This document shows, piece by piece, positions 1-64,000 of a stretch of 64,000 nucleotides of DNA. A program made the translations under genes and the position numbers. The DNA comes from an uncultured SAR86 cluster bacterium (GTDB lineage Bacteria > Pseudomonadota > Gammaproteobacteria > Magnimaribacterales > AG-339-G14). How positions within the stretch are numbered: the first letter of the stretch is position 1; each line of letters starts with the position of its first letter. The stretch covers positions 1 through 64,000 of the forward strand of contig CACHCY010000002.1 of the NCBI GenBank assembly GCA_902578495.1. Reading direction: 5' to 3'. The notes under the pieces are model-generated. The model was not told the DNA's origin. It saw only the letters and a list, made by a program, of their open reading frames with translations, and searched no databases.

Positions 1-182
1 ATATTCAAGCTGCATAATTCAGAAAGTCTTAATCCGGAAGAATAGATTAATTCCGCCACAGCTTTGTCTCGGTAATCGATCCATTCTTTCGGATGAAAAT
101 CTAGCAGTTGATTGATTAAATCAGCATCAATGGCTTTGGGTAATAGGTTGGCAGACTTTGGCGCGCTTATCCCCAAAATGGG
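1..182 (-). pseudogene. xerC: XerC tyrosine recombinase, middle fragment (inverted relative to its C-terminal half)
   Basis: Read on the minus strand from about 182 to 1 and open to the window edge, this gives about 60 residues matching the XerC interdomain linker and start of the catalytic domain: GISAPK, LLPKAID, then the helix [12 protein letters not shown], which holds the first catalytic arginine of tyrosine recombinases. The matching C-terminal half is on the opposite strand from about 172 onward, so the two pieces meet head to head and cannot form one protein. Whether the gene continues to the left cannot be seen. This is either an inversion or a fold-back chimera; see findings. Confidence 0.8.
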
Positions 183-441
183 AAACAGATTGGGAGCGAG
201 AACGGTGCAAGAAAGATTAAAAAAATTAAGCGTTAAACAAGGCGTTCCTTACTTGCATCCGCATATGTTAAGACATTCATTTGCCTCCCATGTATTAGAA
301 TCTAGTGGCGATTTAAGGGCAGTTCAAGAGTTGCTTGGTCATGCTAATTTATCGACCACGCAAATATACACAAAATTAGATTTCCAACATCTTGCTAAGG
401 TTTATGATAAATCTCATCCGCATGCGAAAAAACGAACATGA
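172..441 (+). pseudogene. xerC: XerC tyrosine recombinase, C-terminal catalytic fragment
   Basis: XerC acts with XerD at dif to resolve chromosome dimers. This piece holds the catalytic core: the HxxR motif in [12 protein letters not shown], the [14 protein letters not shown] segment with its catalytic histidine and nucleophilic tyrosine, and the family-typical end [10 protein letters not shown]. An open frame runs back to a TTG at 112, but residues encoded before about 172 do not look like XerC, and the opposite strand there encodes an earlier part of the same protein. The N-terminal domain, first catalytic Arg and beta-hairpin Lys are missing from this strand. Its stop overlaps the next start as ATGA, the usual xerC-yigB arrangement. 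Confidence 0.85.
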
Positions 442-1136
442 CCATTAAAGTAGTGACATTTGATTTGGATGATACTCTCTGGCCTTTGAGAGAGACGATA
501 TTGGCTGCTCATAAGAATGCTAATGATTTTCTAGCGAGTCAAGTTCCTAGCGTTAAGGGAATATTGTCTACCAATAAGGAAAGAGAAGTATGGGGACAAC
601 TTATTGAGAAAGATCCAACAATGCGTCACAGACTGAGTGAACTGCGTTTCAATGTCTTTAAAAATATTCTGCAAAGCTTAGGTCAAACCGATCAACAGGC
701 GGAGAAACTCTCATCTGAAGCATTACAAATATTCATGAATGGGAGGCACCAACTTACTTTGTTTGATGGTGTCGAAGAAGTTCTAGCTCAACTCAAAGAA
801 AAATATACTTTGGGTGTCCTTACTAACGGCAATGCAGACATCAGGAGGCTCGGCATAGATCACTATTTTAATTTTAGCTTCAGTGCGGAAGAATTAAACG
901 ATAGTAAGCCCTCAGCAACCCACTTTAAGAGAGCTATGGAACACACTTCCGAAAAAGCCGCCTCAATTTGTCATATTGGCGATCATACAGAATGCGATGT
1001 TGAAGGCGCCTTGAATGCTGGGTGTAAAGCAATTTGGTATAACGAACTTAATAACGAGTGGCCGGATTCTAAGGGTTGTCCCGTTCAGGAAATTAAAAGT
1101 TGGTACGATATGGAAGAAGCGATTTCAAGGTGCTAG
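438..1136 (+). CDS. yigB: HAD-superfamily phosphatase, YigB-like
   Basis: A 232-residue HAD hydrolase of subfamily IA. All four motifs are visible: DLDDT at residues 9-13 (nucleophile Asp9, acid/base Asp11), the TNGN loop near 129, the lysine of SKPS near 157, and HIGDHTECD near 179-187 for Mg2+ binding. In Gammaproteobacteria the gene directly after xerC is yigB, whose E. coli product can dephosphorylate the riboflavin intermediate 5-amino-6-(5-phosphoribitylamino)uracil. The ATG overlaps the xerC stop, supporting a shared transcript. The family assignment is firm; the substrate is inferred from position. It converges with the cytochrome gene and overlaps its end by 4 bp. Confidence 0.85.
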
Positions 1137-1486
1137 TCCAAGGAATCAAGCATATATTGGACAACTGCTCTTAACTCTTCATCGGTGCAATCATCGCACA
1201 GCCCCATTGCTGGCATTGCGTTCAAACCGTACTTAACGTTGTAAGTTAATGTATCAATTCCTTTATCAACTCTTTGGCCCCATGAGAAAGTGTTAGCATA
1301 AATTGGGGCGCCAGCCATTCCTCTATCGTGGCAGAACGCGCACGCTTGAGTATAAATTTCTTCAGTTGTTCTTGATTCACTTATTGTTGAAACAGGAGAT
1401 TTATTTTCTTCTGAACAAGAAACAAAAAGTAAAAACGTTATTAATCCTAAAAATTTATAAAGCTTATAGTCTTGAAAGATAACCAT
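1133..1486 (-). CDS. Small c-type cytochrome, c5-like lipoprotein
   Basis: A 117-residue monohaem cytochrome. A hydrophobic leader ends in a lipobox-like FVSC (Cys24), so it is probably tethered to a membrane on the periplasmic side. The haem site is CAFCH at 49-53, followed by the c5-typical GMAGAP; the likely distal ligand is a Met of NAMPAMG near 91-94. The CDDC pair at 97-100 matches the extra disulfide known in cytochrome c5. Role: periplasmic electron carrier. It overlaps the upstream cupredoxin gene by about 23 bp, so the two redox proteins are probably co-expressed. The usual N-terminal c5 segment is missing here and appears instead on the neighbour. Confidence 0.85.
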   Translation of the reverse strand: MVIFQDYKLYKFLGLITFLLFVSCSEENKSPVSTISESRTTEEIYTQACAFCHDRGMAGAPIYANTFSWGQRVDKGIDTLTYNVKYGLNAMPAMGLCDDCTDEELRAVVQYMLDSLD

Positions 1487-2075
1487 CTAATCGATCGTTG
1501 TTCATGATGAAGGTTGATTTCAAGTCACTTGCAGCCGACTTGATTTCATTAATATTAGTGGCTTCTCCAACTTGAATTACCCCGACCATAGCCATCATTG
1601 CATGCGGAGTGCAGTTGTAGACATAAACACCCTCTTTATCTAACGTAATGCTTATCTCTTGATTGATTTCCCCAGTCCATGCTTCGGCTCCGGCAGGAAC
1701 CATGCCTGGGAGACTAGCTGAGTTATGAAGTTGATCTGTTAATACAAAATTGATGGTGTCGCCAACTGAGACCTTTATCACTCCTGGTTCAAACACCATG
1801 GTGCCATCTGCCCCTTCATTTTTCATTTCAATGGTGTGCACATTACCTTCAGAAAGTTGAACCTTATTAGCTTGGTCTTCATTTGATGCAGCAGACATAG
1901 ATCCGGAATTGATTGCTACTTTGTAACCTGGGCCCGCTGTTCTTATTCCGCAACCGTCACCTTCCATACACACCTGACCTAAAGGCATAATCCTTTCTTC
2001 TATGGATTCTGGCCTCATATCTTGAGCAAAAGTTGCATGAGAAAGAACAAAAACTAATAATATAAAACTTTTCAT
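1464..2075 (-). CDS. Pseudoazurin-like cupredoxin with a cytochrome-c5-type N-terminal segment
   Basis: An exported blue copper protein of about 203 residues from the ATG at 2075, which starts a clean signal peptide; an in-frame ATG at 2093 would add six residues. The C-terminal 100 residues form a pseudoazurin domain: MVFEPG, VGDTINF, a copper-ligand His near 107, then CTPHAMMAM supplying Cys145, His148 and Met153. Residues about 22-43 (PESIEERI, P-GQVC, GDGC) resemble the leader of mature c5 cytochromes, without a haem motif. It lies just upstream of a c5-like cytochrome, so it probably exchanges electrons in the periplasm. Confidence 0.8.
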   Translation of the reverse strand: MKSFILLVFVLSHATFAQDMRPESIEERIMPLGQVCMEGDGCGIRTAGPGYKVAINSGSMSAASNEDQANKVQLSEGNVHTIEMKNEGADGTMVFEPGVIKVSVGDTINFVLTDQLHNSASLPGMVPAGAEAWTGEINQEISITLDKEGVYVYNCTPHAMMAMVGVIQVGEATNINEIKSAASDLKSTFIMNNDRLDGYLSRL

Positions 2076-2158
2076 GGGGCGATTATAGATCATTGAATCC
2101 CTAATATCTTCGAGGGTTGAAAAAATTTTATATCTAGAACCTGATGTTATGAAAAAAA

Positions 2159-2231
2159 GGGCTAGTAGTTCAGTGGATAGAACGTCTGCCTCCGGAGCAG
2201 AAGGTCGCAGGTTTGAATCCTGCCTAGCCCA
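2159..2231 (+). tRNA. tRNA-Arg (anticodon CCG)
   Basis: A full cloverleaf can be folded. The acceptor stem GGGCTAG (2159-2165) pairs with CTAGCCC (2224-2230), with A2231 as discriminator. The D arm is GTTCAGTGGATAGAAC, the anticodon stem TCTGC/GCAGA encloses loop CTCCGGA (anticodon CCG), and the T arm is GCAGG-TTTGAAT-CCTGC. The CCA end is not encoded. The last eight bases overlap the antisense end of hflX. Confidence 0.95.
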
Positions 2232-3531
2232 CTAAATTGTTTGATAGCTCTTCTTGATTCTGTTGAGGAACTAAATCCACACCATCCTGCTCTAGCAATT
2301 GATTCAGTTCAAAGTTACCGATAACCACATCAAATAACCAGCTATCATCAACAACTGACTCATGTTTTATGTAACCTTGCTGATATAAAGATGCTCTAAT
2401 ACCACCAAGCTTCTGTTTAACGGAGAGCCTACCCGTGTAGATTCCCTTGCTTAAGTGATTGGTAATCTTTTCTTTTAAACGACTCAGGCCTATTCCTTCT
2501 GAAGCGGATATCGAAACTTGATTTACATGCTCTGAAATTCCAATCGCATCAGCTTCGTCTGCCTGATCAATTTTATTGTTTACTATGATTTGAGGAATGT
2601 TGTCGGCGCTTATTTCTCGCAAGATTTTATTTACTTCTCTGAATTTGAAATCATAATCAATATCGCTCACATCAGATACGTGAAGTAAAAGATCTGCTTC
2701 TCGAAGATCCTCTAGAGTTGCCTTAAATGATTCAATCAAAGCAGTAGGTAAGTTGGAAATAAAACCGACAGTGTCGATAAAAAGAATCGAACCTGTGCCA
2801 GGGCTTAAATTTTTTCTCGTAACAGTATCTAAGGTGGCAAACAATTGATCTGCTTCGTATTGATCAGATCCTGTTAATTTATTGAATAAAGTTGTTTTTC
2901 CTGCATTGGTATATCCAACCAAAGCCAACACGTGATTGTTGCCTTTTTTCCTTGCATATCGATTTAATTTTTTTTGGCGGTGACTCTTCTCTAGTCTTTT
3001 TTTAATGGATTTAATTCGGTTTGCTATAAGCCTTCTATCGGTTTCCAATTGGGTTTCACCGGGACCTCTCAAACCAATTCCTCCTTTTTGCCTTTCTAAG
3101 TGACTCCATCCTCTCACAAGCCTTGTTGATAAGTGATTCAATTGGGCTAGCTCAACTTGCATCTTACCGATATGACTGGTCGCTCTTGAGGCAAAAATAT
3201 CTAAAATCAATCCTGTTCTATCTAAGACTCTTGTTTGAAGTTCTTTTTCTAAATTCCTTTCTTGAGAGGGCGATAAATCATGATTAAAGATGACAAGATC
3301 AGCTTTATATTTTTTTGCAGCTTCACTAATTTCATCAACTTTTCCTTTTCCCAAAAAGTACTTTGCAGAAAGACTATTTTGCTGACCATGATATTCCTTA
3401 AGAATATTAGCCCCTGTTGATCCTACAAGGTCTTTGAATTCGTTAAAGGGATCAATAGGGCTTGATAAGTCGGTAACTTTTTTTAAATTTGATTGGACGA
3501 TTATGACGTTAGAATGAAATGTATTTTCCAT
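2224..3531 (-). CDS. hflX: GTPase HflX, ribosome-splitting factor
   Basis: HflX binds the 50S subunit and splits stalled or heat-damaged 70S ribosomes. At 435 residues it has the full layout: an N-terminal HflX domain, the family motif GPGETQLETDRR (about 157-167), a basic coiled linker, and the G domain with P-loop GYTNAGKT at 206-213, DTVGF near 252 and NKID. A C-terminal extension follows. The usual hfq neighbour is absent. Its last codons and TAG stop are the antisense of the tRNA-Arg acceptor stem. Confidence 0.96.
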   Translation of the reverse strand: MENTFHSNVIIVQSNLKKVTDLSSPIDPFNEFKDLVGSTGANILKEYHGQQNSLSAKYFLGKGKVDEISEAAKKYKADLVIFNHDLSPSQERNLEKELQTRVLDRTGLILDIFASRATSHIGKMQVELAQLNHLSTRLVRGWSHLERQKGGIGLRGPGETQLETDRRLIANRIKSIKKRLEKSHRQKKLNRYARKKGNNHVLALVGYTNAGKTTLFNKLTGSDQYEADQLFATLDTVTRKNLSPGTGSILFIDTVGFISNLPTALIESFKATLEDLREADLLLHVSDVSDIDYDFKFREVNKILREISADNIPQIIVNNKIDQADEADAIGISEHVNQVSISASEGIGLSRLKEKITNHLSKGIYTGRLSVKQKLGGIRASLYQQGYIKHESVVDDSWLFDVVIGNFELNQLLEQDGVDLVPQQNQEELSNNLVG

Positions 3532-3625
3532 AAAAAAAAGATTTTATCAGCATTTTCTGTTTTAAAATGATGCTAACATATTTTCTCGAATGAAAATTTC
3601 AAAACCTTCAGAAAGGAGAAGTAAA

Positions 3626-3892
3626 ATGAAGTCGCTTTTCATTATCTTAGCTAGTTTTACCTTTTTTTCTTGCGCCAGCAATATGTCTGCTTTGGTAGGA
3701 ACAAATAGTGATTTGAATGAATCAGATTATAAAGAAGAAGTGAAATGCGTTTATGAAAGAATTACTGGTAGCTACATTAAGAAAAGAATTTGTTATGACA
3801 ATCATCTTAAAATAACACGTCAATTAGAGACTCAGTCGGCAATTAGACAGATGGATATTTTTCCTATGCATTTAGAGCCTTTTTACCAGTGA
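3626..3892 (+). CDS. Small lipoprotein with an ITGS-KRIC motif (copy 1)
   Basis: An 88-residue predicted lipoprotein of unknown function. The start at 3626 is chosen because a strong AGGAG lies just upstream and a lipoprotein signal (hydrophobic run ending FFSC) follows at once; an in-frame ATG at 3590 lacks these. The mature part has a cysteine-flanked motif C-x-YE-x-ITGS with KKRICY. Small exported proteins with related Cys-x-TG-x-RVC patterns are common in Gammaproteobacteria. The next gene is a paralogue whose start overlaps this stop. Confidence 0.75.
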   Translation: MKSLFIILASFTFFSCASNMSALVGTNSDLNESDYKEEVKCVYERITGSYIKKRICYDNHLKITRQLETQSAIRQMDIFPMHLEPFYQ

Positions 3893-4143
3893 AAAATTTT
3901 TTTATTTTAACCATTTTTTTTGTTTTTTTAGGTTGTGCAAATAATGAACAGTCAGTTCAAGCATCTAAACAAGATAAAGAAAGTTCTGAAGATGGCTTAA
4001 TCTGTAAATATGAAGAAATCACAGGTAGCCATGTCAGAAAAAGAATTTGCTACACAAAAAGACAAATAGATAGACAAAGAGAGACTGCTCAAGAAGCACT
4101 GAGAAGAAGTTCCGGAGGAGTTCCTTCTAATCCGAATCCTTAA
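3889..4143 (+). CDS. Small lipoprotein with an ITGS-KRIC motif (copy 2)
   Basis: An 84-residue paralogue of the preceding gene, starting at a GTG that overlaps the previous TGA. The leader is strongly hydrophobic and ends FLGC, a lipobox. The mature protein carries the same motif (CKYEEITGS, then RKRICY) followed by a polar RQRE-rich tail and a Pro-rich end. The function is unknown; tandem duplication and translational coupling suggest that the two act together. Its last 4 bp overlap the convergent SDR gene. Confidence 0.75.
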   Translation: MKNFFILTIFFVFLGCANNEQSVQASKQDKESSEDGLICKYEEITGSHVRKRICYTKRQIDRQRETAQEALRRSSGGVPSNPNP

Positions 4144-5159
4144 GGAATTGAGATTTGATCCTGGCCCTCTAAACTTTTTGCGGTATCGACTAAAGTTTCT
4201 TCTGCTGGTCTAGGCTGCCAGTTCAATATAGTTTTTACTTTTTCATTTGAGAGAAACTGAGGATCGCCAAGCATCCTGACACTCTCTCTAGCTGTTGCAC
4301 TAAAAAGAGCAGCAAACCTTAAGATGAAATTAGGTAATCTTAATTTAGGTGCTTTTGTATAACCTGCCTTTATCAAAATTTGAGAAATTTCATACAACCA
4401 GAAACTTGAGGTACAAAGAATAAAACGCTCATTGTTAGATCCTTGATTAGGAATAGCGTCTACATGAGCTTGAGCAACGTCTCTTACATCAACAATACCA
4501 AGATGGATATTTGGAGTACCGGGTAATTTTCCAGAAGTTAACATCTGGACCAAAACGTTAGTACCGCCTAAGTCGGGCGATAGCGCAGGTCCTAAAACCA
4601 TATAGGGGCAAAATACAGTTAATGGAAATTTTTCGTCCTCGTCTAAGTTATCAATGAATTCCCATGCAGATTTCTCTGCCATAGTTTTGCTCTTTGCATA
4701 AGGAGTAATTTTGTTGGAATCAACATCTGACCAATCACTTTCATCGTAATTTTTTTTATCCGAATCATCATAAAAAATTGAAGCGACCGATGAAGTTAAA
4801 ATCACTTTTTTTGCTTTGTTTACTTTTGCAGTTTTGAGTGCGCGTAGAGTGCCGTCAACGGCAGGCCTGATAAGTGCTTCTTCGTCTACAGAATCGCTAG
4901 CTGATATCGGAGATGCAACGTGCATAACATAATCACAATCTATACCTGCTTCTTCCCAGCCTTCATCGTTCAATAAATCTAATTCAATGATTTCTAAATT
5001 CTCAACTGAAGTATTAGATTCTTTCATGGCTGTAATGACTTCTTCTTTTCTGATCTTATCTCGAAGAGTGCCTCTGACGGCGTAACCTTGATCAAGAAGT
5101 TGTTTACAACAATGCAATCCAATGAATCCCGTTACACCTGTCAATAATACTTTTTCCAT
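4140..5159 (-). CDS. Extended SDR, dihydroflavonol-4-reductase-like
   Basis: A 339-residue NAD(P)-dependent reductase of the extended SDR family. The N-terminus has the nucleotide-binding TGVTGFIG (residues 7-14), and the catalytic Tyr-Lys pair is in YAKSK near 154. Relatives include dihydroflavonol and cinnamoyl-CoA reductases and bacterial aldehyde reductases; the substrate is not readable here. It follows the CoA-transferase gene after 9 bases and is probably the last gene of the c4-dsbA-lyase-hydratase-transferase run, where it may reduce a carbonyl made by that pathway. Confidence 0.85.
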   Translation of the reverse strand: MEKVLLTGVTGFIGLHCCKQLLDQGYAVRGTLRDKIRKEEVITAMKESNTSVENLEIIELDLLNDEGWEEAGIDCDYVMHVASPISASDSVDEEALIRPAVDGTLRALKTAKVNKAKKVILTSSVASIFYDDSDKKNYDESDWSDVDSNKITPYAKSKTMAEKSAWEFIDNLDEDEKFPLTVFCPYMVLGPALSPDLGGTNVLVQMLTSGKLPGTPNIHLGIVDVRDVAQAHVDAIPNQGSNNERFILCTSSFWLYEISQILIKAGYTKAPKLRLPNFILRFAALFSATARESVRMLGDPQFLSNEKVKTILNWQPRPAEETLVDTAKSLEGQDQISIP

Positions 5160-5168
5160 AATTCTTCT

Positions 5169-6365
5169 TTATTCTTGATCAGACTCTAGTCTATTGAGCC
5201 ATCTTTTAATTATCTCATCAGTGTGTTCACCTAATTTTGGTGCACGAACAAAGCTTTCATTATGATTAGAAATTTTTACCGGATTTCCTGGAACTTTGAC
5301 CGTTTCTCCGCTGTCTTGCAGGAGTTCTACGATCATATTTCTTTTCAAGAGATCTTCATCTTGAAAAGTTTCCGAAAAATTGTTGATGGGTCCACACGGC
5401 ACCCTGTGTTTCTGTAATAAATCTATCCAATACTCTGTTGTGTTGTTGGAAAATTTCTCTTGTAAGGCTGCATCGATTGTTTCTCTATTTTCTAACCTGC
5501 CCTTTCTGTTTTTGTTCTGTTGAGTATCTAGATGCTGTAATTCCATAGCCTCAATCAAGCTAGGCCAAAAGTTTTCTGCCACCACTGCAACTTGAATAAA
5601 ATTATCCTGAGTTTTATACAGGTTGAATGGTGCATGATTCATATGTTGATTTCCAATAGGATCAGGATCTTCTCCCGACAAAAAATGCATGGTTGCCATA
5701 TAAGTCAGCAGGCTTACTTGAGTATCTAACATGGAAATATCGACGTGCTCTCCGTAATCGTAGATTTCTCTGGACCGAATAGCACTTAAGATTCCAATAA
5801 TAGCGTAAAGACCTGCACCAAGATCAGCTATAGGGATTCCCGATTTAACTGGGTTATTTTTGTCAGCGCCAGTAATCGACATGGCGCCCGAATATCCTTG
5901 CACAATGTTGTCATAAGCGGGACGATTGATCTCAGTATCGCCAAAACCGCTTATAGAACAAGTGATTATTTTGGAATTTACTTTCGCTAAGCTATCGTGA
6001 TCAATTCCTAATCTTTTGATTACTCCTTGACTAAAATTATCAACAACCACATCGGCTACTTCTACCAATTTCAAAAAAAGTTTCTTTCCTTCATCGCTTT
6101 TAAGATCTAACTCAATACTTTTCTTATTTCTAGCAAGAGTTAGATGATAGGCACCGATACCGTCATGCGAATATTTTGGATCATCTTTAAGAAGGTTTCT
6201 GGTGATGTCTCCTGTTTTAGGCTGCTCAATTTTAACAACCTCAGCTCCCAAATCAGCCAACACCATAGTCGCGTAAGGTCCTGCAAGCATGTGGGTTAAA
6301 TCTAAGACTTTTATGCCTTTTAGAGATTGCTTCAATTTAGTAATTTGTTTTATCGTCGACAGCAT
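5169..6365 (-). CDS. CaiB/BaiF family III CoA-transferase
   Basis: A 398-residue formyl-CoA-transferase-type enzyme that moves CoA between carboxylic acids. The family opening GIKVLDLTHMLAGP, the ADLGAEVVKIE strand and the catalytic-aspartate region IADLGAG are visible. Two starts are possible: the ATG at 6365, overlapping the MaoC gene by 29 bp, or a TTG just after the MaoC stop giving MKQSLKG, which fits the family N-terminus better. Beside a MaoC hydratase and a CitE-like lyase it would activate a dicarboxylate such as itaconate or mesaconate; that substrate is inferred. Confidence 0.88.
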   Translation of the reverse strand: MLSTIKQITKLKQSLKGIKVLDLTHMLAGPYATMVLADLGAEVVKIEQPKTGDITRNLLKDDPKYSHDGIGAYHLTLARNKKSIELDLKSDEGKKLFLKLVEVADVVVDNFSQGVIKRLGIDHDSLAKVNSKIITCSISGFGDTEINRPAYDNIVQGYSGAMSITGADKNNPVKSGIPIADLGAGLYAIIGILSAIRSREIYDYGEHVDISMLDTQVSLLTYMATMHFLSGEDPDPIGNQHMNHAPFNLYKTQDNFIQVAVVAENFWPSLIEAMELQHLDTQQNKNRKGRLENRETIDAALQEKFSNNTTEYWIDLLQKHRVPCGPINNFSETFQDEDLLKRNMIVELLQDSGETVKVPGNPVKISNHNESFVRAPKLGEHTDEIIKRWLNRLESDQE

Positions 6366-6855
6366 TCCCTGTAGTTGGGATCAATGCCGAGCGCTTATAG
6401 GAAGCTACAACCACACCGTCTTGATTAGTGCCAGTCGTTTGAACAGTCACTATGCCGCAGTTTTTTCTCGATTCTGACAACCTTTTCTCTAAGACCTCTG
6501 ACTCCGCATACAAAGTATCGCCCACAAAAAGAGGATGAGGTAAAACAATGTCAGTCCACCCTAGATTTGCAATGGCTTTTTGACTTACGTCGCTAACGCT
6601 CATTCCAACCATAACAGCCACAGTAAAAGTGCTGTTAACCAGTGTCTTTCCAAATTCCGTTGCCTTCCCGTATTCTTCGTCAAAATGAAGCGGATGAGTG
6701 TTCATGGTCAGTAAGGTAAACCAAGTATTATCCGATTGAGTTATGGTGCGACCTGGTCGATGCTCATAAATATGACCAATTTCAAAATCTTCGAAGTACC
6801 TGCCGAAAGTTTCTCGATATCTGTTATTGCCAAGATCTTTAATACCTTTAACCAT
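6337..6855 (-). CDS. MaoC-family hot-dog hydratase
   Basis: A 172-residue enoyl-CoA hydratase of the MaoC hot-dog fold. It opens with GRYFEDFEIG, followed by the catalytic-region pattern NTHPLHFDEEY, where the family's Asp/His dyad sits at Asn/His. Similar proteins hydrate itaconyl-CoA or mesaconyl-CoA. The ATG overlaps the stop of the upstream CitE-like gene as TAATG, implying coupled translation. In the three-gene set it would add water to the CoA thioester made by the transferase, giving the substrate of the lyase. Confidence 0.85.
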   Translation of the reverse strand: MVKGIKDLGNNRYRETFGRYFEDFEIGHIYEHRPGRTITQSDNTWFTLLTMNTHPLHFDEEYGKATEFGKTLVNSTFTVAVMVGMSVSDVSQKAIANLGWTDIVLPHPLFVGDTLYAESEVLEKRLSESRKNCGIVTVQTTGTNQDGVVVASYKRSALIPTTGNAVDDKTNY

Positions 6856-7685
6856 TAATCGTCATCTTCTCCTAGCTCTAATCTCAATCTCATTGCTTCA
6901 GCAATTGGTTCATCAACCATTTTACCATCGACTTTGATAACGCCTGATCCACCGATCTTTTCGTATTCTTTTAGGACCTTCATCGCTTCTTCTTTTTCTT
7001 CTTTGGTTGGCTCAAAAGCTTTGTTAATGATATCTACTTGGGAAGGATGAATACAAGCTTTCCCGGTAAAACCCATATTTTTTACCGCAATGGCTTCTTG
7101 TTCACATCCCTCAGGATCATCAAGAAAGAAAAAAGGAGCATCGATCGTAAATAAATCATACATTGCTGCTGCAATAGCGACTTTAGATCTTGCATAAAGC
7201 AGTGGCTCCCAAGCTAATTTAGCTTTAAGGCCTGCGGAAAAATCTGCTGCACCAAAAAATAATCCTCTGACTCCTTTGAAAGATGCTATTTCATCGACAG
7301 TAGCTACTGCTCGAGGAGTTTCTATCAGTGGAATTAAATCATCTTCAAATGCAATCTTGGTAGCAAGCGTTGCCAGCGAATCAAAACTTTGAATCTTTGG
7401 CAAAATAATGGCTTCTATTTGTTCTTGATAATCTGAGATCAAATCTATGTCTTCTCTTCCTAAATCTGTAATTGGATCGTTTACTCTGACAAAAACCGGT
7501 TTAGAAAATTTATTTCCGTCTTTGAAGTTGTTGATTAAATCTTCACGAGCTTCTTTTTTTAAGTCATCCGGACAACCATCTTCCAAGTCAATGATAAGAG
7601 CATTAACGTCGGTTCTTTGTATATCTTCAAGATTGTGCATTTTATGGCCTGGCACAAACAGGTTGGACTTAAATCTGTATAACAT
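6855..7685 (-). CDS. HpcH/HpaI-CitE family CoA lyase
   Basis: A 276-residue TIM-barrel lyase of the citrate-lyase beta / malyl-CoA lyase group. It shows LFVPGHKM at the start, DLEDG (Mg2+ region, about 32-36), FVRVND, the metal-ligand Glu of LIETPRAV, the Asp of GAADFSAG and GKACIHPSQV near the end. These enzymes cleave (or make) malyl-, methylmalyl- or citramalyl-CoA. In an itaconate-type pathway it would release acetyl-CoA and pyruvate. Its start overlaps the dsbA stop (TAATG), tying the catabolic genes to the dsbA transcript. Confidence 0.88.
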   Translation of the reverse strand: MLYRFKSNLFVPGHKMHNLEDIQRTDVNALIIDLEDGCPDDLKKEAREDLINNFKDGNKFSKPVFVRVNDPITDLGREDIDLISDYQEQIEAIILPKIQSFDSLATLATKIAFEDDLIPLIETPRAVATVDEIASFKGVRGLFFGAADFSAGLKAKLAWEPLLYARSKVAIAAAMYDLFTIDAPFFFLDDPEGCEQEAIAVKNMGFTGKACIHPSQVDIINKAFEPTKEEKEEAMKVLKEYEKIGGSGVIKVDGKMVDEPIAEAMRLRLELGEDDD

Positions 7686-8311
7686 TACTGACTCCTTTCG
7701 ATGTCTACTAGATGATCAACAACATCTAAGAGTTCTTCGGTAGGAATATCTCTCGATGCTTTTACTTTGTATTTTCCGTTCACAATAAATGCCGGCACGC
7801 CCATGATTTCGTATTTTCTACCGTACACATCAGCGGCATTGATATTCGACTTTATTCGAAATGAATTACTTATAGCTTGGTACTTTTCAGGTTCGACTCC
7901 AAAAGCACTAAAAAGTTCCGTTATTTCCCTATCGCTGGTGAGGAATTTTCTATCTAAATGAATGGAAGTAAACGCTGAACCGATTATCTCTTCCATCCCT
8001 AATGCTTCGGCAGCGTAAAATAATTTTGCGTGTTCTTTAGCAGGCGGATTCCAAGTCACCGGAACTCGCCAAAAATCGATGTCCTTGCTGAGGTTTTTCT
8101 TCCAGTCTCTTATCAATCCCTCTAGCGTAAAACAATGTCCGCAACCTAACCAAAAGAATTCAATCACTTCGATTTTTTCTGGATTACGAGTTTGGACTTC
8201 TTCATCGAGAAATTGGTAATCGACGCCCGGTCGGTAATCTTTAGCATTTACTGCAAAAGAAAAAAGACTTAAGAAGATAATTAAAAAAGATTTAATAGAG
8301 ACCTGATACAT
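7685..8311 (-). CDS. dsbA: Thiol:disulfide interchange protein DsbA
   Basis: A periplasmic dithiol oxidase of 208 residues that inserts disulfides into exported proteins. A signal peptide ending near NAKD is followed by a thioredoxin fold with active site CGHC (in WLGCGHC, about 56-59) and the cis-Pro loop GVPAFIVNG. The order cytochrome c4-dsbA beside engB is conserved in many Gammaproteobacteria. The start overlaps the cytochrome gene by 20 bp. Its reoxidation partner DsbB is encoded at about 12.4 kb. Confidence 0.93.
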   Translation of the reverse strand: MYQVSIKSFLIIFLSLFSFAVNAKDYRPGVDYQFLDEEVQTRNPEKIEVIEFFWLGCGHCFTLEGLIRDWKKNLSKDIDFWRVPVTWNPPAKEHAKLFYAAEALGMEEIIGSAFTSIHLDRKFLTSDREITELFSAFGVEPEKYQAISNSFRIKSNINAADVYGRKYEIMGVPAFIVNGKYKVKASRDIPTEELLDVVDHLVDIERSQ

Positions 8312-8933
8312 AATTAGCCACTGCTTGAATTTCTTCTATGGTCAGCATGCTAGCAACGTTCTGCATAACCAATCCTTCTTCTTCACCGTTTCCGCGCGTT
8401 TTATTTTTGTAAGCCACTAGACTGGTAACAACGTATTCTGCTTTTTGACCGCCAAGAGCAGGATAGCCTGCTGAATTAACTCCTTTTCCTTGGGGACCGT
8501 GACACCCTGTGCATGCTGGCAATCCAGATGCAGCATTTCCAGCTCTATAAATTGTTTGTCCAAGCAATACGTTTTCATCGCTCGCTTGGCCTACTTTAAT
8601 TTTTTGAGAAGCATAGTATGCAGCCATATCTCTTAAGTCATCGTCGTTATAGCCATCAAGCAGTCCTATCATGGATTCGATGACCCTTTCGCCTTCTTGG
8701 ATATGATGAAGTTGATCAAAAAGATACAGCTCTCTTTGTCCGGCTAAAGTTGGCCACATGCCCACTAAGCTGTTTCCATCAGCGCCGTGACAAGCGGCAC
8801 AAGAAGCGACTAATTTTTCTCCTCTAACTGGATCGCCTTTCGGCAAAGGCTTCACTTCGCCAGCCTTTTCAGATGCTGCAAAAGCAACTCCAGATAAACA
8901 GAGAATTGAGATGAATATAACTTTTTTAATCAT
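8292..8933 (-). CDS. Cytochrome c4 (dihaem)
   Basis: A 213-residue periplasmic dihaem cytochrome. A signal peptide (to about AFAAS) is followed by two similar class I domains with haem motifs CAACH (about 45-49) and CTGCH (about 142-146). Candidate Met ligands follow each domain (ESMIGLL and ASMLTI). Cytochrome c4 carries electrons to terminal oxidases. It is the first gene of the minus-strand run continuing into dsbA and is divergent from yihA, with a promoter region of about 78 bp between them. Confidence 0.93.
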   Translation of the reverse strand: MIKKVIFISILCLSGVAFAASEKAGEVKPLPKGDPVRGEKLVASCAACHGADGNSLVGMWPTLAGQRELYLFDQLHHIQEGERVIESMIGLLDGYNDDDLRDMAAYYASQKIKVGQASDENVLLGQTIYRAGNAASGLPACTGCHGPQGKGVNSAGYPALGGQKAEYVVTSLVAYKNKTRGNGEEEGLVMQNVASMLTIEEIQAVANYVSGLY

Positions 8934-9011
8934 TAAGAAATATTTCAGGGTCGAGCGAGCGAAAATTATATACCATACTCCTTTAATAATCTTTGTTTAG
9001 TGTGAAAAACA

Positions 9012-9605
9012 ATGAAATCTATATTACCTATTAACCTAGCGTTTGATCGCGTTGTCGGCAACCTTGCGCAGCTACCTTTTGATGAAGGAATTGAGATAGC
9101 TGTGTGCGGTCGCTCTAACTCAGGGAAATCTAGCATCATCAATGCTTTGGGTAATAACAAAAAGCTTGCTAAGACCTCTAAAACACCCGGTCGAACCCAA
9201 ACGGTAAATTTCTTCACTATTAACGATGATCCACAAACTAAGTTGGTTGACTTGCCCGGTTACGGTTACGCTAAAGCGTCTAAACAAGATCAAAACAATT
9301 GGGCAAAACTGGTAGAGAGCTATTTGCTCGACAGACAGTGTCTCAAGAAGGTTGTGGTCATCATGGATATCAGACACCCGTTTAAAGAAGCTGATCTTGT
9401 TTTTCTTGATTGGTGTAAAGGACTGCCCATAAATATTTTTATTTGTCTCAACAAAGCCGATAAATTATCCAACAATCAAGCTGGACAATCATTGGCATCA
9501 GCGCAGCGCGCAGCGCAGGAGTACCCAGAGATAGAACACCTGCAAATTTGTTCTGCAGAGAAGGGTAATGGGTTGGAAGCACTCGGCTCTTTTATCACTT
9601 CATAA
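9012..9605 (+). CDS. yihA: Ribosome-biogenesis GTP-binding protein YihA/EngB
   Basis: An essential GTPase of 197 residues for large-subunit assembly. G1 is GRSNSGKSS (about 37-45), followed by the family pattern KTPGRTQT (G2), VDLPGYGYAK (G3), LNKADKLS (G4) and CSAEKG (G5). Length and start (an ATG nine bases into the shared spacer end) are normal for the family. It faces polA tail to tail, a standard gammaproteobacterial arrangement. Confidence 0.95.
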   Translation: MKSILPINLAFDRVVGNLAQLPFDEGIEIAVCGRSNSGKSSIINALGNNKKLAKTSKTPGRTQTVNFFTINDDPQTKLVDLPGYGYAKASKQDQNNWAKLVESYLLDRQCLKKVVVIMDIRHPFKEADLVFLDWCKGLPINIFICLNKADKLSNNQAGQSLASAQRAAQEYPEIEHLQICSAEKGNGLEALGSFITS

Positions 9606-9636
9606 AAAACCCCGGACATTGGGGTGGCCCGGGGTT
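9604..9636 (-). terminator. Rho-independent terminator of polA
   Basis: On the minus strand, an AACCCCGG/CCGGGGTT stem (9608-9615 with 9629-9636) and its 13-nt loop are followed by six T residues, downstream of the polA stop. On the plus strand the hairpin lacks a U-tract but may still slow transcription leaving yihA. Confidence 0.8.
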
Positions 9637-9651
9637 AATAGGAGAGTAAAC

Positions 9652-9693
9652 ATGAAAAAATCTACCTATACCTATGACCAAACAGAGGTATAA
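9652..9693 (+). CDS. Possible 13-codon ORF in the yihA-polA spacer
   Basis: ATGAAAAAA opens a 13-codon frame ending in TAA. It is preceded by a good ribosome site (AGGAG seven to eight bases upstream) directly after the hairpin. No family is recognised, and such a short frame can arise by chance. Enterobacteria keep the Spot 42 RNA between these two genes, so a transcript here is not implausible. Low confidence. Confidence 0.25.
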   Translation: MKKSTYTYDQTEV

Positions 9694-9716
9694 AAGTTCA
9701 ATTAAATTGAAAAAAA

Positions 9717-12389
9717 TTAGTGAGCTTTGCCCCAGTTGTTTGCAACGCCGCTTTCAACCACTAAGGGAACGGATAATTTGGTGACATCAGTCATGATTTG
9801 CTCAAGAGCTTTTAACGTTGTCTCAGTATCTTTTTCTGGACACTCAACGATAACTTCATCATGTACCTGTAAAATGAGATGAATATCTTTACCTGTACCT
9901 TTTATATAATCATGCATGTTGATCATGGCCAATTTCATAATATCTGCAGCAGTCCCCTGCATCGGTGCATTGATAGCTGCTCGCTCTGCTGCCATGCGCG
10001 TTCTGCCAGAATGAATGCCAGGTAGATAAAGCCTTCTGCCAAAAGCTGTCTCCACATAACCCTGATCTTTAGCCTTAGCTTTCATCTCATCCATGTATAT
10101 TTTGACCCCGGGGTACTTACCAAAATAAGATGCAATGTAATCAGCCGCCTCCGGTCGGGTCACTCCCAGAGCCTTGCCTAGCCCAAATGCTGACATTCCG
10201 TAAATAAGTCCAAAATTTATAGCTTTTGCGCTGCGCCTCGCTTGATCATCGGCAGAACCAAACACTTCCTTGGCTGTAGCGGAGTGAATGTCTTCGCCGT
10301 TTTCGAAAGCCGTGATTAGACCTTCGTCTTTAGAAAGGTGCGCCATGATACGAAGCTCTATTTGCGAGTAATCTATTGAGATTAAATCAAATCCTTGCGG
10401 AGCCACAAAAGCCTCTCGGATCATCCTGCCTTCCGCGGTTTTAATGGGAATATTTTGTAAATTAGGATCTGAAGAAGATAGTCTTCCTGTAGTGGTCACC
10501 GCTTGATGAAAAGTTGAATGCACCCTGCCGGTTTTCTCTGAAATCTGCTCAGGCAACCTATCGGTATAAGTTGATTTGAGTTTGGAAAGCGTTCTGTGCT
10601 CAAGAATAACCTGCGGGAGTTTGTATTGTTTAGCCAGTTCTTGCAAAACGGATTCCGCTGTTGAAGCCTGACCGCCTGGAGTCTTTTCTATTACCGGAAT
10701 GTTCATCTCATCAAACAGAATCTCCTGAAGCTGTTTGGGTGAGGATAAATTAAATTCTTTGCCGGCCATCGAGAAGGCTTGTTCCTCAAGGCCGTTGATG
10801 CGTTGACCTAAATTTTTAGACTGAAGGTTCAAAATATCGGAATCGATAACTGTACCTTTTTGTTCCATGTCCGATAAAACCGGTATGAGCGGTAGTTCAA
10901 TATCTTTCAGGACTTTTTGCAGCGTTTTTTGTTTCTTTAAGTGCTCTCCAATCGTGTCGTACATTTTTAGAGTGATGTCTGCATCTTCAGCAGCGTAATC
11001 GCTTGCAACATCAAGGTTTACTTTATTAAAGGTAAGCTGCTTAACTCCTTTTCCTGCAACTTCTTCAAAAGTTGTAGTCTTTAAATTCAGATAATGATTA
11101 GCCATATCGTCAAGGTTATGACGAGTGGCTGTTGAATCCAGAACATAAGACATCATCATGGTATCGTTTTCGATACTATTTATATGAATGTCGTAATTGA
11201 CCAAAACGTTTCGGTCGAACTTTATGTGTTGCCCAATAATCGGTTTCTCTTCCAAGATGGGTTTGAGTTTTTTTAAACAAGCACCGCGATCTAGTTGCGA
11301 CGGAGCGTTATCGTAATCGTGAGTAAAAGGCAGATAAGCTGCTTCGCCGGCGTCAACGGCAAAAGAAAGGCCCACCAGATCTGCAGTGGTGAAGTCCAAT
11401 CGATCGGTTTCGCAATCTAAGACGATTTGTTTTGCTTTCGCTAGTTTTTTCAGCCAACCATCAAAGGTTTTGTCATCCAAAATACAAGTGTACTTGCTGG
11501 TGCTTTTTGGCTTAGAGGCTTTAGGCGCCTCTTTTAATAATGTTTTGAATTCAAGTTCTGTGAAAAGCTCATGCAATCTTTTTTCATCGCGCTCGCCAAC
11601 GGCTAAATCTTCGATCCCAAAGTCCAATTTCACATCTTTCTTTATTTCGGTGAGTTGACGCGAGAGTTTTAATTGCTCAATGCCGGCTCGTAAATATTCT
11701 CCAACCTTGCCTTTGAATTCATCAGCCTTCTCAATGATAGTATCGATGTCGTTATGTTCGGTTAACCAATTGACTGCGGTCTTCGGGCCCACTTTTTCCA
11801 CGCCCGGAATGTTATCCGAGGTATCGCCGACTAAAGCCAAGTAATCAACAATTTGTTCCGGCTTCACCCCGAATTTTTTCTCCACTCCCTTGATATCGAG
11901 AAATTCGTTTTTCATCGTATTCACCAACTTAATGTTTTTGGTGACCAATTGGGCTAAATCCTTATCGCCAGTGGAAATGATCGTAGCAATGCCTTTTTGT
12001 TCTGCCTCAGCAGCTAACGTGCCGATTACATCATCGGCCTCAACGCCTTCGACCACGAAAATTTTAATGCCTAACGCCTTGATCACTTCATGAATCGGTT
12101 CAATTTGCGGGATTAAGTCATCGGGCATCGCAGCTCTATTGGCTTTGTAGTCCTCATACATTTCATGACGAAACGTATCGCCTTTGGCATCAAAGACCAT
12201 ACCAACTGGAGCATTCGGATGATCTTGCAAGATGCGCATCACCATCGTGACCACACCGCGCACAGCACCCGTAGGCTGACCGGTGGATGTCGTTAACGGC
12301 GGTAGAGCATGGTAAGCACGGTACACATAAGACGATCCGTCGACCAATATTACAGAGTTGTTATCGTCTAAATTTTCAGGTTTGGCCAT
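9717..12389 (-). CDS. polA: DNA polymerase I
   Basis: At 890 residues this is full-length polymerase I for gap repair and Okazaki-fragment processing. The N-terminal 5' nuclease starts with LVDGSSYVYRAYHA. The central 3'-5' exonuclease appears active, with DCETD, the HIKFDRNVL helix and AAEDADIT. The polymerase domain has motif A DYSQIELR, motif B RRSAKAINFGLIYG and motif C QVHDEVIVE. It is transcribed toward yihA and ends at the terminator at 9604-9636. Confidence 0.97.
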   Translation of the reverse strand: MAKPENLDDNNSVILVDGSSYVYRAYHALPPLTTSTGQPTGAVRGVVTMVMRILQDHPNAPVGMVFDAKGDTFRHEMYEDYKANRAAMPDDLIPQIEPIHEVIKALGIKIFVVEGVEADDVIGTLAAEAEQKGIATIISTGDKDLAQLVTKNIKLVNTMKNEFLDIKGVEKKFGVKPEQIVDYLALVGDTSDNIPGVEKVGPKTAVNWLTEHNDIDTIIEKADEFKGKVGEYLRAGIEQLKLSRQLTEIKKDVKLDFGIEDLAVGERDEKRLHELFTELEFKTLLKEAPKASKPKSTSKYTCILDDKTFDGWLKKLAKAKQIVLDCETDRLDFTTADLVGLSFAVDAGEAAYLPFTHDYDNAPSQLDRGACLKKLKPILEEKPIIGQHIKFDRNVLVNYDIHINSIENDTMMMSYVLDSTATRHNLDDMANHYLNLKTTTFEEVAGKGVKQLTFNKVNLDVASDYAAEDADITLKMYDTIGEHLKKQKTLQKVLKDIELPLIPVLSDMEQKGTVIDSDILNLQSKNLGQRINGLEEQAFSMAGKEFNLSSPKQLQEILFDEMNIPVIEKTPGGQASTAESVLQELAKQYKLPQVILEHRTLSKLKSTYTDRLPEQISEKTGRVHSTFHQAVTTTGRLSSSDPNLQNIPIKTAEGRMIREAFVAPQGFDLISIDYSQIELRIMAHLSKDEGLITAFENGEDIHSATAKEVFGSADDQARRSAKAINFGLIYGMSAFGLGKALGVTRPEAADYIASYFGKYPGVKIYMDEMKAKAKDQGYVETAFGRRLYLPGIHSGRTRMAAERAAINAPMQGTAADIMKLAMINMHDYIKGTGKDIHLILQVHDEVIVECPEKDTETTLKALEQIMTDVTKLSVPLVVESGVANNWGKAH

Positions 12390-12443
12390 GCATTCAATAT
12401 TGTTTTGATGGTTTATACTTTGATACTCAAGTTTAGAGTAGCA

Positions 12444-12929
12444 ATGAAAAAAGTTCTATTACTGATTTTTGGTTTTTGTGTGGTGCTCATCGCAGTGGCT
12501 TACTTCATGGAGTACCAAATGGGATTGGAGCCTTGCCCCATGTGTATCATTCAAAGAATCGCCATTGCGTTGACGGGTTTAGCAGCCCTCATTGGTTACT
12601 TTCACGATCGCTGGTTTAAATTTTATTTTTCCTTAACCACTGTATTTAGTATTGCCGGAGCAGCATCCGCGATTCGTCATTTGTACTTGCAGTCTTTACC
12701 GGAAGACCAAGTACCTTTTTGCGGACCCGATTTAGGCTACCTACTTGATAACGCTTATTTTTCCGATGCTTTGCGCATGCTTTTTATCGGTGACGGTAAT
12801 TGCGCCGAAGTTGTCTGGAGTTTGTTCGGCGTATCCATCCCAGGCTGGGTGCTTATTTGGTGCATCATTAATATTTGCTTATCGGTATCGCAACTGAACC
12901 CCAAAACTGCTCTTTCACAGAGTAATTAA
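12444..12929 (+). CDS. dsbB: Disulfide bond formation protein DsbB
   Basis: An inner-membrane quinone reductase of about 161 residues that reoxidises DsbA. The start at 12444 is chosen because MKKVLLLIFGF begins the first membrane segment; upstream in-frame starts only add an unlikely leader. Four membrane helices are visible. Both cysteine pairs are present: CPMC after the first helix and a second pair in the large periplasmic loop (PFCGPD and GNCAEV). It is divergent from polA. Confidence 0.92.
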   Translation: MKKVLLLIFGFCVVLIAVAYFMEYQMGLEPCPMCIIQRIAIALTGLAALIGYFHDRWFKFYFSLTTVFSIAGAASAIRHLYLQSLPEDQVPFCGPDLGYLLDNAYFSDALRMLFIGDGNCAEVVWSLFGVSIPGWVLIWCIINICLSVSQLNPKTALSQSN

Positions 12930-12973
12930 AAGTAACTTTTTAAGGTTCCTTTAAGATGAGACAATAAGCTGAA

Positions 12974-13861
12974 ATGAGCTTAAACGTTATCGCTATCGTC
13001 CTCTCGGCTGTCACTCTAGGTCTTGTGACTTACTTGCTGTTAAAACTGAGAGATCAAAACACCTTGGAGAAAGGCAACACCGATCATTTACAAACTAAAT
13101 TGGATTCGGTTTCAAAAGATATCAACGATATCGAAAATCAATTGGCATCAGTAACAACGCCCATCAATGAACTTAATCGCTTTCTTGGCGGAAATGTCAC
13201 AACCGGAAGGTTGGGTGAATGGAACCTAGAATCCATCGTTAAAGAGATCTTGCCGGATGGCAGTTATAACTTTCAGGCGCAAATTAATCCTGAGACTCAA
13301 GACCGAGTCGATTGCGCAGTCAACACTGCTGACGGTCTCATTATTCCCATTGATTCAAAGTTTTATGCCGGTCAATACAAACAATACCAAGAGGCCAGTC
13401 GAGATAATGAGCGAGGTACTGTGCTGAGAGATCTGCGCACGGCGATCTTGCGTGATGCCGACGATATTGCCAGTAAATACATTCGCCAAAATTCAACGTC
13501 TAACTACGCTGTGCTTTATATTGCATCCGAAAAATTAATCGATCTAGTTGATGACATCGAAAACTTAAGGCAAGACTGTTTGGCAGAAAAAAAGGTTCTT
13601 ATTCAGGGCCCTAATACTTTAGCTGCTTTTCTCGATACCATTAGAATCGGTCATCATTATCTGCAACTCAATGAAACAGCAGGCAAGGTTGCTGAAGTAG
13701 TGAGACGGATCAAAACTCAGTTTGATAGTTTTGATAAAAGCACCGAGGCGGTGACCAAAAAATTAGAAGCTTCCATAAAAGAGGTGTCTTCTTTACAAAC
13801 AAGAATCAATGTTTTAGGGAGAGAATTAAACAAAGGAGCTGAAGATTTAAAAGAGGACTAA
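12974..13861 (+). CDS. rmuC: RmuC-family DNA recombination protein
   Basis: A 295-residue RmuC homologue; the family is linked to suppressing recombination at inverted repeats. One N-terminal membrane helix (about 4-22) is followed by a short coiled coil (about 30-70), shorter than in E. coli RmuC. The nuclease-like core follows, with the conserved GRLGEWNLESIVKE, PIDSKFYAGQY and YIASEKL patterns. The C-terminus is again helical. The reduction is mostly in the coiled-coil part, so the core looks intact. Confidence 0.9.
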   Translation: MSLNVIAIVLSAVTLGLVTYLLLKLRDQNTLEKGNTDHLQTKLDSVSKDINDIENQLASVTTPINELNRFLGGNVTTGRLGEWNLESIVKEILPDGSYNFQAQINPETQDRVDCAVNTADGLIIPIDSKFYAGQYKQYQEASRDNERGTVLRDLRTAILRDADDIASKYIRQNSTSNYAVLYIASEKLIDLVDDIENLRQDCLAEKKVLIQGPNTLAAFLDTIRIGHHYLQLNETAGKVAEVVRRIKTQFDSFDKSTEAVTKKLEASIKEVSSLQTRINVLGRELNKGAEDLKED

Positions 13862-13870
13862 AATAAAAAT

Positions 13871-14290
13871 ATGTTGGGAATCTATCAATCTTCGTTAATC
13901 GGTTTATGGTTCATCTTGGCTACGATCGTAGTTCAAGCAATGGTGTTAATAAGAGTTCATCGCAGACAGCCTGGTTATAAGGTTGGGGTCATTGATCCAT
14001 CCTTAGGACAAGAGTCTTTGTTCTTCAGAGCGTATCGAACGTTTTGGAATTCGATGGAAAACATCGTGCCGCTTTTCGGTATGGCGATCCTTGCGTTGGT
14101 CTCCGGTTACAGTGCGACCAAACTATCGATTGTGGTTTGGACGTATGCGATTGCCAGAGTCTTTCACATGATTTTGTACTACATGGTCGCAACCGATAAA
14201 AATCCGAGCGTGCGCAGTATCTTTTTCGGCATTGGCTTTTTGGCTACTTTTTATTTAATAATTGATTTAGGTCTGTATTTAATTTTTTAA
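13871..14290 (+). CDS. MAPEG-family membrane protein
   Basis: A 139-residue integral membrane protein with four hydrophobic segments. The segment with FRAYRTFWNSMENIVP and the later RVFHMILYY match the MAPEG family (glutathione-dependent and eicosanoid enzymes, bacterial members mostly uncharacterised). It follows rmuC after nine bases. A glutathione link is plausible since gshA and a GST are encoded in the same window, but the reaction cannot be assigned. Confidence 0.8.
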   Translation: MLGIYQSSLIGLWFILATIVVQAMVLIRVHRRQPGYKVGVIDPSLGQESLFFRAYRTFWNSMENIVPLFGMAILALVSGYSATKLSIVVWTYAIARVFHMILYYMVATDKNPSVRSIFFGIGFLATFYLIIDLGLYLIF

Positions 14291-14319
14291 CCTCTTTCTT
14301 TTTTTATTTTTTAGAGGTT
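14289..14319 (+). promoter_or_regulatory. Hairpin sequestering the ribosome site of the next gene (possible)
   Basis: AACCTCT (14289-14295) can pair with AGAGGTT (14313-14319) around a 17-nt T-rich loop. The second arm contains the Shine-Dalgarno-like AGAGG of the gene starting at 14331. It may be a weak terminator for the MAPEG gene or a translational control element; the stem is short. Confidence 0.3.
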
Positions 14320-14330
14320 TAATAACGCCC

Positions 14331-14621
14331 ATGAAATTTAAGCTGTTTGCAGTTCTTTTTGCTCTCGTCTTTTCTGCGGGAATTATCTCGCACGAGACAT
14401 CGCATTTTGAATTGGATCACGGTGAGCGCGTTCACAACGAGCATGCGGTTGAACTGACTGAAGATTGTTCAACTTGTTTAGCTGAACAAATTGATTACGT
14501 GCTAGACGATACCGTTGTTAATCCAACAGCCATAGTCTTTGATTTCCTTGATGCTTATCAGTCAAGTGAAATCACCCTTTCTTATAATCAACTCTCTATT
14601 CGCGCACCACCAAGAAATTAA
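14331..14621 (+). CDS. Small exported protein preceding a TonB receptor, DUF2946-like
   Basis: A 96-residue protein with an N-terminal signal (hydrophobic to about residue 20), then a His/Glu-rich stretch (HETSHFELDHGERVHNEH) and a CSTC pair near 48-51. It ends IRAPPRN; a terminal APP pattern is typical of small proteins encoded just before metal-related TonB receptors. It precedes such a receptor by about 40 bases. A role in binding or sensing a metal ion is inferred from His/Cys content and position; no reaction is assigned. Confidence 0.65.
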   Translation: MKFKLFAVLFALVFSAGIISHETSHFELDHGERVHNEHAVELTEDCSTCLAEQIDYVLDDTVVNPTAIVFDFLDAYQSSEITLSYNQLSIRAPPRN

Positions 14622-14662
14622 ATTTTAATTTTTTTTAATTTTTAATTTTTTTGGAGGTTTTT

Positions 14663-16912
14663 GTGAAACATTTTATTTATTTTTTATTAGTTCTATTCAG
14701 CGCTCAGTATGTATTAGCGGATGATGTAGAAGAAATTACGGTTACAGCTTCTTTGATTGACGAGAAGCTTAGTGATCTTGGGGAGCCAGTTCATATCCTC
14801 TCTGGAGTTGATCTGGATGCACAGGGAAGAGCAAGTCTGGGGGAATCCATTGATAGCTTGTTGGGTGTATCGAATGCAGATTATGGTTTTTCAGCCGGTC
14901 AACCGGTCATTAGAGGATTGTCTGGTAACAGAGTGAAAATTCTTAAAAACGGAATGGTTAATAGAGACGTATCTGCTATCGGAGTGGATCATCCTGTTGA
15001 GATCGATATGAATAATATTCAACAAATTGAGGTTGTACGAGGTCCTTCTTCGTTGCTATATGCCAACGGAGGAGTCGGTGGAATTATCAATATTGTTGAT
15101 AACACCATTGCTAGAAAGGATTTTGCAGGAGAAGAAATTAATCTAGATATTGAAGCTCAATCGGTTAACAAAGGAATAGCAACAGCTTTTGGTGCTCGTA
15201 ATAACATCAATGGAGTTAACCTTAGCTACTCTTATGAAAATACAGATTTTGGTAACTTTGAGATTCCAGACGGCAGCGTCATGCATTCGGAAGAAGAACA
15301 TCACGATGATGACGAAGGCGAAGAACATCACGATGAGCAAGAAGATGAACATGAAAAAGAATCTGGTTATCTAAGCAACTCTGACTACGAACGTTTTTCT
15401 CATAAATTAGGTTTTTCAAAAGTCGAAGATTGGGGCTACATTGGTGGTTCAATAAATATTCTTGAAACGCACTACGGCGTCCCTTATCACGGAGAAGGAG
15501 ACGGTGGTCACGATGAGCACGAAGGCGAAGAAGACCATGATGAACATGAAGGCGAAAGAATTTTCGCCGTTACTGACTCCAAAGAAGCCAACATTGAAGG
15601 TTCTTACGCTTTTGATGCAGGCGCTGTAAATAAAATTAACTATTTCCTCAGAAACTCTAACTATTCATTGACAGAAGGTCATGCGGAAGGAGGTCACGAT
15701 GAGCATGAAGGTGAAGAAGAGCATGAAGGTGAAGAAGGTCATGGTGAGCATGAAGAAGGACCAACTACGTTTTCTAACGATGCGATTGAATTTGGGGCTA
15801 TTTTGGATTTCTCAACAAATGACTTAGGTCAGAAATTATCCATAAACTTGGCTAAGGAAGACACTTCAATAATTGGTCATGAGGCGTTTATGAATCCAAC
15901 GAAATCTGATGAATACACCTTTGGTTACTTCATCTCTAAAGATTTAGGGGTTCACCACTTAGACTTTGGAGCTCGATACGATTCAGTATCTAGGAAGGGT
16001 TCTTTGAGCGAACATGATGAGCATGATGAGCACGAAGGTGAAGAAGATCACGACGAGCACGAAGGTGAAGAAGAGCATGAAGGCGAAGAAGAGCATGCTG
16101 AAAAAACTTTTTACGACGTCAATATGGACAGCGCTAGCTTGGCTCTGACTTATTCTTACGATATTTCAGATGATGTTAGATTGTTAATTGGAGCGGCGTC
16201 GGTTGAAAGAGCGCCATCGGCATTAGAGCTTTTCATGAACGGTCCTCACTTAGCAACCGGCAGGTTGGAAACTGGGAACGTTAATCTAAATTCAGAGAGA
16301 TCTAACAACGTTGATCTAACTATAGAGTTTGACGTTGACAGTTGGTTTGGAAACTTATCGATTTATGCAAATAACGTAACTCATTACATCTATTTACAAG
16401 ATGAAACTGAAGAAGAGCACGAAGAAGAAGGTCATGACGATCACGCTGGCCTGATCAAAGCAGATTATCTTCAGAAAGATGCTGAGTTCACTGGGTATGA
16501 AATAGAAGTTGGTACGGTTATCGATGTTAATGATGGAGCGGTTGAGATTTCTATTGGAAGAGATTCAGTTGAAGGAAAGTTTGCCACAGGAGGCTTCATT
16601 CCGCGCATAACGCCGAACAGAAATTTCTTTGATGTGTCATACAGAAACAATGATTTAAAAACTTCTTTGACTTTGAAAGATGTTGAGGAGCAAACCAAAC
16701 TTGCTTTGAACGAAACTGCAACAGGAGCATATCAAATGTTGGACTTCACTATCTCTGGTACGGTCGCATTGGATTCCGACGTTGATTTGAATCTTGCTTT
16801 CTTTGCATCAAATATTCTTGATGAAGTAGCAAGAAATCATAATTCGTTTGTAAAAGACCAGGTCCCCCTACCTGGCAGAAACTTTGGGCTGAGATTTAGC
16901 CTCCGTTTCTAA
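14663..16912 (+). CDS. TonB-dependent receptor with Asp/Glu/His-rich inserts, ZnuD-like
   Basis: An outer-membrane receptor of about 749 residues. The start is the GTG at 14663, six bases after GGAGGT, giving a normal signal peptide ending VLAD. The TonB box is EEITVTAS. The plug shows QPVIRGLSGNRVKIL and VVRGPSSLLYANGGVGGIINI, and the barrel ends in FGLRFSLRF with a terminal Phe. Five segments of EHEGEE/HDEHEGEE repeats interrupt the barrel, presumably surface loops. Neisserial ZnuD has comparable His-rich loops that capture zinc, so a divalent metal is the likely cargo. A 9-bp inverted repeat lies just after the stop. Confidence 0.88.
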   Translation: MKHFIYFLLVLFSAQYVLADDVEEITVTASLIDEKLSDLGEPVHILSGVDLDAQGRASLGESIDSLLGVSNADYGFSAGQPVIRGLSGNRVKILKNGMVNRDVSAIGVDHPVEIDMNNIQQIEVVRGPSSLLYANGGVGGIINIVDNTIARKDFAGEEINLDIEAQSVNKGIATAFGARNNINGVNLSYSYENTDFGNFEIPDGSVMHSEEEHHDDDEGEEHHDEQEDEHEKESGYLSNSDYERFSHKLGFSKVEDWGYIGGSINILETHYGVPYHGEGDGGHDEHEGEEDHDEHEGERIFAVTDSKEANIEGSYAFDAGAVNKINYFLRNSNYSLTEGHAEGGHDEHEGEEEHEGEEGHGEHEEGPTTFSNDAIEFGAILDFSTNDLGQKLSINLAKEDTSIIGHEAFMNPTKSDEYTFGYFISKDLGVHHLDFGARYDSVSRKGSLSEHDEHDEHEGEEDHDEHEGEEEHEGEEEHAEKTFYDVNMDSASLALTYSYDISDDVRLLIGAASVERAPSALELFMNGPHLATGRLETGNVNLNSERSNNVDLTIEFDVDSWFGNLSIYANNVTHYIYLQDETEEEHEEEGHDDHAGLIKADYLQKDAEFTGYEIEVGTVIDVNDGAVEISIGRDSVEGKFATGGFIPRITPNRNFFDVSYRNNDLKTSLTLKDVEEQTKLALNETATGAYQMLDFTISGTVALDSDVDLNLAFFASNILDEVARNHNSFVKDQVPLPGRNFGLRFSLRF
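15292..15360 (+). repeat. Acidic/His-rich codon repeat, receptor insert 1
   Basis: In-frame GAA/GAT/CAT/CAC codons encode about 23 residues rich in Glu, Asp and His (SEEEHHDDDEGEEHHDEQ and on). This is the first of five such inserts in the receptor. Confidence 0.85.
15505..15555 (+). repeat. Acidic/His-rich codon repeat, receptor insert 2
   Basis: Encodes a GGHDEHEGEEDHDEHEGE-type segment in the receptor, with near-identical nucleotide units built on CACGATGAGCACGAAGGCGA. Confidence 0.85.
15678..15759 (+). repeat. Acidic/His-rich codon repeat, receptor insert 3
   Basis: Encodes units of HDEHEGEE, EHEGEE and GHGEHEE in frame. The nucleotide unit GAGCATGAAGGTGAAGAA recurs, consistent with slippage or unequal-exchange expansion. 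Confidence 0.85.
16009..16101 (+). repeat. Acidic/His-rich codon repeat, receptor insert 4 (longest)
   Basis: About 31 residues made of DEHDEHEGEE, DHDEHEGEE and EHEGEE units. It is the longest and most regular of the inserts and the most likely to vary in copy number between strains. Confidence 0.85.
16408..16447 (+). repeat. Acidic/His-rich codon repeat, receptor insert 5
   Basis: A shorter in-frame segment (ETEEEHEEEGHDDHA) with the same composition, in a later loop of the barrel. Confidence 0.75.
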
Positions 16913-17675
16913 AAATGTGATGCAACCACCCGATTAATTTCGGGTGGTTTGTCGCATCAAGAATGTATTCTTGCCCGCGACCTTTGCAATGCGTAATGCA
17001 TTCTTTCTTATCTACCCACTTGAGTCTGTTTAAAAAAGGATCTGAATTAGCAAAGTATTTTTTTGGTAATTGCCAAACGGAACGGGTTGCTTGATCTTTT
17101 GTTAGGATTAAATCTTTGTGAGTTTTTTTAAAATGCCCGAAACCTTTGTGAGGCGTTTTTTTATTTCCTAAAGTTAGCTTTTTTGACCCAACGTAAAGGC
17201 AATTATTGCTGAATTTATAAAAAGCATGCGGATGCATCTTTTTTTTATTTTTAAAGTATTTTTGAATCGCTTCATTGCCTGCGATTATTTTATCTATTTG
17301 AAGCCAGCCAAAAATATGATGCAGGTCTCTTCCGCTTTCAGAGTAATTTTTAAACCATCCAAAAAATAGAAAAAGATCCCCGGGTCCAACTTGATTATTT
17401 CGCAACTCGGACTGTGAGCTGCTTGCTTGCCCAAATAATCCTGTTTCGAGATTTGGATCGTAATGACAATTATCGTCTGGTTTACTTTTTGCCTTGGATT
17501 CTTTCAGGGCATCGATACATCTAATGCCGTTAACGCTGACATCTTGAAACTTATCCGGGGCTGGTCCTGAGAAAGGAATCGGCAGAGAACATAAGCTTCC
17601 GTCTGAAAAAATGGGAGAAGCCACACCGCCAGAAGACGAATCAAAACCTTTTCTACTTAAAATTATTCTTCTCAT
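16896..17675 (-). CDS. Nmad3-type putative nucleotide-modification protein
   Basis: A 259-residue protein whose start (MRRIILSRKGFDSSSGG) matches the Nmad3 family, proposed from comparative genomics to act in base modification. Other family-like features are SPIFSDGSLCSLPIP, GDLFLFFGWF and an HHIFGWLQI segment. No signal peptide is present. It has no methylase, phage gene or kinase next to it here. It overlaps the receptor 3' end by 17 bp, and its start region lies opposite the upstream region of the SnoaL-like lipoprotein gene. The biochemical role remains unproven for the family. Confidence 0.75.
   Translation of the reverse strand: MRRIILSRKGFDSSSGGVASPIFSDGSLCSLPIPFSGPAPDKFQDVSVNGIRCIDALKESKAKSKPDDNCHYDPNLETGLFGQASSSQSELRNNQVGPGDLFLFFGWFKNYSESGRDLHHIFGWLQIDKIIAGNEAIQKYFKNKKKMHPHAFYKFSNNCLYVGSKKLTLGNKKTPHKGFGHFKKTHKDLILTKDQATRSVWQLPKKYFANSDPFLNRLKWVDKKECITHCKGRGQEYILDATNHPKLIGWLHHIFRNGG
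16924..16949. terminator. Inverted repeat after the TonB receptor gene
   Basis: AACCACCCG (16924-16932) and CGGGTGGTT (16941-16949) form a perfect 9-bp stem with an 8-nt loop, 12 bases after the receptor stop. It lies inside the 3' coding end of the convergent Nmad3 gene, encoding part of its HPKLIGWLHH. The T-run after it is short, so it is a probable but not textbook terminator for the receptor. Confidence 0.5.
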
Positions 17676-17742
17676 AGACCAATGGTATGATTTTAAAGTG
17701 GATTTTTTTATCTACAATATTAAAAGCAATTATGGAGAATTT

Positions 17743-18228
17743 ATGAGAATAATTTTAGTTTTATCAATGTTTTTGCTTGCGGCATGCAATATGGAAGTTG
17801 ATGTTCAAATTAACGGTGAGAAAAATGAAGAGTTAGCTCAATCCTGGATGGATCATTTATTGATTTCTGGCGATCTTGATGCAGCATCAGAACTAATGCA
17901 TGAGGATTTTACCTTCATGTGGATGGGGATCGTTTACCCAGGTAGTGAAATCCATGGAAAAGAAAGCTTTTTTGATAATTATTGGCCGGTCGTTGGAGAG
18001 CTTTTACCGAACGGTATCGTTCTGACCACGATTGATGCTATTTCAGATATTGATGGAGTAGCTTTAATTCAAGTCGGTGATGCAGAAGGTATCAACGGAG
18101 AATACGATAATAAATATGTTTGGATATTCAAAATGAAGGATGGCTTGATCCATTCTGTACGCGAGTACAATAGCGATTTATTGGTAGCGACTAGATTATT
18201 TAAAAATGAATTAAAGCCTGTCGATTGA
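17743..18228 (+). CDS. SnoaL/NTF2-like lipoprotein
   Basis: A 161-residue protein. The start at 17743 has a TGGAG ribosome site and opens a lipoprotein signal ending LLAAC; the long upstream open frame is antisense to the Nmad3 gene and discounted. The mature part looks like an NTF2-like SnoaL domain: a helix WMDHLLISGDLDAASELM, then HEDFTFMW, GKESFFDNYWP and a C-terminal sheet with KDGLIHSVREY. Such domains bind small molecules or catalyse isomerisations; the function is unknown. Its stop overlaps the next start (TTGA). Confidence 0.7.
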   Translation: MRIILVLSMFLLAACNMEVDVQINGEKNEELAQSWMDHLLISGDLDAASELMHEDFTFMWMGIVYPGSEIHGKESFFDNYWPVVGELLPNGIVLTTIDAISDIDGVALIQVGDAEGINGEYDNKYVWIFKMKDGLIHSVREYNSDLLVATRLFKNELKPVD

Positions 18229-18566
18229 TATATTTTATCTACAATGCCGATGGATCTTTTTTTGGAGAGATCAGTTACTTTCTTAAAAAACTGTCGGGCC
18301 GTGACAAATGCAAACTATGCGACCTCAGTCACAATTTAATCTTTCAAAAAAAGTCCTGGGATGATTTCCTGAAAGAACTAGATCGTCCTTATCGCGTTTT
18401 GCATATCAACGAGCTACCCGATTCTATAAAACAGCTGAACCTAAACTATCCTTCCATATTATTGGAAAAAGATGATTCCTTTGAGGAGCTAGTTTCAAGA
18501 AAAGATTTTGAAGACATCGATAATTTATCTCAACTGAAACAGTCTCTTGAAACTAAGATTAATTAA
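18225..18566 (+). CDS. Conserved small cytosolic protein with a CxxC motif, unknown function
   Basis: A 113-residue protein starting at a TTG that overlaps the preceding TGA. It opens IYFIYNADGSFFGEISYF and has CKLCDLSH near 32-39. I recall this opening plus CxxC pattern from uncharacterised bacterial proteins but cannot name the family. No signal peptide or membrane segment is present. Coupling to the SnoaL-like lipoprotein and position just before a metal-handling cluster are the only functional hints. Confidence 0.6.
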   Translation: MIYFIYNADGSFFGEISYFLKKLSGRDKCKLCDLSHNLIFQKKSWDDFLKELDRPYRVLHINELPDSIKQLNLNYPSILLEKDDSFEELVSRKDFEDIDNLSQLKQSLETKIN

Positions 18567-18595
18567 ACTTTTTATTTAGTCCTCAATCGTATACC

Positions 18596-18612
18596 ATACC
18601 CTCCATGGGTAT
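18596..18612. promoter_or_regulatory. Candidate CsoR-type operator
   Basis: ATACCC-N5-GGGTAT is a perfect inverted repeat covering the start codon at 18605. It resembles the TACC/GGTA-bounded, G/C-rich operators of CsoR/RcnR-family repressors, and the downstream cluster ends in a CsoR-type gene. A TATACC element at 18590 and the lack of a ribosome site suggest a leaderless transcript starting within the site. Confidence 0.55.
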
Positions 18613-19207
18613 AAAGGTGCTTGTATTTGCAATGCTTTTTTTCACGTTAAACAGTGAGGCGAGGCCTATTTCGTATTCGGGAGGTTCAACCTTGATGGCT
18701 TTTTCAGGGAACATGTATAACTCGCTCTATTATCATTTCTCGCCTACTTATCGATATTCAGTTGGTGTTGAAAGCGTGGAAGATAAATTTTTCGATCAAC
18801 AATACAGTTACTTTAGATTTACCTACCTACTAAGTAGGCAAAATACTGAGAATTCTCAAGGAAACCTCTATTTCCAGTCTGGTCTTAGCTCAGATGGCTT
18901 GGATGGGCATTTTTATGGATTGCACGGAGATTGGGAGACTCGAAGATGGTTTATTGGCTTCAATTATCGGGATGTGAAAAATTCTCTTAAAAATTACACC
19001 GATCAATTTTTGCAACTTGGGGTTGCTCCCTATTTGGGTGCTTACGGAGATTTTCATACTTGGATTATGATAAAAACAAAGAAAAATACTCTAGTTGGCG
19101 ATTGGTCAACTTTTCCGGTTTTGAAATTTTTTAAAGGGAATTTTCTCATCGAATTTGGTTACAACGATCAAACAGAATGGGATGCCCATATTATGTATAG
19201 GTTTTAA
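18605..19207 (+). CDS. Putative outer-membrane beta-barrel protein of a metal-resistance cluster
   Basis: A 200-residue exported protein with a signal peptide to about NSEA. The mature chain is rich in aromatic, alternating strands (SLYYHFSPTYRYSVGV, WFIGFNYR) and ends IMYRF with a terminal Phe, as outer-membrane barrels do. The start at 18605 gives the better signal peptide. It heads a four-gene cluster with HMA, MerT-like and CsoR-like proteins, suggesting a role in metal tolerance. No specific family is recognised. Confidence 0.65.
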   Translation: MGIKVLVFAMLFFTLNSEARPISYSGGSTLMAFSGNMYNSLYYHFSPTYRYSVGVESVEDKFFDQQYSYFRFTYLLSRQNTENSQGNLYFQSGLSSDGLDGHFYGLHGDWETRRWFIGFNYRDVKNSLKNYTDQFLQLGVAPYLGAYGDFHTWIMIKTKKNTLVGDWSTFPVLKFFKGNFLIEFGYNDQTEWDAHIMYRF

Positions 19208-19217
19208 GGAGGCGTTT

Positions 19218-19625
19218 ATGAAAATATTTTTAGCTTTTGTATTTCTTGTGCCGTGGCTTATTAATGCACAAGATACTCACGATCATCACGATCATCATTC
19301 TCATGAAGGTCATCTGCATGAGCAAATGGTTGATGGCGAAAAGTTAGAGGTTGATGTCGAACGTTTTGATAAATTTGTTAAAGGTTTGAAAGATAAACAA
19401 ATTGCAGTGGTCAGTGTCAAAGGCATGGTTTGTGACTTTTGTGCGCAAGGAATCGAAAAAACTTTTAAAAAAGATAAAACCGTGGCCAAGATTGATGTTG
19501 ATTTGAACAAAGGTAAGGTTTTTATTGCGTACCAAATGAATACAAAAATTGATTTTGAAAAAATCAAAAAGATGATTGTTTCGAATGGGCAAAACGCAAC
19601 TAAACTTCAAGTGCTGAAACTCTAA
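19218..19625 (+). CDS. Periplasmic heavy-metal-associated (HMA) domain protein
   Basis: A 135-residue exported metal-binding protein. The start at 19218 is fixed by GGAGG nine bases upstream and a signal peptide ending INAQ. A His-rich segment (THDHHDHHSHEGHLHE) follows, then a single HMA domain with motif GMVCDFC (about 71-77) of the CxxC type used by Cu(I)- or Hg(II)-binding domains. It probably captures metal in the periplasm and passes it to the MerT-like membrane protein encoded three bases downstream. Confidence 0.85.
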   Translation: MKIFLAFVFLVPWLINAQDTHDHHDHHSHEGHLHEQMVDGEKLEVDVERFDKFVKGLKDKQIAVVSVKGMVCDFCAQGIEKTFKKDKTVAKIDVDLNKGKVFIAYQMNTKIDFEKIKKMIVSNGQNATKLQVLKL

Positions 19626-19627
19626 TC

Positions 19628-19993
19628 ATGTACGATAAATCGGCTAATTTCTTTTCTTTGTTTGCCTCTTCATCGACGTTAGTTTGTTGTGCGCTTCCAG
19701 CCTTATTTGTCGCCCTAGGTGCTGGCGCAACCTTTGCCAGTTTAATTACCGTTTTTCCTTTTCTTATTGTTCTGTCGCAATACAAACTTCAAATTACCTT
19801 GTTCGCTCTTTGCATGATCGCTGTTGCCGGCTATGTAAATTATCGAACGTACTATTTACCGTGTCCTGCGGATCCAGAATTAGGGAGAGCTTGTTTGCAA
19901 ACACGAAGAAGGTCTAGATACATTTATTATTTTTCCGTTGCGATTTTTATTTTTGCAACTTCATTTACTTACATTATTCCGAGGTATTTATAA
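19628..19993 (+). CDS. MerT-like inner-membrane metal transporter
   Basis: A 121-residue membrane protein. The first helix region has a vicinal cysteine pair (STLVCCALPALFVALG), as in the mercuric transporter MerT, and further cysteines lie in a loop (LPCPADPELGRACL). Three hydrophobic segments are evident. MerT relatives move Hg2+ or other soft metals inward from a periplasmic HMA protein. No mercuric reductase is present in the window, so copper or another soft metal is equally likely. It is tightly linked to the genes on both sides. Confidence 0.75.
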   Translation: MYDKSANFFSLFASSSTLVCCALPALFVALGAGATFASLITVFPFLIVLSQYKLQITLFALCMIAVAGYVNYRTYYLPCPADPELGRACLQTRRRSRYIYYFSVAIFIFATSFTYIIPRYL

Positions 19994-19995
19994 TC

Positions 19996-20256
19996 ATGAG
20001 TCATCCATGCCATAAAGAACAACTTATCAGCATCAAAAGAATCGAGGGTCAAATTCGCGGTATTGCGAAGATGATTGAAGACGAAAAATACTGCATTGAT
20101 ATTCTTAATCAAATCAAAGCGGTTAGGAACTCACTAACTAGCGTAGAGGGGAAAATCGTCAAAACTCATCTTAAAGAGTGCGTTAAAGAAACACTCAACG
20201 ACAAACAGAATTTTGACGATAAAGTTGAAGAAGTCTTAAAAGTAATTAAAAGATAG
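19996..20256 (+). CDS. csoR: CsoR/RcnR-family metal-sensing transcriptional repressor
   Basis: An 86-residue all-helical regulator. RIEGQIRGIAKMIEDEKYC is the family's DNA-binding helix region, and the Cys-His-Cys metal site is present: the Cys of YCIDIL (about 36), His of KTHLKEC (about 61) and its Cys (about 65), the Cu(I)-type set of CsoR rather than the His-rich RcnR set. It is the last gene of its cluster and probably represses it from the inverted repeat at 18596-18612. Confidence 0.85.
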   Translation: MSHPCHKEQLISIKRIEGQIRGIAKMIEDEKYCIDILNQIKAVRNSLTSVEGKIVKTHLKECVKETLNDKQNFDDKVEEVLKVIKR

Positions 20257-20259
20257 TTT

Positions 20260-20559
20260 TTAGTTCATACTCCAAAGAACGTTTCCTGATCGAGGATCGG
20301 TGACACCTAGCTCAGGAGAAATTTCTTCAAGGTAGTCTCTGATGGTATCTAAGAAAGCTATCATTTCGGGTCTAGCCGCTACCAGGGCATCCTCACTCTC
20401 AAACACGCCAAACGAAACAAATTCCCTGTCGCCACTTTGAAACATTTCGCTCACTAACATTCCAGCCGGCTGAAAGTTAGAATCTGTAAAGACTGAAATA
20501 AAATCATCAACGCAGTCTTCTTTAACAACAAAGCGAACACAATTTGCAAATTTACTCAT
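20260..20559 (-). CDS. Antibiotic-biosynthesis-monooxygenase (ABM)-like protein
   Basis: A 99-residue single-domain protein of the ferredoxin-like ABM fold: CVRFVVKEDCVDDFISVF, then EMFQSGDREFVSFGVFESEDAL and a final helix-strand. Family members include quinol monooxygenases and YgiN-like proteins. It is cytosolic, with a good AAGGAG ribosome site. It converges with the csoR gene; the substrate is unknown. Confidence 0.7.
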   Translation of the reverse strand: MSKFANCVRFVVKEDCVDDFISVFTDSNFQPAGMLVSEMFQSGDREFVSFGVFESEDALVAARPEMIAFLDTIRDYLEEISPELGVTDPRSGNVLWSMN

Positions 20560-20620
20560 GGTAATCTCCTTATTAATTTATTAGTTATGTTAATGTTTTA
20601 ACTTTAAGTTTATAAGTCAG

Positions 20621-21772
20621 ATGAGTGAAATAAATCAAAATAATTGGAATCAACATCCAAACCAAGTTCGGAGCTTTCAGAGCATGAGAGATCTGTTCTC
20701 AACGCAAACACTTTCAAAATCTAACGATCCATCGTCGTTTGATACGAAATTAAATCAAGACATTGAAAATTTTGAATTCGATACGTTGGAAGGTAAATCA
20801 ATATCAATAAAAGATTCATTTAGTGAAACGTATGCAGATGCTTTTTTAGTCATTAAGAATGAGGAAATTATCTACGAACAATACTTTAATGATATGTCTG
20901 CTCAGAGCCCTCACCTGATGAATTCAATTTCAAAGTCCTTCTTGGGGATGTTAGCTGGAGTTTTAGTTGGAAAAGGAATCATTGATCCGGAAGATAAAAT
21001 CTCAAAATTAATACCTGAATTCAAAGACAGCGCCTTTGCTGAAACAACTCTACAAAATACTCTGGATATGGCGGGAGCAGTCAAATTTGGTGAAGATTAT
21101 GCTCAGCTCGATGCAGACTTTTGGCATGAAACTGCGATGGTTGGCTGGCGTCCTGATCTAAAAGAAAATCTTAAAGCAAACAACTTAAAGGAGTTTGCTC
21201 AATCCTTAAAAGAGACTGAACAAGTTGATGGAGAAAAATATCACTACAGAACCGTCTTAACCGATGTTGCCGCTATGGCTTTGGAACAAGCAGCTAACAA
21301 AAGTGTTTTTGAATTAATGGACGAACATATTTGGCAAAAACTTAAGCCTGAAAACGATGCTCACGTTGTATTGGATTCTAATGATTTTCCTTATTTTGGT
21401 GCGGGTATGAATGCGAGCGCCAGAGACTTAGGCAGATTTGGGTTAATGCTTCTCAATAATGGAATGCATGCCGGGGAGCAAATTGTTCCAGCTGCTTGGA
21501 TCCTAGATACCATCGCCGGAGACTCAGGATACAAACAGCGTTTCGCAGAATCCGAACACGGGCCGATGATGCCAGACGGTCACTACAAAAATAAAATGTG
21601 GGTCGTCGATGAAAACATCATGTTGTGCATTGGCATTCATGGTCAGTTCATATGTATCAACAAAGCTACAAACTCAGTCATTGTTAGATTTTCATCTCAA
21701 CCTGAACCATTGGACCTCATGATGTTTGCCAATACTCTGGCAGGAATCCAATCTGTGTCATCAAAAATTTAA
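20621..21772 (+). CDS. Serine hydrolase of the beta-lactamase (class C) family
   Basis: A 383-residue penicillin-binding-protein-like hydrolase without a clear signal peptide. The nucleophile motif SxxK is SISK in MNSISKSFLGMLAG (about 105-108). The second-motif tyrosine lies in KYHYRTVLTD, and a GIHGQFI segment stands at the KTG/HxG position. The pattern resembles 6-aminohexanoate-dimer-hydrolase-like esterases rather than true beta-lactamases. It may be co-transcribed with the MazG-like and DUF1330 genes downstream. Confidence 0.85.
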   Translation: MSEINQNNWNQHPNQVRSFQSMRDLFSTQTLSKSNDPSSFDTKLNQDIENFEFDTLEGKSISIKDSFSETYADAFLVIKNEEIIYEQYFNDMSAQSPHLMNSISKSFLGMLAGVLVGKGIIDPEDKISKLIPEFKDSAFAETTLQNTLDMAGAVKFGEDYAQLDADFWHETAMVGWRPDLKENLKANNLKEFAQSLKETEQVDGEKYHYRTVLTDVAAMALEQAANKSVFELMDEHIWQKLKPENDAHVVLDSNDFPYFGAGMNASARDLGRFGLMLLNNGMHAGEQIVPAAWILDTIAGDSGYKQRFAESEHGPMMPDGHYKNKMWVVDENIMLCIGIHGQFICINKATNSVIVRFSSQPEPLDLMMFANTLAGIQSVSSKI

Positions 21773-21783
21773 TGGAGTTTTAA

Positions 21784-22158
21784 ATGTCTTATCAAAACGA
21801 TGTTGCTGATTTTATGAAAGCTGGCGAACAACCCGTACGCTCAGAATTATCTTTAGAGGGAGATCAAGCAACTTTATACATGAATCTTATCTCAGAAGAA
21901 TATCAAGAAACTTTATCGGCTTTCAAAACCAATGACATGATTGAAGTTGCCGATGGTCTTGCCGATATGGTTTGGGTCATTATGGGAATGTGTAACAGCT
22001 GCGGTATTGATTTTGATTCAGTCTGGCAAGAAGTAAAAGCATCCAACACGAGCAAATTTCCCGATGGCAAGGCCATCAAAAATGAACACGGAAAGATTAT
22101 GAAGCCAGATAGTTATTTCAAACCTAACATTAAAAAGGTTTTAGGCTTTGAGGAGTGA
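21784..22158 (+). CDS. MazG-like nucleotide pyrophosphohydrolase
   Basis: A 124-residue all-helical NTP pyrophosphatase domain. The metal-binding pattern is EExxE in ISEEYQETL followed by EVADGLADMVWVI, where the spaced Glu/Asp residues coordinate Mg2+. A C-terminal extension carries NTSKFPDGKAIKNEHGKI, common in HisE/MazG-like phosphohydrolases. Likely role: cleaning non-canonical nucleotides or a related phosphohydrolase step. It follows the serine hydrolase by 11 bases. Confidence 0.8.
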   Translation: MSYQNDVADFMKAGEQPVRSELSLEGDQATLYMNLISEEYQETLSAFKTNDMIEVADGLADMVWVIMGMCNSCGIDFDSVWQEVKASNTSKFPDGKAIKNEHGKIMKPDSYFKPNIKKVLGFEE

Positions 22159-22161
22159 AAG

Positions 22162-22452
22162 ATGAAAAAAGGATATTGGGTCGCAAAAGCAAACGTTATT
22201 GATGGAGATAAGCAAGGCGCCTACGGTAAATTGGCGGAAGAAGTCATAGCAAAATTTAACGGTAAATTTTTAGTAAGAGGCGGCGAGCAAATCACAAAAG
22301 AAGGTACAGAATTCATGCGTAATGTAGTCGTCGAGTTTCCGTCCTACGAAATTGCCTTGCAAGCCTACGAAAGTGACGATTATCAACAAGCCCTTGTTGT
22401 TCTCGATGGCGGAGCGGAGAGAGCTTATGCCATTGTCGAGGGTTATGAATAA
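22162..22452 (+). CDS. DUF1330-family protein
   Basis: A 96-residue ferredoxin-like protein typical of DUF1330: KGYWVAKANV, a lysine/tyrosine helix, GKFLVRGG and VVVEFPSYEIALQAYES. The fold is related to the ABM superfamily; members have no settled function. It lies three bases after the MazG-like gene and overlaps the esterase start by 8 bp. Confidence 0.88.
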   Translation: MKKGYWVAKANVIDGDKQGAYGKLAEEVIAKFNGKFLVRGGEQITKEGTEFMRNVVVEFPSYEIALQAYESDDYQQALVVLDGGAERAYAIVEGYE

Positions 22453-23455
22453 ATCTTTTCTTTTACTTGTCTTTCTTTCGATAGTGTTGAGCTGTGGTGA
22501 ATCGTCTAATTCAGATAATAGCAGCTCTATTCCCTTAGAAACTGGGTTTAATCCAAAGTGCTCAACTTACAGCGCAACCATCACTATTTATCCGTCTCCA
22601 TACGAAGGCACTCTCAGAAGATGTATTGCTTCCGATAGGCAGTTTTACATATACCTTCCTGAGAACTATTCTGAGGTTGGATCGCCGTATCCTGCGATGT
22701 TTAGTTTGCACGGTTATACCAGCACTGCCCTGACCAATATGAGTTATACAGGATTTATGAAACAAGCCGACATCAATGACTTTGTGGTTATTTATCCCCA
22801 AGGTTTGGTTCATGAAACAAAGGGAGGCACACATTGGAACATTGATGAAATTGGTCCAGGAAACTCAGTCAACAGTATTGAATTTTTAGAATCCGTTTTG
22901 GATTGGGTCGGTCAGAATTACAATATTAATTTAAATCAATTTTACTCCGCCGGAATGTCAAATGGCGGTTTTATGAGCTATCACCTCGCTTGTAATATCA
23001 ATTCGAAAATTGCAGCCGTTGCCTCTGTTACCGGATCAATGAGTGTTTTTAGTTACGAAAACTGCAACGCTCAACCAACTTCCGTAATGCAAATCCATGG
23101 GGCTGTGGACACAGTTGTTCCTTATGATGGCACGGTTACCGCTTCTGGAGTAGGTTTCAAGGGCATCGAGGACGTCATGGGGTTTTGGTCAAATAACAAC
23201 GTTTGTAATCTTGAACCTTCTATCGCAACGCTATCTGACATTTCTGGAAATGGCGTAAGCGGAACGCATAGAATTTATTCTGAATGTGCTAACGATGTTG
23301 AAGTTCAGCTGTATCTATTAGAAGGAGTTGGCCACGACTGGCCTGAAAATTACGAAGTCGATGACAATGGGGGTACTGGTCAGTACGACATAAATTCTGC
23401 AGAAATTATTTGGGAATTTTTTAATAATTTTGATCAGCTCGGAAGGAAACAATAA
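22445..23455 (+). CDS. Secreted PHB-depolymerase/feruloyl-esterase-like lipoprotein
   Basis: About 336 residues. The start at 22445 opens a lipoprotein signal ending VLSCG. The alpha/beta-hydrolase core is of the LpqC/CE1 type: MFSLHGYTS (oxyanion region), nucleophile elbow GMSNGG (about 170), Asp in HGAVDTVVPYDG and the catalytic His in GVGHDWP. Such enzymes cleave polyester or plant phenolic esters. Extra cysteines suggest periplasmic disulfides. Its start overlaps the DUF1330 stop region, so it is coupled to the upstream genes. Confidence 0.85.
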   Translation: MNKSFLLLVFLSIVLSCGESSNSDNSSSIPLETGFNPKCSTYSATITIYPSPYEGTLRRCIASDRQFYIYLPENYSEVGSPYPAMFSLHGYTSTALTNMSYTGFMKQADINDFVVIYPQGLVHETKGGTHWNIDEIGPGNSVNSIEFLESVLDWVGQNYNINLNQFYSAGMSNGGFMSYHLACNINSKIAAVASVTGSMSVFSYENCNAQPTSVMQIHGAVDTVVPYDGTVTASGVGFKGIEDVMGFWSNNNVCNLEPSIATLSDISGNGVSGTHRIYSECANDVEVQLYLLEGVGHDWPENYEVDDNGGTGQYDINSAEIIWEFFNNFDQLGRKQ

Positions 23456-23457
23456 TC

Positions 23458-24018
23458 ATGTGCGGCCGATTCACGCTAACCAAAACTCATAACTTTGATA
23501 GTATTCCGAGAGATAAAAGAGAAGTATCTTTTAATGTAGCTCCATCAAATGAAATAATCATCCTCGATCCCGAGCCCTCCTTGAAGACTTGGTCTTACAG
23601 TCCTTTGTGGGCAAAAAAGCCCTTCCATCTCATCAATTGTCGTTCCGAAACCATGCATCAAAAGCCTTCTTTCAAGGGTGCCATGCGCTGCTTAATTCCC
23701 ACTACCGGGTGGTACGAATGGCAGGATAACGGCACTCACAAGCAACCCCATTATCATCATATTAATCACGATTTATTTTATTTTGCAGGACTGGCTAACA
23801 ATCAAGGCTGTCTTATCGTGACCAAGGAAGCTAATAAAGATATTAAGCAGATTCACCATCGGCAACCGGTTTTATTGACGCAAAACGAGGGCGATCATTG
23901 GCTAAACAATGAAGACCAATTAGATAGTGAACTGGATGAATTGGTTGAGTACTATCCCGTTAGCACAAAAGTTAACAGTCCAAAAAATAATTCACCTGAA
24001 TTAATCCAGCCTTTATAA
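23458..24018 (+). CDS. SRAP/YedK-family abasic-site shield protein
   Basis: A 186-residue member of the HMCES/YedK family, which cross-links to abasic sites in single-stranded DNA. The essential Cys2 is present (MCGRFTLT) and requires Met removal. NCRSET holds the conserved Asn, WYEW the catalytic Glu, and IHHRQPVLL the active-site His. At 186 residues it is slightly shorter than E. coli YedK. It starts three bases after the esterase. Confidence 0.92.
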   Translation: MCGRFTLTKTHNFDSIPRDKREVSFNVAPSNEIIILDPEPSLKTWSYSPLWAKKPFHLINCRSETMHQKPSFKGAMRCLIPTTGWYEWQDNGTHKQPHYHHINHDLFYFAGLANNQGCLIVTKEANKDIKQIHHRQPVLLTQNEGDHWLNNEDQLDSELDELVEYYPVSTKVNSPKNNSPELIQPL

Positions 24019-24026
24019 TTTTTTAT

Positions 24027-24131
24027 ATGAAGAAACCCGATGACAATTTTGTAGTTCAGTATTACAAATTTATTGTTGCGCCTATTTTAATTACTGTCTT
24101 TGTCTGGCTCATGGTAGATAGATTTTTGTGA
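24027..24131 (+). CDS. Tiny single-pass membrane protein
   Basis: A 34-codon frame: a charged start MKKPDDNF, then one hydrophobic segment (FIVAPILITVFVWLMV) and a short DRFL end. Its stop overlaps the GTG of the next small membrane protein. No family is recognised. Position between SRAP and another small membrane ORF and the overlapping stop/start make translation plausible. Confidence 0.45.
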   Translation: MKKPDDNFVVQYYKFIVAPILITVFVWLMVDRFL

Positions 24132-24325
24132 AACTCTTTATAAGTGGTCTAATCTTTTTTATTGTCATGTTTTACGGAGTCAGATTATCGCATCGTCTCC
24201 GAGATCGTCATTTAACAAACGTGACAGATGATAATGTTCGCATAGCACTCGGGATGTTATCTTTTGTGGTTATTGCCGCAGTAGCAATTGGAACATCAAC
24301 GATTGCTCAATATTTTATTGAGTAA
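24128..24325 (+). CDS. Small two-helix membrane protein
   Basis: A 65-residue protein starting at a GTG. Two hydrophobic helices (ISGLIFFIVMFYGV and MLSFVVIAAVAIGTSTI) flank a basic, polar loop with SHRLRDRH. Function unknown. It overlaps the convergent DUF3429 gene by 11 bp. Confidence 0.55.
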   Translation: MKLFISGLIFFIVMFYGVRLSHRLRDRHLTNVTDDNVRIALGMLSFVVIAAVAIGTSTIAQYFIE

Positions 24326-24743
24326 ATAGACCTATCGCAGAAAAAATACTCAAAACAAAACAGGCTGTAACGCCCGTAGTAAGATTCAGTCTCAAGCTGG
24401 CGTAATCTTCGTCAGCAAAACTTTCACTGGTTCTTTTTTCTTGCAAATAGCAAAGCGGAAAAGAAATCGTTAACATCGCCAGTGGTATCATGATGTTTAT
24501 CGTGAACAAAAATACACCAGCAAATCCTAACAAAGAAAACACTATGGCTATTATTAGATCAGACTGTTTCTTGGATGACTGCCAAATAATCCCAGCCAAA
24601 AAAGAAAGAATGATTGCTCCGTAAATGACCAAACTGATCAGCGATGGTCTCAGCCAATTTTCTCCTAAGATCCAAGGCAATATAGTGAATGCGGCGAAAG
24701 GTATAAATCCTAAATATCCCAAAATGATTTTTGTTTTTAGCAT
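24315..24743 (-). CDS. DUF3429-family membrane protein
   Basis: A 142-residue integral membrane protein with four to five helices. The opening GYLGFIPF and the IYGAIILSFLAGIIW segment fit DUF3429, often found in marine Proteobacteria. Function unknown. It is divergent from the metallo-hydrolase gene with a 27-base spacer. Confidence 0.75.
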   Translation of the reverse strand: MLKTKIILGYLGFIPFAAFTILPWILGENWLRPSLISLVIYGAIILSFLAGIIWQSSKKQSDLIIAIVFSLLGFAGVFLFTINIMIPLAMLTISFPLCYLQEKRTSESFADEDYASLRLNLTTGVTACFVLSIFSAIGLFTQ

Positions 24744-24770
24744 TTCAAATTTTTTGCTAGTATAAAAATA

Positions 24771-25721
24771 ATGATGTATTTAAAGAAAATTATACCTTGT
24801 TCGCTCGTTGCCATATTGCTGTCTTGCAGTGAAGTTAAACTTCCAGACTTTGATGTTTATGCTGAAGGTCAAAAAGAAGTTTTAGATGCTTTTGGATTCA
24901 CCTTCGATCCTTCTTTGATAAGGCATGAAACGATTAAAGAGGACTTCCATGTAATTTTTGGTTTCGGTGGAAATATCTTAATTTCAATTGGGGAAGATGG
25001 CGTGCTTGCAATTGATTCACAGTTCCCGCAAATCTATGAGGCTTTGTTAGCAAAAATAAGATCTCTTGGCGGCTCGGGCATCAATCATATTATCAATACG
25101 CATTGGCATTTTGATCATGCAGATGGAAATAGAGCTTTTGGTCCCCTAGGTGCAGAAATTTATGCGCATATAAATTCTCTTAATTATATGAAATCGGGAG
25201 CTTCGATTAATTTAGTCGGCGCCGTTTATCCGCAGCAACCCTATGAAAAAGAAGCATTAGCGACCGTAACTTTTACAGATACGCTTGATATAAATTTAAA
25301 CGGTCAGACCATCAAGTTAATGAATTTTGGCCCTGCGCACACCACGGGTGATACAGTTATTTATTTTAAAGAAGCCAATATTATCCATACCGGAGACTTA
25401 ACGAACTTAGATGGACTGCCATTTATCGATGCAGATAACGGCGGCACCCTTGAAGGGATGATTTCATCCTTATATAGAGTACTTGAGTTGATCGATGACA
25501 ATACTATAGTTGTTCCAGGACACGGACCTGTAGCTGATAAAGACACAATTAAAAGCTTCTTAATGAAGCTTGTTGCAGTCAACAACAGAATAGATGCTTT
25601 AGTTGATGAAGGTAAATCAGGGCAGGAAATTCTTGAAATTAATCCCGCAAAAGAGATCATTGAAGAAGTTCCTTTTCCTATATTAGTGAACAGAGCTCTT
25701 GTCGGAAAGGGTTTACTCTAA
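24771..25721 (+). CDS. MBL-fold metallo-hydrolase lipoprotein
   Basis: A 316-residue metallo-beta-lactamase-fold hydrolase with a lipoprotein signal (LLSCSE). The zinc site is complete: NTHWHFDHADGN (HxHxDH), a His in GPAHTTGD, an Asp in IHTGDLTN and a His in VPGHGPV. Similar proteins are generic periplasmic hydrolases; the spacing resembles subclass-B3-like and PQQ-associated members. Substrate unknown. It is the last plus-strand gene before the exported-protein cluster. Confidence 0.88.
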   Translation: MMYLKKIIPCSLVAILLSCSEVKLPDFDVYAEGQKEVLDAFGFTFDPSLIRHETIKEDFHVIFGFGGNILISIGEDGVLAIDSQFPQIYEALLAKIRSLGGSGINHIINTHWHFDHADGNRAFGPLGAEIYAHINSLNYMKSGASINLVGAVYPQQPYEKEALATVTFTDTLDINLNGQTIKLMNFGPAHTTGDTVIYFKEANIIHTGDLTNLDGLPFIDADNGGTLEGMISSLYRVLELIDDNTIVVPGHGPVADKDTIKSFLMKLVAVNNRIDALVDEGKSGQEILEINPAKEIIEEVPFPILVNRALVGKGLL

Positions 25722-25789
25722 AGACACAATTCTTCCTCAAAAAACTTCTTCTCCCATGCTAGTCTTATATTAGTTATAGGAGATTTAAC

Positions 25790-26530
25790 ATGAAAAAAAT
25801 AATACTACTTATGGTTCTAATTGGCCTACCAATTAGTCTTGTTGCACAGGAAGTGCCCGATCCTCTCACTGCTGGATATAGTCAATGTAAATTCTTACCC
25901 GGTAAAGGTATGGAATCTCTTGAAGAGTACATAGAACTTTTCAATGAGGAGCTTGATAAAGCAGGCATTGAGATGAGCTCAGCAATGTTGATGCCGTTTT
26001 TCAAAACCAATATTTCAGAATACGATGTTTTATGGGTAAACGCTTGGGAAGATAATACTCAAGCAGGTAAAGCAATGGATTGGTGGCTTTCTGGTGCTGG
26101 AGAAAAATCTAGAGATGCTTGGCCAATGTTTTGCGATACTCAGGTTCTTACTTATCAGTGGTGGATGGAAATGGTTACCGACAGAGATGATTTTCAAGGT
26201 CAAAATTTCAGTGCATCCTATTACACATGTAATTTAAGTGACGATAAAAATCTTAGTGATGCATATCTAGCATCTAATGCCGAACTCAAGCTAGCCCACT
26301 CAAAAGGATCTAAATCTAATTCTGCTTTAATTAGACCTGCATCTGGAACCAACGTTGGTGAGTTTCCTTTTGATTTTGTTAGGTTATTTACGAATCCTTC
26401 TTTTGAAAACTGGGGTGAAGCTGTCGACGGTTGGTACGATGATGTTAGAGGCTCAGCAGAAAGTAACAAAGTAAGAGATACTTACGATTGTAATGGCTCA
26501 ACTTTATTTACTGGAAGGATAGTTCGCTAA
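25790..26530 (+). CDS. Exported protein with two ferredoxin-like repeats, unknown function
   Basis: A 246-residue secreted protein: signal peptide to about LVAQ, then two similar halves. Each half starts with a Cys-containing strand (YSQCKFLPG; YYTCNLSD), has a long helix, and has an aromatic strand (LWVNAW; DFVRLF) followed by a Trp-rich helix (AMDWWLSG; WGEAVDGW). This is the layout of a duplicated dimeric alpha/beta barrel (ABM/NIPSNAP-like) domain. A GGAG ribosome site and a terminator flank it. No named family is recognised. Confidence 0.6.
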   Translation: MKKIILLMVLIGLPISLVAQEVPDPLTAGYSQCKFLPGKGMESLEEYIELFNEELDKAGIEMSSAMLMPFFKTNISEYDVLWVNAWEDNTQAGKAMDWWLSGAGEKSRDAWPMFCDTQVLTYQWWMEMVTDRDDFQGQNFSASYYTCNLSDDKNLSDAYLASNAELKLAHSKGSKSNSALIRPASGTNVGEFPFDFVRLFTNPSFENWGEAVDGWYDDVRGSAESNKVRDTYDCNGSTLFTGRIVR

Positions 26531-26539
26531 TAAAACCAT

Positions 26540-26574
26540 AAAAAAAAGGAAGGCAGTTGCCTTCCTTTTTTTTA
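26540..26574. terminator. Bidirectional terminator
   Basis: A7, GGAAGGC-AGTT-GCCTTCC, T8: a 7-bp GC-rich stem with A/T tracts on both sides, placed between two convergent exported-protein genes. It should terminate in both directions. Confidence 0.92.
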
Positions 26575-26584
26575 TGAGATTTAC

Positions 26585-27286
26585 TCAATTAAAAGTCATC
26601 ACTCTAAAAGTTGTGTTAACTGAAATTATTTCTCTGATGGGGGCAACTTCTCTGGAGAATTTTGCAAAAGCATCGCTTGCAAAACTTACCGTAGTGCCCT
26701 CGCCGAGCTCTCCCATTGAAGATGCAGTAACGTAGGCAAAATGAGTTGAACCATTGATTGACCCTGAAATGATTCTATTGATCCCATAATTTCCTGTAAC
26801 TAAACCCTCTTCTTCTTGCGTGGCCATCATTTTTTTATAAGAAGCAACGTATTTAGCCTCGTCGGCTACTTTAATGCCCCAAAACATAATGACATTCGAT
26901 TCAGCTGAATTTCCGCCAGCTACAATTGGGGACGATAACATTTGCCACTCAGGCTTTGTGATCTCAGCTCCTCTAGCTAAAAATCTTTGGGCTGCTGCAC
27001 AGGTATTAAAAATCTCTGCAGTTTTGTCCAAATCTTTTCCGCTTTTATAGTTGAAAGCAACACCGTGTGTTGCAGGATTACCACCGTTAAAATGCAAATC
27101 ATTAAGGCTGATAACAGCTGGAATTTCTTTTCCACAATCAGATTCCATCAAGGTTTGAAGATTCTGTACCACAGCAGCAGGATTCTCAGTAGAGAAACCA
27201 TAATGTGCGGTCATTGGCGGAGAAAGATGTCCATCTGCAAAAGCATTAACAGATAAAAGACCAAACAATAAATAAATAGCTTTCAT
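26585..27286 (-). CDS. Exported protein, ABM-like fold, unknown function
   Basis: A 233-residue secreted protein: signal peptide to AFADG, then an N-terminal half with YGFSTENPAAVVQNLQTLM and a C-terminal half with VIMFWGIKVADEAKYVASYKKMM. Each half suggests a strand-helix-strand ABM-like unit. No catalytic signature is visible. It is five bases downstream of the next exported gene, so three minus-strand genes (28700 to 26585) probably form one transcript ending at the terminator at 26540-26574. Confidence 0.6.
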   Translation of the reverse strand: MKAIYLLFGLLSVNAFADGHLSPPMTAHYGFSTENPAAVVQNLQTLMESDCGKEIPAVISLNDLHFNGGNPATHGVAFNYKSGKDLDKTAEIFNTCAAAQRFLARGAEITKPEWQMLSSPIVAGGNSAESNVIMFWGIKVADEAKYVASYKKMMATQEEEGLVTGNYGINRIISGSINGSTHFAYVTASSMGELGEGTTVSFASDAFAKFSREVAPIREIISVNTTFRVMTFN

Positions 27287-27291
27287 GACTT

Positions 27292-27984
27292 TTACTTAGT
27301 GTAAATGATCTGACAATCTTCGTAAGTGTCACTTACGGTTTCTGCGATTGCTACAAGCTTCTGATAAATTGGAGCCCAGCTTGCTTGACCAGCAAAGAAT
27401 TGATCAACAAGACTTCCGTGCTCACCGGCAGATCTAGCCAAACCTCTTACCATTAGAGTATTTTCATGTTCTCCACCACCGAAGGATTGGAAAACCCCAA
27501 GCTCGAAATCTGGATTTGTTTTCTTAATCGCAGATTCTAGGGCAGCCATAGTCACAACATACTCTTGTACATCTTCAGGCTGAACAATGACTCTTGTAAC
27601 CCTTTCAAAACCCGGATTTAAAACAAACGGTTTTAAAGGCTTCCAAAAAGAAGAGTACATCGGCGTTCTCAATTTTTGCAAAGCTCTTGGTGAACTGTAT
27701 GGATCAAATGAATTTGCATTTTCCATGGCATCTTCCATGTTTCCGTATGCTGACCATACAAACATTTCGCCCATGTAACGATTTCCAGATCTGGTCACAC
27801 AAGTACCGGCAACATCAGGATTCTGTGCTCCTAATAATTGTGAGTTCTTTTTCAAGAAATCAATGTACTCATTTGGATTTTCAGCCTTAACGTGAAAAGT
27901 TGTAAAGGCTCCATCTCCAGGGGCAACTTGCCCGAAAGATATGCTAGTTATTACCAGCATAAGTAATAGATATAAGTGTTTCAT
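27292..27984 (-). CDS. Exported ABM-like duplicated-domain protein (paralogue A)
   Basis: About 230 residues from the ATG at 27984, chosen because GGAGGT lies just upstream and MKHLYLLLMLV begins the signal peptide. Two repeats are apparent: GAFTTFHVKAENPNEYIDFL...EMFVWSAYGN, and RVTRVIVQPEDVQEYVVTM...LMVRGLA. A Cys near each end (GTCVTR; EDCQIIY) may form a disulfide. It is clearly paralogous to the next gene upstream, sharing SPRALQKLR, SSFWKPLK and SDTYE-CQ. Function unknown. Confidence 0.65.
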   Translation of the reverse strand: MKHLYLLLMLVITSISFGQVAPGDGAFTTFHVKAENPNEYIDFLKKNSQLLGAQNPDVAGTCVTRSGNRYMGEMFVWSAYGNMEDAMENANSFDPYSSPRALQKLRTPMYSSFWKPLKPFVLNPGFERVTRVIVQPEDVQEYVVTMAALESAIKKTNPDFELGVFQSFGGGEHENTLMVRGLARSAGEHGSLVDQFFAGQASWAPIYQKLVAIAETVSDTYEDCQIIYTK

Positions 27985-28001
27985 AATTACCTCCATGTAC
28001 A

Positions 28002-28700
28002 CTATTCAGCAGTATAAATAACCTGACACGATTCATACGTATCAGACACAATTTCGTCTGCCAGCGAAACTAATTTTAAGTAAAGTGCAGTCGATGCCGC
28101 TCCAGCATAAGCTCTATCAATGATATCACCTGCATCTTCCGAATTAGCATGAGAACCTCTAACGTGATACTCCTGCTCTGAGTAACCTCCACCAAAGGGT
28201 TGAAAGATACCAACACTAAAGTCGTTACCTTCAGCCTTTACAGCCTTTTCAAACTCCATCGCTACAGCCATATACTCGTCTAAATTTTCTCTAGCGATCT
28301 TGACTCTGTTAAGCCTATCAAAAGAAGACGGACGGATTGGAAAGTCTTTTAGCGGTTTCCAAAAAGTTGAGTATTTAACTTCCCTCAATTTTTGTAGAGC
28401 TCTTGGCGCTGAGGCAGGATCATAAGAATCTCCTCCTTTCATAGCGGCAGCCATAGAGCTGAATGCATTCCATACAAACATTTCACCGGTGTATGAATTT
28501 CCTGTTCTAGTTACGCATACTCCAGCTACATCAGAACCTACAGCTTCAAAAGCTTGAGTATTATCTTTTAAGTAATCGATGTACTCTTGAGGATCATCTG
28601 TTTGAACATGTAAGGTTGAAAAAGCTCCAGCCGGAGGACCATTTTGGGCAACAATAAAGCTAGATAAAACCAGCATTGCCGTAAGTTGTAAAAATTTCAT
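28002..28700 (-). CDS. Exported ABM-like duplicated-domain protein (paralogue B)
   Basis: A 232-residue paralogue of the preceding entry: same signal peptide and order of motifs (GAFSTLHVQTDDPQEYIDYL, CVTRTGNSYTGEMFVWNAF, PRALQKLR, STFWKPLK, SDTYESCQVIY). Conservation over the whole length with a 17-base spacer shows a tandem duplication. No active-site signature is seen; the conserved pieces are aromatic/acidic strands and two cysteines. It is the first gene of the minus-strand trio. Confidence 0.65.
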   Translation of the reverse strand: MKFLQLTAMLVLSSFIVAQNGPPAGAFSTLHVQTDDPQEYIDYLKDNTQAFEAVGSDVAGVCVTRTGNSYTGEMFVWNAFSSMAAAMKGGDSYDPASAPRALQKLREVKYSTFWKPLKDFPIRPSSFDRLNRVKIARENLDEYMAVAMEFEKAVKAEGNDFSVGIFQPFGGGYSEQEYHVRGSHANSEDAGDIIDRAYAGAASTALYLKLVSLADEIVSDTYESCQVIYTAE

Positions 28701-28779
28701 ATTTCTCTCCTAAAAATTTTTTACGGCCTTTAACTATAGTGAAAAATCTTCTGTTATGGAATGTTAAAATGAAACATCT

Positions 28780-29595
28780 ATGAAAACTAATTATTGGCAA
28801 GTTTGTTTCGCGATTTTGGCGTCTGTTTTTTTGTTTAGCTGTCAAAGCGAACCCATTGAAAACGAAGATAGATTGATAATTGATGTTGAGGCAATAGACG
28901 ATGTTTTTCCTCAGACTCAAGGCATAAATATCTACAAGACTTGCTCAAAGGGAAAAGATTTTTCAAATAAAAATTTAGAGGTCTTACTGAGGGGGTGGAA
29001 TGAAGTAATGGAAGAATTAAAAAATCCTTCGATAAGATCATCTTTATTTAAAAAAAATAGATCCGAAATTCTCATTTGGAGTGAGACATGGAATGATAAT
29101 GACACAAGAAATGAATTCGAAGCAATGTGGCAAGAGCTATATGATGAAAGGTGGAGCTCTAGATTCAATACAGTACTAACATGCAATGAAGAAATTGAAG
29201 AAAAAACAGAAATAGTTTTCTCCAAAGAAGCTGATGTGGAATGGTTGGGTCTTCCGCCGCATTATTCAATGTTTGTTTCTTGCAATTTCAAAGATGATAA
29301 CGATCTTAATTTAGCTTTAAAAATTCTCTCAACCGTGGATGATGCAAATCCTGTAATTTTCTCGAATTCACATCGCTACAATGTCGAAATTACCGATGGG
29401 AATAGATTGATTTTTTTAGGCAATGAAAGATTTGATTTCATTTGGAGTAACTTTTGGTTAAATAAAAAAGAACGTGATGAGACTAAGAAGAGGATGGACG
29501 AGAGTTTTATTTTTGAAAATTTATCGCTCTATTTCAATTGCAATATCGATGAATTTTCATACGAACCCATAAAATCGATAATTCAAGATATTTAA
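28780..29595 (+). CDS. Lipoprotein with two ABM-like repeats, unknown function
   Basis: A 271-residue lipoprotein (leader ends FLFSC). The mature part repeats the pattern of the 25790 gene: a Cys-bearing strand (YKTCSKG; FVSCNFKD), a helix, a strand with two tryptophans seven residues apart (ILIWSETWND; FIWSNFWLN), and a final Cys strand (LTCNEE; FNCNID). It is divergent from the minus-strand exported trio and starts in a 79-bp spacer. It is one base upstream of a phosphotransferase gene. Function unknown. Confidence 0.6.
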   Translation: MKTNYWQVCFAILASVFLFSCQSEPIENEDRLIIDVEAIDDVFPQTQGINIYKTCSKGKDFSNKNLEVLLRGWNEVMEELKNPSIRSSLFKKNRSEILIWSETWNDNDTRNEFEAMWQELYDERWSSRFNTVLTCNEEIEEKTEIVFSKEADVEWLGLPPHYSMFVSCNFKDDNDLNLALKILSTVDDANPVIFSNSHRYNVEITDGNRLIFLGNERFDFIWSNFWLNKKERDETKKRMDESFIFENLSLYFNCNIDEFSYEPIKSIIQDI

Positions 29596-29596
29596 A

Positions 29597-30646
29597 ATGT
29601 TGGATCATCCAAATCAGTTAACAAAAGAATTTATTTCGAATTTGTTTAATCGAGAAGAATCTGATTTAGATAGTTTTGACTTTGAACCGGTAGGTTCAGG
29701 CCAAGTTGGAGATTGTTATAGAGTCAACCTGAATTGGAATGACATAAAATATTCTCCTGTTTCATTGATTGCAAAATGCCCTGCTGAAGATTCGTCAAGT
29801 AGAGATACCGCAAGAAATCTACATTTATATGAAATAGAAGTATCGTTCTATCAACACTTGTCTGCTAGATGCTCTGCAAGAGTTCCAGAGCCTTACTTTG
29901 TAGATTACGATCCAAAAACGAGTGATGGTATCTTGTTGCTCGAGGATATGCAGCCTGCCAAACAGATTCCTCAGATGGATGGTTGTTCCAGCGATGAAGT
30001 TGCGATGGTTTTAAAAGAAGCCGCAGCACTTCATAAAAGTTATTGGAACGATGAAACTTTACTAACTTATCCCTGGCTTACCTACGGTATTAGCGAGGAA
30101 AGGAAAAAATTTGCTGCTGAGCTTCTTCCTGCTGTCTACCCTGAGTGGAAGAACAGGTATGAGGGAAGAATTTCAAAAGATATTTTTGAAATGGGAGATA
30201 CTTTATTGGCTAACTACGATAAGTATGCTGATGTAAGAGAAGGACCTATGACTTTAGTGCAAGGTGATTTGAGGCTGGATAATCTCCTCTTTACTGATAG
30301 AGATAACAGAGCAATTCTTTTAGATTGGCAAACTGCAGCAGTCGGCTTGCCTCTGAATGATATTGCTTATTGCATATCGACAAGTTTTCGAGATCCTAAC
30401 GAAAGAGCCAATAATGAGAATGATTTAGTTAAGGGATATTACGATTTACTTCAGGTTAGTGATAGTTACAGTTTTGAACAGGCTTGGGATGATTACAGAC
30501 GCGCTTCATTTGTGGGCTTTTTAATGGCTGTTTTATCTGCAATGATTGTAGAGAGAACAGACCGAGGTGATGAAATGTTTGCTGTGATGGCAGAAAGATC
30601 AGCCTGGCAAGCTTTGCACTTAGATGCGTTGTCATTTTTAGATTAA
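29597..30646 (+). CDS. Kinase-like phosphotransferase (APH/EcKinase-like)
   Basis: A 349-residue small-molecule kinase fold. GSGQVGDCYRV near 30 is the nucleotide loop, the Lys of LIAKCPA is the likely ATP lysine, VQGDLRLDNLLF (about 219-230) is the catalytic loop and LLDWQTA carries the Mg2+ Asp. The usual HGD of the catalytic loop is QGD here, while Asp and Asn are kept. Relatives phosphorylate aminoglycosides, choline, steroids or acyl-CoA-linked substrates; the substrate is unknown. selO follows after six bases. Confidence 0.82.
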   Translation: MLDHPNQLTKEFISNLFNREESDLDSFDFEPVGSGQVGDCYRVNLNWNDIKYSPVSLIAKCPAEDSSSRDTARNLHLYEIEVSFYQHLSARCSARVPEPYFVDYDPKTSDGILLLEDMQPAKQIPQMDGCSSDEVAMVLKEAAALHKSYWNDETLLTYPWLTYGISEERKKFAAELLPAVYPEWKNRYEGRISKDIFEMGDTLLANYDKYADVREGPMTLVQGDLRLDNLLFTDRDNRAILLDWQTAAVGLPLNDIAYCISTSFRDPNERANNENDLVKGYYDLLQVSDSYSFEQAWDDYRRASFVGFLMAVLSAMIVERTDRGDEMFAVMAERSAWQALHLDALSFLD

Positions 30647-30652
30647 AAAAAA

Positions 30653-32080
30653 ATGTTTGAAAACATAAAATTTGCAAATCCTTTTTCTAATTTGCCCAGT
30701 ACTTTTTATACTAAACAGAGCTGGTCTTCGTTTGATCAACCTTTTTTACTTCACTTTAATCATGACTTGGCAAAAAGTTTGGGTATCGATGACGACCCAG
30801 AAGAACTGATGCAAATTTTTAACGGCAGTAAAATTTTTGAAAAAGCTTCTCCCTTAGCAATGGTTTATGGAGGTCACCAATTTGGAAATTGGGTGAATCA
30901 GTTGGGCGACGGCAGAGGCATCCTTTTTGGCCAAATTGATTCTCCCGAAGGGTTGGTTGATCTTCATATTAAAGGTGCTGGAAAGACTCCTTATTCGAGA
31001 TTTGGTGACGGCAGGGCTGTTATTCGTTCATCGGTTAGAGAACATTTGTGCGGTGAAGCCATGTTTGGTTTAGGCATTCCAAGCTCAAGATCTTTAATGC
31101 TTTTCGGTAGTAACGAACCGGTGATGCGTGAAGACACAGAACGTGGAGCAATGATTGTTAGAACCGCTAAAACACACATTAGATTTGGACACTTTGAATA
31201 TTTCCATCACAACAAAATTACAGATGGCGTGAAAACTCTGCTTGATCATGTCATTGACTGTTATTACCCAGATACAAAACAAGACTCTGACAAATACTTA
31301 TTATTTTTTGATGCAACAATGAAAAAAACAGCTCATATGGTTTCGGCTTGGCAAAGCGTTGGGTTCAATCATGGGGTGATGAACACCGATAATATGTCCA
31401 TCCTCGGTGAAACTTTTGATTACGGTCCTTATGCTTTCATGGAAACTTATGATCCTAACTACATTTGCAATCACACCGACTCCCATGGACGCTACAGCTT
31501 TTCAAATCAGCCAAGCATTGCAGAATGGAACTGCTACGCCCTTGCCTCAGCTCTTATTGACTTGTTTAGTGAAACTGAGTTGAGAGATATTTTGAGTAAA
31601 TTCAATGATTATTTTTACGATTCCTTGATTGAAAAATATAGAAAGAAACTTGGCTTTAAAAGTGCTCAGGATAGCGACTATGATCTTCTTCTTGGTCTAT
31701 TTGAAATTATGGAAACAGAAAAACTTGACTATACCAATACCTTTAGAGAGCTATCTAAAATGATTTCATCTTCGGATAATTTCAAATTATCTGAAAAATT
31801 TTCTATTTGGCTTGCTTCTTATAAAGATAGATTGAGCAAAGACGAAAACAGTATCGAGGATTCAAGAATATTGATGGATAAGAATAATCCAAAATACATT
31901 CTTAGAAACTATCTTGCTCAATCAGCCATTGAGGATGCAGAGCTAGGAAAAGCAGAGAAAATTGATGAGTTGACTAAAGTGTTAAGCAATCCGTACGTGG
32001 ATTTAGGTAAGTCGATGGATAAGTATTGTCAGCCTGCTCCTAAGGAACAACAAAATCAACAGCTTAGTTGCTCGTCCTAG
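30653..32080 (+). CDS. selO: Protein adenylyltransferase SelO (YdiU)
   Basis: A 475-residue pseudokinase that AMPylates proteins in redox stress. Family patterns are clear: MVYGGHQFGNWVNQLGDGRG (ATP/Mg region), LHIKGAGKTPYSRFGDGRA, RTAKTHIRFGHFE and WQSVGFNHGVMNTDNMSI. The extreme C-terminus is CSS, the conserved end where eukaryotic SelO carries selenocysteine. Length is normal. The kinase gene upstream is probably in the same transcript. Confidence 0.96.
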   Translation: MFENIKFANPFSNLPSTFYTKQSWSSFDQPFLLHFNHDLAKSLGIDDDPEELMQIFNGSKIFEKASPLAMVYGGHQFGNWVNQLGDGRGILFGQIDSPEGLVDLHIKGAGKTPYSRFGDGRAVIRSSVREHLCGEAMFGLGIPSSRSLMLFGSNEPVMREDTERGAMIVRTAKTHIRFGHFEYFHHNKITDGVKTLLDHVIDCYYPDTKQDSDKYLLFFDATMKKTAHMVSAWQSVGFNHGVMNTDNMSILGETFDYGPYAFMETYDPNYICNHTDSHGRYSFSNQPSIAEWNCYALASALIDLFSETELRDILSKFNDYFYDSLIEKYRKKLGFKSAQDSDYDLLLGLFEIMETEKLDYTNTFRELSKMISSSDNFKLSEKFSIWLASYKDRLSKDENSIEDSRILMDKNNPKYILRNYLAQSAIEDAELGKAEKIDELTKVLSNPYVDLGKSMDKYCQPAPKEQQNQQLSCSS

Positions 32081-32198
32081 CGGCCAAAGAAGAGAAACAA
32101 GTCCTGCAAACATTTTTTAATCCCATCACTCCGTGACGGTCTTTGTCGAAAAAATGCAGCGGAAGTTTCTTTTTGCAGTTAGTGCAGCGATTAGTCAC
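32064..32198 (-). CDS. Small CxxC zinc-ribbon-like protein
   Basis: A 44-codon frame from a GTG: TNRCTNCKKKLPLHFFDKD, then NVCRTCFSS. Two CxxC pairs about 27 residues apart suggest a zinc ribbon. It overlaps the 3' end of selO by 17 bp and lies just after another small minus-strand frame. Not recognised as a named family; the cysteine pattern argues that it is real. Confidence 0.5.
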   Translation of the reverse strand: MTNRCTNCKKKLPLHFFDKDRHGVMGLKNVCRTCFSSLAARTSN

Positions 32199-32199
32199 G

Positions 32200-32301
32200 C
32201 TATATGATAACTTGAGAAATAAAGTATCCGATAGAGAAACCTGTCGTAAAAAATAACATGATGAGAAGGTTTCTGAGTTTTTGAAAAGTTTCGTAATCCA
32301 T
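32200..32301 (-). CDS. Tiny single-pass membrane protein
   Basis: A 33-codon frame (MDYETFQKLRNLL..., then one hydrophobic segment IMLFFTTGFSIGYFISQVII). It ends two bases before the zinc-ribbon-like frame, which suggests a small operon. The function cannot be guessed. Confidence 0.45.
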   Translation of the reverse strand: MDYETFQKLRNLLIMLFFTTGFSIGYFISQVII

Positions 32302-32318
32302 AGTGTTCTGTTCTAGAT

Positions 32319-32359
32319 TAGACCCTTCAGGTATATATTGGGAGAAACTGAAGGGTCTA
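32319..32359. other. 12-bp perfect inverted repeat (hairpin)
   Basis: TAGACCCTTCAG (32319-32330) and CTGAAGGGTCTA (32348-32359) are separated by 17 bases. Neither side has a clear T-run, so it is more likely a structured RNA element, processing site or protein-binding palindrome than a standard terminator. It sits between two tiny minus-strand ORFs. Confidence 0.7.
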
Positions 32360-32383
32360 GGGGGAAATGTTCTAATAATTTAA

Positions 32384-32488
32384 TTAGAGTAGGCTAAAAC
32401 TTGCGAATCCAAGGCTGCCTAGATATATCAAAAATCCCAAGCAAAAAGCTAGTCCTACGCTTCCGGTAAAAACTTGGAAATTAAACAT
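32384..32488 (-). CDS. Tiny hydrophobic membrane protein
   Basis: A 34-codon frame (MFNFQVFTGSVGLAF..., ending FASFSLL) consisting of one long Gly-rich hydrophobic helix. An AAAGGAG ribosome site lies at good spacing before the ATG, which supports translation. It may be a small subunit of a membrane complex. No family was recognised. Confidence 0.5.
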   Translation of the reverse strand: MFNFQVFTGSVGLAFCLGFLIYLGSLGFASFSLL

Positions 32489-32676
32489 TTATATTACTCC
32501 TTTAAAAATTGTTAATATGTTAAAAACTTGAATGCATTATAGGGAAAGTGAAACGACCAAGTGATCTAAAAGAGTGCATTTTTGTGAAATGCATGCAAAA
32601 TTAGATTGATTTTATATATATGTAACTCAAAGTTATTAAAAAAGTGTTTTTTTATGCTTTTTTAGGAAAATAAGAT
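32489..32676. other. Spacer before the quinone oxidoreductase gene
   Basis: An AT-rich non-coding stretch completing the 32.08-32.68 kb gap between larger genes; the rest of that gap holds the three small frames and the hairpin above. A short inverted repeat (TGCATTT-N5-AAATGCA) lies near 32575-32593. No clear promoter could be fixed. Confidence 0.5.
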
Positions 32677-33678
32677 ATGAAAAGAATTGAAATAGAAAAA
32701 CCAGGTGGGCTAGATAACCTTAAGTTTGTGGATGCAAAGCAACCAAAACCTCAGAGCGATGAGGTTCTCCTCAAAGTTTCGCATAGTAGCCTTAATTATC
32801 ATGACCTTCTTGTTGCTCTTGGCTTTATTCCGACCGAGGATAAAAGAGTACCTCTTGGAGATGCTGGATGTACCGTCGAAGCAATCGGTGAGTCAGTCAA
32901 TGAATGGAAAACCGGAGATCAAGTGATGAGCGTAAGTTTTCCAAGATGGATTGAGGGTCCGCCAAAATACGAATACTTCAGCTTCATTGGAGATAACGAA
33001 GACGGTTACGCAAGCGAGTACATGACCATCAAGGCTAATGCATTAACACCGATCCCTAAGGATTGGTCTTTGCAGGAAGCTGCTACATTGCCCTGCGCAG
33101 GACTTACCGCTTGGCGAGCAATAATGGAGGAAGGAAACCTGCAACCAAACGAAACTATTTTAGTCCAAGGATCCGGCGGTGTATCCATCTTTGCTCTTCA
33201 AATAGCTAAGGCTCACGGGGCAAATGTAATTGCCACAACCTCTTCCGATGAAAAAGCAGAAAAATTAAAATCCCTAGGCGCTGATGAAGTAGTTAATTAC
33301 AAAGAACATCCGCAATGGGGAAAAGAAGTTTTGAGATTAACCGCGAATGAAGGAGTAGATCATGTCGTTGAAGTTGCTGGAGGAGAATCTTTCAATGAAT
33401 CGATACGATGCGCCAAGCTAGGTGGACATATTTCCATCATTGGAATCCTAGACGGCAACACCAGTGAAATTTTACTGCCAAGACTTTTCGCTAAACAGCT
33501 TCGTACTTCAGGAATATCCATGGGTAGCCAAAAATCTCAGAGAGACATGGTTGCCTTTCTTAATAAGACTGATATCAGACCGATAATTAGCGATACTTTT
33601 AAATTAGAGAAGCTAGGCGAAGCGTTTCAATTTCAGATGGACAACAAACATTTTGGCAAAATTTCGATCGAAGTCTAA
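32677..33678 (+). CDS. Quinone-oxidoreductase-like zinc-type alcohol dehydrogenase
   Basis: A 333-residue MDR-superfamily NAD(P)H-dependent oxidoreductase. The N-terminal GroES-like domain has SLNYHDLLVALG; the Rossmann domain has ILVQGSGGVSIFALQIAK (about 162-179) and a GADEVVNY segment. The structural-zinc cysteine cluster of true alcohol dehydrogenases is missing, as in ZADH/QOR-type members. It appears to be transcribed alone. Confidence 0.85.
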   Translation: MKRIEIEKPGGLDNLKFVDAKQPKPQSDEVLLKVSHSSLNYHDLLVALGFIPTEDKRVPLGDAGCTVEAIGESVNEWKTGDQVMSVSFPRWIEGPPKYEYFSFIGDNEDGYASEYMTIKANALTPIPKDWSLQEAATLPCAGLTAWRAIMEEGNLQPNETILVQGSGGVSIFALQIAKAHGANVIATTSSDEKAEKLKSLGADEVVNYKEHPQWGKEVLRLTANEGVDHVVEVAGGESFNESIRCAKLGGHISIIGILDGNTSEILLPRLFAKQLRTSGISMGSQKSQRDMVAFLNKTDIRPIISDTFKLEKLGEAFQFQMDNKHFGKISIEV

Positions 33679-33708
33679 ATGAATTGGATTCATTAAATTA
33701 TTCACTTT

Positions 33709-33725
33709 TGACATTAAATATGTCA
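33709..33725. promoter_or_regulatory. Palindrome overlapping a TTGACA element
   Basis: TGACAT-TAAAT-ATGTCA is a perfect 6-bp-arm inverted repeat. Its left arm falls within a consensus -35 (TTGACA at 33708) upstream of the DUF3604 gene, where a regulator could block transcription. No cognate regulator is obvious and a good -10 at normal spacing was not found. Confidence 0.35.
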
Positions 33726-33799
33726 TATTTTCTTAGCTATTCTATTGAGAGAATACTTATTAATAAAGTGAGTCTTTGGGACTGAAGAAAGGGGGAAAA

Positions 33800-35857
33800 A
33801 TGTTAAAAGTTTTACTTATATCAATAACAATAATATTCATTGGTTGTTCCGATTCCCTCAAACAAACAAAAGACTTCTCAGAACGAGCAGACCTAAGCAA
33901 AAGGGAGAATGCTAGGCCTGCATACAGTGAGGATAGAAACGTTTTTTTTGGTGATCTCCACGTCCACACTAAACATTCATTCGATGCCTATATTTTTGGA
34001 ACGACTGCTACTCCTGATGATGCTTATAGATTCGCTCGCGGAGAAGCAATCAAACATCCGCTAGGTTTCGATCAACGACTAAGAGAGCCATTGGATTTTT
34101 ATGCTGTTACCGATCATGGTTTTTTCATGGGTATGGTTCCTGGATGGGCTGATGTTGGATCTAAAGCTTCAAAGCTTCCTGGAGCGGATCACTTTCATGA
34201 CCTTAATGCAGAAGGCAATGTGAATTTAGACTCAATCCCTCAGAGAGTTGGTGCTTTTAGAAATATGGTCCGAACGCTTACTGACTACGATGTCATCGGA
34301 GTAATAAATGCTTGGAGAACCAACAACTTATCCCAATCCAGTGACATGTACGATCATGGAACTCATCTCGCTGCTTGGGCAGATGTAGCTCGATCAGCAG
34401 AAGAAAATTATGAACCTGGGAAATTAACAACTTTTATTGCGTACGAATTCACATCTTCAATGGCGAATTCCGAAAACCTTCATAGGAATGTTATTTTTGA
34501 AGGCTCTAAAGTACCTACAAGACCGTTTTCAAGAATTGATTCAATAAACCCAGAGGATCTTTGGACTTGGATGGATATGCTGAGAGATGAAAAAGGTATT
34601 GATAGCATAGCAATACCACATAACAGTAACGGCTCTAATGGTCAGATGTTTGAAGATGAAAAATGGAACGGTGAAGTGGTTGATAAAGAATACGCTGCTT
34701 TTAGGATGCGTAATGAGCCTCTTGTAGAGGTAACTCAAGTTAAAGGAACATCGGAAACTCACCCTCTTCTATCGCCAAATGACGAGTGGGCTAATTTTGA
34801 AATCTTTCCTTCTAGAATCGGACAGAATATTTATTCAATTCCATACGGTGGTTACGTCAGAGATGCTTACCTTCGCGGAATGCTAGCCGAATGGGAGGGT
34901 AAAGGAAATCCCTACAAATTTGGTTTAGTTGGAGCCAGCGACACGCATACAGCAGCCTCTTCATTTGATGAGTCTAATTATTGGTCAAAAGTAGGCTTAC
35001 TAGATGGTGAAACGTGGCTCAGAGGATCAACCCCTCTTGCCAAAGAAGATATTGATCAAATAACTTCATCGGTTAACACTCAGGGTCTTTATCGATTTGT
35101 TGAACAAGACGAAGAATATTTCTTAGATACCTACTACTCTCGTTGGGGAGCGTCAGGAATTGCTGCAGTCTGGGCTGAAGAAAATACCAGAGAGTCTATC
35201 TTTGCTGGTTTTCGAAGAAAAGAAACTTATGCAACTTCAGGCACTAGAATTAAATTAAGATTCTTTGGAGGCTTTGGCTTAGATGAACTGGATCTAGACG
35301 ATGAGGGAGTTATTGCAAAGGCATATGAGAAAGGGGTAAGCATGGGTGGAGATCTTGCTTACAATAAAGATGAAAAGCCGTCTTTCATAGTTTGGGCTCA
35401 AAGAGATAAAAACGGCGCCCCGCTGCAGAGAATTCAAATCATCAAAGGTACCGTAGATGAATTTGATGCCATGCCTAACGAAGAAGTCATTGATGTCGTA
35501 TGCTCTAACGGTCTGAAAGTTAACCCTAAAACTAATCGTTGTCCTGACAACGGAGCAAAAGTTGATGTAGAAACATGTGCTTTTTCTATGGATAGAGGTG
35601 CTGCTGAACTAAAGACTATTTGGACCGATGAGAATTATGATCCAACACAGAAAAACTTTTACTACGTCAGAGTATTAGAAAATCCTACTTGCAGATGGTC
35701 TACTTGGGATGCGATAAAAACAGAATCTACAATTAGAAAAGATTTAGAAACGTTAATCCAAGAACGAGCTTGGTCCACACCCATTTGGATAAGCTCGGTA
35801 AGACCTGAGCAAGCTGCTTTGTTCTCAACCGACGATACTGCTCTAGATAACGACTAA
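33800..35857 (+). CDS. DUF3604-family lipoprotein with PHP-like domain
   Basis: About 685 residues. The start at 33800 has a GGGGG ribosome site and opens a lipoprotein signal ending FIGC. The core begins FFGDLHVHTKHSFDAY (HxH metal motif), with VTDHGFF, GVINAW, IPHNSNGSNG and GASDTH, typical of DUF3604, a predicted metal-dependent hydrolase related to PHP phosphoesterases. A C-terminal segment with WAQRDKNG and VRVLENPTCRWS completes the family. It is cell-envelope located; the substrate is unknown. Confidence 0.9.
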   Translation: MLKVLLISITIIFIGCSDSLKQTKDFSERADLSKRENARPAYSEDRNVFFGDLHVHTKHSFDAYIFGTTATPDDAYRFARGEAIKHPLGFDQRLREPLDFYAVTDHGFFMGMVPGWADVGSKASKLPGADHFHDLNAEGNVNLDSIPQRVGAFRNMVRTLTDYDVIGVINAWRTNNLSQSSDMYDHGTHLAAWADVARSAEENYEPGKLTTFIAYEFTSSMANSENLHRNVIFEGSKVPTRPFSRIDSINPEDLWTWMDMLRDEKGIDSIAIPHNSNGSNGQMFEDEKWNGEVVDKEYAAFRMRNEPLVEVTQVKGTSETHPLLSPNDEWANFEIFPSRIGQNIYSIPYGGYVRDAYLRGMLAEWEGKGNPYKFGLVGASDTHTAASSFDESNYWSKVGLLDGETWLRGSTPLAKEDIDQITSSVNTQGLYRFVEQDEEYFLDTYYSRWGASGIAAVWAEENTRESIFAGFRRKETYATSGTRIKLRFFGGFGLDELDLDDEGVIAKAYEKGVSMGGDLAYNKDEKPSFIVWAQRDKNGAPLQRIQIIKGTVDEFDAMPNEEVIDVVCSNGLKVNPKTNRCPDNGAKVDVETCAFSMDRGAAELKTIWTDENYDPTQKNFYYVRVLENPTCRWSTWDAIKTESTIRKDLETLIQERAWSTPIWISSVRPEQAALFSTDDTALDND

Positions 35858-35869
35858 TATTCAAGAAAT

Positions 35870-36733
35870 ATGATTGTGATGGATGGAAGCATGGGGAATG
35901 AGCTTCTAGCCAGAAGATCCGACCTTGTTACAGGCCTTTGGTCAGCTCAGTATCTCATCGATGCCCCTGAGTTAGTCAAAGAAATTCACCTTGATTATAT
36001 TAATGCCGGTGCTGACTTGATAATCACCAATACGTATTCAACCATTCCCAGTTATTTATCTAAACAAAAAGCTGAAGATAAAATGCCCGAACTTATTCAT
36101 TTAGCTGGAAAGCTTGCAAGAGAAGCCGTAAAAGATTCCAAAAAAAAAGTTATTGTTGCAGGATCTTTGCCGCCGCTAGAAGAAAGCTATCGACCTGATC
36201 TTGTCATAGACAAGGAAGAAGCTGTTCCAATTTATGAAACTCTTATTAGGGAACTTACTCCGTATGTTGATATTTTTATTTTCGAGACGATGTCATCGAT
36301 AAAAGAGATGCAACATGTCATACAAGCTTTAGATAATCTTGATAATGAAAAGCCTGTTTGGATTGCATGGTCGCTTAAAGAAGATAAAAAAAATCAACTG
36401 CGTAGCGGAGAGTCAATTAAAGAGGCATTCAACGCTTCTGCCTCGATAAAGCCTGAGGCATATTTATTTAACTGTACAGATCCCTACGCGATTACTGAGG
36501 GGCTTAAAGAATTGAAAAAATTAACTCAAAAACCAATAGGTGGCTATCCGAATGTCTTTAATGTTCCTGATGGTTGGACCCTTGATAACGATGTTCAAGT
36601 ATCAGTAATAGATTTGTCAGTTGAAAAGTTTTTAGAATTTGCAGAAGAATGGCGAAATCTTGGGGCAACCATAATAGGTGGCTGTTGCGGGATCGGCCCT
36701 AAATTCATAAAAGCTGTAGCAGATAAAAAATAA
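35870..36733 (+). CDS. Homocysteine S-methyltransferase-like protein
   Basis: A 287-residue TIM-barrel methyltransferase. MDGSMGNEL opens the domain, NADLI-like AGADLIITNTY follows, and the three zinc cysteines are present: one in FNCTDP and two in GGCCGIGP at the end. The family uses betaine, DMSP, S-methylmethionine or SAM as methyl donor; a marine organism with DMSP/betaine supply is a plausible setting, but the donor cannot be read. It lies between a DUF3604 lipoprotein and a TetR regulator. Confidence 0.9.
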   Translation: MIVMDGSMGNELLARRSDLVTGLWSAQYLIDAPELVKEIHLDYINAGADLIITNTYSTIPSYLSKQKAEDKMPELIHLAGKLAREAVKDSKKKVIVAGSLPPLEESYRPDLVIDKEEAVPIYETLIRELTPYVDIFIFETMSSIKEMQHVIQALDNLDNEKPVWIAWSLKEDKKNQLRSGESIKEAFNASASIKPEAYLFNCTDPYAITEGLKELKKLTQKPIGGYPNVFNVPDGWTLDNDVQVSVIDLSVEKFLEFAEEWRNLGATIIGGCCGIGPKFIKAVADKK

Positions 36734-36754
36734 ATCGACATAAAATCATTTTTT

Positions 36755-36777
36755 TGTCATTTTTATGTAAGATGACA
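36755..36777. promoter_or_regulatory. Candidate TetR autoregulatory operator
   Basis: TGTCATNTT-N5-AANATGACA, an imperfect 23-bp palindrome with perfect 6-bp outer arms, ending three bases before the GTG of the TetR gene. Size and place are typical of TetR autoregulation. Confidence 0.5.
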
Positions 36778-36779
36778 AT

Positions 36780-37436
36780 GTGCAAACAAGAAAAGCAACC
36801 AACCGAACTAAGTTAGTCAAAGCTGCAGCAACCCTTATTGAACGGGATGGTTATAAAAACATAGACGTTACTAAGGTCACCAAAGAAGCAAAATTGGGCT
36901 ACGGTACTTTTTATAATCATTTTTCAGATATCACAGATCTTTTTGAGGAAATAACAAAGGAGGTGATTATCAATATTCAGGATTTTGTTATCGAACTCTC
37001 TGATCATGAAACCAGCCCCTTGAAACAAATTTTTATAAGGAATTATTTCCAATTTCATGCTTTTTATGGCTCGCCCATTCTTGAATGGGTAGCAGAAAAT
37101 CCAACCTTTTTAATGAAGCTTTGGGATGAAAATACAAAAAGTGTGACCAACAAGATGATCAAACAAGTGATTAAAAAAGGAGAGCTAAAAGGAGATCCTA
37201 TAGAACTTTTAGATCGATTTGAGAATATAAGAGAGACTTATCGATGGAACTTTCTTGGTTCACTACACTCATTGCTAGCTGGGAAAGATCCAGACATCGC
37301 CTTTGTTGATAATTCTGAAGGTGTGGATATCTTTTCAATGCCGTATAAGGAAAAACGAGAATTTCTCACTTCTATCGTTTCAGGCTATAAGAAACATTCC
37401 TCAAAGATACAGAAAATATTTTTAACTAATACGTAG
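36780..37436 (+). CDS. TetR/AcrR-family transcriptional regulator
   Basis: A 218-residue repressor starting at a GTG. The N-terminal HTH is standard: TKLVKAAATLIERDGYKNIDV, then VTKEAKLGYGTFYNHFSD. The C-terminal ligand domain is not assignable. The downstream GH5-like gene starts at the base where its stop ends, so it is probably co-transcribed. Confidence 0.9.
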   Translation: MQTRKATNRTKLVKAAATLIERDGYKNIDVTKVTKEAKLGYGTFYNHFSDITDLFEEITKEVIINIQDFVIELSDHETSPLKQIFIRNYFQFHAFYGSPILEWVAENPTFLMKLWDENTKSVTNKMIKQVIKKGELKGDPIELLDRFENIRETYRWNFLGSLHSLLAGKDPDIAFVDNSEGVDIFSMPYKEKREFLTSIVSGYKKHSSKIQKIFLTNT

Positions 37437-38473
37437 TGTGGAATAAAAAGGATATTTACGAATGGTACTCGAATCATAAGTGGGTAGTTGGATGTAATTA
37501 TCTTCCAAGCACAGCCATTAATCAGTTGGAAATGTTTCAAGAGGATAGTTTTGATCCTGCGACAAATAATAAAGAAATCGGTTGGGCAAATGAAATTGGT
37601 TTCAATAGTTTGCGAATTTATCTTCATGATTTGCTCTGGCAAGATAAAAAAAAATTTATAAAACGCCTAAATGAAATCCTTACCTTTTGTGCAGATCATA
37701 ATATAAAGCCTATCTTAGTTCTCTTTGACGATTGTCATAGGCCTTTTCCCAAGCTTGGCAAACAACCTCTGCCCGTGAGAGGAGTTCATAATTCTGGTTG
37801 GAAACAAAGTCCTGGACACGAAATTGTCAGAGAAATTGTAAAAGGTAATAAGAAAGAAGAAGCTAGACTTAAATTATTTACTCAAGAAATTCTCGATTAT
37901 TTTCGAGACGATGAAAGAATCTTAATGTGGGATCTCTACAACGAACCGGGTCAATTTGGTATTGGAGACAAATCTAACATTCTTTTAACCAAAGTTTGGG
38001 ATTGGGCCTTTGAAGTTCGTCCATCCCAGCCTCTAACTGCCTGCCTTGATGGCACGATTGGCGATAAAAATATTCAGACTAATAAAGAAAAATCAGATGT
38101 CATTTCTTTCCATGTCTATGAACACCAAAAGGTAATTCCTATCATTGAAGAACTTAAAGAAATTGGTAGGCCTCTTATATGTACCGAATACATGGCAAGA
38201 GAATTTGGTACGACGTTTGAATTTACCTTGCCTATCTTTAAAGAGCACAACATAGGGGCCTATAACTGGGGCCTTGTTGCAGGTAAAAGTCAGACTCATT
38301 TTGGCTGGGAAACCATCTTAAAAATCAAAGAACTTAAAGATAAAGGGGATTTTGTTAAAGAAGGAGAGCCTCTCCCTGAGCCTGATGTTTGGTTTCACGA
38401 TATTTTTAGGCAAGACGGGTCTGCCTATGATGAAAAAGAAATAGCTTTTATCAAAAAGATAACCTCAGATTGA
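37436..38473 (+). CDS. Glycoside hydrolase family 5-like protein, cytosolic
   Basis: A 345-residue TIM barrel beginning at a GTG that shares one base with the TetR TAG. GFNSLRIYLHDLLW, ILVLFDDC, then WDLYNEPGQ (acid/base Glu, about 183) and ICTEYMAREFG (nucleophile Glu, about 247) are the GH5 pattern. No signal peptide is present, so it should act inside the cell on imported oligosaccharides or glycosides. Control by the adjacent TetR protein is likely. Confidence 0.82.
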   Translation: MWNKKDIYEWYSNHKWVVGCNYLPSTAINQLEMFQEDSFDPATNNKEIGWANEIGFNSLRIYLHDLLWQDKKKFIKRLNEILTFCADHNIKPILVLFDDCHRPFPKLGKQPLPVRGVHNSGWKQSPGHEIVREIVKGNKKEEARLKLFTQEILDYFRDDERILMWDLYNEPGQFGIGDKSNILLTKVWDWAFEVRPSQPLTACLDGTIGDKNIQTNKEKSDVISFHVYEHQKVIPIIEELKEIGRPLICTEYMAREFGTTFEFTLPIFKEHNIGAYNWGLVAGKSQTHFGWETILKIKELKDKGDFVKEGEPLPEPDVWFHDIFRQDGSAYDEKEIAFIKKITSD

Positions 38474-38504
38474 TTACCATTAATCAACCAATATTGACTG
38501 TCAA

Positions 38505-38624
38505 TTAATCTTCGACTTTATCTTTTTCTTGATAATTTTTCTTGGCTTCTAAATATTCCTCTTCAGATAGCTTATGCCAACCTATGCATTTACCGGTTGG
38601 ACTTCTTCCGCATCCACAATCCAT
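38505..38624 (-). CDS. Small CGCGRSPTGKC protein
   Basis: A 39-residue protein: MDCGCGRSPTGKCIGWHKLS followed by an acidic/lysine helix (EEEYLEAKKNY). I recall this Cys-Gly-Cys-Gly head and GWHxLSEEEY pattern from very small conserved bacterial proteins. Three cysteines and a His could bind a metal. It follows after the convergent GH5-like gene and lies downstream of the aminotransferase, 20 bases away; function unknown. Confidence 0.65.
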   Translation of the reverse strand: MDCGCGRSPTGKCIGWHKLSEEEYLEAKKNYQEKDKVED

Positions 38625-38644
38625 TTATGACTCCTACCATCATA

Positions 38645-40018
38645 TTAATGAACTTTCATTATCTCATCTTTTGCTTCTTGCAAAGATTTTTTTAGTTTGT
38701 CTGTTATCTCATCAACTTCCTTTTCAGAAATAATCAAAGGTGGGCAGAGAGCAATGGTATCCAATATTGGTCTCACAATAAGACCATTCTTTTGACAGGC
38801 ATCGCTTAAAATTTTGCCGGCTTTGCCTGCTTCTTCAAATGCAATCTTGTTTGAAGGATCTTTGTACAATTCAATACCAGCAATCAAACCAATTCCTCTG
38901 ACTTCACCAACGTAGTCTTCCACAAGGATATCTTTCATAGAATTTTGAAAGTATTCGCCAACTTTTTTAGCGTGGTCAAAAGTTTTATCTCGCTCATAAA
39001 TTTCTAATGTTTTAAGAGCTACCGCGCAAGAAACCGGATGACCGGTATAGGTGTAACCGTGACCAAATACACCTATATCCCCACTAGCCTCTTTAATAGG
39101 TTCAAATAGATCATCGTTCACAATAACTGCACTTATAGGAATGTATCCTGAAGACAGAGCTTTCGCTAAGGTCATTGAAGTTGGTTTAATGTCATAGGTT
39201 TCAGAGCCAAAAGCATTTCCCGTTCTACCGAACCCTGTAATAACCTCATCTGCTATTAGAGGAATATCATATTTATTTAAGGTGGCTTGAATTGCTGGAA
39301 AATAACCTTCTGGCGGCAGAATGACTCCGCCTGCGCCCATCAATGGCTCAGCGATCATCGCAGCAATTGTTTCTGCCCCTTCCTTTTCAATTAACTCTTC
39401 CAAACTTTTAGTCAGTCGGACCAAGTAATCAGCTTCGGTTTCATCGTCCATTCCTTCTTTAAAATAATGAGGAGTCTCGGTATGGATAAAATGTTCCTTA
39501 GGTAAATCAAATAATTTATGCTGATTAGGCAGGCCAGTCATACTAGCGCTCGCAACCGTAACCCCGTGGTAACCCTTTTTTCTAGCAAGAATTTTCTTCT
39601 TTTCCGGTTTGCCAAGCTTATTATTCGCATAGGTGAATAATTTGTATTGTGTGTCGTTAGCATCGGAACCGGATAAGCCAAAAAAAACTTTTCCAGACGA
39701 GAATGGAGACATTTCAATTAACTTTTCAGCTAATAGAATAGCCGGCTCATGAGATTTTGAGGAAAACAAAGTTGAATATCCCAGTTTAGTCATTTGTTCT
39801 TTGGCAACTTCTGCTAACTCGCTAACTCCGTGACCAAGAGAGGTACACCAAAGCCCTGCTAAACCATCAATGTATTGTTTCCCATCCTTATCAAAGACAT
39901 AAATTCCTTCACCTTTCTCTAAGATAAGCATCTCATCGGTTAAATGACTTTTTAAATTGGTAACGGGATGAAAAAGATAATCTTTATCGAGAGATTCTAA
40001 ATTAAAATTTTTAGTCAT
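38645..40018 (-). CDS. Class III pyridoxal-phosphate aminotransferase
   Basis: About 457 residues from the ATG at 40018, which overlaps the nitrilase stop (ATGACTAA). Fold-type I omega-aminotransferase patterns are visible: GLAGLWCTSLGHG, GLSGSDANDTQYKL, KKGYHGVTVASASMTG, PLIADEVITGFGRTG and the PLP lysine in LAKALSSGYIP. Relatives use beta-alanine, taurine, putrescine or GABA with pyruvate. Pairing with a carbon-nitrogen hydrolase suggests an amine released by that enzyme. Confidence 0.9.
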   Translation of the reverse strand: MTKNFNLESLDKDYLFHPVTNLKSHLTDEMLILEKGEGIYVFDKDGKQYIDGLAGLWCTSLGHGVSELAEVAKEQMTKLGYSTLFSSKSHEPAILLAEKLIEMSPFSSGKVFFGLSGSDANDTQYKLFTYANNKLGKPEKKKILARKKGYHGVTVASASMTGLPNQHKLFDLPKEHFIHTETPHYFKEGMDDETEADYLVRLTKSLEELIEKEGAETIAAMIAEPLMGAGGVILPPEGYFPAIQATLNKYDIPLIADEVITGFGRTGNAFGSETYDIKPTSMTLAKALSSGYIPISAVIVNDDLFEPIKEASGDIGVFGHGYTYTGHPVSCAVALKTLEIYERDKTFDHAKKVGEYFQNSMKDILVEDYVGEVRGIGLIAGIELYKDPSNKIAFEEAGKAGKILSDACQKNGLIVRPILDTIALCPPLIISEKEVDEITDKLKKSLQEAKDEIMKVH

Positions 40019-40859
40019 CTTCTTTCTTAAGTTGAGTAAGTGCACCCAACGATTCTAGATAATTGTTGTTTCGCTTCTCTTTAATCATAGATGAAAAGGG
40101 TTTGTCTCGATAACTTTTTAAATTTTGGCCTAATCCCATGATGCCATTTTTTCTGGAATTTCGAACAAAATCAAAATCAACTTCAACGGTAAAGATATCT
40201 TCTTGATCGTCTGAGGCATGCAAAACGTTACCTTCAGGATCGCAAGCAATGGATTGACCGCAACCTTGTTCGCCAATGCTATTTACATCAAGGTAATAAC
40301 ATTGCTGTTGCGCTGCGGTTGCTCGCACCATAACGGTTTCAATTTCTCTGTCTTGTGTCGGGGTCAAAGTTGGATTGATAATCAACTCTGCGCCAGCCAT
40401 GGCTAACGCCCTACTGGTCTCTGGAAACCATAAGTCATAACAAATATGTACGCCAATGATGCCAGCTCCTGGGTACTCAAAAGTACAAATTTCATTGCCT
40501 GGAGTAATTTGGTTTTCGTATGGTAGCCATGGATATAGCTTTCTGGCTTTGGCAACTAACTCACCTTTATTGTTAATAACCGGACAGGTGTTATAAATAA
40601 CATCGTCCTCAAATTCATGAAATGTACCTGGAATCAACCAGGTATCGTATTCTTTAGCTAAATCAGAAAATAAAGGTAAAAAAGTTGATAACGATTTTTC
40701 TTCATCAGGCTTAACTCCGGAAACTGCAAGTTCGCTCAGAACAATCATGTGTGTCTGCTCATCTTCTGATAAAACTTTATCGACCTCTAAGTTTATTTTT
40801 TCAAAATTATCAGAATCTTTTAAATCTAATTGAAGGGAACAAATATTAATTTTTGCCAT
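40011..40859 (-). CDS. Carbon-nitrogen hydrolase (nitrilase superfamily)
   Basis: A 282-residue amidase-type hydrolase. The Glu-Lys-Cys triad is in place: Glu of VLSELAVSG (about 43), Lys of KARKLYPWLPYE (about 113) and Cys of GVHICYDLWFPE (about 146). The family includes N-carbamoyl-beta-alanine and N-carbamoylputrescine amidohydrolases and formamidases. The coupled downstream aminotransferase fits release and then transamination of an amino compound. The exact amide is not determined. Confidence 0.9.
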   Translation of the reverse strand: MAKINICSLQLDLKDSDNFEKINLEVDKVLSEDEQTHMIVLSELAVSGVKPDEEKSLSTFLPLFSDLAKEYDTWLIPGTFHEFEDDVIYNTCPVINNKGELVAKARKLYPWLPYENQITPGNEICTFEYPGAGIIGVHICYDLWFPETSRALAMAGAELIINPTLTPTQDREIETVMVRATAAQQQCYYLDVNSIGEQGCGQSIACDPEGNVLHASDDQEDIFTVEVDFDFVRNSRKNGIMGLGQNLKSYRDKPFSSMIKEKRNNNYLESLGALTQLKKEDD

Positions 40860-40875
40860 TTATAAATTTATTTAT

Positions 40876-41850
40876 TTAAAAAAGGTTATTTAAAATATTC
40901 ATTTGCTCTTCAGAAAGTTTCCCTTTTTTTTCGGAATCCAAACATTCAATGAGTTCTTCTCTGTTTTTAATGCCCAAAATTACGGATCCCACTTTATCTG
41001 TGGAAAGAGCATATCGATGAGCCAGCGAAGCAGTGGACTCATTCCACTCTGCAGCTAGCTTTCTAAAAGGTGCTGCTTTATCAAAATCATCAAAATCTGC
41101 TTTATCCATGCCTGAAGGATGCGGCTCTCGGTCCATCTGATCAGTTAAAGCACCGGCTTGAACGGCGCGAATGGCAAGAATAGGTATATCCAACTGTTGA
41201 CATTCTTCTAGAATTAAATTTGGATTCGACTTTTTGCTGATGTAGCCAATAGCGCCGATGGAATTTAAGACGTTGACAGCGCATTGCATAGCATCAGGCG
41301 GAGTTTGACTGTTGATGGCGTGTATTAATGCTTCTTCCTGACCAAGCCCAATGCCCCAATTGAGAATCTTGCCCTCTTTTTTAAGTTGTTCAAATGCAGG
41401 AATCACTGCATCGTAATAACACTTAAGGGTGGTTGCATTGGTTGCCCTTAATTCGTTTAAAACAGGCAGTTCATAATCGTCTTCAATCAACTGGGAATGC
41501 AATAGAAATAGATCCACATGATCGGTGCCCATCGTATCGAGGCTTCTGATTAACGAAGCATTGAGTTTGTCGTAAACCTCTTCATCATTTGGCGTACCCA
41601 ATCTGCATTTTGTAGTGATGCGAAAATCAGACCTGTTCTTATCCTTAATAGCTTCACCCACCACTCGTTCAGCTTCGCCTTTGCCGTACATAGGAGCCAC
41701 ATCCAAATGATCGATTCCAGATTCGAGGGCAAGATTTACTGAGGCAACGCATTCTTCTCTGGATGTCTCTCCCCAGACGTTGCCGATGCCACCCCCGCCA
41801 AGCGTTAAAGCGCTGACAGAACCAAAGGGTTTAAAAATTCTTTTTTGCAT
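40876..41850 (-). CDS. Aldo/keto reductase
   Basis: A 324-residue NAD(P)H-dependent AKR. GGGGIGNVWG opens the barrel, HLDVAPMYGKGEAE carries the catalytic Asp and Tyr, the Lys lies in ITTKCRLG and the His in LFLLHSQ. The sequence resembles D-threo-aldose 1-dehydrogenase-type reductases. It sits 16 bases upstream of the nitrilase gene in the minus-strand run. Confidence 0.88.
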   Translation of the reverse strand: MQKRIFKPFGSVSALTLGGGGIGNVWGETSREECVASVNLALESGIDHLDVAPMYGKGEAERVVGEAIKDKNRSDFRITTKCRLGTPNDEEVYDKLNASLIRSLDTMGTDHVDLFLLHSQLIEDDYELPVLNELRATNATTLKCYYDAVIPAFEQLKKEGKILNWGIGLGQEEALIHAINSQTPPDAMQCAVNVLNSIGAIGYISKKSNPNLILEECQQLDIPILAIRAVQAGALTDQMDREPHPSGMDKADFDDFDKAAPFRKLAAEWNESTASLAHRYALSTDKVGSVILGIKNREELIECLDSEKKGKLSEEQMNILNNLF

Positions 41851-41864
41851 TTATATTTGATCGC

Positions 41865-42716
41865 TTAATCTTTGGCCATTCCACCATCAACATTCAAAGT
41901 TTGACCTGTTATATTTGCTGCAGCGTCTGAAGCAAGAAAAACTACAGCTTCTGCGACATCTGCGGTAGTTTGTTCTCGACGCATAGCGGTGTGAGGGATG
42001 CCTTCTCCTAAATACCTACCTTCGCCAACACCTAGGAACCATTCACGAGGATCTTCGCCTTTAAACTTTGGGTGACTCTCGACCATTGCCTCAGATATTT
42101 CCCGCCAACCATCGGTATAAATTATCCCAGGACAAATAGCGTTGACGTTGATGTTATGACGACCAAGCTGATCAGCAAGAACTTGCGTATACCTTATTAA
42201 TCCAGCTTTAGCGCTGTGATAGCTTGCTGAAATAGGCACTAAATCTACATGCGGCATACCCGGTCTGCCCGAAAGAGATGACATATTAATTATTTTGCCT
42301 GAACCTTGTTCAATTAAATGCGGGGTAACTGCCTCACACATAAGAGCAGGAGCTTTTAAGCTCATCTCATAAGTTCCATCCCAAATTGACTCTGCTTCAG
42401 CTAGAGGATTATCCTTATCTTTAATTTCAGCGGCTGCACCACCACCAACGTTATTAACTAAAATATCAATTTTTCCAAAAGTATCTATCCCTTGTTTAAC
42501 CGTTTCAACAATTACAGAAGATTTAGTTATATCTCCTGACACGCCTATTGCCTTTATACCAAGCTTATTTAATTCGTTTACTAATGATTCGGTATTCGTT
42601 TCGCTAAAGGAATTGATAATCAAATCTGATCCTTCTCTTGCTAACGTAAGAGCAACTTCCTTTCCAATGCCTCTACCACATGCAGACACTAGTGATACTT
42701 TATTTTCCAATTTCAT
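41865..42716 (-). CDS. Short-chain dehydrogenase/reductase (SDR 1)
   Basis: A 283-residue classical SDR. Cofactor motif CGRGIGKEVA (13-22), NNVGGG near 88, catalytic Ser in NMSSLSG and YHSAK for Tyr/Lys. An insert around residues 90-115 and the GWREISEAM segment are longer than in typical 3-oxoacyl reductases. It has a good AAGGAG ribosome site and follows the PhyH gene. Substrate unknown. Confidence 0.9.
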   Translation of the reverse strand: MKLENKVSLVSACGRGIGKEVALTLAREGSDLIINSFSETNTESLVNELNKLGIKAIGVSGDITKSSVIVETVKQGIDTFGKIDILVNNVGGGAAAEIKDKDNPLAEAESIWDGTYEMSLKAPALMCEAVTPHLIEQGSGKIINMSSLSGRPGMPHVDLVPISASYHSAKAGLIRYTQVLADQLGRHNINVNAICPGIIYTDGWREISEAMVESHPKFKGEDPREWFLGVGEGRYLGEGIPHTAMRREQTTADVAEAVVFLASDAAANITGQTLNVDGGMAKD

Positions 42717-42746
42717 AACTAAATCTCCTTTCTAAGATTAATTTGT

Positions 42747-43673
42747 TTATTCGTTTAATTCCAAACGACCATCAGGATCAAGTTTTATATTTGATAAAGT
42801 ATTTTTGAGGGCATACTGTGGTGCAGTCAAATCCTCTCCCGCGGGTAAGGGTGGCGTAAAATATCCTAACGAAGGTCCAGCGACAGCATAACCCAACAGC
42901 GCTTGTAGTTTTGGATCGAAGTCTTTAGCCAATTCTGGTGGGCATGAAAGATATTGATTATCTTCTTGTCTAAGCCATCCAAGGGAATAATCTATATTGA
43001 GTCCGATACGATCTTTATTGCTTGTATTTGATCCAGCCCCATGAAGAATGGAACCGGAAAAAACTAACATCGAACCTCTGCTCATTTCAGCTGGAACAAA
43101 AGACTCATCAGGCAACTGAGCATCATCGGCACTTTTATGCGAGCCTGGCGCAACAAGAGTCGCACCATTTTCTTCATTAAAATCGGTAATAGCTAACATG
43201 AAGTTTAACTGAGGTTCTATCTCTGTCATTATTTTAGCTAGCACTGGATTAACTCGTGGTTCTTCGTTTGCGGGAAGTTGAAGTTGGCTCCATGCCCATC
43301 TATCTCTATGCGCCATTTGTGCTTTTTCCCCAGGAAGCACTCTGATGACTTGAGTAACATGCAATTGGAATGTATTGGCGTAAGGCCCAAGAAAGGACTT
43401 AACTAAAGACATTATTCTCTTATTTATTGCCAATTTACGACAATTAGGTGATCGGGCCATCAATGCTCCTGTTCGAGTAGTTTTAAAACCGCCGAAATTT
43501 GTGTTCGATCGCATAGTAGCTTCAATAAAGGGATCTAAATCACTCTCAATATCATTTACTTCGTTGTTGGAGAGAAAGTCTTCGAAAATAAAGCACCCGT
43601 CTTCTTGAAGAGTCTTGACCATCTCGTCACTTGAAATATCTTTTTTGAAAGTCTTTATTTTAGGTTGGCTCAA
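42747..43673 (-). CDS. Phytanoyl-CoA dioxygenase (PhyH) family protein
   Basis: A 308-residue Fe(II)/2-oxoglutarate oxygenase. GCFIFEDFLSNNEV is the usual start; the iron facial triad is the His/Asp of MAHRDRWAW (about 130-133) and His of LHGAGSN near 211, with a 2-oxoglutarate Arg in NKDRIGLNID. PhyH proteins hydroxylate varied small molecules, often osmolytes, lipids or secondary metabolites in marine bacteria. It heads a set with an SDR and an AKR, which could oxidise the hydroxylated product. Confidence 0.9.
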   Translation of the reverse strand: MSQPKIKTFKKDISSDEMVKTLQEDGCFIFEDFLSNNEVNDIESDLDPFIEATMRSNTNFGGFKTTRTGALMARSPNCRKLAINKRIMSLVKSFLGPYANTFQLHVTQVIRVLPGEKAQMAHRDRWAWSQLQLPANEEPRVNPVLAKIMTEIEPQLNFMLAITDFNEENGATLVAPGSHKSADDAQLPDESFVPAEMSRGSMLVFSGSILHGAGSNTSNKDRIGLNIDYSLGWLRQEDNQYLSCPPELAKDFDPKLQALLGYAVAGPSLGYFTPPLPAGEDLTAPQYALKNTLSNIKLDPDGRLELNE

Positions 43674-43820
43674 TATACTCTCCCCTTTTTTGAGTAACTA
43701 AAATCAATTCAATTCAGCAGCGTACTTTGGAAAAAAATTGCTGTCAAGGATGTCCAGATAGGGCTATTTTCCAACGGATATCTTTTTAAACTTTAAGTAA
43801 TCTTTTTGTCTGAGATTATA

Positions 43821-44645
43821 TTAGCCAGCGACTTTTTTAAACATGCCACCAACCATGTTTAGTACTCTTTTTCTAGACATAAGCCTTGTTATGGCGTGTA
43901 AGAATCGATTGCGACTTCCACACAATACGAATTGTTTATTTTTTTCAAATGCTTCTAAACATTCAATAGCGACTTCTTGTGAAGTTTGCATTGCTGCACC
44001 AGAAACTGAGCCTTCTCTTTGTTGATATCTTTGAGTGAGTTTTTCTGACTTTTCAGTCGCTACTTTGGCGAATTCTGATTCTGTTCCGCCTGGCAAAAGC
44101 GCCATGACGTTGATGCCTTTATCCTGATATTCGTATCTGATGGCCTCTGAAAACATTAAAACATAGGCCTTTGAGGATGAATAGACACTAGCGTAGGGGA
44201 CCGGAGATAAAGAGGCCATTGATCCCACATTAATAATCCCGCCGCCGCCTTGAGCGACCATATCGGGAAGATATAAATGGCAAAGATCAGTTAGGGTGGT
44301 TACATTAAGTTGTAGCATTTTGGCGCAGTCATCTCTTTCAAAGCTAGTTAATTCACCCCAGCGACCGTAACCTGCATTGTTAATGAGAATATCAACGCTG
44401 AGACCAGCGGTCTTAATTTGATCGTAAAGTTTAGTGCCGGATTCTGGTAAAGATAAATCTTCGACAAACACATGTGCTTTCGCACCCAGGTTTTCTATTT
44501 TGCTAGCTAGTTCATCTAACCTATCGCGTCTTCTGGCAGTAATGATGATCTCTGCTCCTAGTTGAGCTAATTCTTCTGCTAGCGCGTAACCTATCCCTGC
44601 TGAAGCACCGGTAATTAAAACTTTCTTTCCTTGATAAAAAGACAT
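43821..44645 (-). CDS. Short-chain dehydrogenase/reductase (SDR 2)
   Basis: A 274-residue classical SDR: ITGASAGIGYALAEEL, ARRRDRLDELAS, NNAGYGRWG, and catalytic YSSSK. The C-terminal extension (CGSRNRFLHAITRLMSRK) is basic and hydrophobic, as in DltE-like membrane-associated SDRs. It is separated from PhyH by about 147 bp, so it may belong to the upstream transcription unit. Confidence 0.9.
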   Translation of the reverse strand: MSFYQGKKVLITGASAGIGYALAEELAQLGAEIIITARRRDRLDELASKIENLGAKAHVFVEDLSLPESGTKLYDQIKTAGLSVDILINNAGYGRWGELTSFERDDCAKMLQLNVTTLTDLCHLYLPDMVAQGGGGIINVGSMASLSPVPYASVYSSSKAYVLMFSEAIRYEYQDKGINVMALLPGGTESEFAKVATEKSEKLTQRYQQREGSVSGAAMQTSQEVAIECLEAFEKNKQFVLCGSRNRFLHAITRLMSRKRVLNMVGGMFKKVAG

Positions 44646-44693
44646 AAATCCCCCGTTAAAATTCTAACTATACCTAGTAAAAAAAATTAAAGT

Positions 44694-45860
44694 TTAGGAA
44701 ATTACTGCTTTTGAGATTTCTGGTTTGATGGAGATATCGCCTGGCAGTTCTTTGCTTAGGTAAGCAAAAAAAAGATCGGGGCTTATGATTCCAGATTCAG
44801 GAGCATGCACTCCGGTTTGATTAATTACTCCGTCGGCTAACATTTTCACTCCACAAGCAAGCGGGTACGAAGTGCCTTCTCCCATAGATAAATCGTCAAT
44901 ATTTTCTTCGGTATGAAATGTTGTAGCCACTGACATTTTTTGACCGTCTTTAATTCCTTCGGCATATCCATAAACCGAGGGAAGCATTTCCACTCCTGCT
45001 TTTTCTGCATCTGGAGATTGTGTTCCTTCCAACCAAGTTAAAATTTTTGCTGCCATATTCTTAGACAAAAGTTTTATTTCTATAAAAAACCGAATTAGTT
45101 TCAGCACACTTACTAACGAATCATCGTTGCTATGCATTAAGTTTAAGGATTCTTTTATTTCTGGATAATGATGCGGAAAGCTTATTGCTTCAGGATGTCC
45201 AAAGATATTTGCTTTGTAAGTCCCAAGCTGTGGATATTGAACTGTGACCTTTTCAAGCGGACGAACCATTTTGTATGCTCCAGAACTAAAGACTTTCACC
45301 TTGCCAATTATTTGTTCAATGCCATGAACCATGGCTGCATTAACTCCGGTTTGAGAAGATTCCTCTTCGGGTTGTGCTGAGGACATATCCCATCCGGTGT
45401 AAACCTTAGAAACTTGATCGAGCTCGTTCATGGCGATTAATCCAAGCATGTTGGTAATCCCTGGACTTGCACCCAAACCAATGATGGCAGTTATTTCAGC
45501 AGCTTTCGCTTTATCGTTTAAGAGAAACATTTTTTCAGTAGGTTCCCAGTCATCGCATATATCGAGGTAGTGCGTTTTGGTCTCAATAGCTGCTTCCAAT
45601 ATAGGCACAGCGAGTTTAAAAAAAGGTCCGGTTGTATTTATGACAACGTCAACGCCGTTCATTGCTCTCTTCAAAGCCTCTTTATCAGTAACATCGATGC
45701 CGATGCCAGAAGTTTTTTTAGAAAGAGTAGATGAAAATTTCTTTGCTGCAGATTCATTTAAATCTGCAACTAAAATACTTTCTACTTGAGGATGCTTTAT
45801 AAGAGAATGAACAGCAAACCGTCCCATGCCTCCGCTTCCGCCTAAAGCAAGAATCTTCAT
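44694..45860 (-). CDS. Saccharopine-dehydrogenase-like NADP-binding protein
   Basis: A 388-residue protein with the Rossmann start ALGGSGGMGRFAVHSL, VADLNESAAKKF and INTTGPFF, followed by LGASPGITNMLG, which is common in saccharopine reductase-like proteins. The true function is unknown: this family is broad, and no lysine pathway genes adjoin it. Its ATG overlaps the OYE-family stop by one base (TAATG), so the two are translationally coupled. Confidence 0.82.
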   Translation of the reverse strand: MKILALGGSGGMGRFAVHSLIKHPQVESILVADLNESAAKKFSSTLSKKTSGIGIDVTDKEALKRAMNGVDVVINTTGPFFKLAVPILEAAIETKTHYLDICDDWEPTEKMFLLNDKAKAAEITAIIGLGASPGITNMLGLIAMNELDQVSKVYTGWDMSSAQPEEESSQTGVNAAMVHGIEQIIGKVKVFSSGAYKMVRPLEKVTVQYPQLGTYKANIFGHPEAISFPHHYPEIKESLNLMHSNDDSLVSVLKLIRFFIEIKLLSKNMAAKILTWLEGTQSPDAEKAGVEMLPSVYGYAEGIKDGQKMSVATTFHTEENIDDLSMGEGTSYPLACGVKMLADGVINQTGVHAPESGIISPDLFFAYLSKELPGDISIKPEISKAVIS

Positions 45861-47158
45861 TAAGTCTCAGAGAATTTTTTAAAAGCTGCTGAATCAATTT
45901 TTGCAATTTCTCGAAAAGCAGCGAAAGGCTTTTTTGCTAGATCAGGATCTTCACCGTTACCCATTTTATTTATTTGGAGGTAAAACCAAGCTTGCGAACT
46001 CAGCGCATTTATTGCCTGAATTAAACGAAATGGGCTTCTTGAGGACAACCAACCAGGACCAACAGAGAGAGTTTTTTCGTAATCAGGCAGTTGATCAATT
46101 TCACCGTCGATCATTTTTTGAAGCGAATATGGATCTGCGCATAAAGGCCTCCCAATTCCAATGACCTCGCAGGCATTATTTGCAAGAGCAGCATTGATCC
46201 CTGTTCTGGATCTAAATCCACCTGTGACCATTAAAGGAATGGAAATAGCTTTTTTGATGTCATCTGCGTATTCTAAAAAGTAAGCTTCTCTAGCGATGGC
46301 GCTCTCTTTTCTTTTTTCCATCCTTTTTGGATTCATGCCAACGTTGTCATAACCGAGAAGACTTGGTTTTTCATACGTGCCGCCAGAAATTTCCAATAAA
46401 TCTAAACCTGCATCGCTGACCATTTTCGCAACTTGAATGGACTCTTCGTGAGAAAAACCTCCCTTTTGGAAATCTGCTGAATTCATTTTCATGGATATTG
46501 GAAAGTCATAGCCAACTGCCTCTCTGCAGGCTTTGATAATTTCCAAATGAATTCTTGCTCTATTCTCTAGCGAATCACCCCAAGCATCTTTTCTTTGATT
46601 GATATCAGGGGATAAAAACTCCGACAATAAATAGCCGTGAGCTGAATGCAGCTGAATGCCAGAAAAGTTTGCTTCGCGGGCAATTTTTGCAACAAAAGCA
46701 AATCTTTTTATTACATCCAAAATTTCCTCTTCGGTCATTGCTTTCGGCGTACCAAAATTTCTTCCAGGTATTTTTAAAGCCGTTGAAGACGGCGCTAAAG
46801 GTTCTTTATTTAATTCTCCTGGAGTTTGTCTGCCGGCATGACTTATTTGCATCCAAAGCTTGGAACCATCTGTCTCAGAGACCTGTGCCCATTTTTTTAA
46901 TGCTGGCATCTGATTCTGGTAGGAGTGCTCTTCTATACAGACATTTGCAGGACCTTCCATGCAGGATCTATCAATTTGTACGTTTCCAGTCAGTAAAATT
47001 CCCGAACCGCTTTTTGCCCATTTTTCATAAATCTTGTGATGTCGCTCACAAGCAAAATTATCTGGTCCAGCCACCCTTTCGGTCATAGCTGCTTTACAAA
47101 ACCTATTTTTAATCTCCTGTCCGGAAGGCAGGATCAAAGGATCATTAAACTCAGTCAA
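45860..47158 (-). CDS. NADH:flavin oxidoreductase, Old Yellow Enzyme family
   Basis: A 432-residue FMN ene-reductase. LPSGQEIKNRFCKAAMTE opens the barrel, QISHAGRQTP and GIQLHSAHGYLLSEFLSP contain the substrate-binding His, IVTGGF-like MVTGGFRSR and IGIGRPLCADP bind FMN phosphate. The C-terminus (after about 360) lacks an obvious iron-sulfur domain. It probably reduces an enone or related double bond within the catabolic set. Confidence 0.9.
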   Translation of the reverse strand: MTEFNDPLILPSGQEIKNRFCKAAMTERVAGPDNFACERHHKIYEKWAKSGSGILLTGNVQIDRSCMEGPANVCIEEHSYQNQMPALKKWAQVSETDGSKLWMQISHAGRQTPGELNKEPLAPSSTALKIPGRNFGTPKAMTEEEILDVIKRFAFVAKIAREANFSGIQLHSAHGYLLSEFLSPDINQRKDAWGDSLENRARIHLEIIKACREAVGYDFPISMKMNSADFQKGGFSHEESIQVAKMVSDAGLDLLEISGGTYEKPSLLGYDNVGMNPKRMEKRKESAIAREAYFLEYADDIKKAISIPLMVTGGFRSRTGINAALANNACEVIGIGRPLCADPYSLQKMIDGEIDQLPDYEKTLSVGPGWLSSRSPFRLIQAINALSSQAWFYLQINKMGNGEDPDLAKKPFAAFREIAKIDSAAFKKFSET

Positions 47159-47160
47159 AA

Positions 47161-47985
47161 TTAATCGTAAAAGCAGATTGCTCTTACTTCTATACTTTCT
47201 CTAGGAGATGCGTCTTCACTGCCATTAACTGCATCATCAAAGGCACTGTGCAACGTCGGCATGAATGGCTTTTCATTTGAATCATATGTTTTGAACATAA
47301 CGACTTCATCACGATGCATTTTTGGATAGAAATACCATTGATGTTCATCGCTATTCATGGATTGATAAATTTCAATAGTAAAACCATTTTCGTCAGCATG
47401 GGTATCGCTTTTTTCTTCTTCTTTTCCGTAATTAAATAAATCTGTTGGTATAAGTTCTTTTTCGGAGACCGTTCTGGAATCGCACAAGGCAAAAGGAGCA
47501 TCGACTCCGTCTTCATCAAAACGTCTCCATAAATTGAATACGGTAATCCTACTGGGATTTGAATTGCTTTCATCCAAGAGTGGCTGAATGGTTTGTTTGA
47601 AATTAGGCGTGAAATCATTATGAACCAATCGGTGAGCTCCTAATCTTTTACCCTCAGCAGCTTCTGCTTCATTTCTCGTGATATGAGACACGATAAATAC
47701 TTGGCTAGCTCCGGTTTGTTTTTTAACCAGATTAGCCATCTCATCGTAATAAACTTCTGTGACTTCTTTATCGCTATAAAAATTTTCAATTGAAGATTTA
47801 TGATCTAAAAGAATGAAGCCAGATTCGCTCAGAGAATGCTCTTCTTCGCGGGCATTTTTAACTTCTTTTAAAAATCCTTTGTGATCAGGTCTATCTGGAT
47901 CCGGTTCACTTAAACCAAAGGCCGGCTTCGCCTCTCCATCTTTTAAAGGCTTTCGGTAGAAAAATTCAGCTGTTACAGATTCCAT
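47161..47985 (-). CDS. CmcJ/NvfI-like oxidoreductase
   Basis: A 274-residue protein. HRLVHNDFTP, NLWRRF (followed by APFALCDSRTV) and WYFYPKMHRDEVVMFKTYDS match the CmcJ/NvfI/AsaB group known from fungal and actinomycete biosynthesis, with members acting as Fe-dependent oxygenases, isomerases or with no proven reaction. It ends two bases before the OYE gene. No biosynthetic core enzyme (NRPS/PKS) lies nearby; the setting is catabolic. Family confident, reaction unknown. Confidence 0.8.
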   Translation of the reverse strand: MESVTAEFFYRKPLKDGEAKPAFGLSEPDPDRPDHKGFLKEVKNAREEEHSLSESGFILLDHKSSIENFYSDKEVTEVYYDEMANLVKKQTGASQVFIVSHITRNEAEAAEGKRLGAHRLVHNDFTPNFKQTIQPLLDESNSNPSRITVFNLWRRFDEDGVDAPFALCDSRTVSEKELIPTDLFNYGKEEEKSDTHADENGFTIEIYQSMNSDEHQWYFYPKMHRDEVVMFKTYDSNEKPFMPTLHSAFDDAVNGSEDASPRESIEVRAICFYD

Positions 47986-48015
47986 AAAGTTTATTCTAGA
48001 TAATTTTTCGTTTTT

Positions 48016-48750
48016 TTACATCTCCTGAGCGGTTGGCCTAATAATAATGTCATTGATTGAAACACCTTGATCTTGCTCAAGAGCATATTTTATCGAAAGA
48101 GCTACTTTATCAGCGGGTTGAGCAATTTTGCCCAATCCTCTTTTCATAAACATCTCTATCACGGCTTCATCCTTAACAGACTTTGCCAGTTCAGTAACAA
48201 AGGCGCCTGGAAAAATACAGGTAACTTGAATCACGCCAGCTGATTCCATACGGGTGCCTTGAGATATAGCATCAACAGCATATTTTGTTGCCGAGTAGAC
48301 TGTTGAACCTGGATTGACTCTCTTCCCTGCAACTGAGGATATATTCACAATTTTACCGTGTCCTTGATCCATAAAACGGTTAAAAACTGCGTTTGTACCG
48401 TAAAGCACTCCTTTTATATTTACATCGATCATGTCATCCCATTCTTCAATACGTCCAGACTTGATTAAGGATAAAGGCATGATGCCGGCATTATTGACGA
48501 TGGCATCAACGCCTCCAAATGTATCGATAGAAGTTTTAACCAATGCATCCAAATCTTCTTTTTTCTTTACATCGGTAACCGAATAAGCTGCCGAATCTCC
48601 TAATTCGGAACATAATTCTTTTAAACGATCTTCTCTTCTTGCGCCTAAAGTTACTTTGCATCCTTCTTTTACCAGAAGCTTCGCTGCTTCCATTCCAAAC
48701 CCAGAACTAGCTCCGGTTATAACTACTTTTAAATCTTTCAAATTCGACAT
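48016..48750 (-). CDS. Short-chain dehydrogenase/reductase (SDR 3)
   Basis: A 244-residue classical SDR: ITGASSGFGMEAAKLL, ARREDRLKEL, NNAGIMPLS and YSATK catalytic pair, with PG motif in FPGAFVTE. It resembles YdfG/NADP-dependent 3-hydroxy acid dehydrogenases. It is the first gene of the SDR-CmcJ-OYE-saccharopine-like run and is divergent from the MAPEG gene; a promoter should lie in the 87-bp spacer. Confidence 0.9.
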   Translation of the reverse strand: MSNLKDLKVVITGASSGFGMEAAKLLVKEGCKVTLGARREDRLKELCSELGDSAAYSVTDVKKKEDLDALVKTSIDTFGGVDAIVNNAGIMPLSLIKSGRIEEWDDMIDVNIKGVLYGTNAVFNRFMDQGHGKIVNISSVAGKRVNPGSTVYSATKYAVDAISQGTRMESAGVIQVTCIFPGAFVTELAKSVKDEAVIEMFMKRGLGKIAQPADKVALSIKYALEQDQGVSINDIIIRPTAQEM

Positions 48751-48837
48751 TCATTCCTCCCATTTAAAGGTAAATTCTAGATATTTTTTCCTTATAGTAA
48801 ACTACTTATAAGTCAGTAATTAAGAGGTACACAAAAT

Positions 48838-49272
48838 ATGGAAATTCTATATCCCATGTTTGGCATGATATTTGTTACAGCTATGGTAATGATGCTTTTA
48901 TATATCTCTCGAATTCAAGCTCTTTCAAAACGATCAACAAATCCAAATAGATTACCTAACGAGGTAGCAAGACATTCTGATGAAATAAGAAAGTACATGA
49001 CTCCTAGAAATAGGTTCATTACGGAAAACTATAATCATTTGTTTGAGCAACCTACTTTATTTTATGCAGTCGTTATCTACATATTTTTAATGGGAAATTC
49101 TGACTTAACGCATTTAGTTCTTGCGTGGGGGTATGTTTTATTTCGAGCCATCCACTCGGTTTATCAACTGACTCATAATCAAGTCAGATGGCGAGCTACC
49201 ATTTTTGGAATTGGGGGAGCTTTTCTTCTGATCATGATTGCAAGAGAGGCCATTTCTTTATTAACTTCTTAA
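48838..49272 (+). CDS. MAPEG-family membrane protein
   Basis: A 144-residue four-helix membrane protein. RHSDEIRKYMTPRNRFITENYNHLFEQP and RAIHSVYQLTHN are typical of bacterial MAPEG members. A second, distinct MAPEG gene is at 13.9 kb. It is followed by a CoA-transferase on the same strand after 40 bases. Function unassigned. Confidence 0.82.
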   Translation: MEILYPMFGMIFVTAMVMMLLYISRIQALSKRSTNPNRLPNEVARHSDEIRKYMTPRNRFITENYNHLFEQPTLFYAVVIYIFLMGNSDLTHLVLAWGYVLFRAIHSVYQLTHNQVRWRATIFGIGGAFLLIMIAREAISLLTS

Positions 49273-49312
49273 ATCATTTAAGTTAAATTTAAAATATAGA
49301 TTAGGGGGATAT

Positions 49313-50539
49313 ATGTCTGGACCGTTAGATGGATACAGAGTGGTCGAATTAACTTCGACAGTTTCAGGGCCTTTTGCGGGCATGATGATGGCAGACCAAG
49401 GTGCTGATGTCATAAAAGTTGAACCGCCACTAATTGGTGATTTGGCCAGAGTGATGGGTAGCTCACGAGACGGCATGGCGGCAATGTTTTCTGTTATCAA
49501 CAGAAATAAACGTTGCATCGTTTTAGATTTCAAAGAACCGAAGGATTTTGATGTTTTAAAAAAACTTTTAGATACAGCCGATGTGTTGATAGAAAACTAT
49601 CGTCCAGGAGTTGTGAAAAAATTGGGTATCGATTACGAAACCTTAAAAAAGACCAATCCGAATATTATTTACACCTCTATCTCTGGTTACGGACAATCCG
49701 GTCCATATATAAATAGAAGAGTCTACGATCCGTTAATTCAAGCTACGGCCGGTTCGGCAGCTGCGCAAAATTCAGAAAAGCCAGAGTTCTTTAAAACCAT
49801 AGTTTTTGACAAAGTTACTGGCCTAACAGCCGCTCAAGCTATTAGCACAGCATTGGTACAAAGAGAAAGAACCGGTAAAGGACAGTATTTACCGATATCA
49901 ATGCTGGATTCAGCGCTTTATTACATTTGGCCTGATGTCATGTGGTCCAAAACTCTCTTGGGAGACGGAGTGAAATATTTACCTGACCTCTTTGATGCTT
50001 TTCCAATTTTCAAAACTAAAACAAGATATTTAAGCGTCATTCTTTTACAAGACGCAGACTTTCAAAAATTCTGTGAACTTTGTAATTCTGATTTGCACAC
50101 CAATGAAAAATATTTGACCACTGATGCAAGAGTAGAGAACTTAGATTCTTTACTTGAAGACGTGCAAGATCTGCTTACCGACATCGATGCAGAATTTCTT
50201 TGCGATGAACTGGATAAAGCTGGAGTGCCTGTGGCGATTGTGAACTCCCTTGATGAAATTCATGAAGATCCTCAAGTAATTCAACAAGAATCCTTGGTCG
50301 AGGTTGAGCATCCAGTTGCTGGCAAAATGCGTATGCCGAAACCTCCTTTTAATTTTACCGATCAAAATGAATTCCCTAAATCACACGCTCCTAGTCTAGG
50401 TATGCACAACCGAGAAGTGCTCGAGGATTTAGGTGTTGATGAAGAGGATATCTCCAGAATGGAAGAAAGAGAAAAAACTAACAAAGAATTAATCGATGCT
50501 ATGACTCTAGCTGATGCAGGCAATCAGTCTAGAAAATAA
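49313..50539 (+). CDS. CaiB/BaiF family III CoA-transferase
   Basis: A 408-residue CoA-transferase. GYRVVELTSTVSGPFAGMMMADQGADVIKVE at the start shows the family, and the catalytic Asp lies in VFDKVTGLTAAQAIS (about 170-175). An acidic, charged C-terminal tail (EEDISRMEEREKTN) is unusual. It differs from the transferase at 5.2 kb and has no hydratase or lyase beside it; it may activate a substrate degraded by the surrounding minus-strand enzymes. Confidence 0.9.
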   Translation: MSGPLDGYRVVELTSTVSGPFAGMMMADQGADVIKVEPPLIGDLARVMGSSRDGMAAMFSVINRNKRCIVLDFKEPKDFDVLKKLLDTADVLIENYRPGVVKKLGIDYETLKKTNPNIIYTSISGYGQSGPYINRRVYDPLIQATAGSAAAQNSEKPEFFKTIVFDKVTGLTAAQAISTALVQRERTGKGQYLPISMLDSALYYIWPDVMWSKTLLGDGVKYLPDLFDAFPIFKTKTRYLSVILLQDADFQKFCELCNSDLHTNEKYLTTDARVENLDSLLEDVQDLLTDIDAEFLCDELDKAGVPVAIVNSLDEIHEDPQVIQQESLVEVEHPVAGKMRMPKPPFNFTDQNEFPKSHAPSLGMHNREVLEDLGVDEEDISRMEEREKTNKELIDAMTLADAGNQSRK

Positions 50540-50542
50540 AAA

Positions 50543-51325
50543 TTAATTAAGATTAATTGTTCCCTCCAAATAACGTTTTGATAATCCTCCAAGGATAATT
50601 CTCTCGTTGGAAATTTCACACTGCAAATAGCCGCCTCGTGGTGAAGCTTGATAGGCGTTTAACTTATTTTTATTTAACTTCTCGCTCCAGTATGCAGCGA
50701 GCATACAATGAGCAGATCCGGTCACTGGATCTTCATCAACACCTGTTTGGGGATAAAAACAACGCGAGATAAAATCAAATTTAGAGCTTTCAGCAGAGAC
50801 TACCAGACCTCTCGAATTTAGTTCCGCCATAATGGAGAAATCTGGTTGTAAATTTTTTATATCTTTTTCGGAAGCCATAATTGCAAGGTAATCGCTTCTT
50901 CCTTTTAAGATTTCTATGGGCTCGCACTTCAAACTTTCTCTGATGAGAGATTCTGACTCGATAACCGCTGGGTGATCGATAGGAAAATCAAGATTGATCA
51001 TATCGTCTTTTTTTAAAGCAACTAACTCGCCGCTTTTTGACTGAAAACTAATCTTAGTTACGTTTTGAAAATATTCATCAAATAAGATTCTTGCCGTTGC
51101 CAGTGTTGCATGTCCGCATAACTCTACTTCAAGAGTGGGAGTGAACCATCTAATTTGCAGAGGATTCTCTCTTAAATTTACAAATGCTGTTTCAGACAAA
51201 TTATTTTCAAAAGCTATCGCTTGCAGTACATCATCGCCCGGCCATTCTTCAAGAATACAAACTGCAGCTGGGTTGCCTTTAAAAAGCTCCTTAGTGAATG
51301 CGTCGACGTAAAAAATACGAATCAC
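50543..51325 (-). CDS. PhzF-family isomerase-like protein
   Basis: A 260-residue PhzF/YddE-type protein starting at a GTG that overlaps the GST stop (GTGA). IFYVDAFTKELFKGNPAAVC, NNLSETAFV with the catalytic Glu, CGHATLATA and DPVTGSAHC are the family marks. PhzF proteins isomerise small acids through a diaxial epimerase fold; most homologues are uncharacterised. Confidence 0.9.
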   Translation of the reverse strand: MIRIFYVDAFTKELFKGNPAAVCILEEWPGDDVLQAIAFENNLSETAFVNLRENPLQIRWFTPTLEVELCGHATLATARILFDEYFQNVTKISFQSKSGELVALKKDDMINLDFPIDHPAVIESESLIRESLKCEPIEILKGRSDYLAIMASEKDIKNLQPDFSIMAELNSRGLVVSAESSKFDFISRCFYPQTGVDEDPVTGSAHCMLAAYWSEKLNKNKLNAYQASPRGGYLQCEISNERIILGGLSKRYLEGTINLN

Positions 51326-52071
51326 ATTTCTGCAATTTTTTTATTCACTATTTCAATACCCTTCATGTTTGCACCCATGATCCTTTCCATTTCAGGTGCA
51401 CCCTGACTGATGTCGCCAAGTTCTTTTAAGACCAGGTGGGAATCATCGTGACCATCAAGTTTAGTCATATCATCCAACCATCTGGAGACATTTGAAAATT
51501 CTGAATAATCAAAAGTATTGGTAAATTCCTTTTTCAATTGACCGAGCTCAACGTAGGCAGCCATGTCTGCCACGGTTGGAGAATTGCCAGTGAGGTATTG
51601 GTTATTAGCAAGCCATTGAGTTTCCATCGCTTTTAGACCGTTGGTAAAAACTCGGCGCGACATTTCTATGACCGGTTCAGCCAATCCTAAATCAGGCCTA
51701 ACTTTAGGGGCAAAAAAAGCGAGTGTAGCTTCTTTAAAACTGCGGTGATGATAATGCAAAATGGAATCAACTTTTGATCTACGCTCTGGATCATCGGGAT
51801 ACAAATCTGTCCATCCGTGCTTGGTGCAAAGATAAGTCATGATCGCTAGAGACTCACCTAAGAGAAATCCAGAATCTGTCTCCTCAAGACCGGGAATAGT
51901 CGCGTTTGGGAATTTCTTCATGTATTCAGGATCGCGAGTACCGTTGGCTTTAGGCGAACCAGGAACAGTGACGACTAATTCAAACGGTAGTTTTTTATTA
52001 AGAAGTAACCAAATAACAGTCCTAACCGCTTGGGATAATGGAACTCCATAAATTTTAAGTGGTGCGCTCAT
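51322..52071 (-). CDS. Glutathione S-transferase family protein
   Basis: About 249 residues from the ATG at 52071, preceded by GGAGAAA; the earlier in-frame TTG is part of that ribosome site. The thioredoxin-like domain shows LKIYGVPLSQAVRTVIWLL (the Ser is the likely glutathione-activating residue), then TIPGLEETDSGFLLGESLAIMTYL. The C-terminal helical domain is theta-class-like. It may conjugate or dehalogenate toxic intermediates; gshA at 61.4 kb can supply glutathione. Confidence 0.88.
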   Translation of the reverse strand: MSAPLKIYGVPLSQAVRTVIWLLLNKKLPFELVVTVPGSPKANGTRDPEYMKKFPNATIPGLEETDSGFLLGESLAIMTYLCTKHGWTDLYPDDPERRSKVDSILHYHHRSFKEATLAFFAPKVRPDLGLAEPVIEMSRRVFTNGLKAMETQWLANNQYLTGNSPTVADMAAYVELGQLKKEFTNTFDYSEFSNVSRWLDDMTKLDGHDDSHLVLKELGDISQGAPEMERIMGANMKGIEIVNKKIAEM

Positions 52072-52088
52072 AATTTTCTCCAAATTAT

Positions 52089-52775
52089 TTAATTAACAAG
52101 ACTCGAAGTCTTTTTTGATTCAAAAGCATACGTGATGAAATACATACAAACTATATTAATTAAGACAATGATTTTTTGCAGCGTTGCATGTCTTACCATT
52201 TCTGATTCACTCTCCATTGGACTACCGCTAAATATCTCATAGACAACGTAAGCGGTTATCGCGAACATCAAAAATAAAATGACGTAGGCGTAAGTCTTAT
52301 CAATGTCTTTGTTTTTAAACATTAAAAATAAATACAAAAGAGTAGCTGGAATCAACAATCGAAAAGAATTGAGGGCATAAAATACATGTTCATCGAAATA
52401 CAAATCATGCGGGGTTAAGCCAACCAATGCAAAAAAAGCCATACCAAAAAAAATAAAAAGTGAACCCGTCAAGGCTATCCAATAATCAATGCCATCCTCT
52501 TTAAACAGAGGCGGCACAGAATTTAAAAATGCAATTCCAGCAAAAAAACAAATACCCAATGAAAAAGCAAAAAACACGGAAGATAAGAAATTAACTTCTC
52601 CGTTATGAGCTGAATAGGCTCCTAAATCACTTAAGAAATTATGCGAAAAAGAATAACCAACTTGCGACTCATCATGAATATTGCCACCAGGATAAAAATA
52701 CATCGAGCAAAGCACAAAGACTAAGAAACCGACGACGGTAAGTCGTATTAAATTAAAGTTAAATAAATCCCTCAT
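52089..52775 (-). CDS. DUF998-like membrane protein
   Basis: A 228-residue protein with about six hydrophobic helices. The SHNFLSDLG segment is typical of DUF998-like proteins. Function unknown. It lies between an SDR and the GST gene in a close run. Confidence 0.65.
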   Translation of the reverse strand: MRDLFNFNLIRLTVVGFLVFVLCSMYFYPGGNIHDESQVGYSFSHNFLSDLGAYSAHNGEVNFLSSVFFAFSLGICFFAGIAFLNSVPPLFKEDGIDYWIALTGSLFIFFGMAFFALVGLTPHDLYFDEHVFYALNSFRLLIPATLLYLFLMFKNKDIDKTYAYVILFLMFAITAYVVYEIFSGSPMESESEMVRHATLQKIIVLINIVCMYFITYAFESKKTSSLVN

Positions 52776-52790
52776 CCTTGAGGAGCTTAA

Positions 52791-53585
52791 TTAGTTGCTA
52801 TCAGCTACTGCACCGCCATCCGATGCAATAGTTTGGCCAACGATGTATTCCCCTGCTCTGGAGCATAAAAAGATGGCGAGCCCAGCAATATCCTCAATAC
52901 CGCCAACTCTGCCGCTTGGATTTGCATCGCCTACCTGACTCCAATCGACATCGGTATCGCCGCCGAAGCCCACTCCAGTGCTTAACATCCAAGTTGGATA
53001 AGGACCAGGCGCTATGGCATTAACAATTATTTTTTCTTTAATTAAAAAAGCAGCTAGCACGCGAGACAAATGATGCACAGCTGCTTTGGACGGACCGTAT
53101 GCAAAATTTTCAAATGCGCCTTTCTTCAGTCCGTCGATCGATCCAATGTTAATGACTCTGGAAGGATCTGTTTTTCCTGCTTCTCTTAATAAAGGAAGAA
53201 GTTTTTGTGTTAGAAAGAAGATGCCTTTTACATTGGTATCCATGACTTTATCCCAACCCATTTCAGGATATGTGTCTATCGGTTCTCCCCAAGCAACTCC
53301 AGCGTTGTTAATTAAAATATCTAGTTTGTCCTCTTTTGCTTTGATCGCATCAGCTAGGGCTTCTATGCCTTCGACATTGGAAACGTCTGCAGGAATGGAT
53401 ATGCACTCACCTCCGTATTCTTCGCTGAGTTTTTTTGCAGTTTCATCACAAGCATCCGCTTTCCTAGAACTGATATAAACTTTCGCTCCGGAGGATAAAA
53501 ACCCTGCGGCAATCATACTTCCGATACCCCTTGAGCCCCCCGTGACCAACGCCACTTTACCTTTAATAGAAAATATATCTTTCAT
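52791..53585 (-). CDS. Short-chain dehydrogenase/reductase (SDR 4), RhlG-like
   Basis: A 264-residue classical SDR: VTGGSRGIGSMIAAGFL, NNAGVAWGEP, SIDGL with catalytic Ser and YGPSK for Tyr/Lys, then NAIAPGPYPTWM. The sequence resembles RhlG/gluconate-5-dehydrogenase-type reductases. A clear AAGGAGAG ribosome site is present. Substrate unknown. Confidence 0.9.
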   Translation of the reverse strand: MKDIFSIKGKVALVTGGSRGIGSMIAAGFLSSGAKVYISSRKADACDETAKKLSEEYGGECISIPADVSNVEGIEALADAIKAKEDKLDILINNAGVAWGEPIDTYPEMGWDKVMDTNVKGIFFLTQKLLPLLREAGKTDPSRVINIGSIDGLKKGAFENFAYGPSKAAVHHLSRVLAAFLIKEKIIVNAIAPGPYPTWMLSTGVGFGGDTDVDWSQVGDANPSGRVGGIEDIAGLAIFLCSRAGEYIVGQTIASDGGAVADSN

Positions 53586-53619
53586 GTGTCTCTCCTTTGA
53601 TTCTCAAATACAAATATAA

Positions 53620-54321
53620 CTAATAAATTGCCAATTTAGAAAACGGTTTTTCATTAATCTTGGTATTCTTCTTGGTGACTTCATAAGCATTCTTTCTTTT
53701 ATTGAAAACAACCGCTTTGTAAGGTTTCTCATCAATTAAATGCAATGCGCAACCGCCATCAATGGCAAAACACGCTTCAAATGCATTCCTTTTCAGCATT
53801 CTATGCACCGTTGGTCTTCTTTGAGGTTCTTCATCGTAATGCGGACAGCAAACTCCGGAGACAAAATCTAGACAGTCCATGATTTTTAAATCTTTTGCCC
53901 AAGAATCAGTGATCCCCCTTTCAAACCAGCAAATGGCTCCGGCACTCACTCCGCTCATCACAGTGCCTTTTTCATAAGCTTTTTTTAATAATTGATCCAA
54001 ACCCCAGTCACGCCAGACTGCCAACATGCTTTTGGTATTCCCACCACCTACAAAAATTGCATCTTGCGAGGAGATTAGCTTCTCTAAGTCTGGAGTGCGT
54101 TTAAAAAAGTCCAGATGGGTCGGCTGACAGTTTAAATTAGCAAAAGTTGCGTAGTAATTGAGTTTGTAAGCCTCTAGATCGCCTGTCGCAGTTGGAATAA
54201 AGCAAATCTTTGGTTTTCTCTTCTTTGTTTGATCCAGAATGTACTGCTCAATTATGCCTTCACCAGGATTCCTTCCGAATCCCCCGCCGCCAATGGATAT
54301 GATTTGTCTTGGTTTGCTCAC
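53620..54321 (-). CDS. Peptidase E-like (S51) protein
   Basis: A 233-residue class-I-amidotransferase-like serine peptidase. IFVGGGNTKSML and the nucleophile elbow GVSAGAICWF (Ser near 128) with CPHYDEEPQRR match the S51 family (aspartyl dipeptidase, cyanophycinase relatives). Cytosolic. It may release an amino acid for the aminotransferase encoded 27 bases upstream. Confidence 0.88.
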   Translation of the reverse strand: MSKPRQIISIGGGGFGRNPGEGIIEQYILDQTKKRKPKICFIPTATGDLEAYKLNYYATFANLNCQPTHLDFFKRTPDLEKLISSQDAIFVGGGNTKSMLAVWRDWGLDQLLKKAYEKGTVMSGVSAGAICWFERGITDSWAKDLKIMDCLDFVSGVCCPHYDEEPQRRPTVHRMLKRNAFEACFAIDGGCALHLIDEKPYKAVVFNKRKNAYEVTKKNTKINEKPFSKLAIY

Positions 54322-54348
54322 TTAAATCATGACTGCGAATTAGCCATT

Positions 54349-55746
54349 TCAAGCAACGCCCATTTCTGCTTCCCATAGACTTATGGAATGATCGACTTTG
54401 TCCATCATCTCTTCGATTTGAGATTCGTTTATGCAAAGTGGTGGACTGATCATCAGAGGCAATCCTCTTTTAAATAGGGGCTCTCTTCTTCTACCGTACA
54501 TAGTGCTATAAAAAACGAGACCGTTTTGCATGGCTATTGAATGAAAGGTTCCCTCAGCTCCTTTCTCGATGGAAAAATATTCTCCACTGTCTTTGTTTTC
54601 AACCATTTCTAAGACCCACATCAATCCCCAACCTCTCATGTCCTTCACAGTAGGATGAGAAAGAAGCATATCCTTGTATGATTCAATTTTTTTACCCATA
54701 GCTGCCGAGTTCTCGATCAACTTATCATCTTTATAAATATCGATAGCCGTGGAAGCAGCTGCGCAGGCGAGAGGATTTCCTGAATTGGTGAAACCATGTG
54801 CGAAAACAGCTTTGTTCTCAATAAATGCTTCATTGATTTCATCTGAAATGACAACGCCCCCCATAGGAACATAACAGCCCGACATACCTTTGGCGATTGT
54901 CATGATATCGACTTCTACTCCAAAGTGTTCCATCGCAAACCATTTTCCGGTTCTACCAAAACCAGTTACCACTTCATCGGCTATCAAGAGCACGTTGTAG
55001 TAGTCACAAATTCTTCTAATTTCTTGCCAGTATTCTTTTGGGGGAACCACAGCGTATTCACTTCCGCAGCCGTGAGGCGTGGCGATGTAGGCTGCAACAG
55101 AATTTGCCCCTTCAAAGTAAATAGCTTTTTCAAGTTCTTGAGCACACTTCATCCCCCAATCTTCTCTACTCATGCCTTCAGGTTTCTCATGATCTGAGTA
55201 CTGATGGATATGAGGCCATTTATTAAGTATGGCACCGTATTTTTTTGCGTAAGCAGGATTACCGGATAGCCCCTGAGTAGCCAGAGTCATACCGTGATAG
55301 CTTTGATAGTTAGAAATAATTTTATATTTATCGGTATTACCGTTGGTGACGTGATGTTCGCGAGCAACTTTTATCGCCGTTTCAACAGCTTCAGAACCTC
55401 CTGAAACAGGATACACAGTGTTTAGTTTTGGCGGGGTTACTTCCTGCAATTTTGCTGAATAATTTGCTAGCGGACGATTTGCCATGGTTGGCGTTATATG
55501 TGAAAAAGCCTCCATTTGATCGGCAATAGCTTTCTTCATTCTTGGATCGTTGTGCGGCAGACTGAAGGCAAAAGGACCGCTTGTCACATCTATGTATTTA
55601 TTATCGTTAACATCGAAATAGTGAATACCTTCTGATCTTTTTAATTCAACATCCATAGGATGATAAGAAAATATATTCGACCAATCTCCTTCGGGTTTCA
55701 AAGATTCTGGTCTATTTTTTAATGAAATTTCCTCTTGTGATTTCAT
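54349..55746 (-). CDS. Class III pyridoxal-phosphate aminotransferase
   Basis: A 465-residue fold-type I aminotransferase: VTSGPFAFSLPHND, VSGGSEAVETAIKVAREHH, YQSYHGMTLATQGLSG, LLIADEVVTGFGRTGKWFAM and the PLP lysine in IAKGMSGCYVPMG. It differs clearly from the aminotransferase at 38.6 kb. The start has a GGGGAAGAG ribosome site. It heads the peptidase E/SDR/GST/PhzF run. Confidence 0.92.
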   Translation of the reverse strand: MKSQEEISLKNRPESLKPEGDWSNIFSYHPMDVELKRSEGIHYFDVNDNKYIDVTSGPFAFSLPHNDPRMKKAIADQMEAFSHITPTMANRPLANYSAKLQEVTPPKLNTVYPVSGGSEAVETAIKVAREHHVTNGNTDKYKIISNYQSYHGMTLATQGLSGNPAYAKKYGAILNKWPHIHQYSDHEKPEGMSREDWGMKCAQELEKAIYFEGANSVAAYIATPHGCGSEYAVVPPKEYWQEIRRICDYYNVLLIADEVVTGFGRTGKWFAMEHFGVEVDIMTIAKGMSGCYVPMGGVVISDEINEAFIENKAVFAHGFTNSGNPLACAAASTAIDIYKDDKLIENSAAMGKKIESYKDMLLSHPTVKDMRGWGLMWVLEMVENKDSGEYFSIEKGAEGTFHSIAMQNGLVFYSTMYGRRREPLFKRGLPLMISPPLCINESQIEEMMDKVDHSISLWEAEMGVA

Positions 55747-55841
55747 GCTCTTCCCCTTTCTATTTATTTTTACGACCCCGAGTTTTCATCTCCTCTTTAA
55801 TATAGCAGTTTTAGTCTGGGCGTAAAATTTTTAGAAGCGTT

Positions 55842-56723
55842 TTAGGTATTTACTTCCTCAGTCATTTCCTCGACAACGGGTTGTAAATCTGAAGGAGAAA
55901 ATTCTCTTGGACACCCAAATAATCGCTCGCAAGGGAGTTCTTTCCCCATTTCTATTGGATAATTCTCGCTTAATATATCTCTGACCTTACCCGTCCAAAT
56001 GGCATACCCCCTTGGATTCATGTGCAACATGTCAGGGATGTAAAGCTCTCTTCTAGGTTTTCCATCTTCTGTAAACATAGTTTCAGAGACATTGATAACA
56101 AAAAGATTTGGATCAACTTTAGCAAGGTCTTCAATATGATCGTTCCATTTAAGTTGCAGGTTCCTTTGAAAAAAACGACTTGGGGATGGCTGGATTTCAA
56201 TAACAAACAGTTTGGTGTTTGGTAAATCTCGCTTAACTCGGTTATAAAAGATTTCAAAATCAAGTTTTACTTTCTCTACCGGGTTGTAAGCTGCTATATC
56301 GTTGGTGCCGCAAAAAAAGATTATAGCTTTCGGCTCGTAAGGCAAAACAATGGAATCAAAGTGACGGTTAATATGCTTGATATGAGCACCACCAAATCCT
56401 CTGTTTAAAACGTTCAAAGGAGCCATATCCTCCTGCAGTGATTTCCAAAGTCTTATTGAAGAGCTGCCAATAAATAAAAATTCATTTTTTTTAGGCGGAT
56501 TAATAAAGTCCTGCTCAACAAACGCATTGATATCGTCATCAAACTTCTCAATATCATTGGAGTTGTAGGATTTTAATCGCTCAATCCACATTTCCAACTC
56601 GTCTTCGGAAAGTTGATAACCCATAGCTTTGGCAGTTTCCCTTATGGTTTGGGCATATTGACTATCATCTGAACTAAATAGAAGTAACGATGAAAGAGCT
56701 AATATGGTTAGAAAAATTTTCAT
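55842..56723 (-). CDS. Exported SGNH/GDSL-type hydrolase
   Basis: A 293-residue esterase-like protein with a signal peptide (LTILALSSLLLFSS). The four SGNH blocks are present: FIGSSSIRLW (Ser), LNRGFGGA (Gly), FCGTNDIA (Asn) and DMLHMN (Asp/His). An N-terminal helical extension of about 75 residues precedes the catalytic domain. Likely substrates are acyl or acetyl esters in the envelope; specificity unknown. Confidence 0.88.
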   Translation of the reverse strand: MKIFLTILALSSLLLFSSDDSQYAQTIRETAKAMGYQLSEDELEMWIERLKSYNSNDIEKFDDDINAFVEQDFINPPKKNEFLFIGSSSIRLWKSLQEDMAPLNVLNRGFGGAHIKHINRHFDSIVLPYEPKAIIFFCGTNDIAAYNPVEKVKLDFEIFYNRVKRDLPNTKLFVIEIQPSPSRFFQRNLQLKWNDHIEDLAKVDPNLFVINVSETMFTEDGKPRRELYIPDMLHMNPRGYAIWTGKVRDILSENYPIEMGKELPCERLFGCPREFSPSDLQPVVEEMTEEVNT

Positions 56724-56767
56724 AACTTTTTATATATTTTGCACCAAAAATGATATCTTAGAGAGCA

Positions 56768-57148
56768 ATGACAGACAAAATAATCCTCACATTAATTGGT
56801 TTGGAATGGCTGGCATTTGGATTAATTGGACTATTTAATCCATTGCTTATTGCTTCAATGTTGGAGATGCAACTTGGATCGTTGAATGCCATCAGTGAAA
56901 TTAGAGCCAATTATACATTTTTTGCTTGCATGGGTTTCATTGCGCTTTTCAGTTTATGGAAAGTGAAATTAATGAGAACCGCGTATTTAACTTTTTGTAT
57001 TGTATTGGGGTGCTTTTTATTAGGGAGAATTTTAAGCTTTATCCTCGATGGATTTCCGTCGACGGGTGGATTAATGATTTTTGTCAATGAATTGATTGTC
57101 TACTTACTAGCGATCTGGCGTTATCAAAAAAGAGAAGTTCTGTTTTAA
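56768..57148 (+). CDS. DUF4345-like membrane protein
   Basis: A 126-residue four-helix membrane protein. ISEIRANYTFFACMGFIALF and GRILSFILDGFPS fit DUF4345, whose role is unknown. It is divergent from the SGNH gene (44-bp spacer) and 24 bases upstream of the carboxylesterase. Confidence 0.72.
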   Translation: MTDKIILTLIGLEWLAFGLIGLFNPLLIASMLEMQLGSLNAISEIRANYTFFACMGFIALFSLWKVKLMRTAYLTFCIVLGCFLLGRILSFILDGFPSTGGLMIFVNELIVYLLAIWRYQKREVLF

Positions 57149-57172
57149 GCGCTTCCAAATAAAGAGGATAAA

Positions 57173-58849
57173 GTGAAATATTTAATAAGCATTTTGCTTG
57201 TGATAACTTTTTTAAGTTGCTCACAAGAGGAAACATTAACTCCAACAAAAATCGTAAGCCTCAAACAAGGCGATTTGATTGGCTACGAAAAAGAAGATAC
57301 GGAATATTTTCTTGGCGTGCCTTACGCAGAAGCTCCTGTGAATGACTTCAGATTCAAAACTCCACAATCACACGAAGGATGGGATGGAATTCTCTATGCA
57401 CAAAGCACAAGTAAGACTTGTATTCAGGCACAAGAAGGAGATGGATTGTTGGGAAGGTTTGCTGAAATATTTATTACCTCTGCTGGATTAGAATGGTGGC
57501 AAGAACGATTGATAACAGACGGCTCTTTCTTGTTGAGCTACTTACCAGATTTAAATTTAAGCCCAGAACAATCAGAAGATTGTTTGTATCTCAATATTAT
57601 TAAGCCTAAAAAACTTGAAAACGGTTCTTTACCAGTGATGGTATGGATTCACGGTGGTGGCTATCGTGGAGGAGATGGGGGTGGCTTTTATATCTCTGAT
57701 AGCTTTGCGAAAGAAGGGATTATTTTGGTAACGATAAACTATCGCTTAGGCCCATTGGGTTTTATGGCACATCCTTTGCTCTCCTCTGAATCTCCAAAAA
57801 AAGTATCCGGTAATTACGGAACTCTTGATCAAATTCATGCTCTTAAGTGGGTGCAAGCTAACATTCATAAATTTGGTGGGGATCCTAATAATGTGACTAT
57901 ATTTGGTGAGTCTGCAGGCGGGGCATCGGTGGAGACCTTAGTTTCAACCGGTTTAGCTAAGGATTTATTTCATAAAGCTATAGCTCAAAGTGGCTATACG
58001 GTAGGACGAGCTAGAAAATTAACGGAGAGAGTTGGAGAGTTTTCATCGGCAGAAGAAATGGGAGCATCCTTTGCTCAGTTTTTCACAGGGAAAGATAACC
58101 CTACGTTGGAGGATTTAAGGTCAGCACCGGCAAACGCTTTTTACTACGAAGACTCCGATCATGAAGATAAGGACTGGTCTTGGTTTCCGATTCAAGATGA
58201 CTGGGTTTTTTCTGAAACCACTCAAGCTAGTTTCACGAAAGGAAACACCAATGACATCATTTATGTGGCTGGGTTTAATGCGAATGAAGGAACAAATCTT
58301 TTTCCTTTAATTTATTCAGGCGATCCGCTTGAAGAGGACTGGATAACTCAAGTTTGGAATTTTTCTGACTTTTCGTTTATTCCTCTGCCTAATGAGGTTA
58401 AGCAGTATGCAGAAAATCTTGATTATTCGGCTTTGAGAGCAGCAAAAGAACTTTACGGCGATTTATCATTTGGAGGGGATGGCTACTTGATGGCGAGTCA
58501 GTACGCAAAAAATGGAGGCGATAGTTATCTTTATTATTTTGAAAAAACCCCTTCTTCGGAAAATCAAACTTTGGATGCAACCCATGGCTTAGAGTTATTT
58601 TACCTATTTCAAAGTCCCATACCTTTTTGGCCGTGGAATTATAAAGACATTAGAGTATCTAGAGTTATGATCAAGGACTGGGCAAATATTGCCAAATACG
58701 GAAAACCAAAATCTAACTGGGATAAATTTGATCCAACAAGTCCCAAAGCAATGCATTTTGGAAATGAGATTGAATTTAAGGAACTGCAGAAAATTGATCT
58801 TTATCAGAATTTAGAGAAAGTTTATTTAAGGGAAGGAAAAAATTACTAA
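57173..58849 (+). CDS. Type-B carboxylesterase/lipase lipoprotein
   Basis: A 558-residue exported esterase starting at a GTG, with lipobox FLSC. The family layout is complete: YFLGVPYAEAPV, SEDCLYLNI, VWIHGGGYRGG (oxyanion), nucleophile elbow FGESAGGAS (Ser about 245), a Glu in NANEGTNLF and the catalytic His in THGLELFYLF. It probably hydrolyses ester substrates at the cell envelope. It converges with the next gene and overlaps it by 4 bp. Confidence 0.92.
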   Translation: MKYLISILLVITFLSCSQEETLTPTKIVSLKQGDLIGYEKEDTEYFLGVPYAEAPVNDFRFKTPQSHEGWDGILYAQSTSKTCIQAQEGDGLLGRFAEIFITSAGLEWWQERLITDGSFLLSYLPDLNLSPEQSEDCLYLNIIKPKKLENGSLPVMVWIHGGGYRGGDGGGFYISDSFAKEGIILVTINYRLGPLGFMAHPLLSSESPKKVSGNYGTLDQIHALKWVQANIHKFGGDPNNVTIFGESAGGASVETLVSTGLAKDLFHKAIAQSGYTVGRARKLTERVGEFSSAEEMGASFAQFFTGKDNPTLEDLRSAPANAFYYEDSDHEDKDWSWFPIQDDWVFSETTQASFTKGNTNDIIYVAGFNANEGTNLFPLIYSGDPLEEDWITQVWNFSDFSFIPLPNEVKQYAENLDYSALRAAKELYGDLSFGGDGYLMASQYAKNGGDSYLYYFEKTPSSENQTLDATHGLELFYLFQSPIPFWPWNYKDIRVSRVMIKDWANIAKYGKPKSNWDKFDPTSPKAMHFGNEIEFKELQKIDLYQNLEKVYLREGKNY

Positions 58850-59787
58850 AGTAAGTTTTTTTTCATAAAATCTAAAGCTTTCGCCATAGCCTCTCTTCGA
58901 AGCTGCCACTCTCCGCCGGTGTGAGCACCGAATATTATTTCACCAGTTTCAAATATTTTCACGCGATCTTCAAAAGAATTGGCTGACATAATTTCTCCTT
59001 TATCAGTAGTGAAATTAATGCTGCCGTCACTAGCAAGTTGAGCAAATTTTTCTCTAATTGCTAAAGCATCTGGCCAGAAGGTCACGGGGTTTATAGAGTC
59101 AAAAGAATGATGCCCGTTTTTAAATTCATAGACATCAGCATTAGCTCCATTTTCTTGCATCTGTTTGGTTAAGTCTTTAACTAAAGAAGCTGGAGTGTAG
59201 TCATCCACTTCTCCAACTAAACTTAAAATAGGAGCTTTGCTCCAGCGATGTTCGTCGGGTTGTAAAAAAGTTGCAGGGTAGATTGGAAGATGAGCGCAAA
59301 ATCTCTCTCCTTCTGGAGCTAGAATTTCCATTATTGGCTCCCAAGCAGAATAGAAAGCAACTATTCCTCCTAAACTCCAGCCTGTGATGCCAATCCTTTT
59401 CGGATCTATGTCGGGATGTCTGGATAAAAACTTAAGCGGCTCAACGGCATCAACCATCATCATCGCAGCTGTGACAGCCAATTGGTCTTCAGCTGTTGAG
59501 GCAACTCCTCTGGAATCAAAACTATGCACTCTAAAAACTGCGATTCCATTTTCGAGAAAGTTAAGGATATGTTCGTGATGATGACCTGACCAATTATCGC
59601 TACCGTGAACGCAAACCGCTACAGGATAGGGTTTGTTTCCTTTCTCAGGAAATATTAGCCAGCCAAAACCATCTTGAGGTTCAGCTTGATCTAACTCATT
59701 AAATATTTGGTAAAACTCATACGGATTTTTGGATTTATACTCGATGTACCCAAATTCGTTTTCTTTGAAGTTGATCTTTTCGTTCAC
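58846..59787 (-). CDS. Dienelactone-hydrolase-like alpha/beta hydrolase
   Basis: A 313-residue cytosolic hydrolase with a GTG start. VAVCVHGSDNWSGHHH is the oxyanion loop, GWSLGGIVAF the nucleophile elbow (Ser near 147), VGEVDDYTP the acid and NGHHSFDS the His. A Fur-like box at 59801-59815 is just upstream of the start, so expression may respond to iron. Substrate unknown. Confidence 0.85.
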   Translation of the reverse strand: MNEKINFKENEFGYIEYKSKNPYEFYQIFNELDQAEPQDGFGWLIFPEKGNKPYPVAVCVHGSDNWSGHHHEHILNFLENGIAVFRVHSFDSRGVASTAEDQLAVTAAMMMVDAVEPLKFLSRHPDIDPKRIGITGWSLGGIVAFYSAWEPIMEILAPEGERFCAHLPIYPATFLQPDEHRWSKAPILSLVGEVDDYTPASLVKDLTKQMQENGANADVYEFKNGHHSFDSINPVTFWPDALAIREKFAQLASDGSINFTTDKGEIMSANSFEDRVKIFETGEIIFGAHTGGEWQLRREAMAKALDFMKKNLL

Positions 59788-59798
59788 GTCTTATAATT

Positions 59799-59817
59799 AT
59801 TGAGAATAATTCTTATT
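59799..59817. promoter_or_regulatory. Fur-like box
   Basis: ATTGAGAATAATTCTTATT contains the 7-1-7 palindrome TGAGAAT-A-ATTCTTA (one mismatch between arms) and agrees closely with the classical Fur consensus. It lies between the hydrolase (12-14 bases from its GTG) and pckA (about 60 bases from its ATG). It is closer to the hydrolase. Confidence 0.55.
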
Positions 59818-59876
59818 TGATGATTAAATTTGCATTATAAAGTGTCATAATATGCAATCTAAATTTACAGCAGTTA

Positions 59877-61400
59877 ATGAATCACAATATTCCGATTGAT
59901 AATCTTATAGAAATTGCCCTCAATAACAAGGAAGGCATAACTGCATCCAATGGCGCCTTAATAGTTACCACTGGAAAAAGAACCGGAAGAAGCCCTAAAG
60001 ACAGATTCATTGTCGAGGATTCAATCACCAGAGAAGTTGTCGATTGGAGTGAGAATAATCAGCCTATCGAGTCGGAAAAGTTCGAACGACTTTGGAACGA
60101 ATCCGGAGACTATCTAAAAGGAAAAGAGACTTACACCGCAGATCTTCACGTTGGAGCTAGTGCTGAACATTACCAGCCTGTTGTTGTTGAAAATGAGCTT
60201 GCTTGGCACAACGTATTTTGCCAAAGCTTACTCATAAGGCCTGATGCATTTAACCCTAAGGGAAAAGGTTTATGGAATCTTAGATGCGTTCCAAGTTTTG
60301 TTTGTGATCCTAAGGTCCATGGAACTAATTCAGATGGAACTGTGATGATCAATTTCACTGAGAAAAAAGTTCTTATTCTGGGCATTGCCTATGCAGGGGA
60401 AATGAAGAAATCTATGTTTGGAGTTTTGAACTTCATCTTACCTGAGCATGATGTTTTACCTATGCATTGTGCTGCAAATGCAGGAGAGAACGGCGATGTT
60501 TCACTTTTCTTTGGTCTTTCTGGGACAGGCAAAACAACATTATCAGCCGATCCAAACAGATGGTTGATTGGTGACGATGAGCATGGCTGGGGCGAAGGAA
60601 TTGTTTTTAATTTTGAAGGCGGATGTTATGCAAAAACTGTCAACCTCTCGCAAAAGAACGAACCTATTATTTGGGATGCCATTAAAAGAGGTTCGGTGGT
60701 TGAGAACGTCATACTGAAGCCTAATACCATTGATATTGATTATGCTAATCAGTCTATTACGGAGAATACCAGAGCTGTCTATCCTCTTTCGCATGTAGAC
60801 AGTCATTTAAAAGATAATTTTGCAGGCGAGCCAAATGCAATTATTTTCCTTACCTGTGATTTAACTGGAGTGCTTCCACCTGTATCCATTCTGAGCAAAG
60901 AAGCAGCTGCATATCATTTTCTCAGCGGTTACACCGCAAAAGTTGGTTCCACAGAAATTGGTTCGACTAAAGATCTGGATTCAACTTTCTCTCATTGTTT
61001 CGGTTCTCCGTTTTTTCCAAGACCGCCAAGAGTTTATGCTGAACTTTTAATGAAAAGAATTGAGAGTTTTGGCAGTAAAGTATTCATTGTTAATTCTGGA
61101 TGGACCGGAGGTCCATACGGAGTTGGCAATAGATTTGATATTCCTGTTACCAGGAGTGTCATAAAAGCTATCCAAGATGGTTCTATTCATGAGTCGTCTA
61201 CAGAAATGCTTGATATCATGAATGTTGAAATACCCGTCAATCTTGATGGAGTAGATTCAAAACTTTTAAATCCGTCTGCTACATGGGGAAGTAAATCAGA
61301 TTACGATAGTGAAGCAAAACAACTTGCTGAAAAATTCAGAAATAACATAGAAAAATTTAATCTTTCATCCGAAGTAGTAGCAGCTGGTCCAAAGGTATAA
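59877..61400 (+). CDS. pckA: Phosphoenolpyruvate carboxykinase (ATP)
   Basis: A 507-residue PckA converting oxaloacetate and ATP to phosphoenolpyruvate for gluconeogenesis. [15 protein letters not shown] binds substrate, [20 protein letters not shown] carries the P-loop (about 219-226), DDEHGWGEG the kinase-2 Asp region and ENTRAVYPL the later family segment. It is somewhat shorter than the E. coli enzyme at the N-terminus, but all catalytic parts remain. This fits growth on acids and acetyl-CoA/pyruvate producers in the window. Confidence 0.96.
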
Positions 61401-61412
61401 TCTATACCTGCA

Positions 61413-62963
61413 ATGTCCAACGAATTTCTTGATTCTCTAGAAAATCTTGATGCATTAAATGTATCTGACTTCATAAAATTTTCGCAAAGGGGCATAGAGA
61501 AAGAAAATTTAAGATCAAGTAACCGCTCCATATCTCTTAGGGCTCACCCAAAAGCTTACGGCTCATCTTTGACAAATTCTCGTATTACCACTGACTTCTC
61601 TGAAGCCTTGATAGAGCTTGTCACCGGTCCAAATAAAGACCTAAATAACTGCCTCAAAGAATTAGAAGACATCGTTTATTTTTGTTTAAAAAATACTGAT
61701 GAAGACTTTTGGCCAGCGAGCATTCCCATGTCTATAGAGAATGAAGCTACTATTCCTATTGCAGATTATGGAGGCACCAACTCAGGCAAGTTGAAAAAAC
61801 TTTATCGTGTCGGTTTATCACACAGATATGGAAGCATGATGCAGACGGTTTCTGGCATACATTACAATTTTTCTTTTGATGATCAATTGTTTGAAAATTG
61901 GGCAAATAAGGATGGCGAGACACTGAGAGAGTTCAAAGATAAAAAATATTTGAGCCTGGTAAGAAACTTCCGAAGAAATGCATGGCTAATTACTTATCTT
62001 TTTGGGTGCAGCCCCATTGTTCCTAAAGCTTTTGCAAAAGGCAGGGAGCATAGCCTAAAAGAATTAAATCCAAATGATCTTTTCCTTGAAAATGCAACTT
62101 GCCTAAGAATGGGAGAATTAGGATACATATCAAAATCACAGGATAACCTTAATATTGCTTACAACAATCTAGAGGAATATTTAGCTGATCTAAAAAAAGC
62201 TTTAACAACTGATCATCCGAGATATAAAACTCTAGGTACAAAAGTTGGTGATGAATACATTCAGTTGAATACTGCCATCATTCAAATAGAAAATGAATAT
62301 TACAGCTCGATCAGACCTAAGAGATTAGTGGGAAGTGGAGAGAGGCCAATTAACGCGCTTCGAGATAACGGCATAGAATACGTTGAGATTAGAGCTTTGG
62401 ATAATAATATATATGATCCATTTGGTATTTCAGATGAAACAGCAATCTTCTTAGAAAGTTTTCTTTTTTATTGTTTGCTATCCGAAGATCAGCCGTGTGA
62501 TGCTGATGAAATAAACAAAATACAAAACAACTGGGGTAACGTTGTTCTTTTCGGAAGAGACGAAGACTTAAACTTACAGTTTAAAGAAGGCTCGATACCG
62601 TTAAGAGACAAAGCTGCTGAAATTCTTGATGAAATGACCAATTTTGAAAGTCGCATAGGTAATCAGGAATATAAAAACATTTTCAAGAGATCCCTTGAAT
62701 CTCAAAGACAAAAGATAAGTGATTCAAATATGACTCCTTCTGGAAAACTTTTACGAGAAATAACTGCATCTGGATTATCTTGGGATGAGTACACTGATCA
62801 GATTGCCAAAAATCATAAAGAAGAAATCCTCAGGTTAAAAAAAGACGTAGGATACTTAGAAAAGCAAGCTAAAAAATCATTAGAAGAATTTGATTTAAAA
62901 GAAGCTCAAGAAGAAGATGATTTTGATTCTTTTCTTGGAGAGTACCTATCTGCAATTGAATAA
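61413..62963 (+). CDS. gshA: Glutamate-cysteine ligase (proteobacterial type)
   Basis: A 516-residue GshA, first enzyme of glutathione synthesis. Family patterns: RGIEKENLR near the start, ITTDFSEALIELVTGP, WPASIPM, GLSHRYGSMMQTVSGIHYNFS and YVEIRALDNNIYDPFGI. Length matches the E. coli enzyme. It lies 12 bases after pckA. Glutathione would serve the GST and possibly the MAPEG proteins in this window. Confidence 0.95.
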   Translation: MSNEFLDSLENLDALNVSDFIKFSQRGIEKENLRSSNRSISLRAHPKAYGSSLTNSRITTDFSEALIELVTGPNKDLNNCLKELEDIVYFCLKNTDEDFWPASIPMSIENEATIPIADYGGTNSGKLKKLYRVGLSHRYGSMMQTVSGIHYNFSFDDQLFENWANKDGETLREFKDKKYLSLVRNFRRNAWLITYLFGCSPIVPKAFAKGREHSLKELNPNDLFLENATCLRMGELGYISKSQDNLNIAYNNLEEYLADLKKALTTDHPRYKTLGTKVGDEYIQLNTAIIQIENEYYSSIRPKRLVGSGERPINALRDNGIEYVEIRALDNNIYDPFGISDETAIFLESFLFYCLLSEDQPCDADEINKIQNNWGNVVLFGRDEDLNLQFKEGSIPLRDKAAEILDEMTNFESRIGNQEYKNIFKRSLESQRQKISDSNMTPSGKLLREITASGLSWDEYTDQIAKNHKEEILRLKKDVGYLEKQAKKSLEEFDLKEAQEEDDFDSFLGEYLSAIE

Positions 62964-62998
62964 GGCAAAATATAAATATATTTAGATTGGAGAAAATT

Positions 62999-63988
62999 AT
63001 GAAAGCTTTTGTTTGTAATGAATTCGGACCTATTGATACCCATAAGGTAGAGGAAGTAGCAGAGCCAGAATTGTTGGATGGCCAAGTATTAATTGATGTA
63101 AAGGCTGCTGGTGTCAGTTTTCCTGAAGTGCTTATAGTGCAAGGCTTGTATCAGTTCAAACCTCCTTTTCCTTTCATTCCTGGCGGGGAAGTAGCTGGTG
63201 AAATTAGCAAAATTGGTAATGGAGTTGAGGGTTTTAAGGAAGGTGACAGAGTTATTGCTATGACCGGAAATGGGGGCATGGCTGAAAAAGTAGCTGTGTT
63301 TGCATCGACTTTATTCAAGTTACCAGATTCAATGAGTTTTGCTGAGGGAGCTGCGTTTCCACTTAATTATGGAACTACAATTCATGGACTAAAGCAAAGA
63401 GCAAAGCTTCAAGCGGGCGAAACTTTAATGGTCTCAGGAGCAGCAGGTGGTCTTGGTATTACCGCCATTCACTTAGGCAAAGCGATGGGAGCCAAGGTAA
63501 TTGCTACAGCATCATCAGAAGAAAAATTAGAAATTTGCAAAAAAGAAGGTGCTGATGAAGTTGTTCTATACCCCAGGGACATGGATAGAGATAAACAAAA
63601 AGAGTTTTCGAATAACTTAAAAGCCGTTGCGCCAAATGGCATTGATGTTATTTACGATATTGTTGGAGGAGATTACGCCGAACCGTCTCTTAGAGCGATT
63701 GCAAGAAACGGCAGATATCTGGTAATCGGATTTACTGCAGGAATACCAAAAATGCCTCTGAACTTAACACTACTAAAAGAGTGTCAAATAGTTGGGGTAT
63801 TTTGGGGACAATTTGTTGGCTTGGAACCTGAAGTGAATAAGCAGAACTTTGATGACTGTTTTGAGATGGCTAATAGCGGGAAATTTAAACCTCTAGTCTC
63901 ACATACTTATAAAATCGAAGAATCAGTTGAAGCATTAAAATTCATACAAGATAGAAAAGCGACCGGAAAAGTTATTGTAGAGTTTTAG
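62999..63988 (+). CDS. NADPH:quinone oxidoreductase (MDR superfamily)
   Basis: About 329 residues from the ATG at 62999, with a GGAGAAA ribosome site (an upstream TTG in the same frame overlaps that site). MKAFVCNEFGP, the GVSFPEVLIVQGLYQ and PFIPGGEVAGE segments form the GroES-like domain; LMVSGAAGGLGITAIHLGKAMG (about 140-160) binds NADPH. No structural zinc cysteines. A relative of qor-type crotonyl-CoA-reductase-like enzymes; the exact substrate is unknown. It is distinct from the 32.7-kb oxidoreductase. Confidence 0.88.
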   Translation: MKAFVCNEFGPIDTHKVEEVAEPELLDGQVLIDVKAAGVSFPEVLIVQGLYQFKPPFPFIPGGEVAGEISKIGNGVEGFKEGDRVIAMTGNGGMAEKVAVFASTLFKLPDSMSFAEGAAFPLNYGTTIHGLKQRAKLQAGETLMVSGAAGGLGITAIHLGKAMGAKVIATASSEEKLEICKKEGADEVVLYPRDMDRDKQKEFSNNLKAVAPNGIDVIYDIVGGDYAEPSLRAIARNGRYLVIGFTAGIPKMPLNLTLLKECQIVGVFWGQFVGLEPEVNKQNFDDCFEMANSGKFKPLVSHTYKIEESVEALKFIQDRKATGKVIVEF

Positions 63989-64000
63989 ATGTTTGTTGAA
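63989..64000 (+). CDS. Possible start of a next gene (truncated by window edge)
   Basis: ATG TTT GTT GAA follows directly after the oxidoreductase TAG; only four codons are visible, so neither identity nor reality can be judged. Confidence 0.25.

Follow-up and report, generated by a model that had tools for sequence, protein, structure and literature searches.

The locus at 25790-29595 raises the question of whether five exported proteins encoded side by side make up a single system, and what such proteins might do for a SAR86 bacterium. The stretch of DNA analysed, hereafter the window, comprises 64,000 nucleotides from an uncultured member of this cluster. The features of the locus are the following.

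25790-26530, plus strand: P0001, family I exported protein, 246 aa
26536-26577, no strand: long inverted repeat flanked by runs of T/A, likely a shared bidirectional terminator of P0001 and P0002, as judged from sequence
26585-27286, minus strand: P0002, family IIb exported protein, 233 aa
27292-27984, minus strand: P0003, family IIa exported protein, paralogue of P0004, 230 aa from the ATG
28002-28700, minus strand: P0004, family IIa exported protein, 232 aa
28780-29595, plus strand: P0005, family I lipoprotein, 271 aa

P0001 and P0002 are convergent, and the inverted repeat between them consists of 19 pairs followed by a T run. The minus-strand trio (28700-26585) is closely spaced, with gaps of 17 and 5 bases between ATG-initiated genes, and P0004, P0003 and P0002 probably form one operon; its middle gene, P0003, separated by 5 bp from P0002, also has an upstream GTG at 28002. 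P0005 is divergent from the trio. Given the convergent pair, the packed trio and the divergent P0005, the locus comprises three transcription units or more. Five other genomes of the genus preserve this layout, with IIa present in two or three copies, and contain P0001 orthologues at 88-97%. All five genes are under purifying selection (dN/dS 0.03-0.13 relative to genus-level orthologues).

Several neighbours are preserved across the genus as well. Upstream lie genes for two exported proteins, an esterase/PHB-depolymerase-like protein (22352-23455) and a metallo-beta-lactamase-fold lipoprotein (24771-25721, 68 bases before P0001). Downstream, a gene for an EcKL/APH-type kinase (29597-30646) starts 1 base past the P0005 gene, and SelO comes next (30653); the order P0005-kinase-SelO is also maintained.

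Sec-type signal peptides were read at the start of P0001 to P0004 (residues 1-19, approximately, in P0001; ending in AFA in P0002), and the lipobox LFSC of P0005 predicts a lipidated Cys21. The preliminary description had proposed that all five proteins are exported, that two members of the trio are paralogues and that each protein is built of two units, and these points were borne out. P0001-P0004 would be secreted to the periplasm, and P0005 would be anchored to a membrane, probably the outer one.

Iterated profile searches separated the five proteins into two families with no overlap, P0001 and P0005 in family I, and P0002, P0003 and P0004 in family II. Within the latter, the paralogues P0003 and P0004 (51% identical) represent group IIa and P0002 group IIb. 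In profile comparisons made without signal peptides, the P0005 group matched the P0001 group at 99.9% (E 1.5e-32), IIa matched IIb at 92% (E 6e-7), and non-lipoprotein family I matched IIb at 79% (E 1.5e-5), with reversed controls under 1%. A value of 97% for family I versus IIb, obtained with signal peptides included, was discarded. A common origin of families I and II, as one deep family, is suggested by these profiles, a conclusion that we grade cautiously because the score drops to 79% once the signal peptides are removed. The earlier view of five proteins of one kind therefore holds for the fold and the two-unit design, but the sequences form two families. The claim of one undescribed system is not supported as it was stated, in view of these two families, the three or more transcription units and a P0005 gene that abuts a kinase gene.

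In every group compared, the two halves of the protein are related. Half-against-half profile comparison gave probabilities of 98.9% for family I (E 1e-17), 99.0% for IIb (E 7e-18) and 96.9% for the lipoproteins (E 1e-10); the signal was weaker for IIa (81.8%, E 1e-5), and reversed-column controls reached 0.1-3%. Unit 1 spans residues 26-125 and unit 2 residues 139-244 in P0001, versus 26-116 and 125-230 in P0004 (all approximate). Single-unit exported relatives of family I, about 125-135 aa long, are found in several genera; in the same genome as the window, one of them (L178 5762-6166) directly precedes a two-unit gene (6187-6960). Another genome (G095) carries family I halves in two adjacent reading frames (L182 6340-6705 and 6734-7099), which may be either a natural split or a frameshift. 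Duplication followed by fusion is a standard route to single-chain, two-unit alpha+beta barrels (PMC4835899), and the two ferredoxin-like units of each chain would have been fused after an old gene duplication.

With homologues drawn from related loci only, AlphaFold2 models of P0001 (pLDDT 86, pTM 0.80) and P0004 (pLDDT 72, pTM 0.68; a moderately confident IIa model, three of its five models being poor) both contain a strand-helix-strand-strand-helix-strand (beta-alpha-beta-beta-alpha-beta) unit, twice per chain; the other three proteins were assigned this fold by homology. For both models, PDB 2pgc ranked first in Foldseek and VIA-align (Z 17.0, 3.1 Å over 194 residues; Z 16.5, 3.1 Å over 198), with matches spanning nearly all of the mature protein. 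It was followed by sulfur oxygenase reductase, putative monooxygenases and Cld/HemQ/DyP. With the IIb profile, 2pgc was again the best PDB sequence, in register, at an E value of 0.044 that is not significant alone. Structure (IIa and family I models) and sequence (IIb) thus lead by separate routes to the same relative. The ferredoxin-like, ABM/DUF1330-type fold proposed at the outset agrees with these models. By analogy with 2pgc, the two units would pack sheet to sheet, like the two subunits of dimeric ABM-type proteins.

Cysteines are distributed in a way that argues for disulfide bonds. The pairs are 33/115 and 147/234 in P0001, 55/135 and 168/254 in P0005, and Cys51/Cys96 in P0002, while Cys62 and Cys225 are conserved in P0004. 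Of 67 family I sequences, 47 have both Cys33 and Cys115 and the other 20 have neither, none having a single one (p 1.7e-17), and in IIb, Cys51 and Cys96 occur together in 19 sequences, are both lacking in 22 and are never single (p 4e-12); the sequences being related, these p values are upper bounds on the evidence. Cys147/Cys234 is found in 67/67 family I sequences, Cys62/Cys225 in 38/39 IIa sequences, and the lipoprotein pair Cys55/Cys135 is together in 25/28 and missing as a pair in 3/28. Because the cysteines are strictly paired, together or both absent as disulfides predict, we infer that P0001-P0005 are locked by disulfides. In each unit of P0001, the paired cysteines sit on the first and fourth strands. 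In IIa one lies on strand 2 of the first unit and the other on strand 4 of the second, so that, if the model is right, a Cys62-Cys225 bond would clamp both units together in a barrel.

Both families are widespread in SAR86. Among 75 genomes of the order, at least 85% complete, 72 carried family I (253 matches) and 65 carried family II (153 matches), a mean of about 3.4 and 2.0 genes per genome; together this is about 5 genes per 1.2-Mb genome, and about ten in the genome of the window. Family II was found in 0 of 271 genomes from class and phylum samples outside the order, and family I yielded one two-unit exported protein (G286) and one single unit (G629). The proposal that these proteins centre on one lineage is upheld, with relatives outside the order being rare rather than absent, since sampling was partial and the first-look filter lowers sensitivity. 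No relatives turned up in two scans of viral contigs.

The two families of the five proteins, both expanded in SAR86, are repeatedly found as neighbours. At 16 of 61 family II loci, which are not independent, a family I gene lies no more than 1.5 kb away, and these cases include different arrangements from three or more SAR86 families. In another SAR86 family, three to five exported I/II genes stand in tandem (L126, L130, L131, L132, L134) at a fixed site, with a MATE-family gene on one side and FG-GAP/beta-lactamase genes on the other. Family I genes of two SAR86 families adjoin a gene for an exported PF04199 'putative cyclase' (L147 12414-13349; L187 6495-7427, the latter assigned by sequence similarity only).

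Conserved residues distinguish the groups. His74, His182 and Gly168 are invariant over 18 divergent IIb proteins, and the two histidines occupy equivalent beta3 positions, at the start of strand 3, where they align when the halves are compared. IIa and family I are without this histidine and have almost no invariant residue except Cys and Gly; Asp79 and Asp195 of family I align with each other, at the beta3 place matching the IIb histidine.

Tentatively, we favour the view that these proteins are single-chain, disulfide-locked envelope barrels that bind small hydrophobic or aromatic compounds, IIb being perhaps enzymatic. The alpha+beta barrel fold serves very different jobs and therefore predicts little about function by itself. 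Binding of hydrophobic compounds is nevertheless the leading proposal, and IIb the best candidate for catalysis, because of the fold, the export, the IIb histidines and published SAR86 metabolism, in which genomic evidence points to the breakdown of lipids, steroids and aromatics, some of it periplasmic (PMC11582366). The small hydrophobic ligand of the preliminary description, unsupported as it was stated, becomes plausible from the fold together with this metabolism. As dissolved organic matter is taken up, small molecules of hydrophobic or aromatic character would be held in the predicted cavity of each unit. IIb, whose units each carry one invariant histidine where strand 3 begins, would be a candidate cofactor-independent or metal-using enzyme; IIa and family I are more likely binding proteins, or may use other residues (the aspartates in family I). 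A link with TonB-dependent receptors, which would suit a part in uptake, was considered and rejected: they adjoin IIb and family I genes in several genomes, yet over ten genomes 10 of 41 clusters had one within 7.5 kb, against 6.7 expected (P 0.12), which is not above chance.

It is possible, if on the unlikely side, that all five are non-enzymatic envelope proteins, either small-molecule chaperones or structural or quality-control proteins of the outer membrane or periplasm, tandem-expanded without a common pathway. The scarcity of invariant residues besides Cys and Gly in IIa and family I would fit, as would the variable number of tandem copies (three IIa in L142 versus two in the window), the lipoprotein forms and the lack of a fixed enzyme neighbour. 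However, the invariant His74 and His182 of IIb, and the paired aspartates of family I, would be unusual in a purely structural protein. An extension of the hydrophobic-binding proposal, in which a large, lineage-specific set of exported, disulfide-locked single-chain barrels serves as an envelope system, capturing hydrophobic dissolved organics through paralogues with different cavities, and IIb members chemically modify them outside the cytoplasm, is doubtful.

A role as ABM/Dabb-type oxygenases or cyclases that need no cofactor and act on aromatic or polyketide-like substrates beyond the cytoplasm is, in our view, distinctly doubtful. The ABM-type fold, the invariant IIb histidines and top matches that include putative monooxygenases, the anthrone-oxidase-like 5f9p and PenE are consistent with such activity, and so may be the exported PF04199 cyclase encoded beside family I genes in two families of SAR86; yet no sequence match to the ABM or Dabb Pfam families accompanies the fold. 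Heme or iron handling, in the manner of Cld, DyP, HemQ, IsdG, HmoB or sulfur oxygenase reductase, is improbable, and heme binding by P0001-P0005 unlikely: heme/iron double-barrel structures do fill the match lists behind 2pgc, and many of the TonB receptors of SAR86 are predicted to take iron compounds (PMC11582366), but known heme-binding alpha+beta barrels carry the ligand histidine on a helix (PMC4835899), whereas no helix histidine is conserved at 85% in the alignments of any of the four groups and the IIb histidines are at the start of strand 3.

SAR86 accounts for up to 6% of the microbes in the surface ocean (PMC11582366). That a streamlined genome yet keeps a conserved exported family of this size suggests that it probably matters to feeding. 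A SAR86 isolate now exists, so that location and function of families I and II can be tested.

How do these proteins compare with known ones? Searches of Pfam, NCBIfam and PDB sequences with the five proteins returned nothing significant, and none of the five passed a curated threshold, in keeping with the initial impression of no nameable family. The literature searched contained no description of families I and II, nor of 2pgc, DUF6854 or NIPSNAP in SAR86, and this SAR86 gene family of exported two-unit proteins appears to be undescribed. The NIPSNAP, ABM and Dabb Pfam families gave 0 matches at E 0.1 with the five proteins and 42 members of families I and II. DUF1330 (PF07045) shares the unit fold by prediction, and unit 1 of P0004 matches it weakly (16.2 bits, E 0.013, below the cut-off of 23 bits), but it has one unit of roughly 95 aa, versus two in P0001-P0005. 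Its ordinary, single-unit cytosolic form, the unit fold found paired in these proteins, is encoded 3.3 kb before the locus (22162-22452, 91.7 bits). This gene agrees with the earlier statement that ABM, NIPSNAP and DUF1330 proteins are usually single-domain and cytosolic; as a contrast with the present proteins that statement goes too far, since two-unit single-chain barrels are well known (PMC4835899).

Among these, sulfur oxygenase reductase, Cld/DyP/HemQ and HmoB form a barrel from two fused ferredoxin-like units (PMC4835899) and match the window models at Z 8-17, with 5-12% identity; they show no sequence match, and their heme-type helix histidine is unconserved in the window proteins. The likeness to sulfur oxygenase reductase, known for its mononuclear iron site and cysteine persulfide core, is a structural match alone. 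The nearest relative is 2pgc, a marine metagenome protein that is a single-chain alpha+beta barrel of two ferredoxin-like units, as P0001-P0005 are predicted to be. A fragment of it matches Pfam DUF6854 (PF21614) twice, at 1e-31. None of the five window proteins matched DUF6854 up to E 10; one P0002 orthologue (L007 785-1480) scored 30.9 bits, above the cut-off of 27, and another (L016) 21.9 bits, below it. Family I and IIa are without detectable sequence match to DUF6854 or 2pgc. Another DUF6854 match examined looked cytosolic and had a single unit of some 100 aa. In contrast to 2pgc and DUF6854, the window proteins are exported and have paired cysteines. The fold and the two-unit design are already known; the export, the strictly paired cysteines and the SAR86 expansion look new, and as far as our tools can tell, this exported, disulfide-paired, SAR86-expanded form is a new form of the known single-chain alpha+beta barrels, close to DUF6854.
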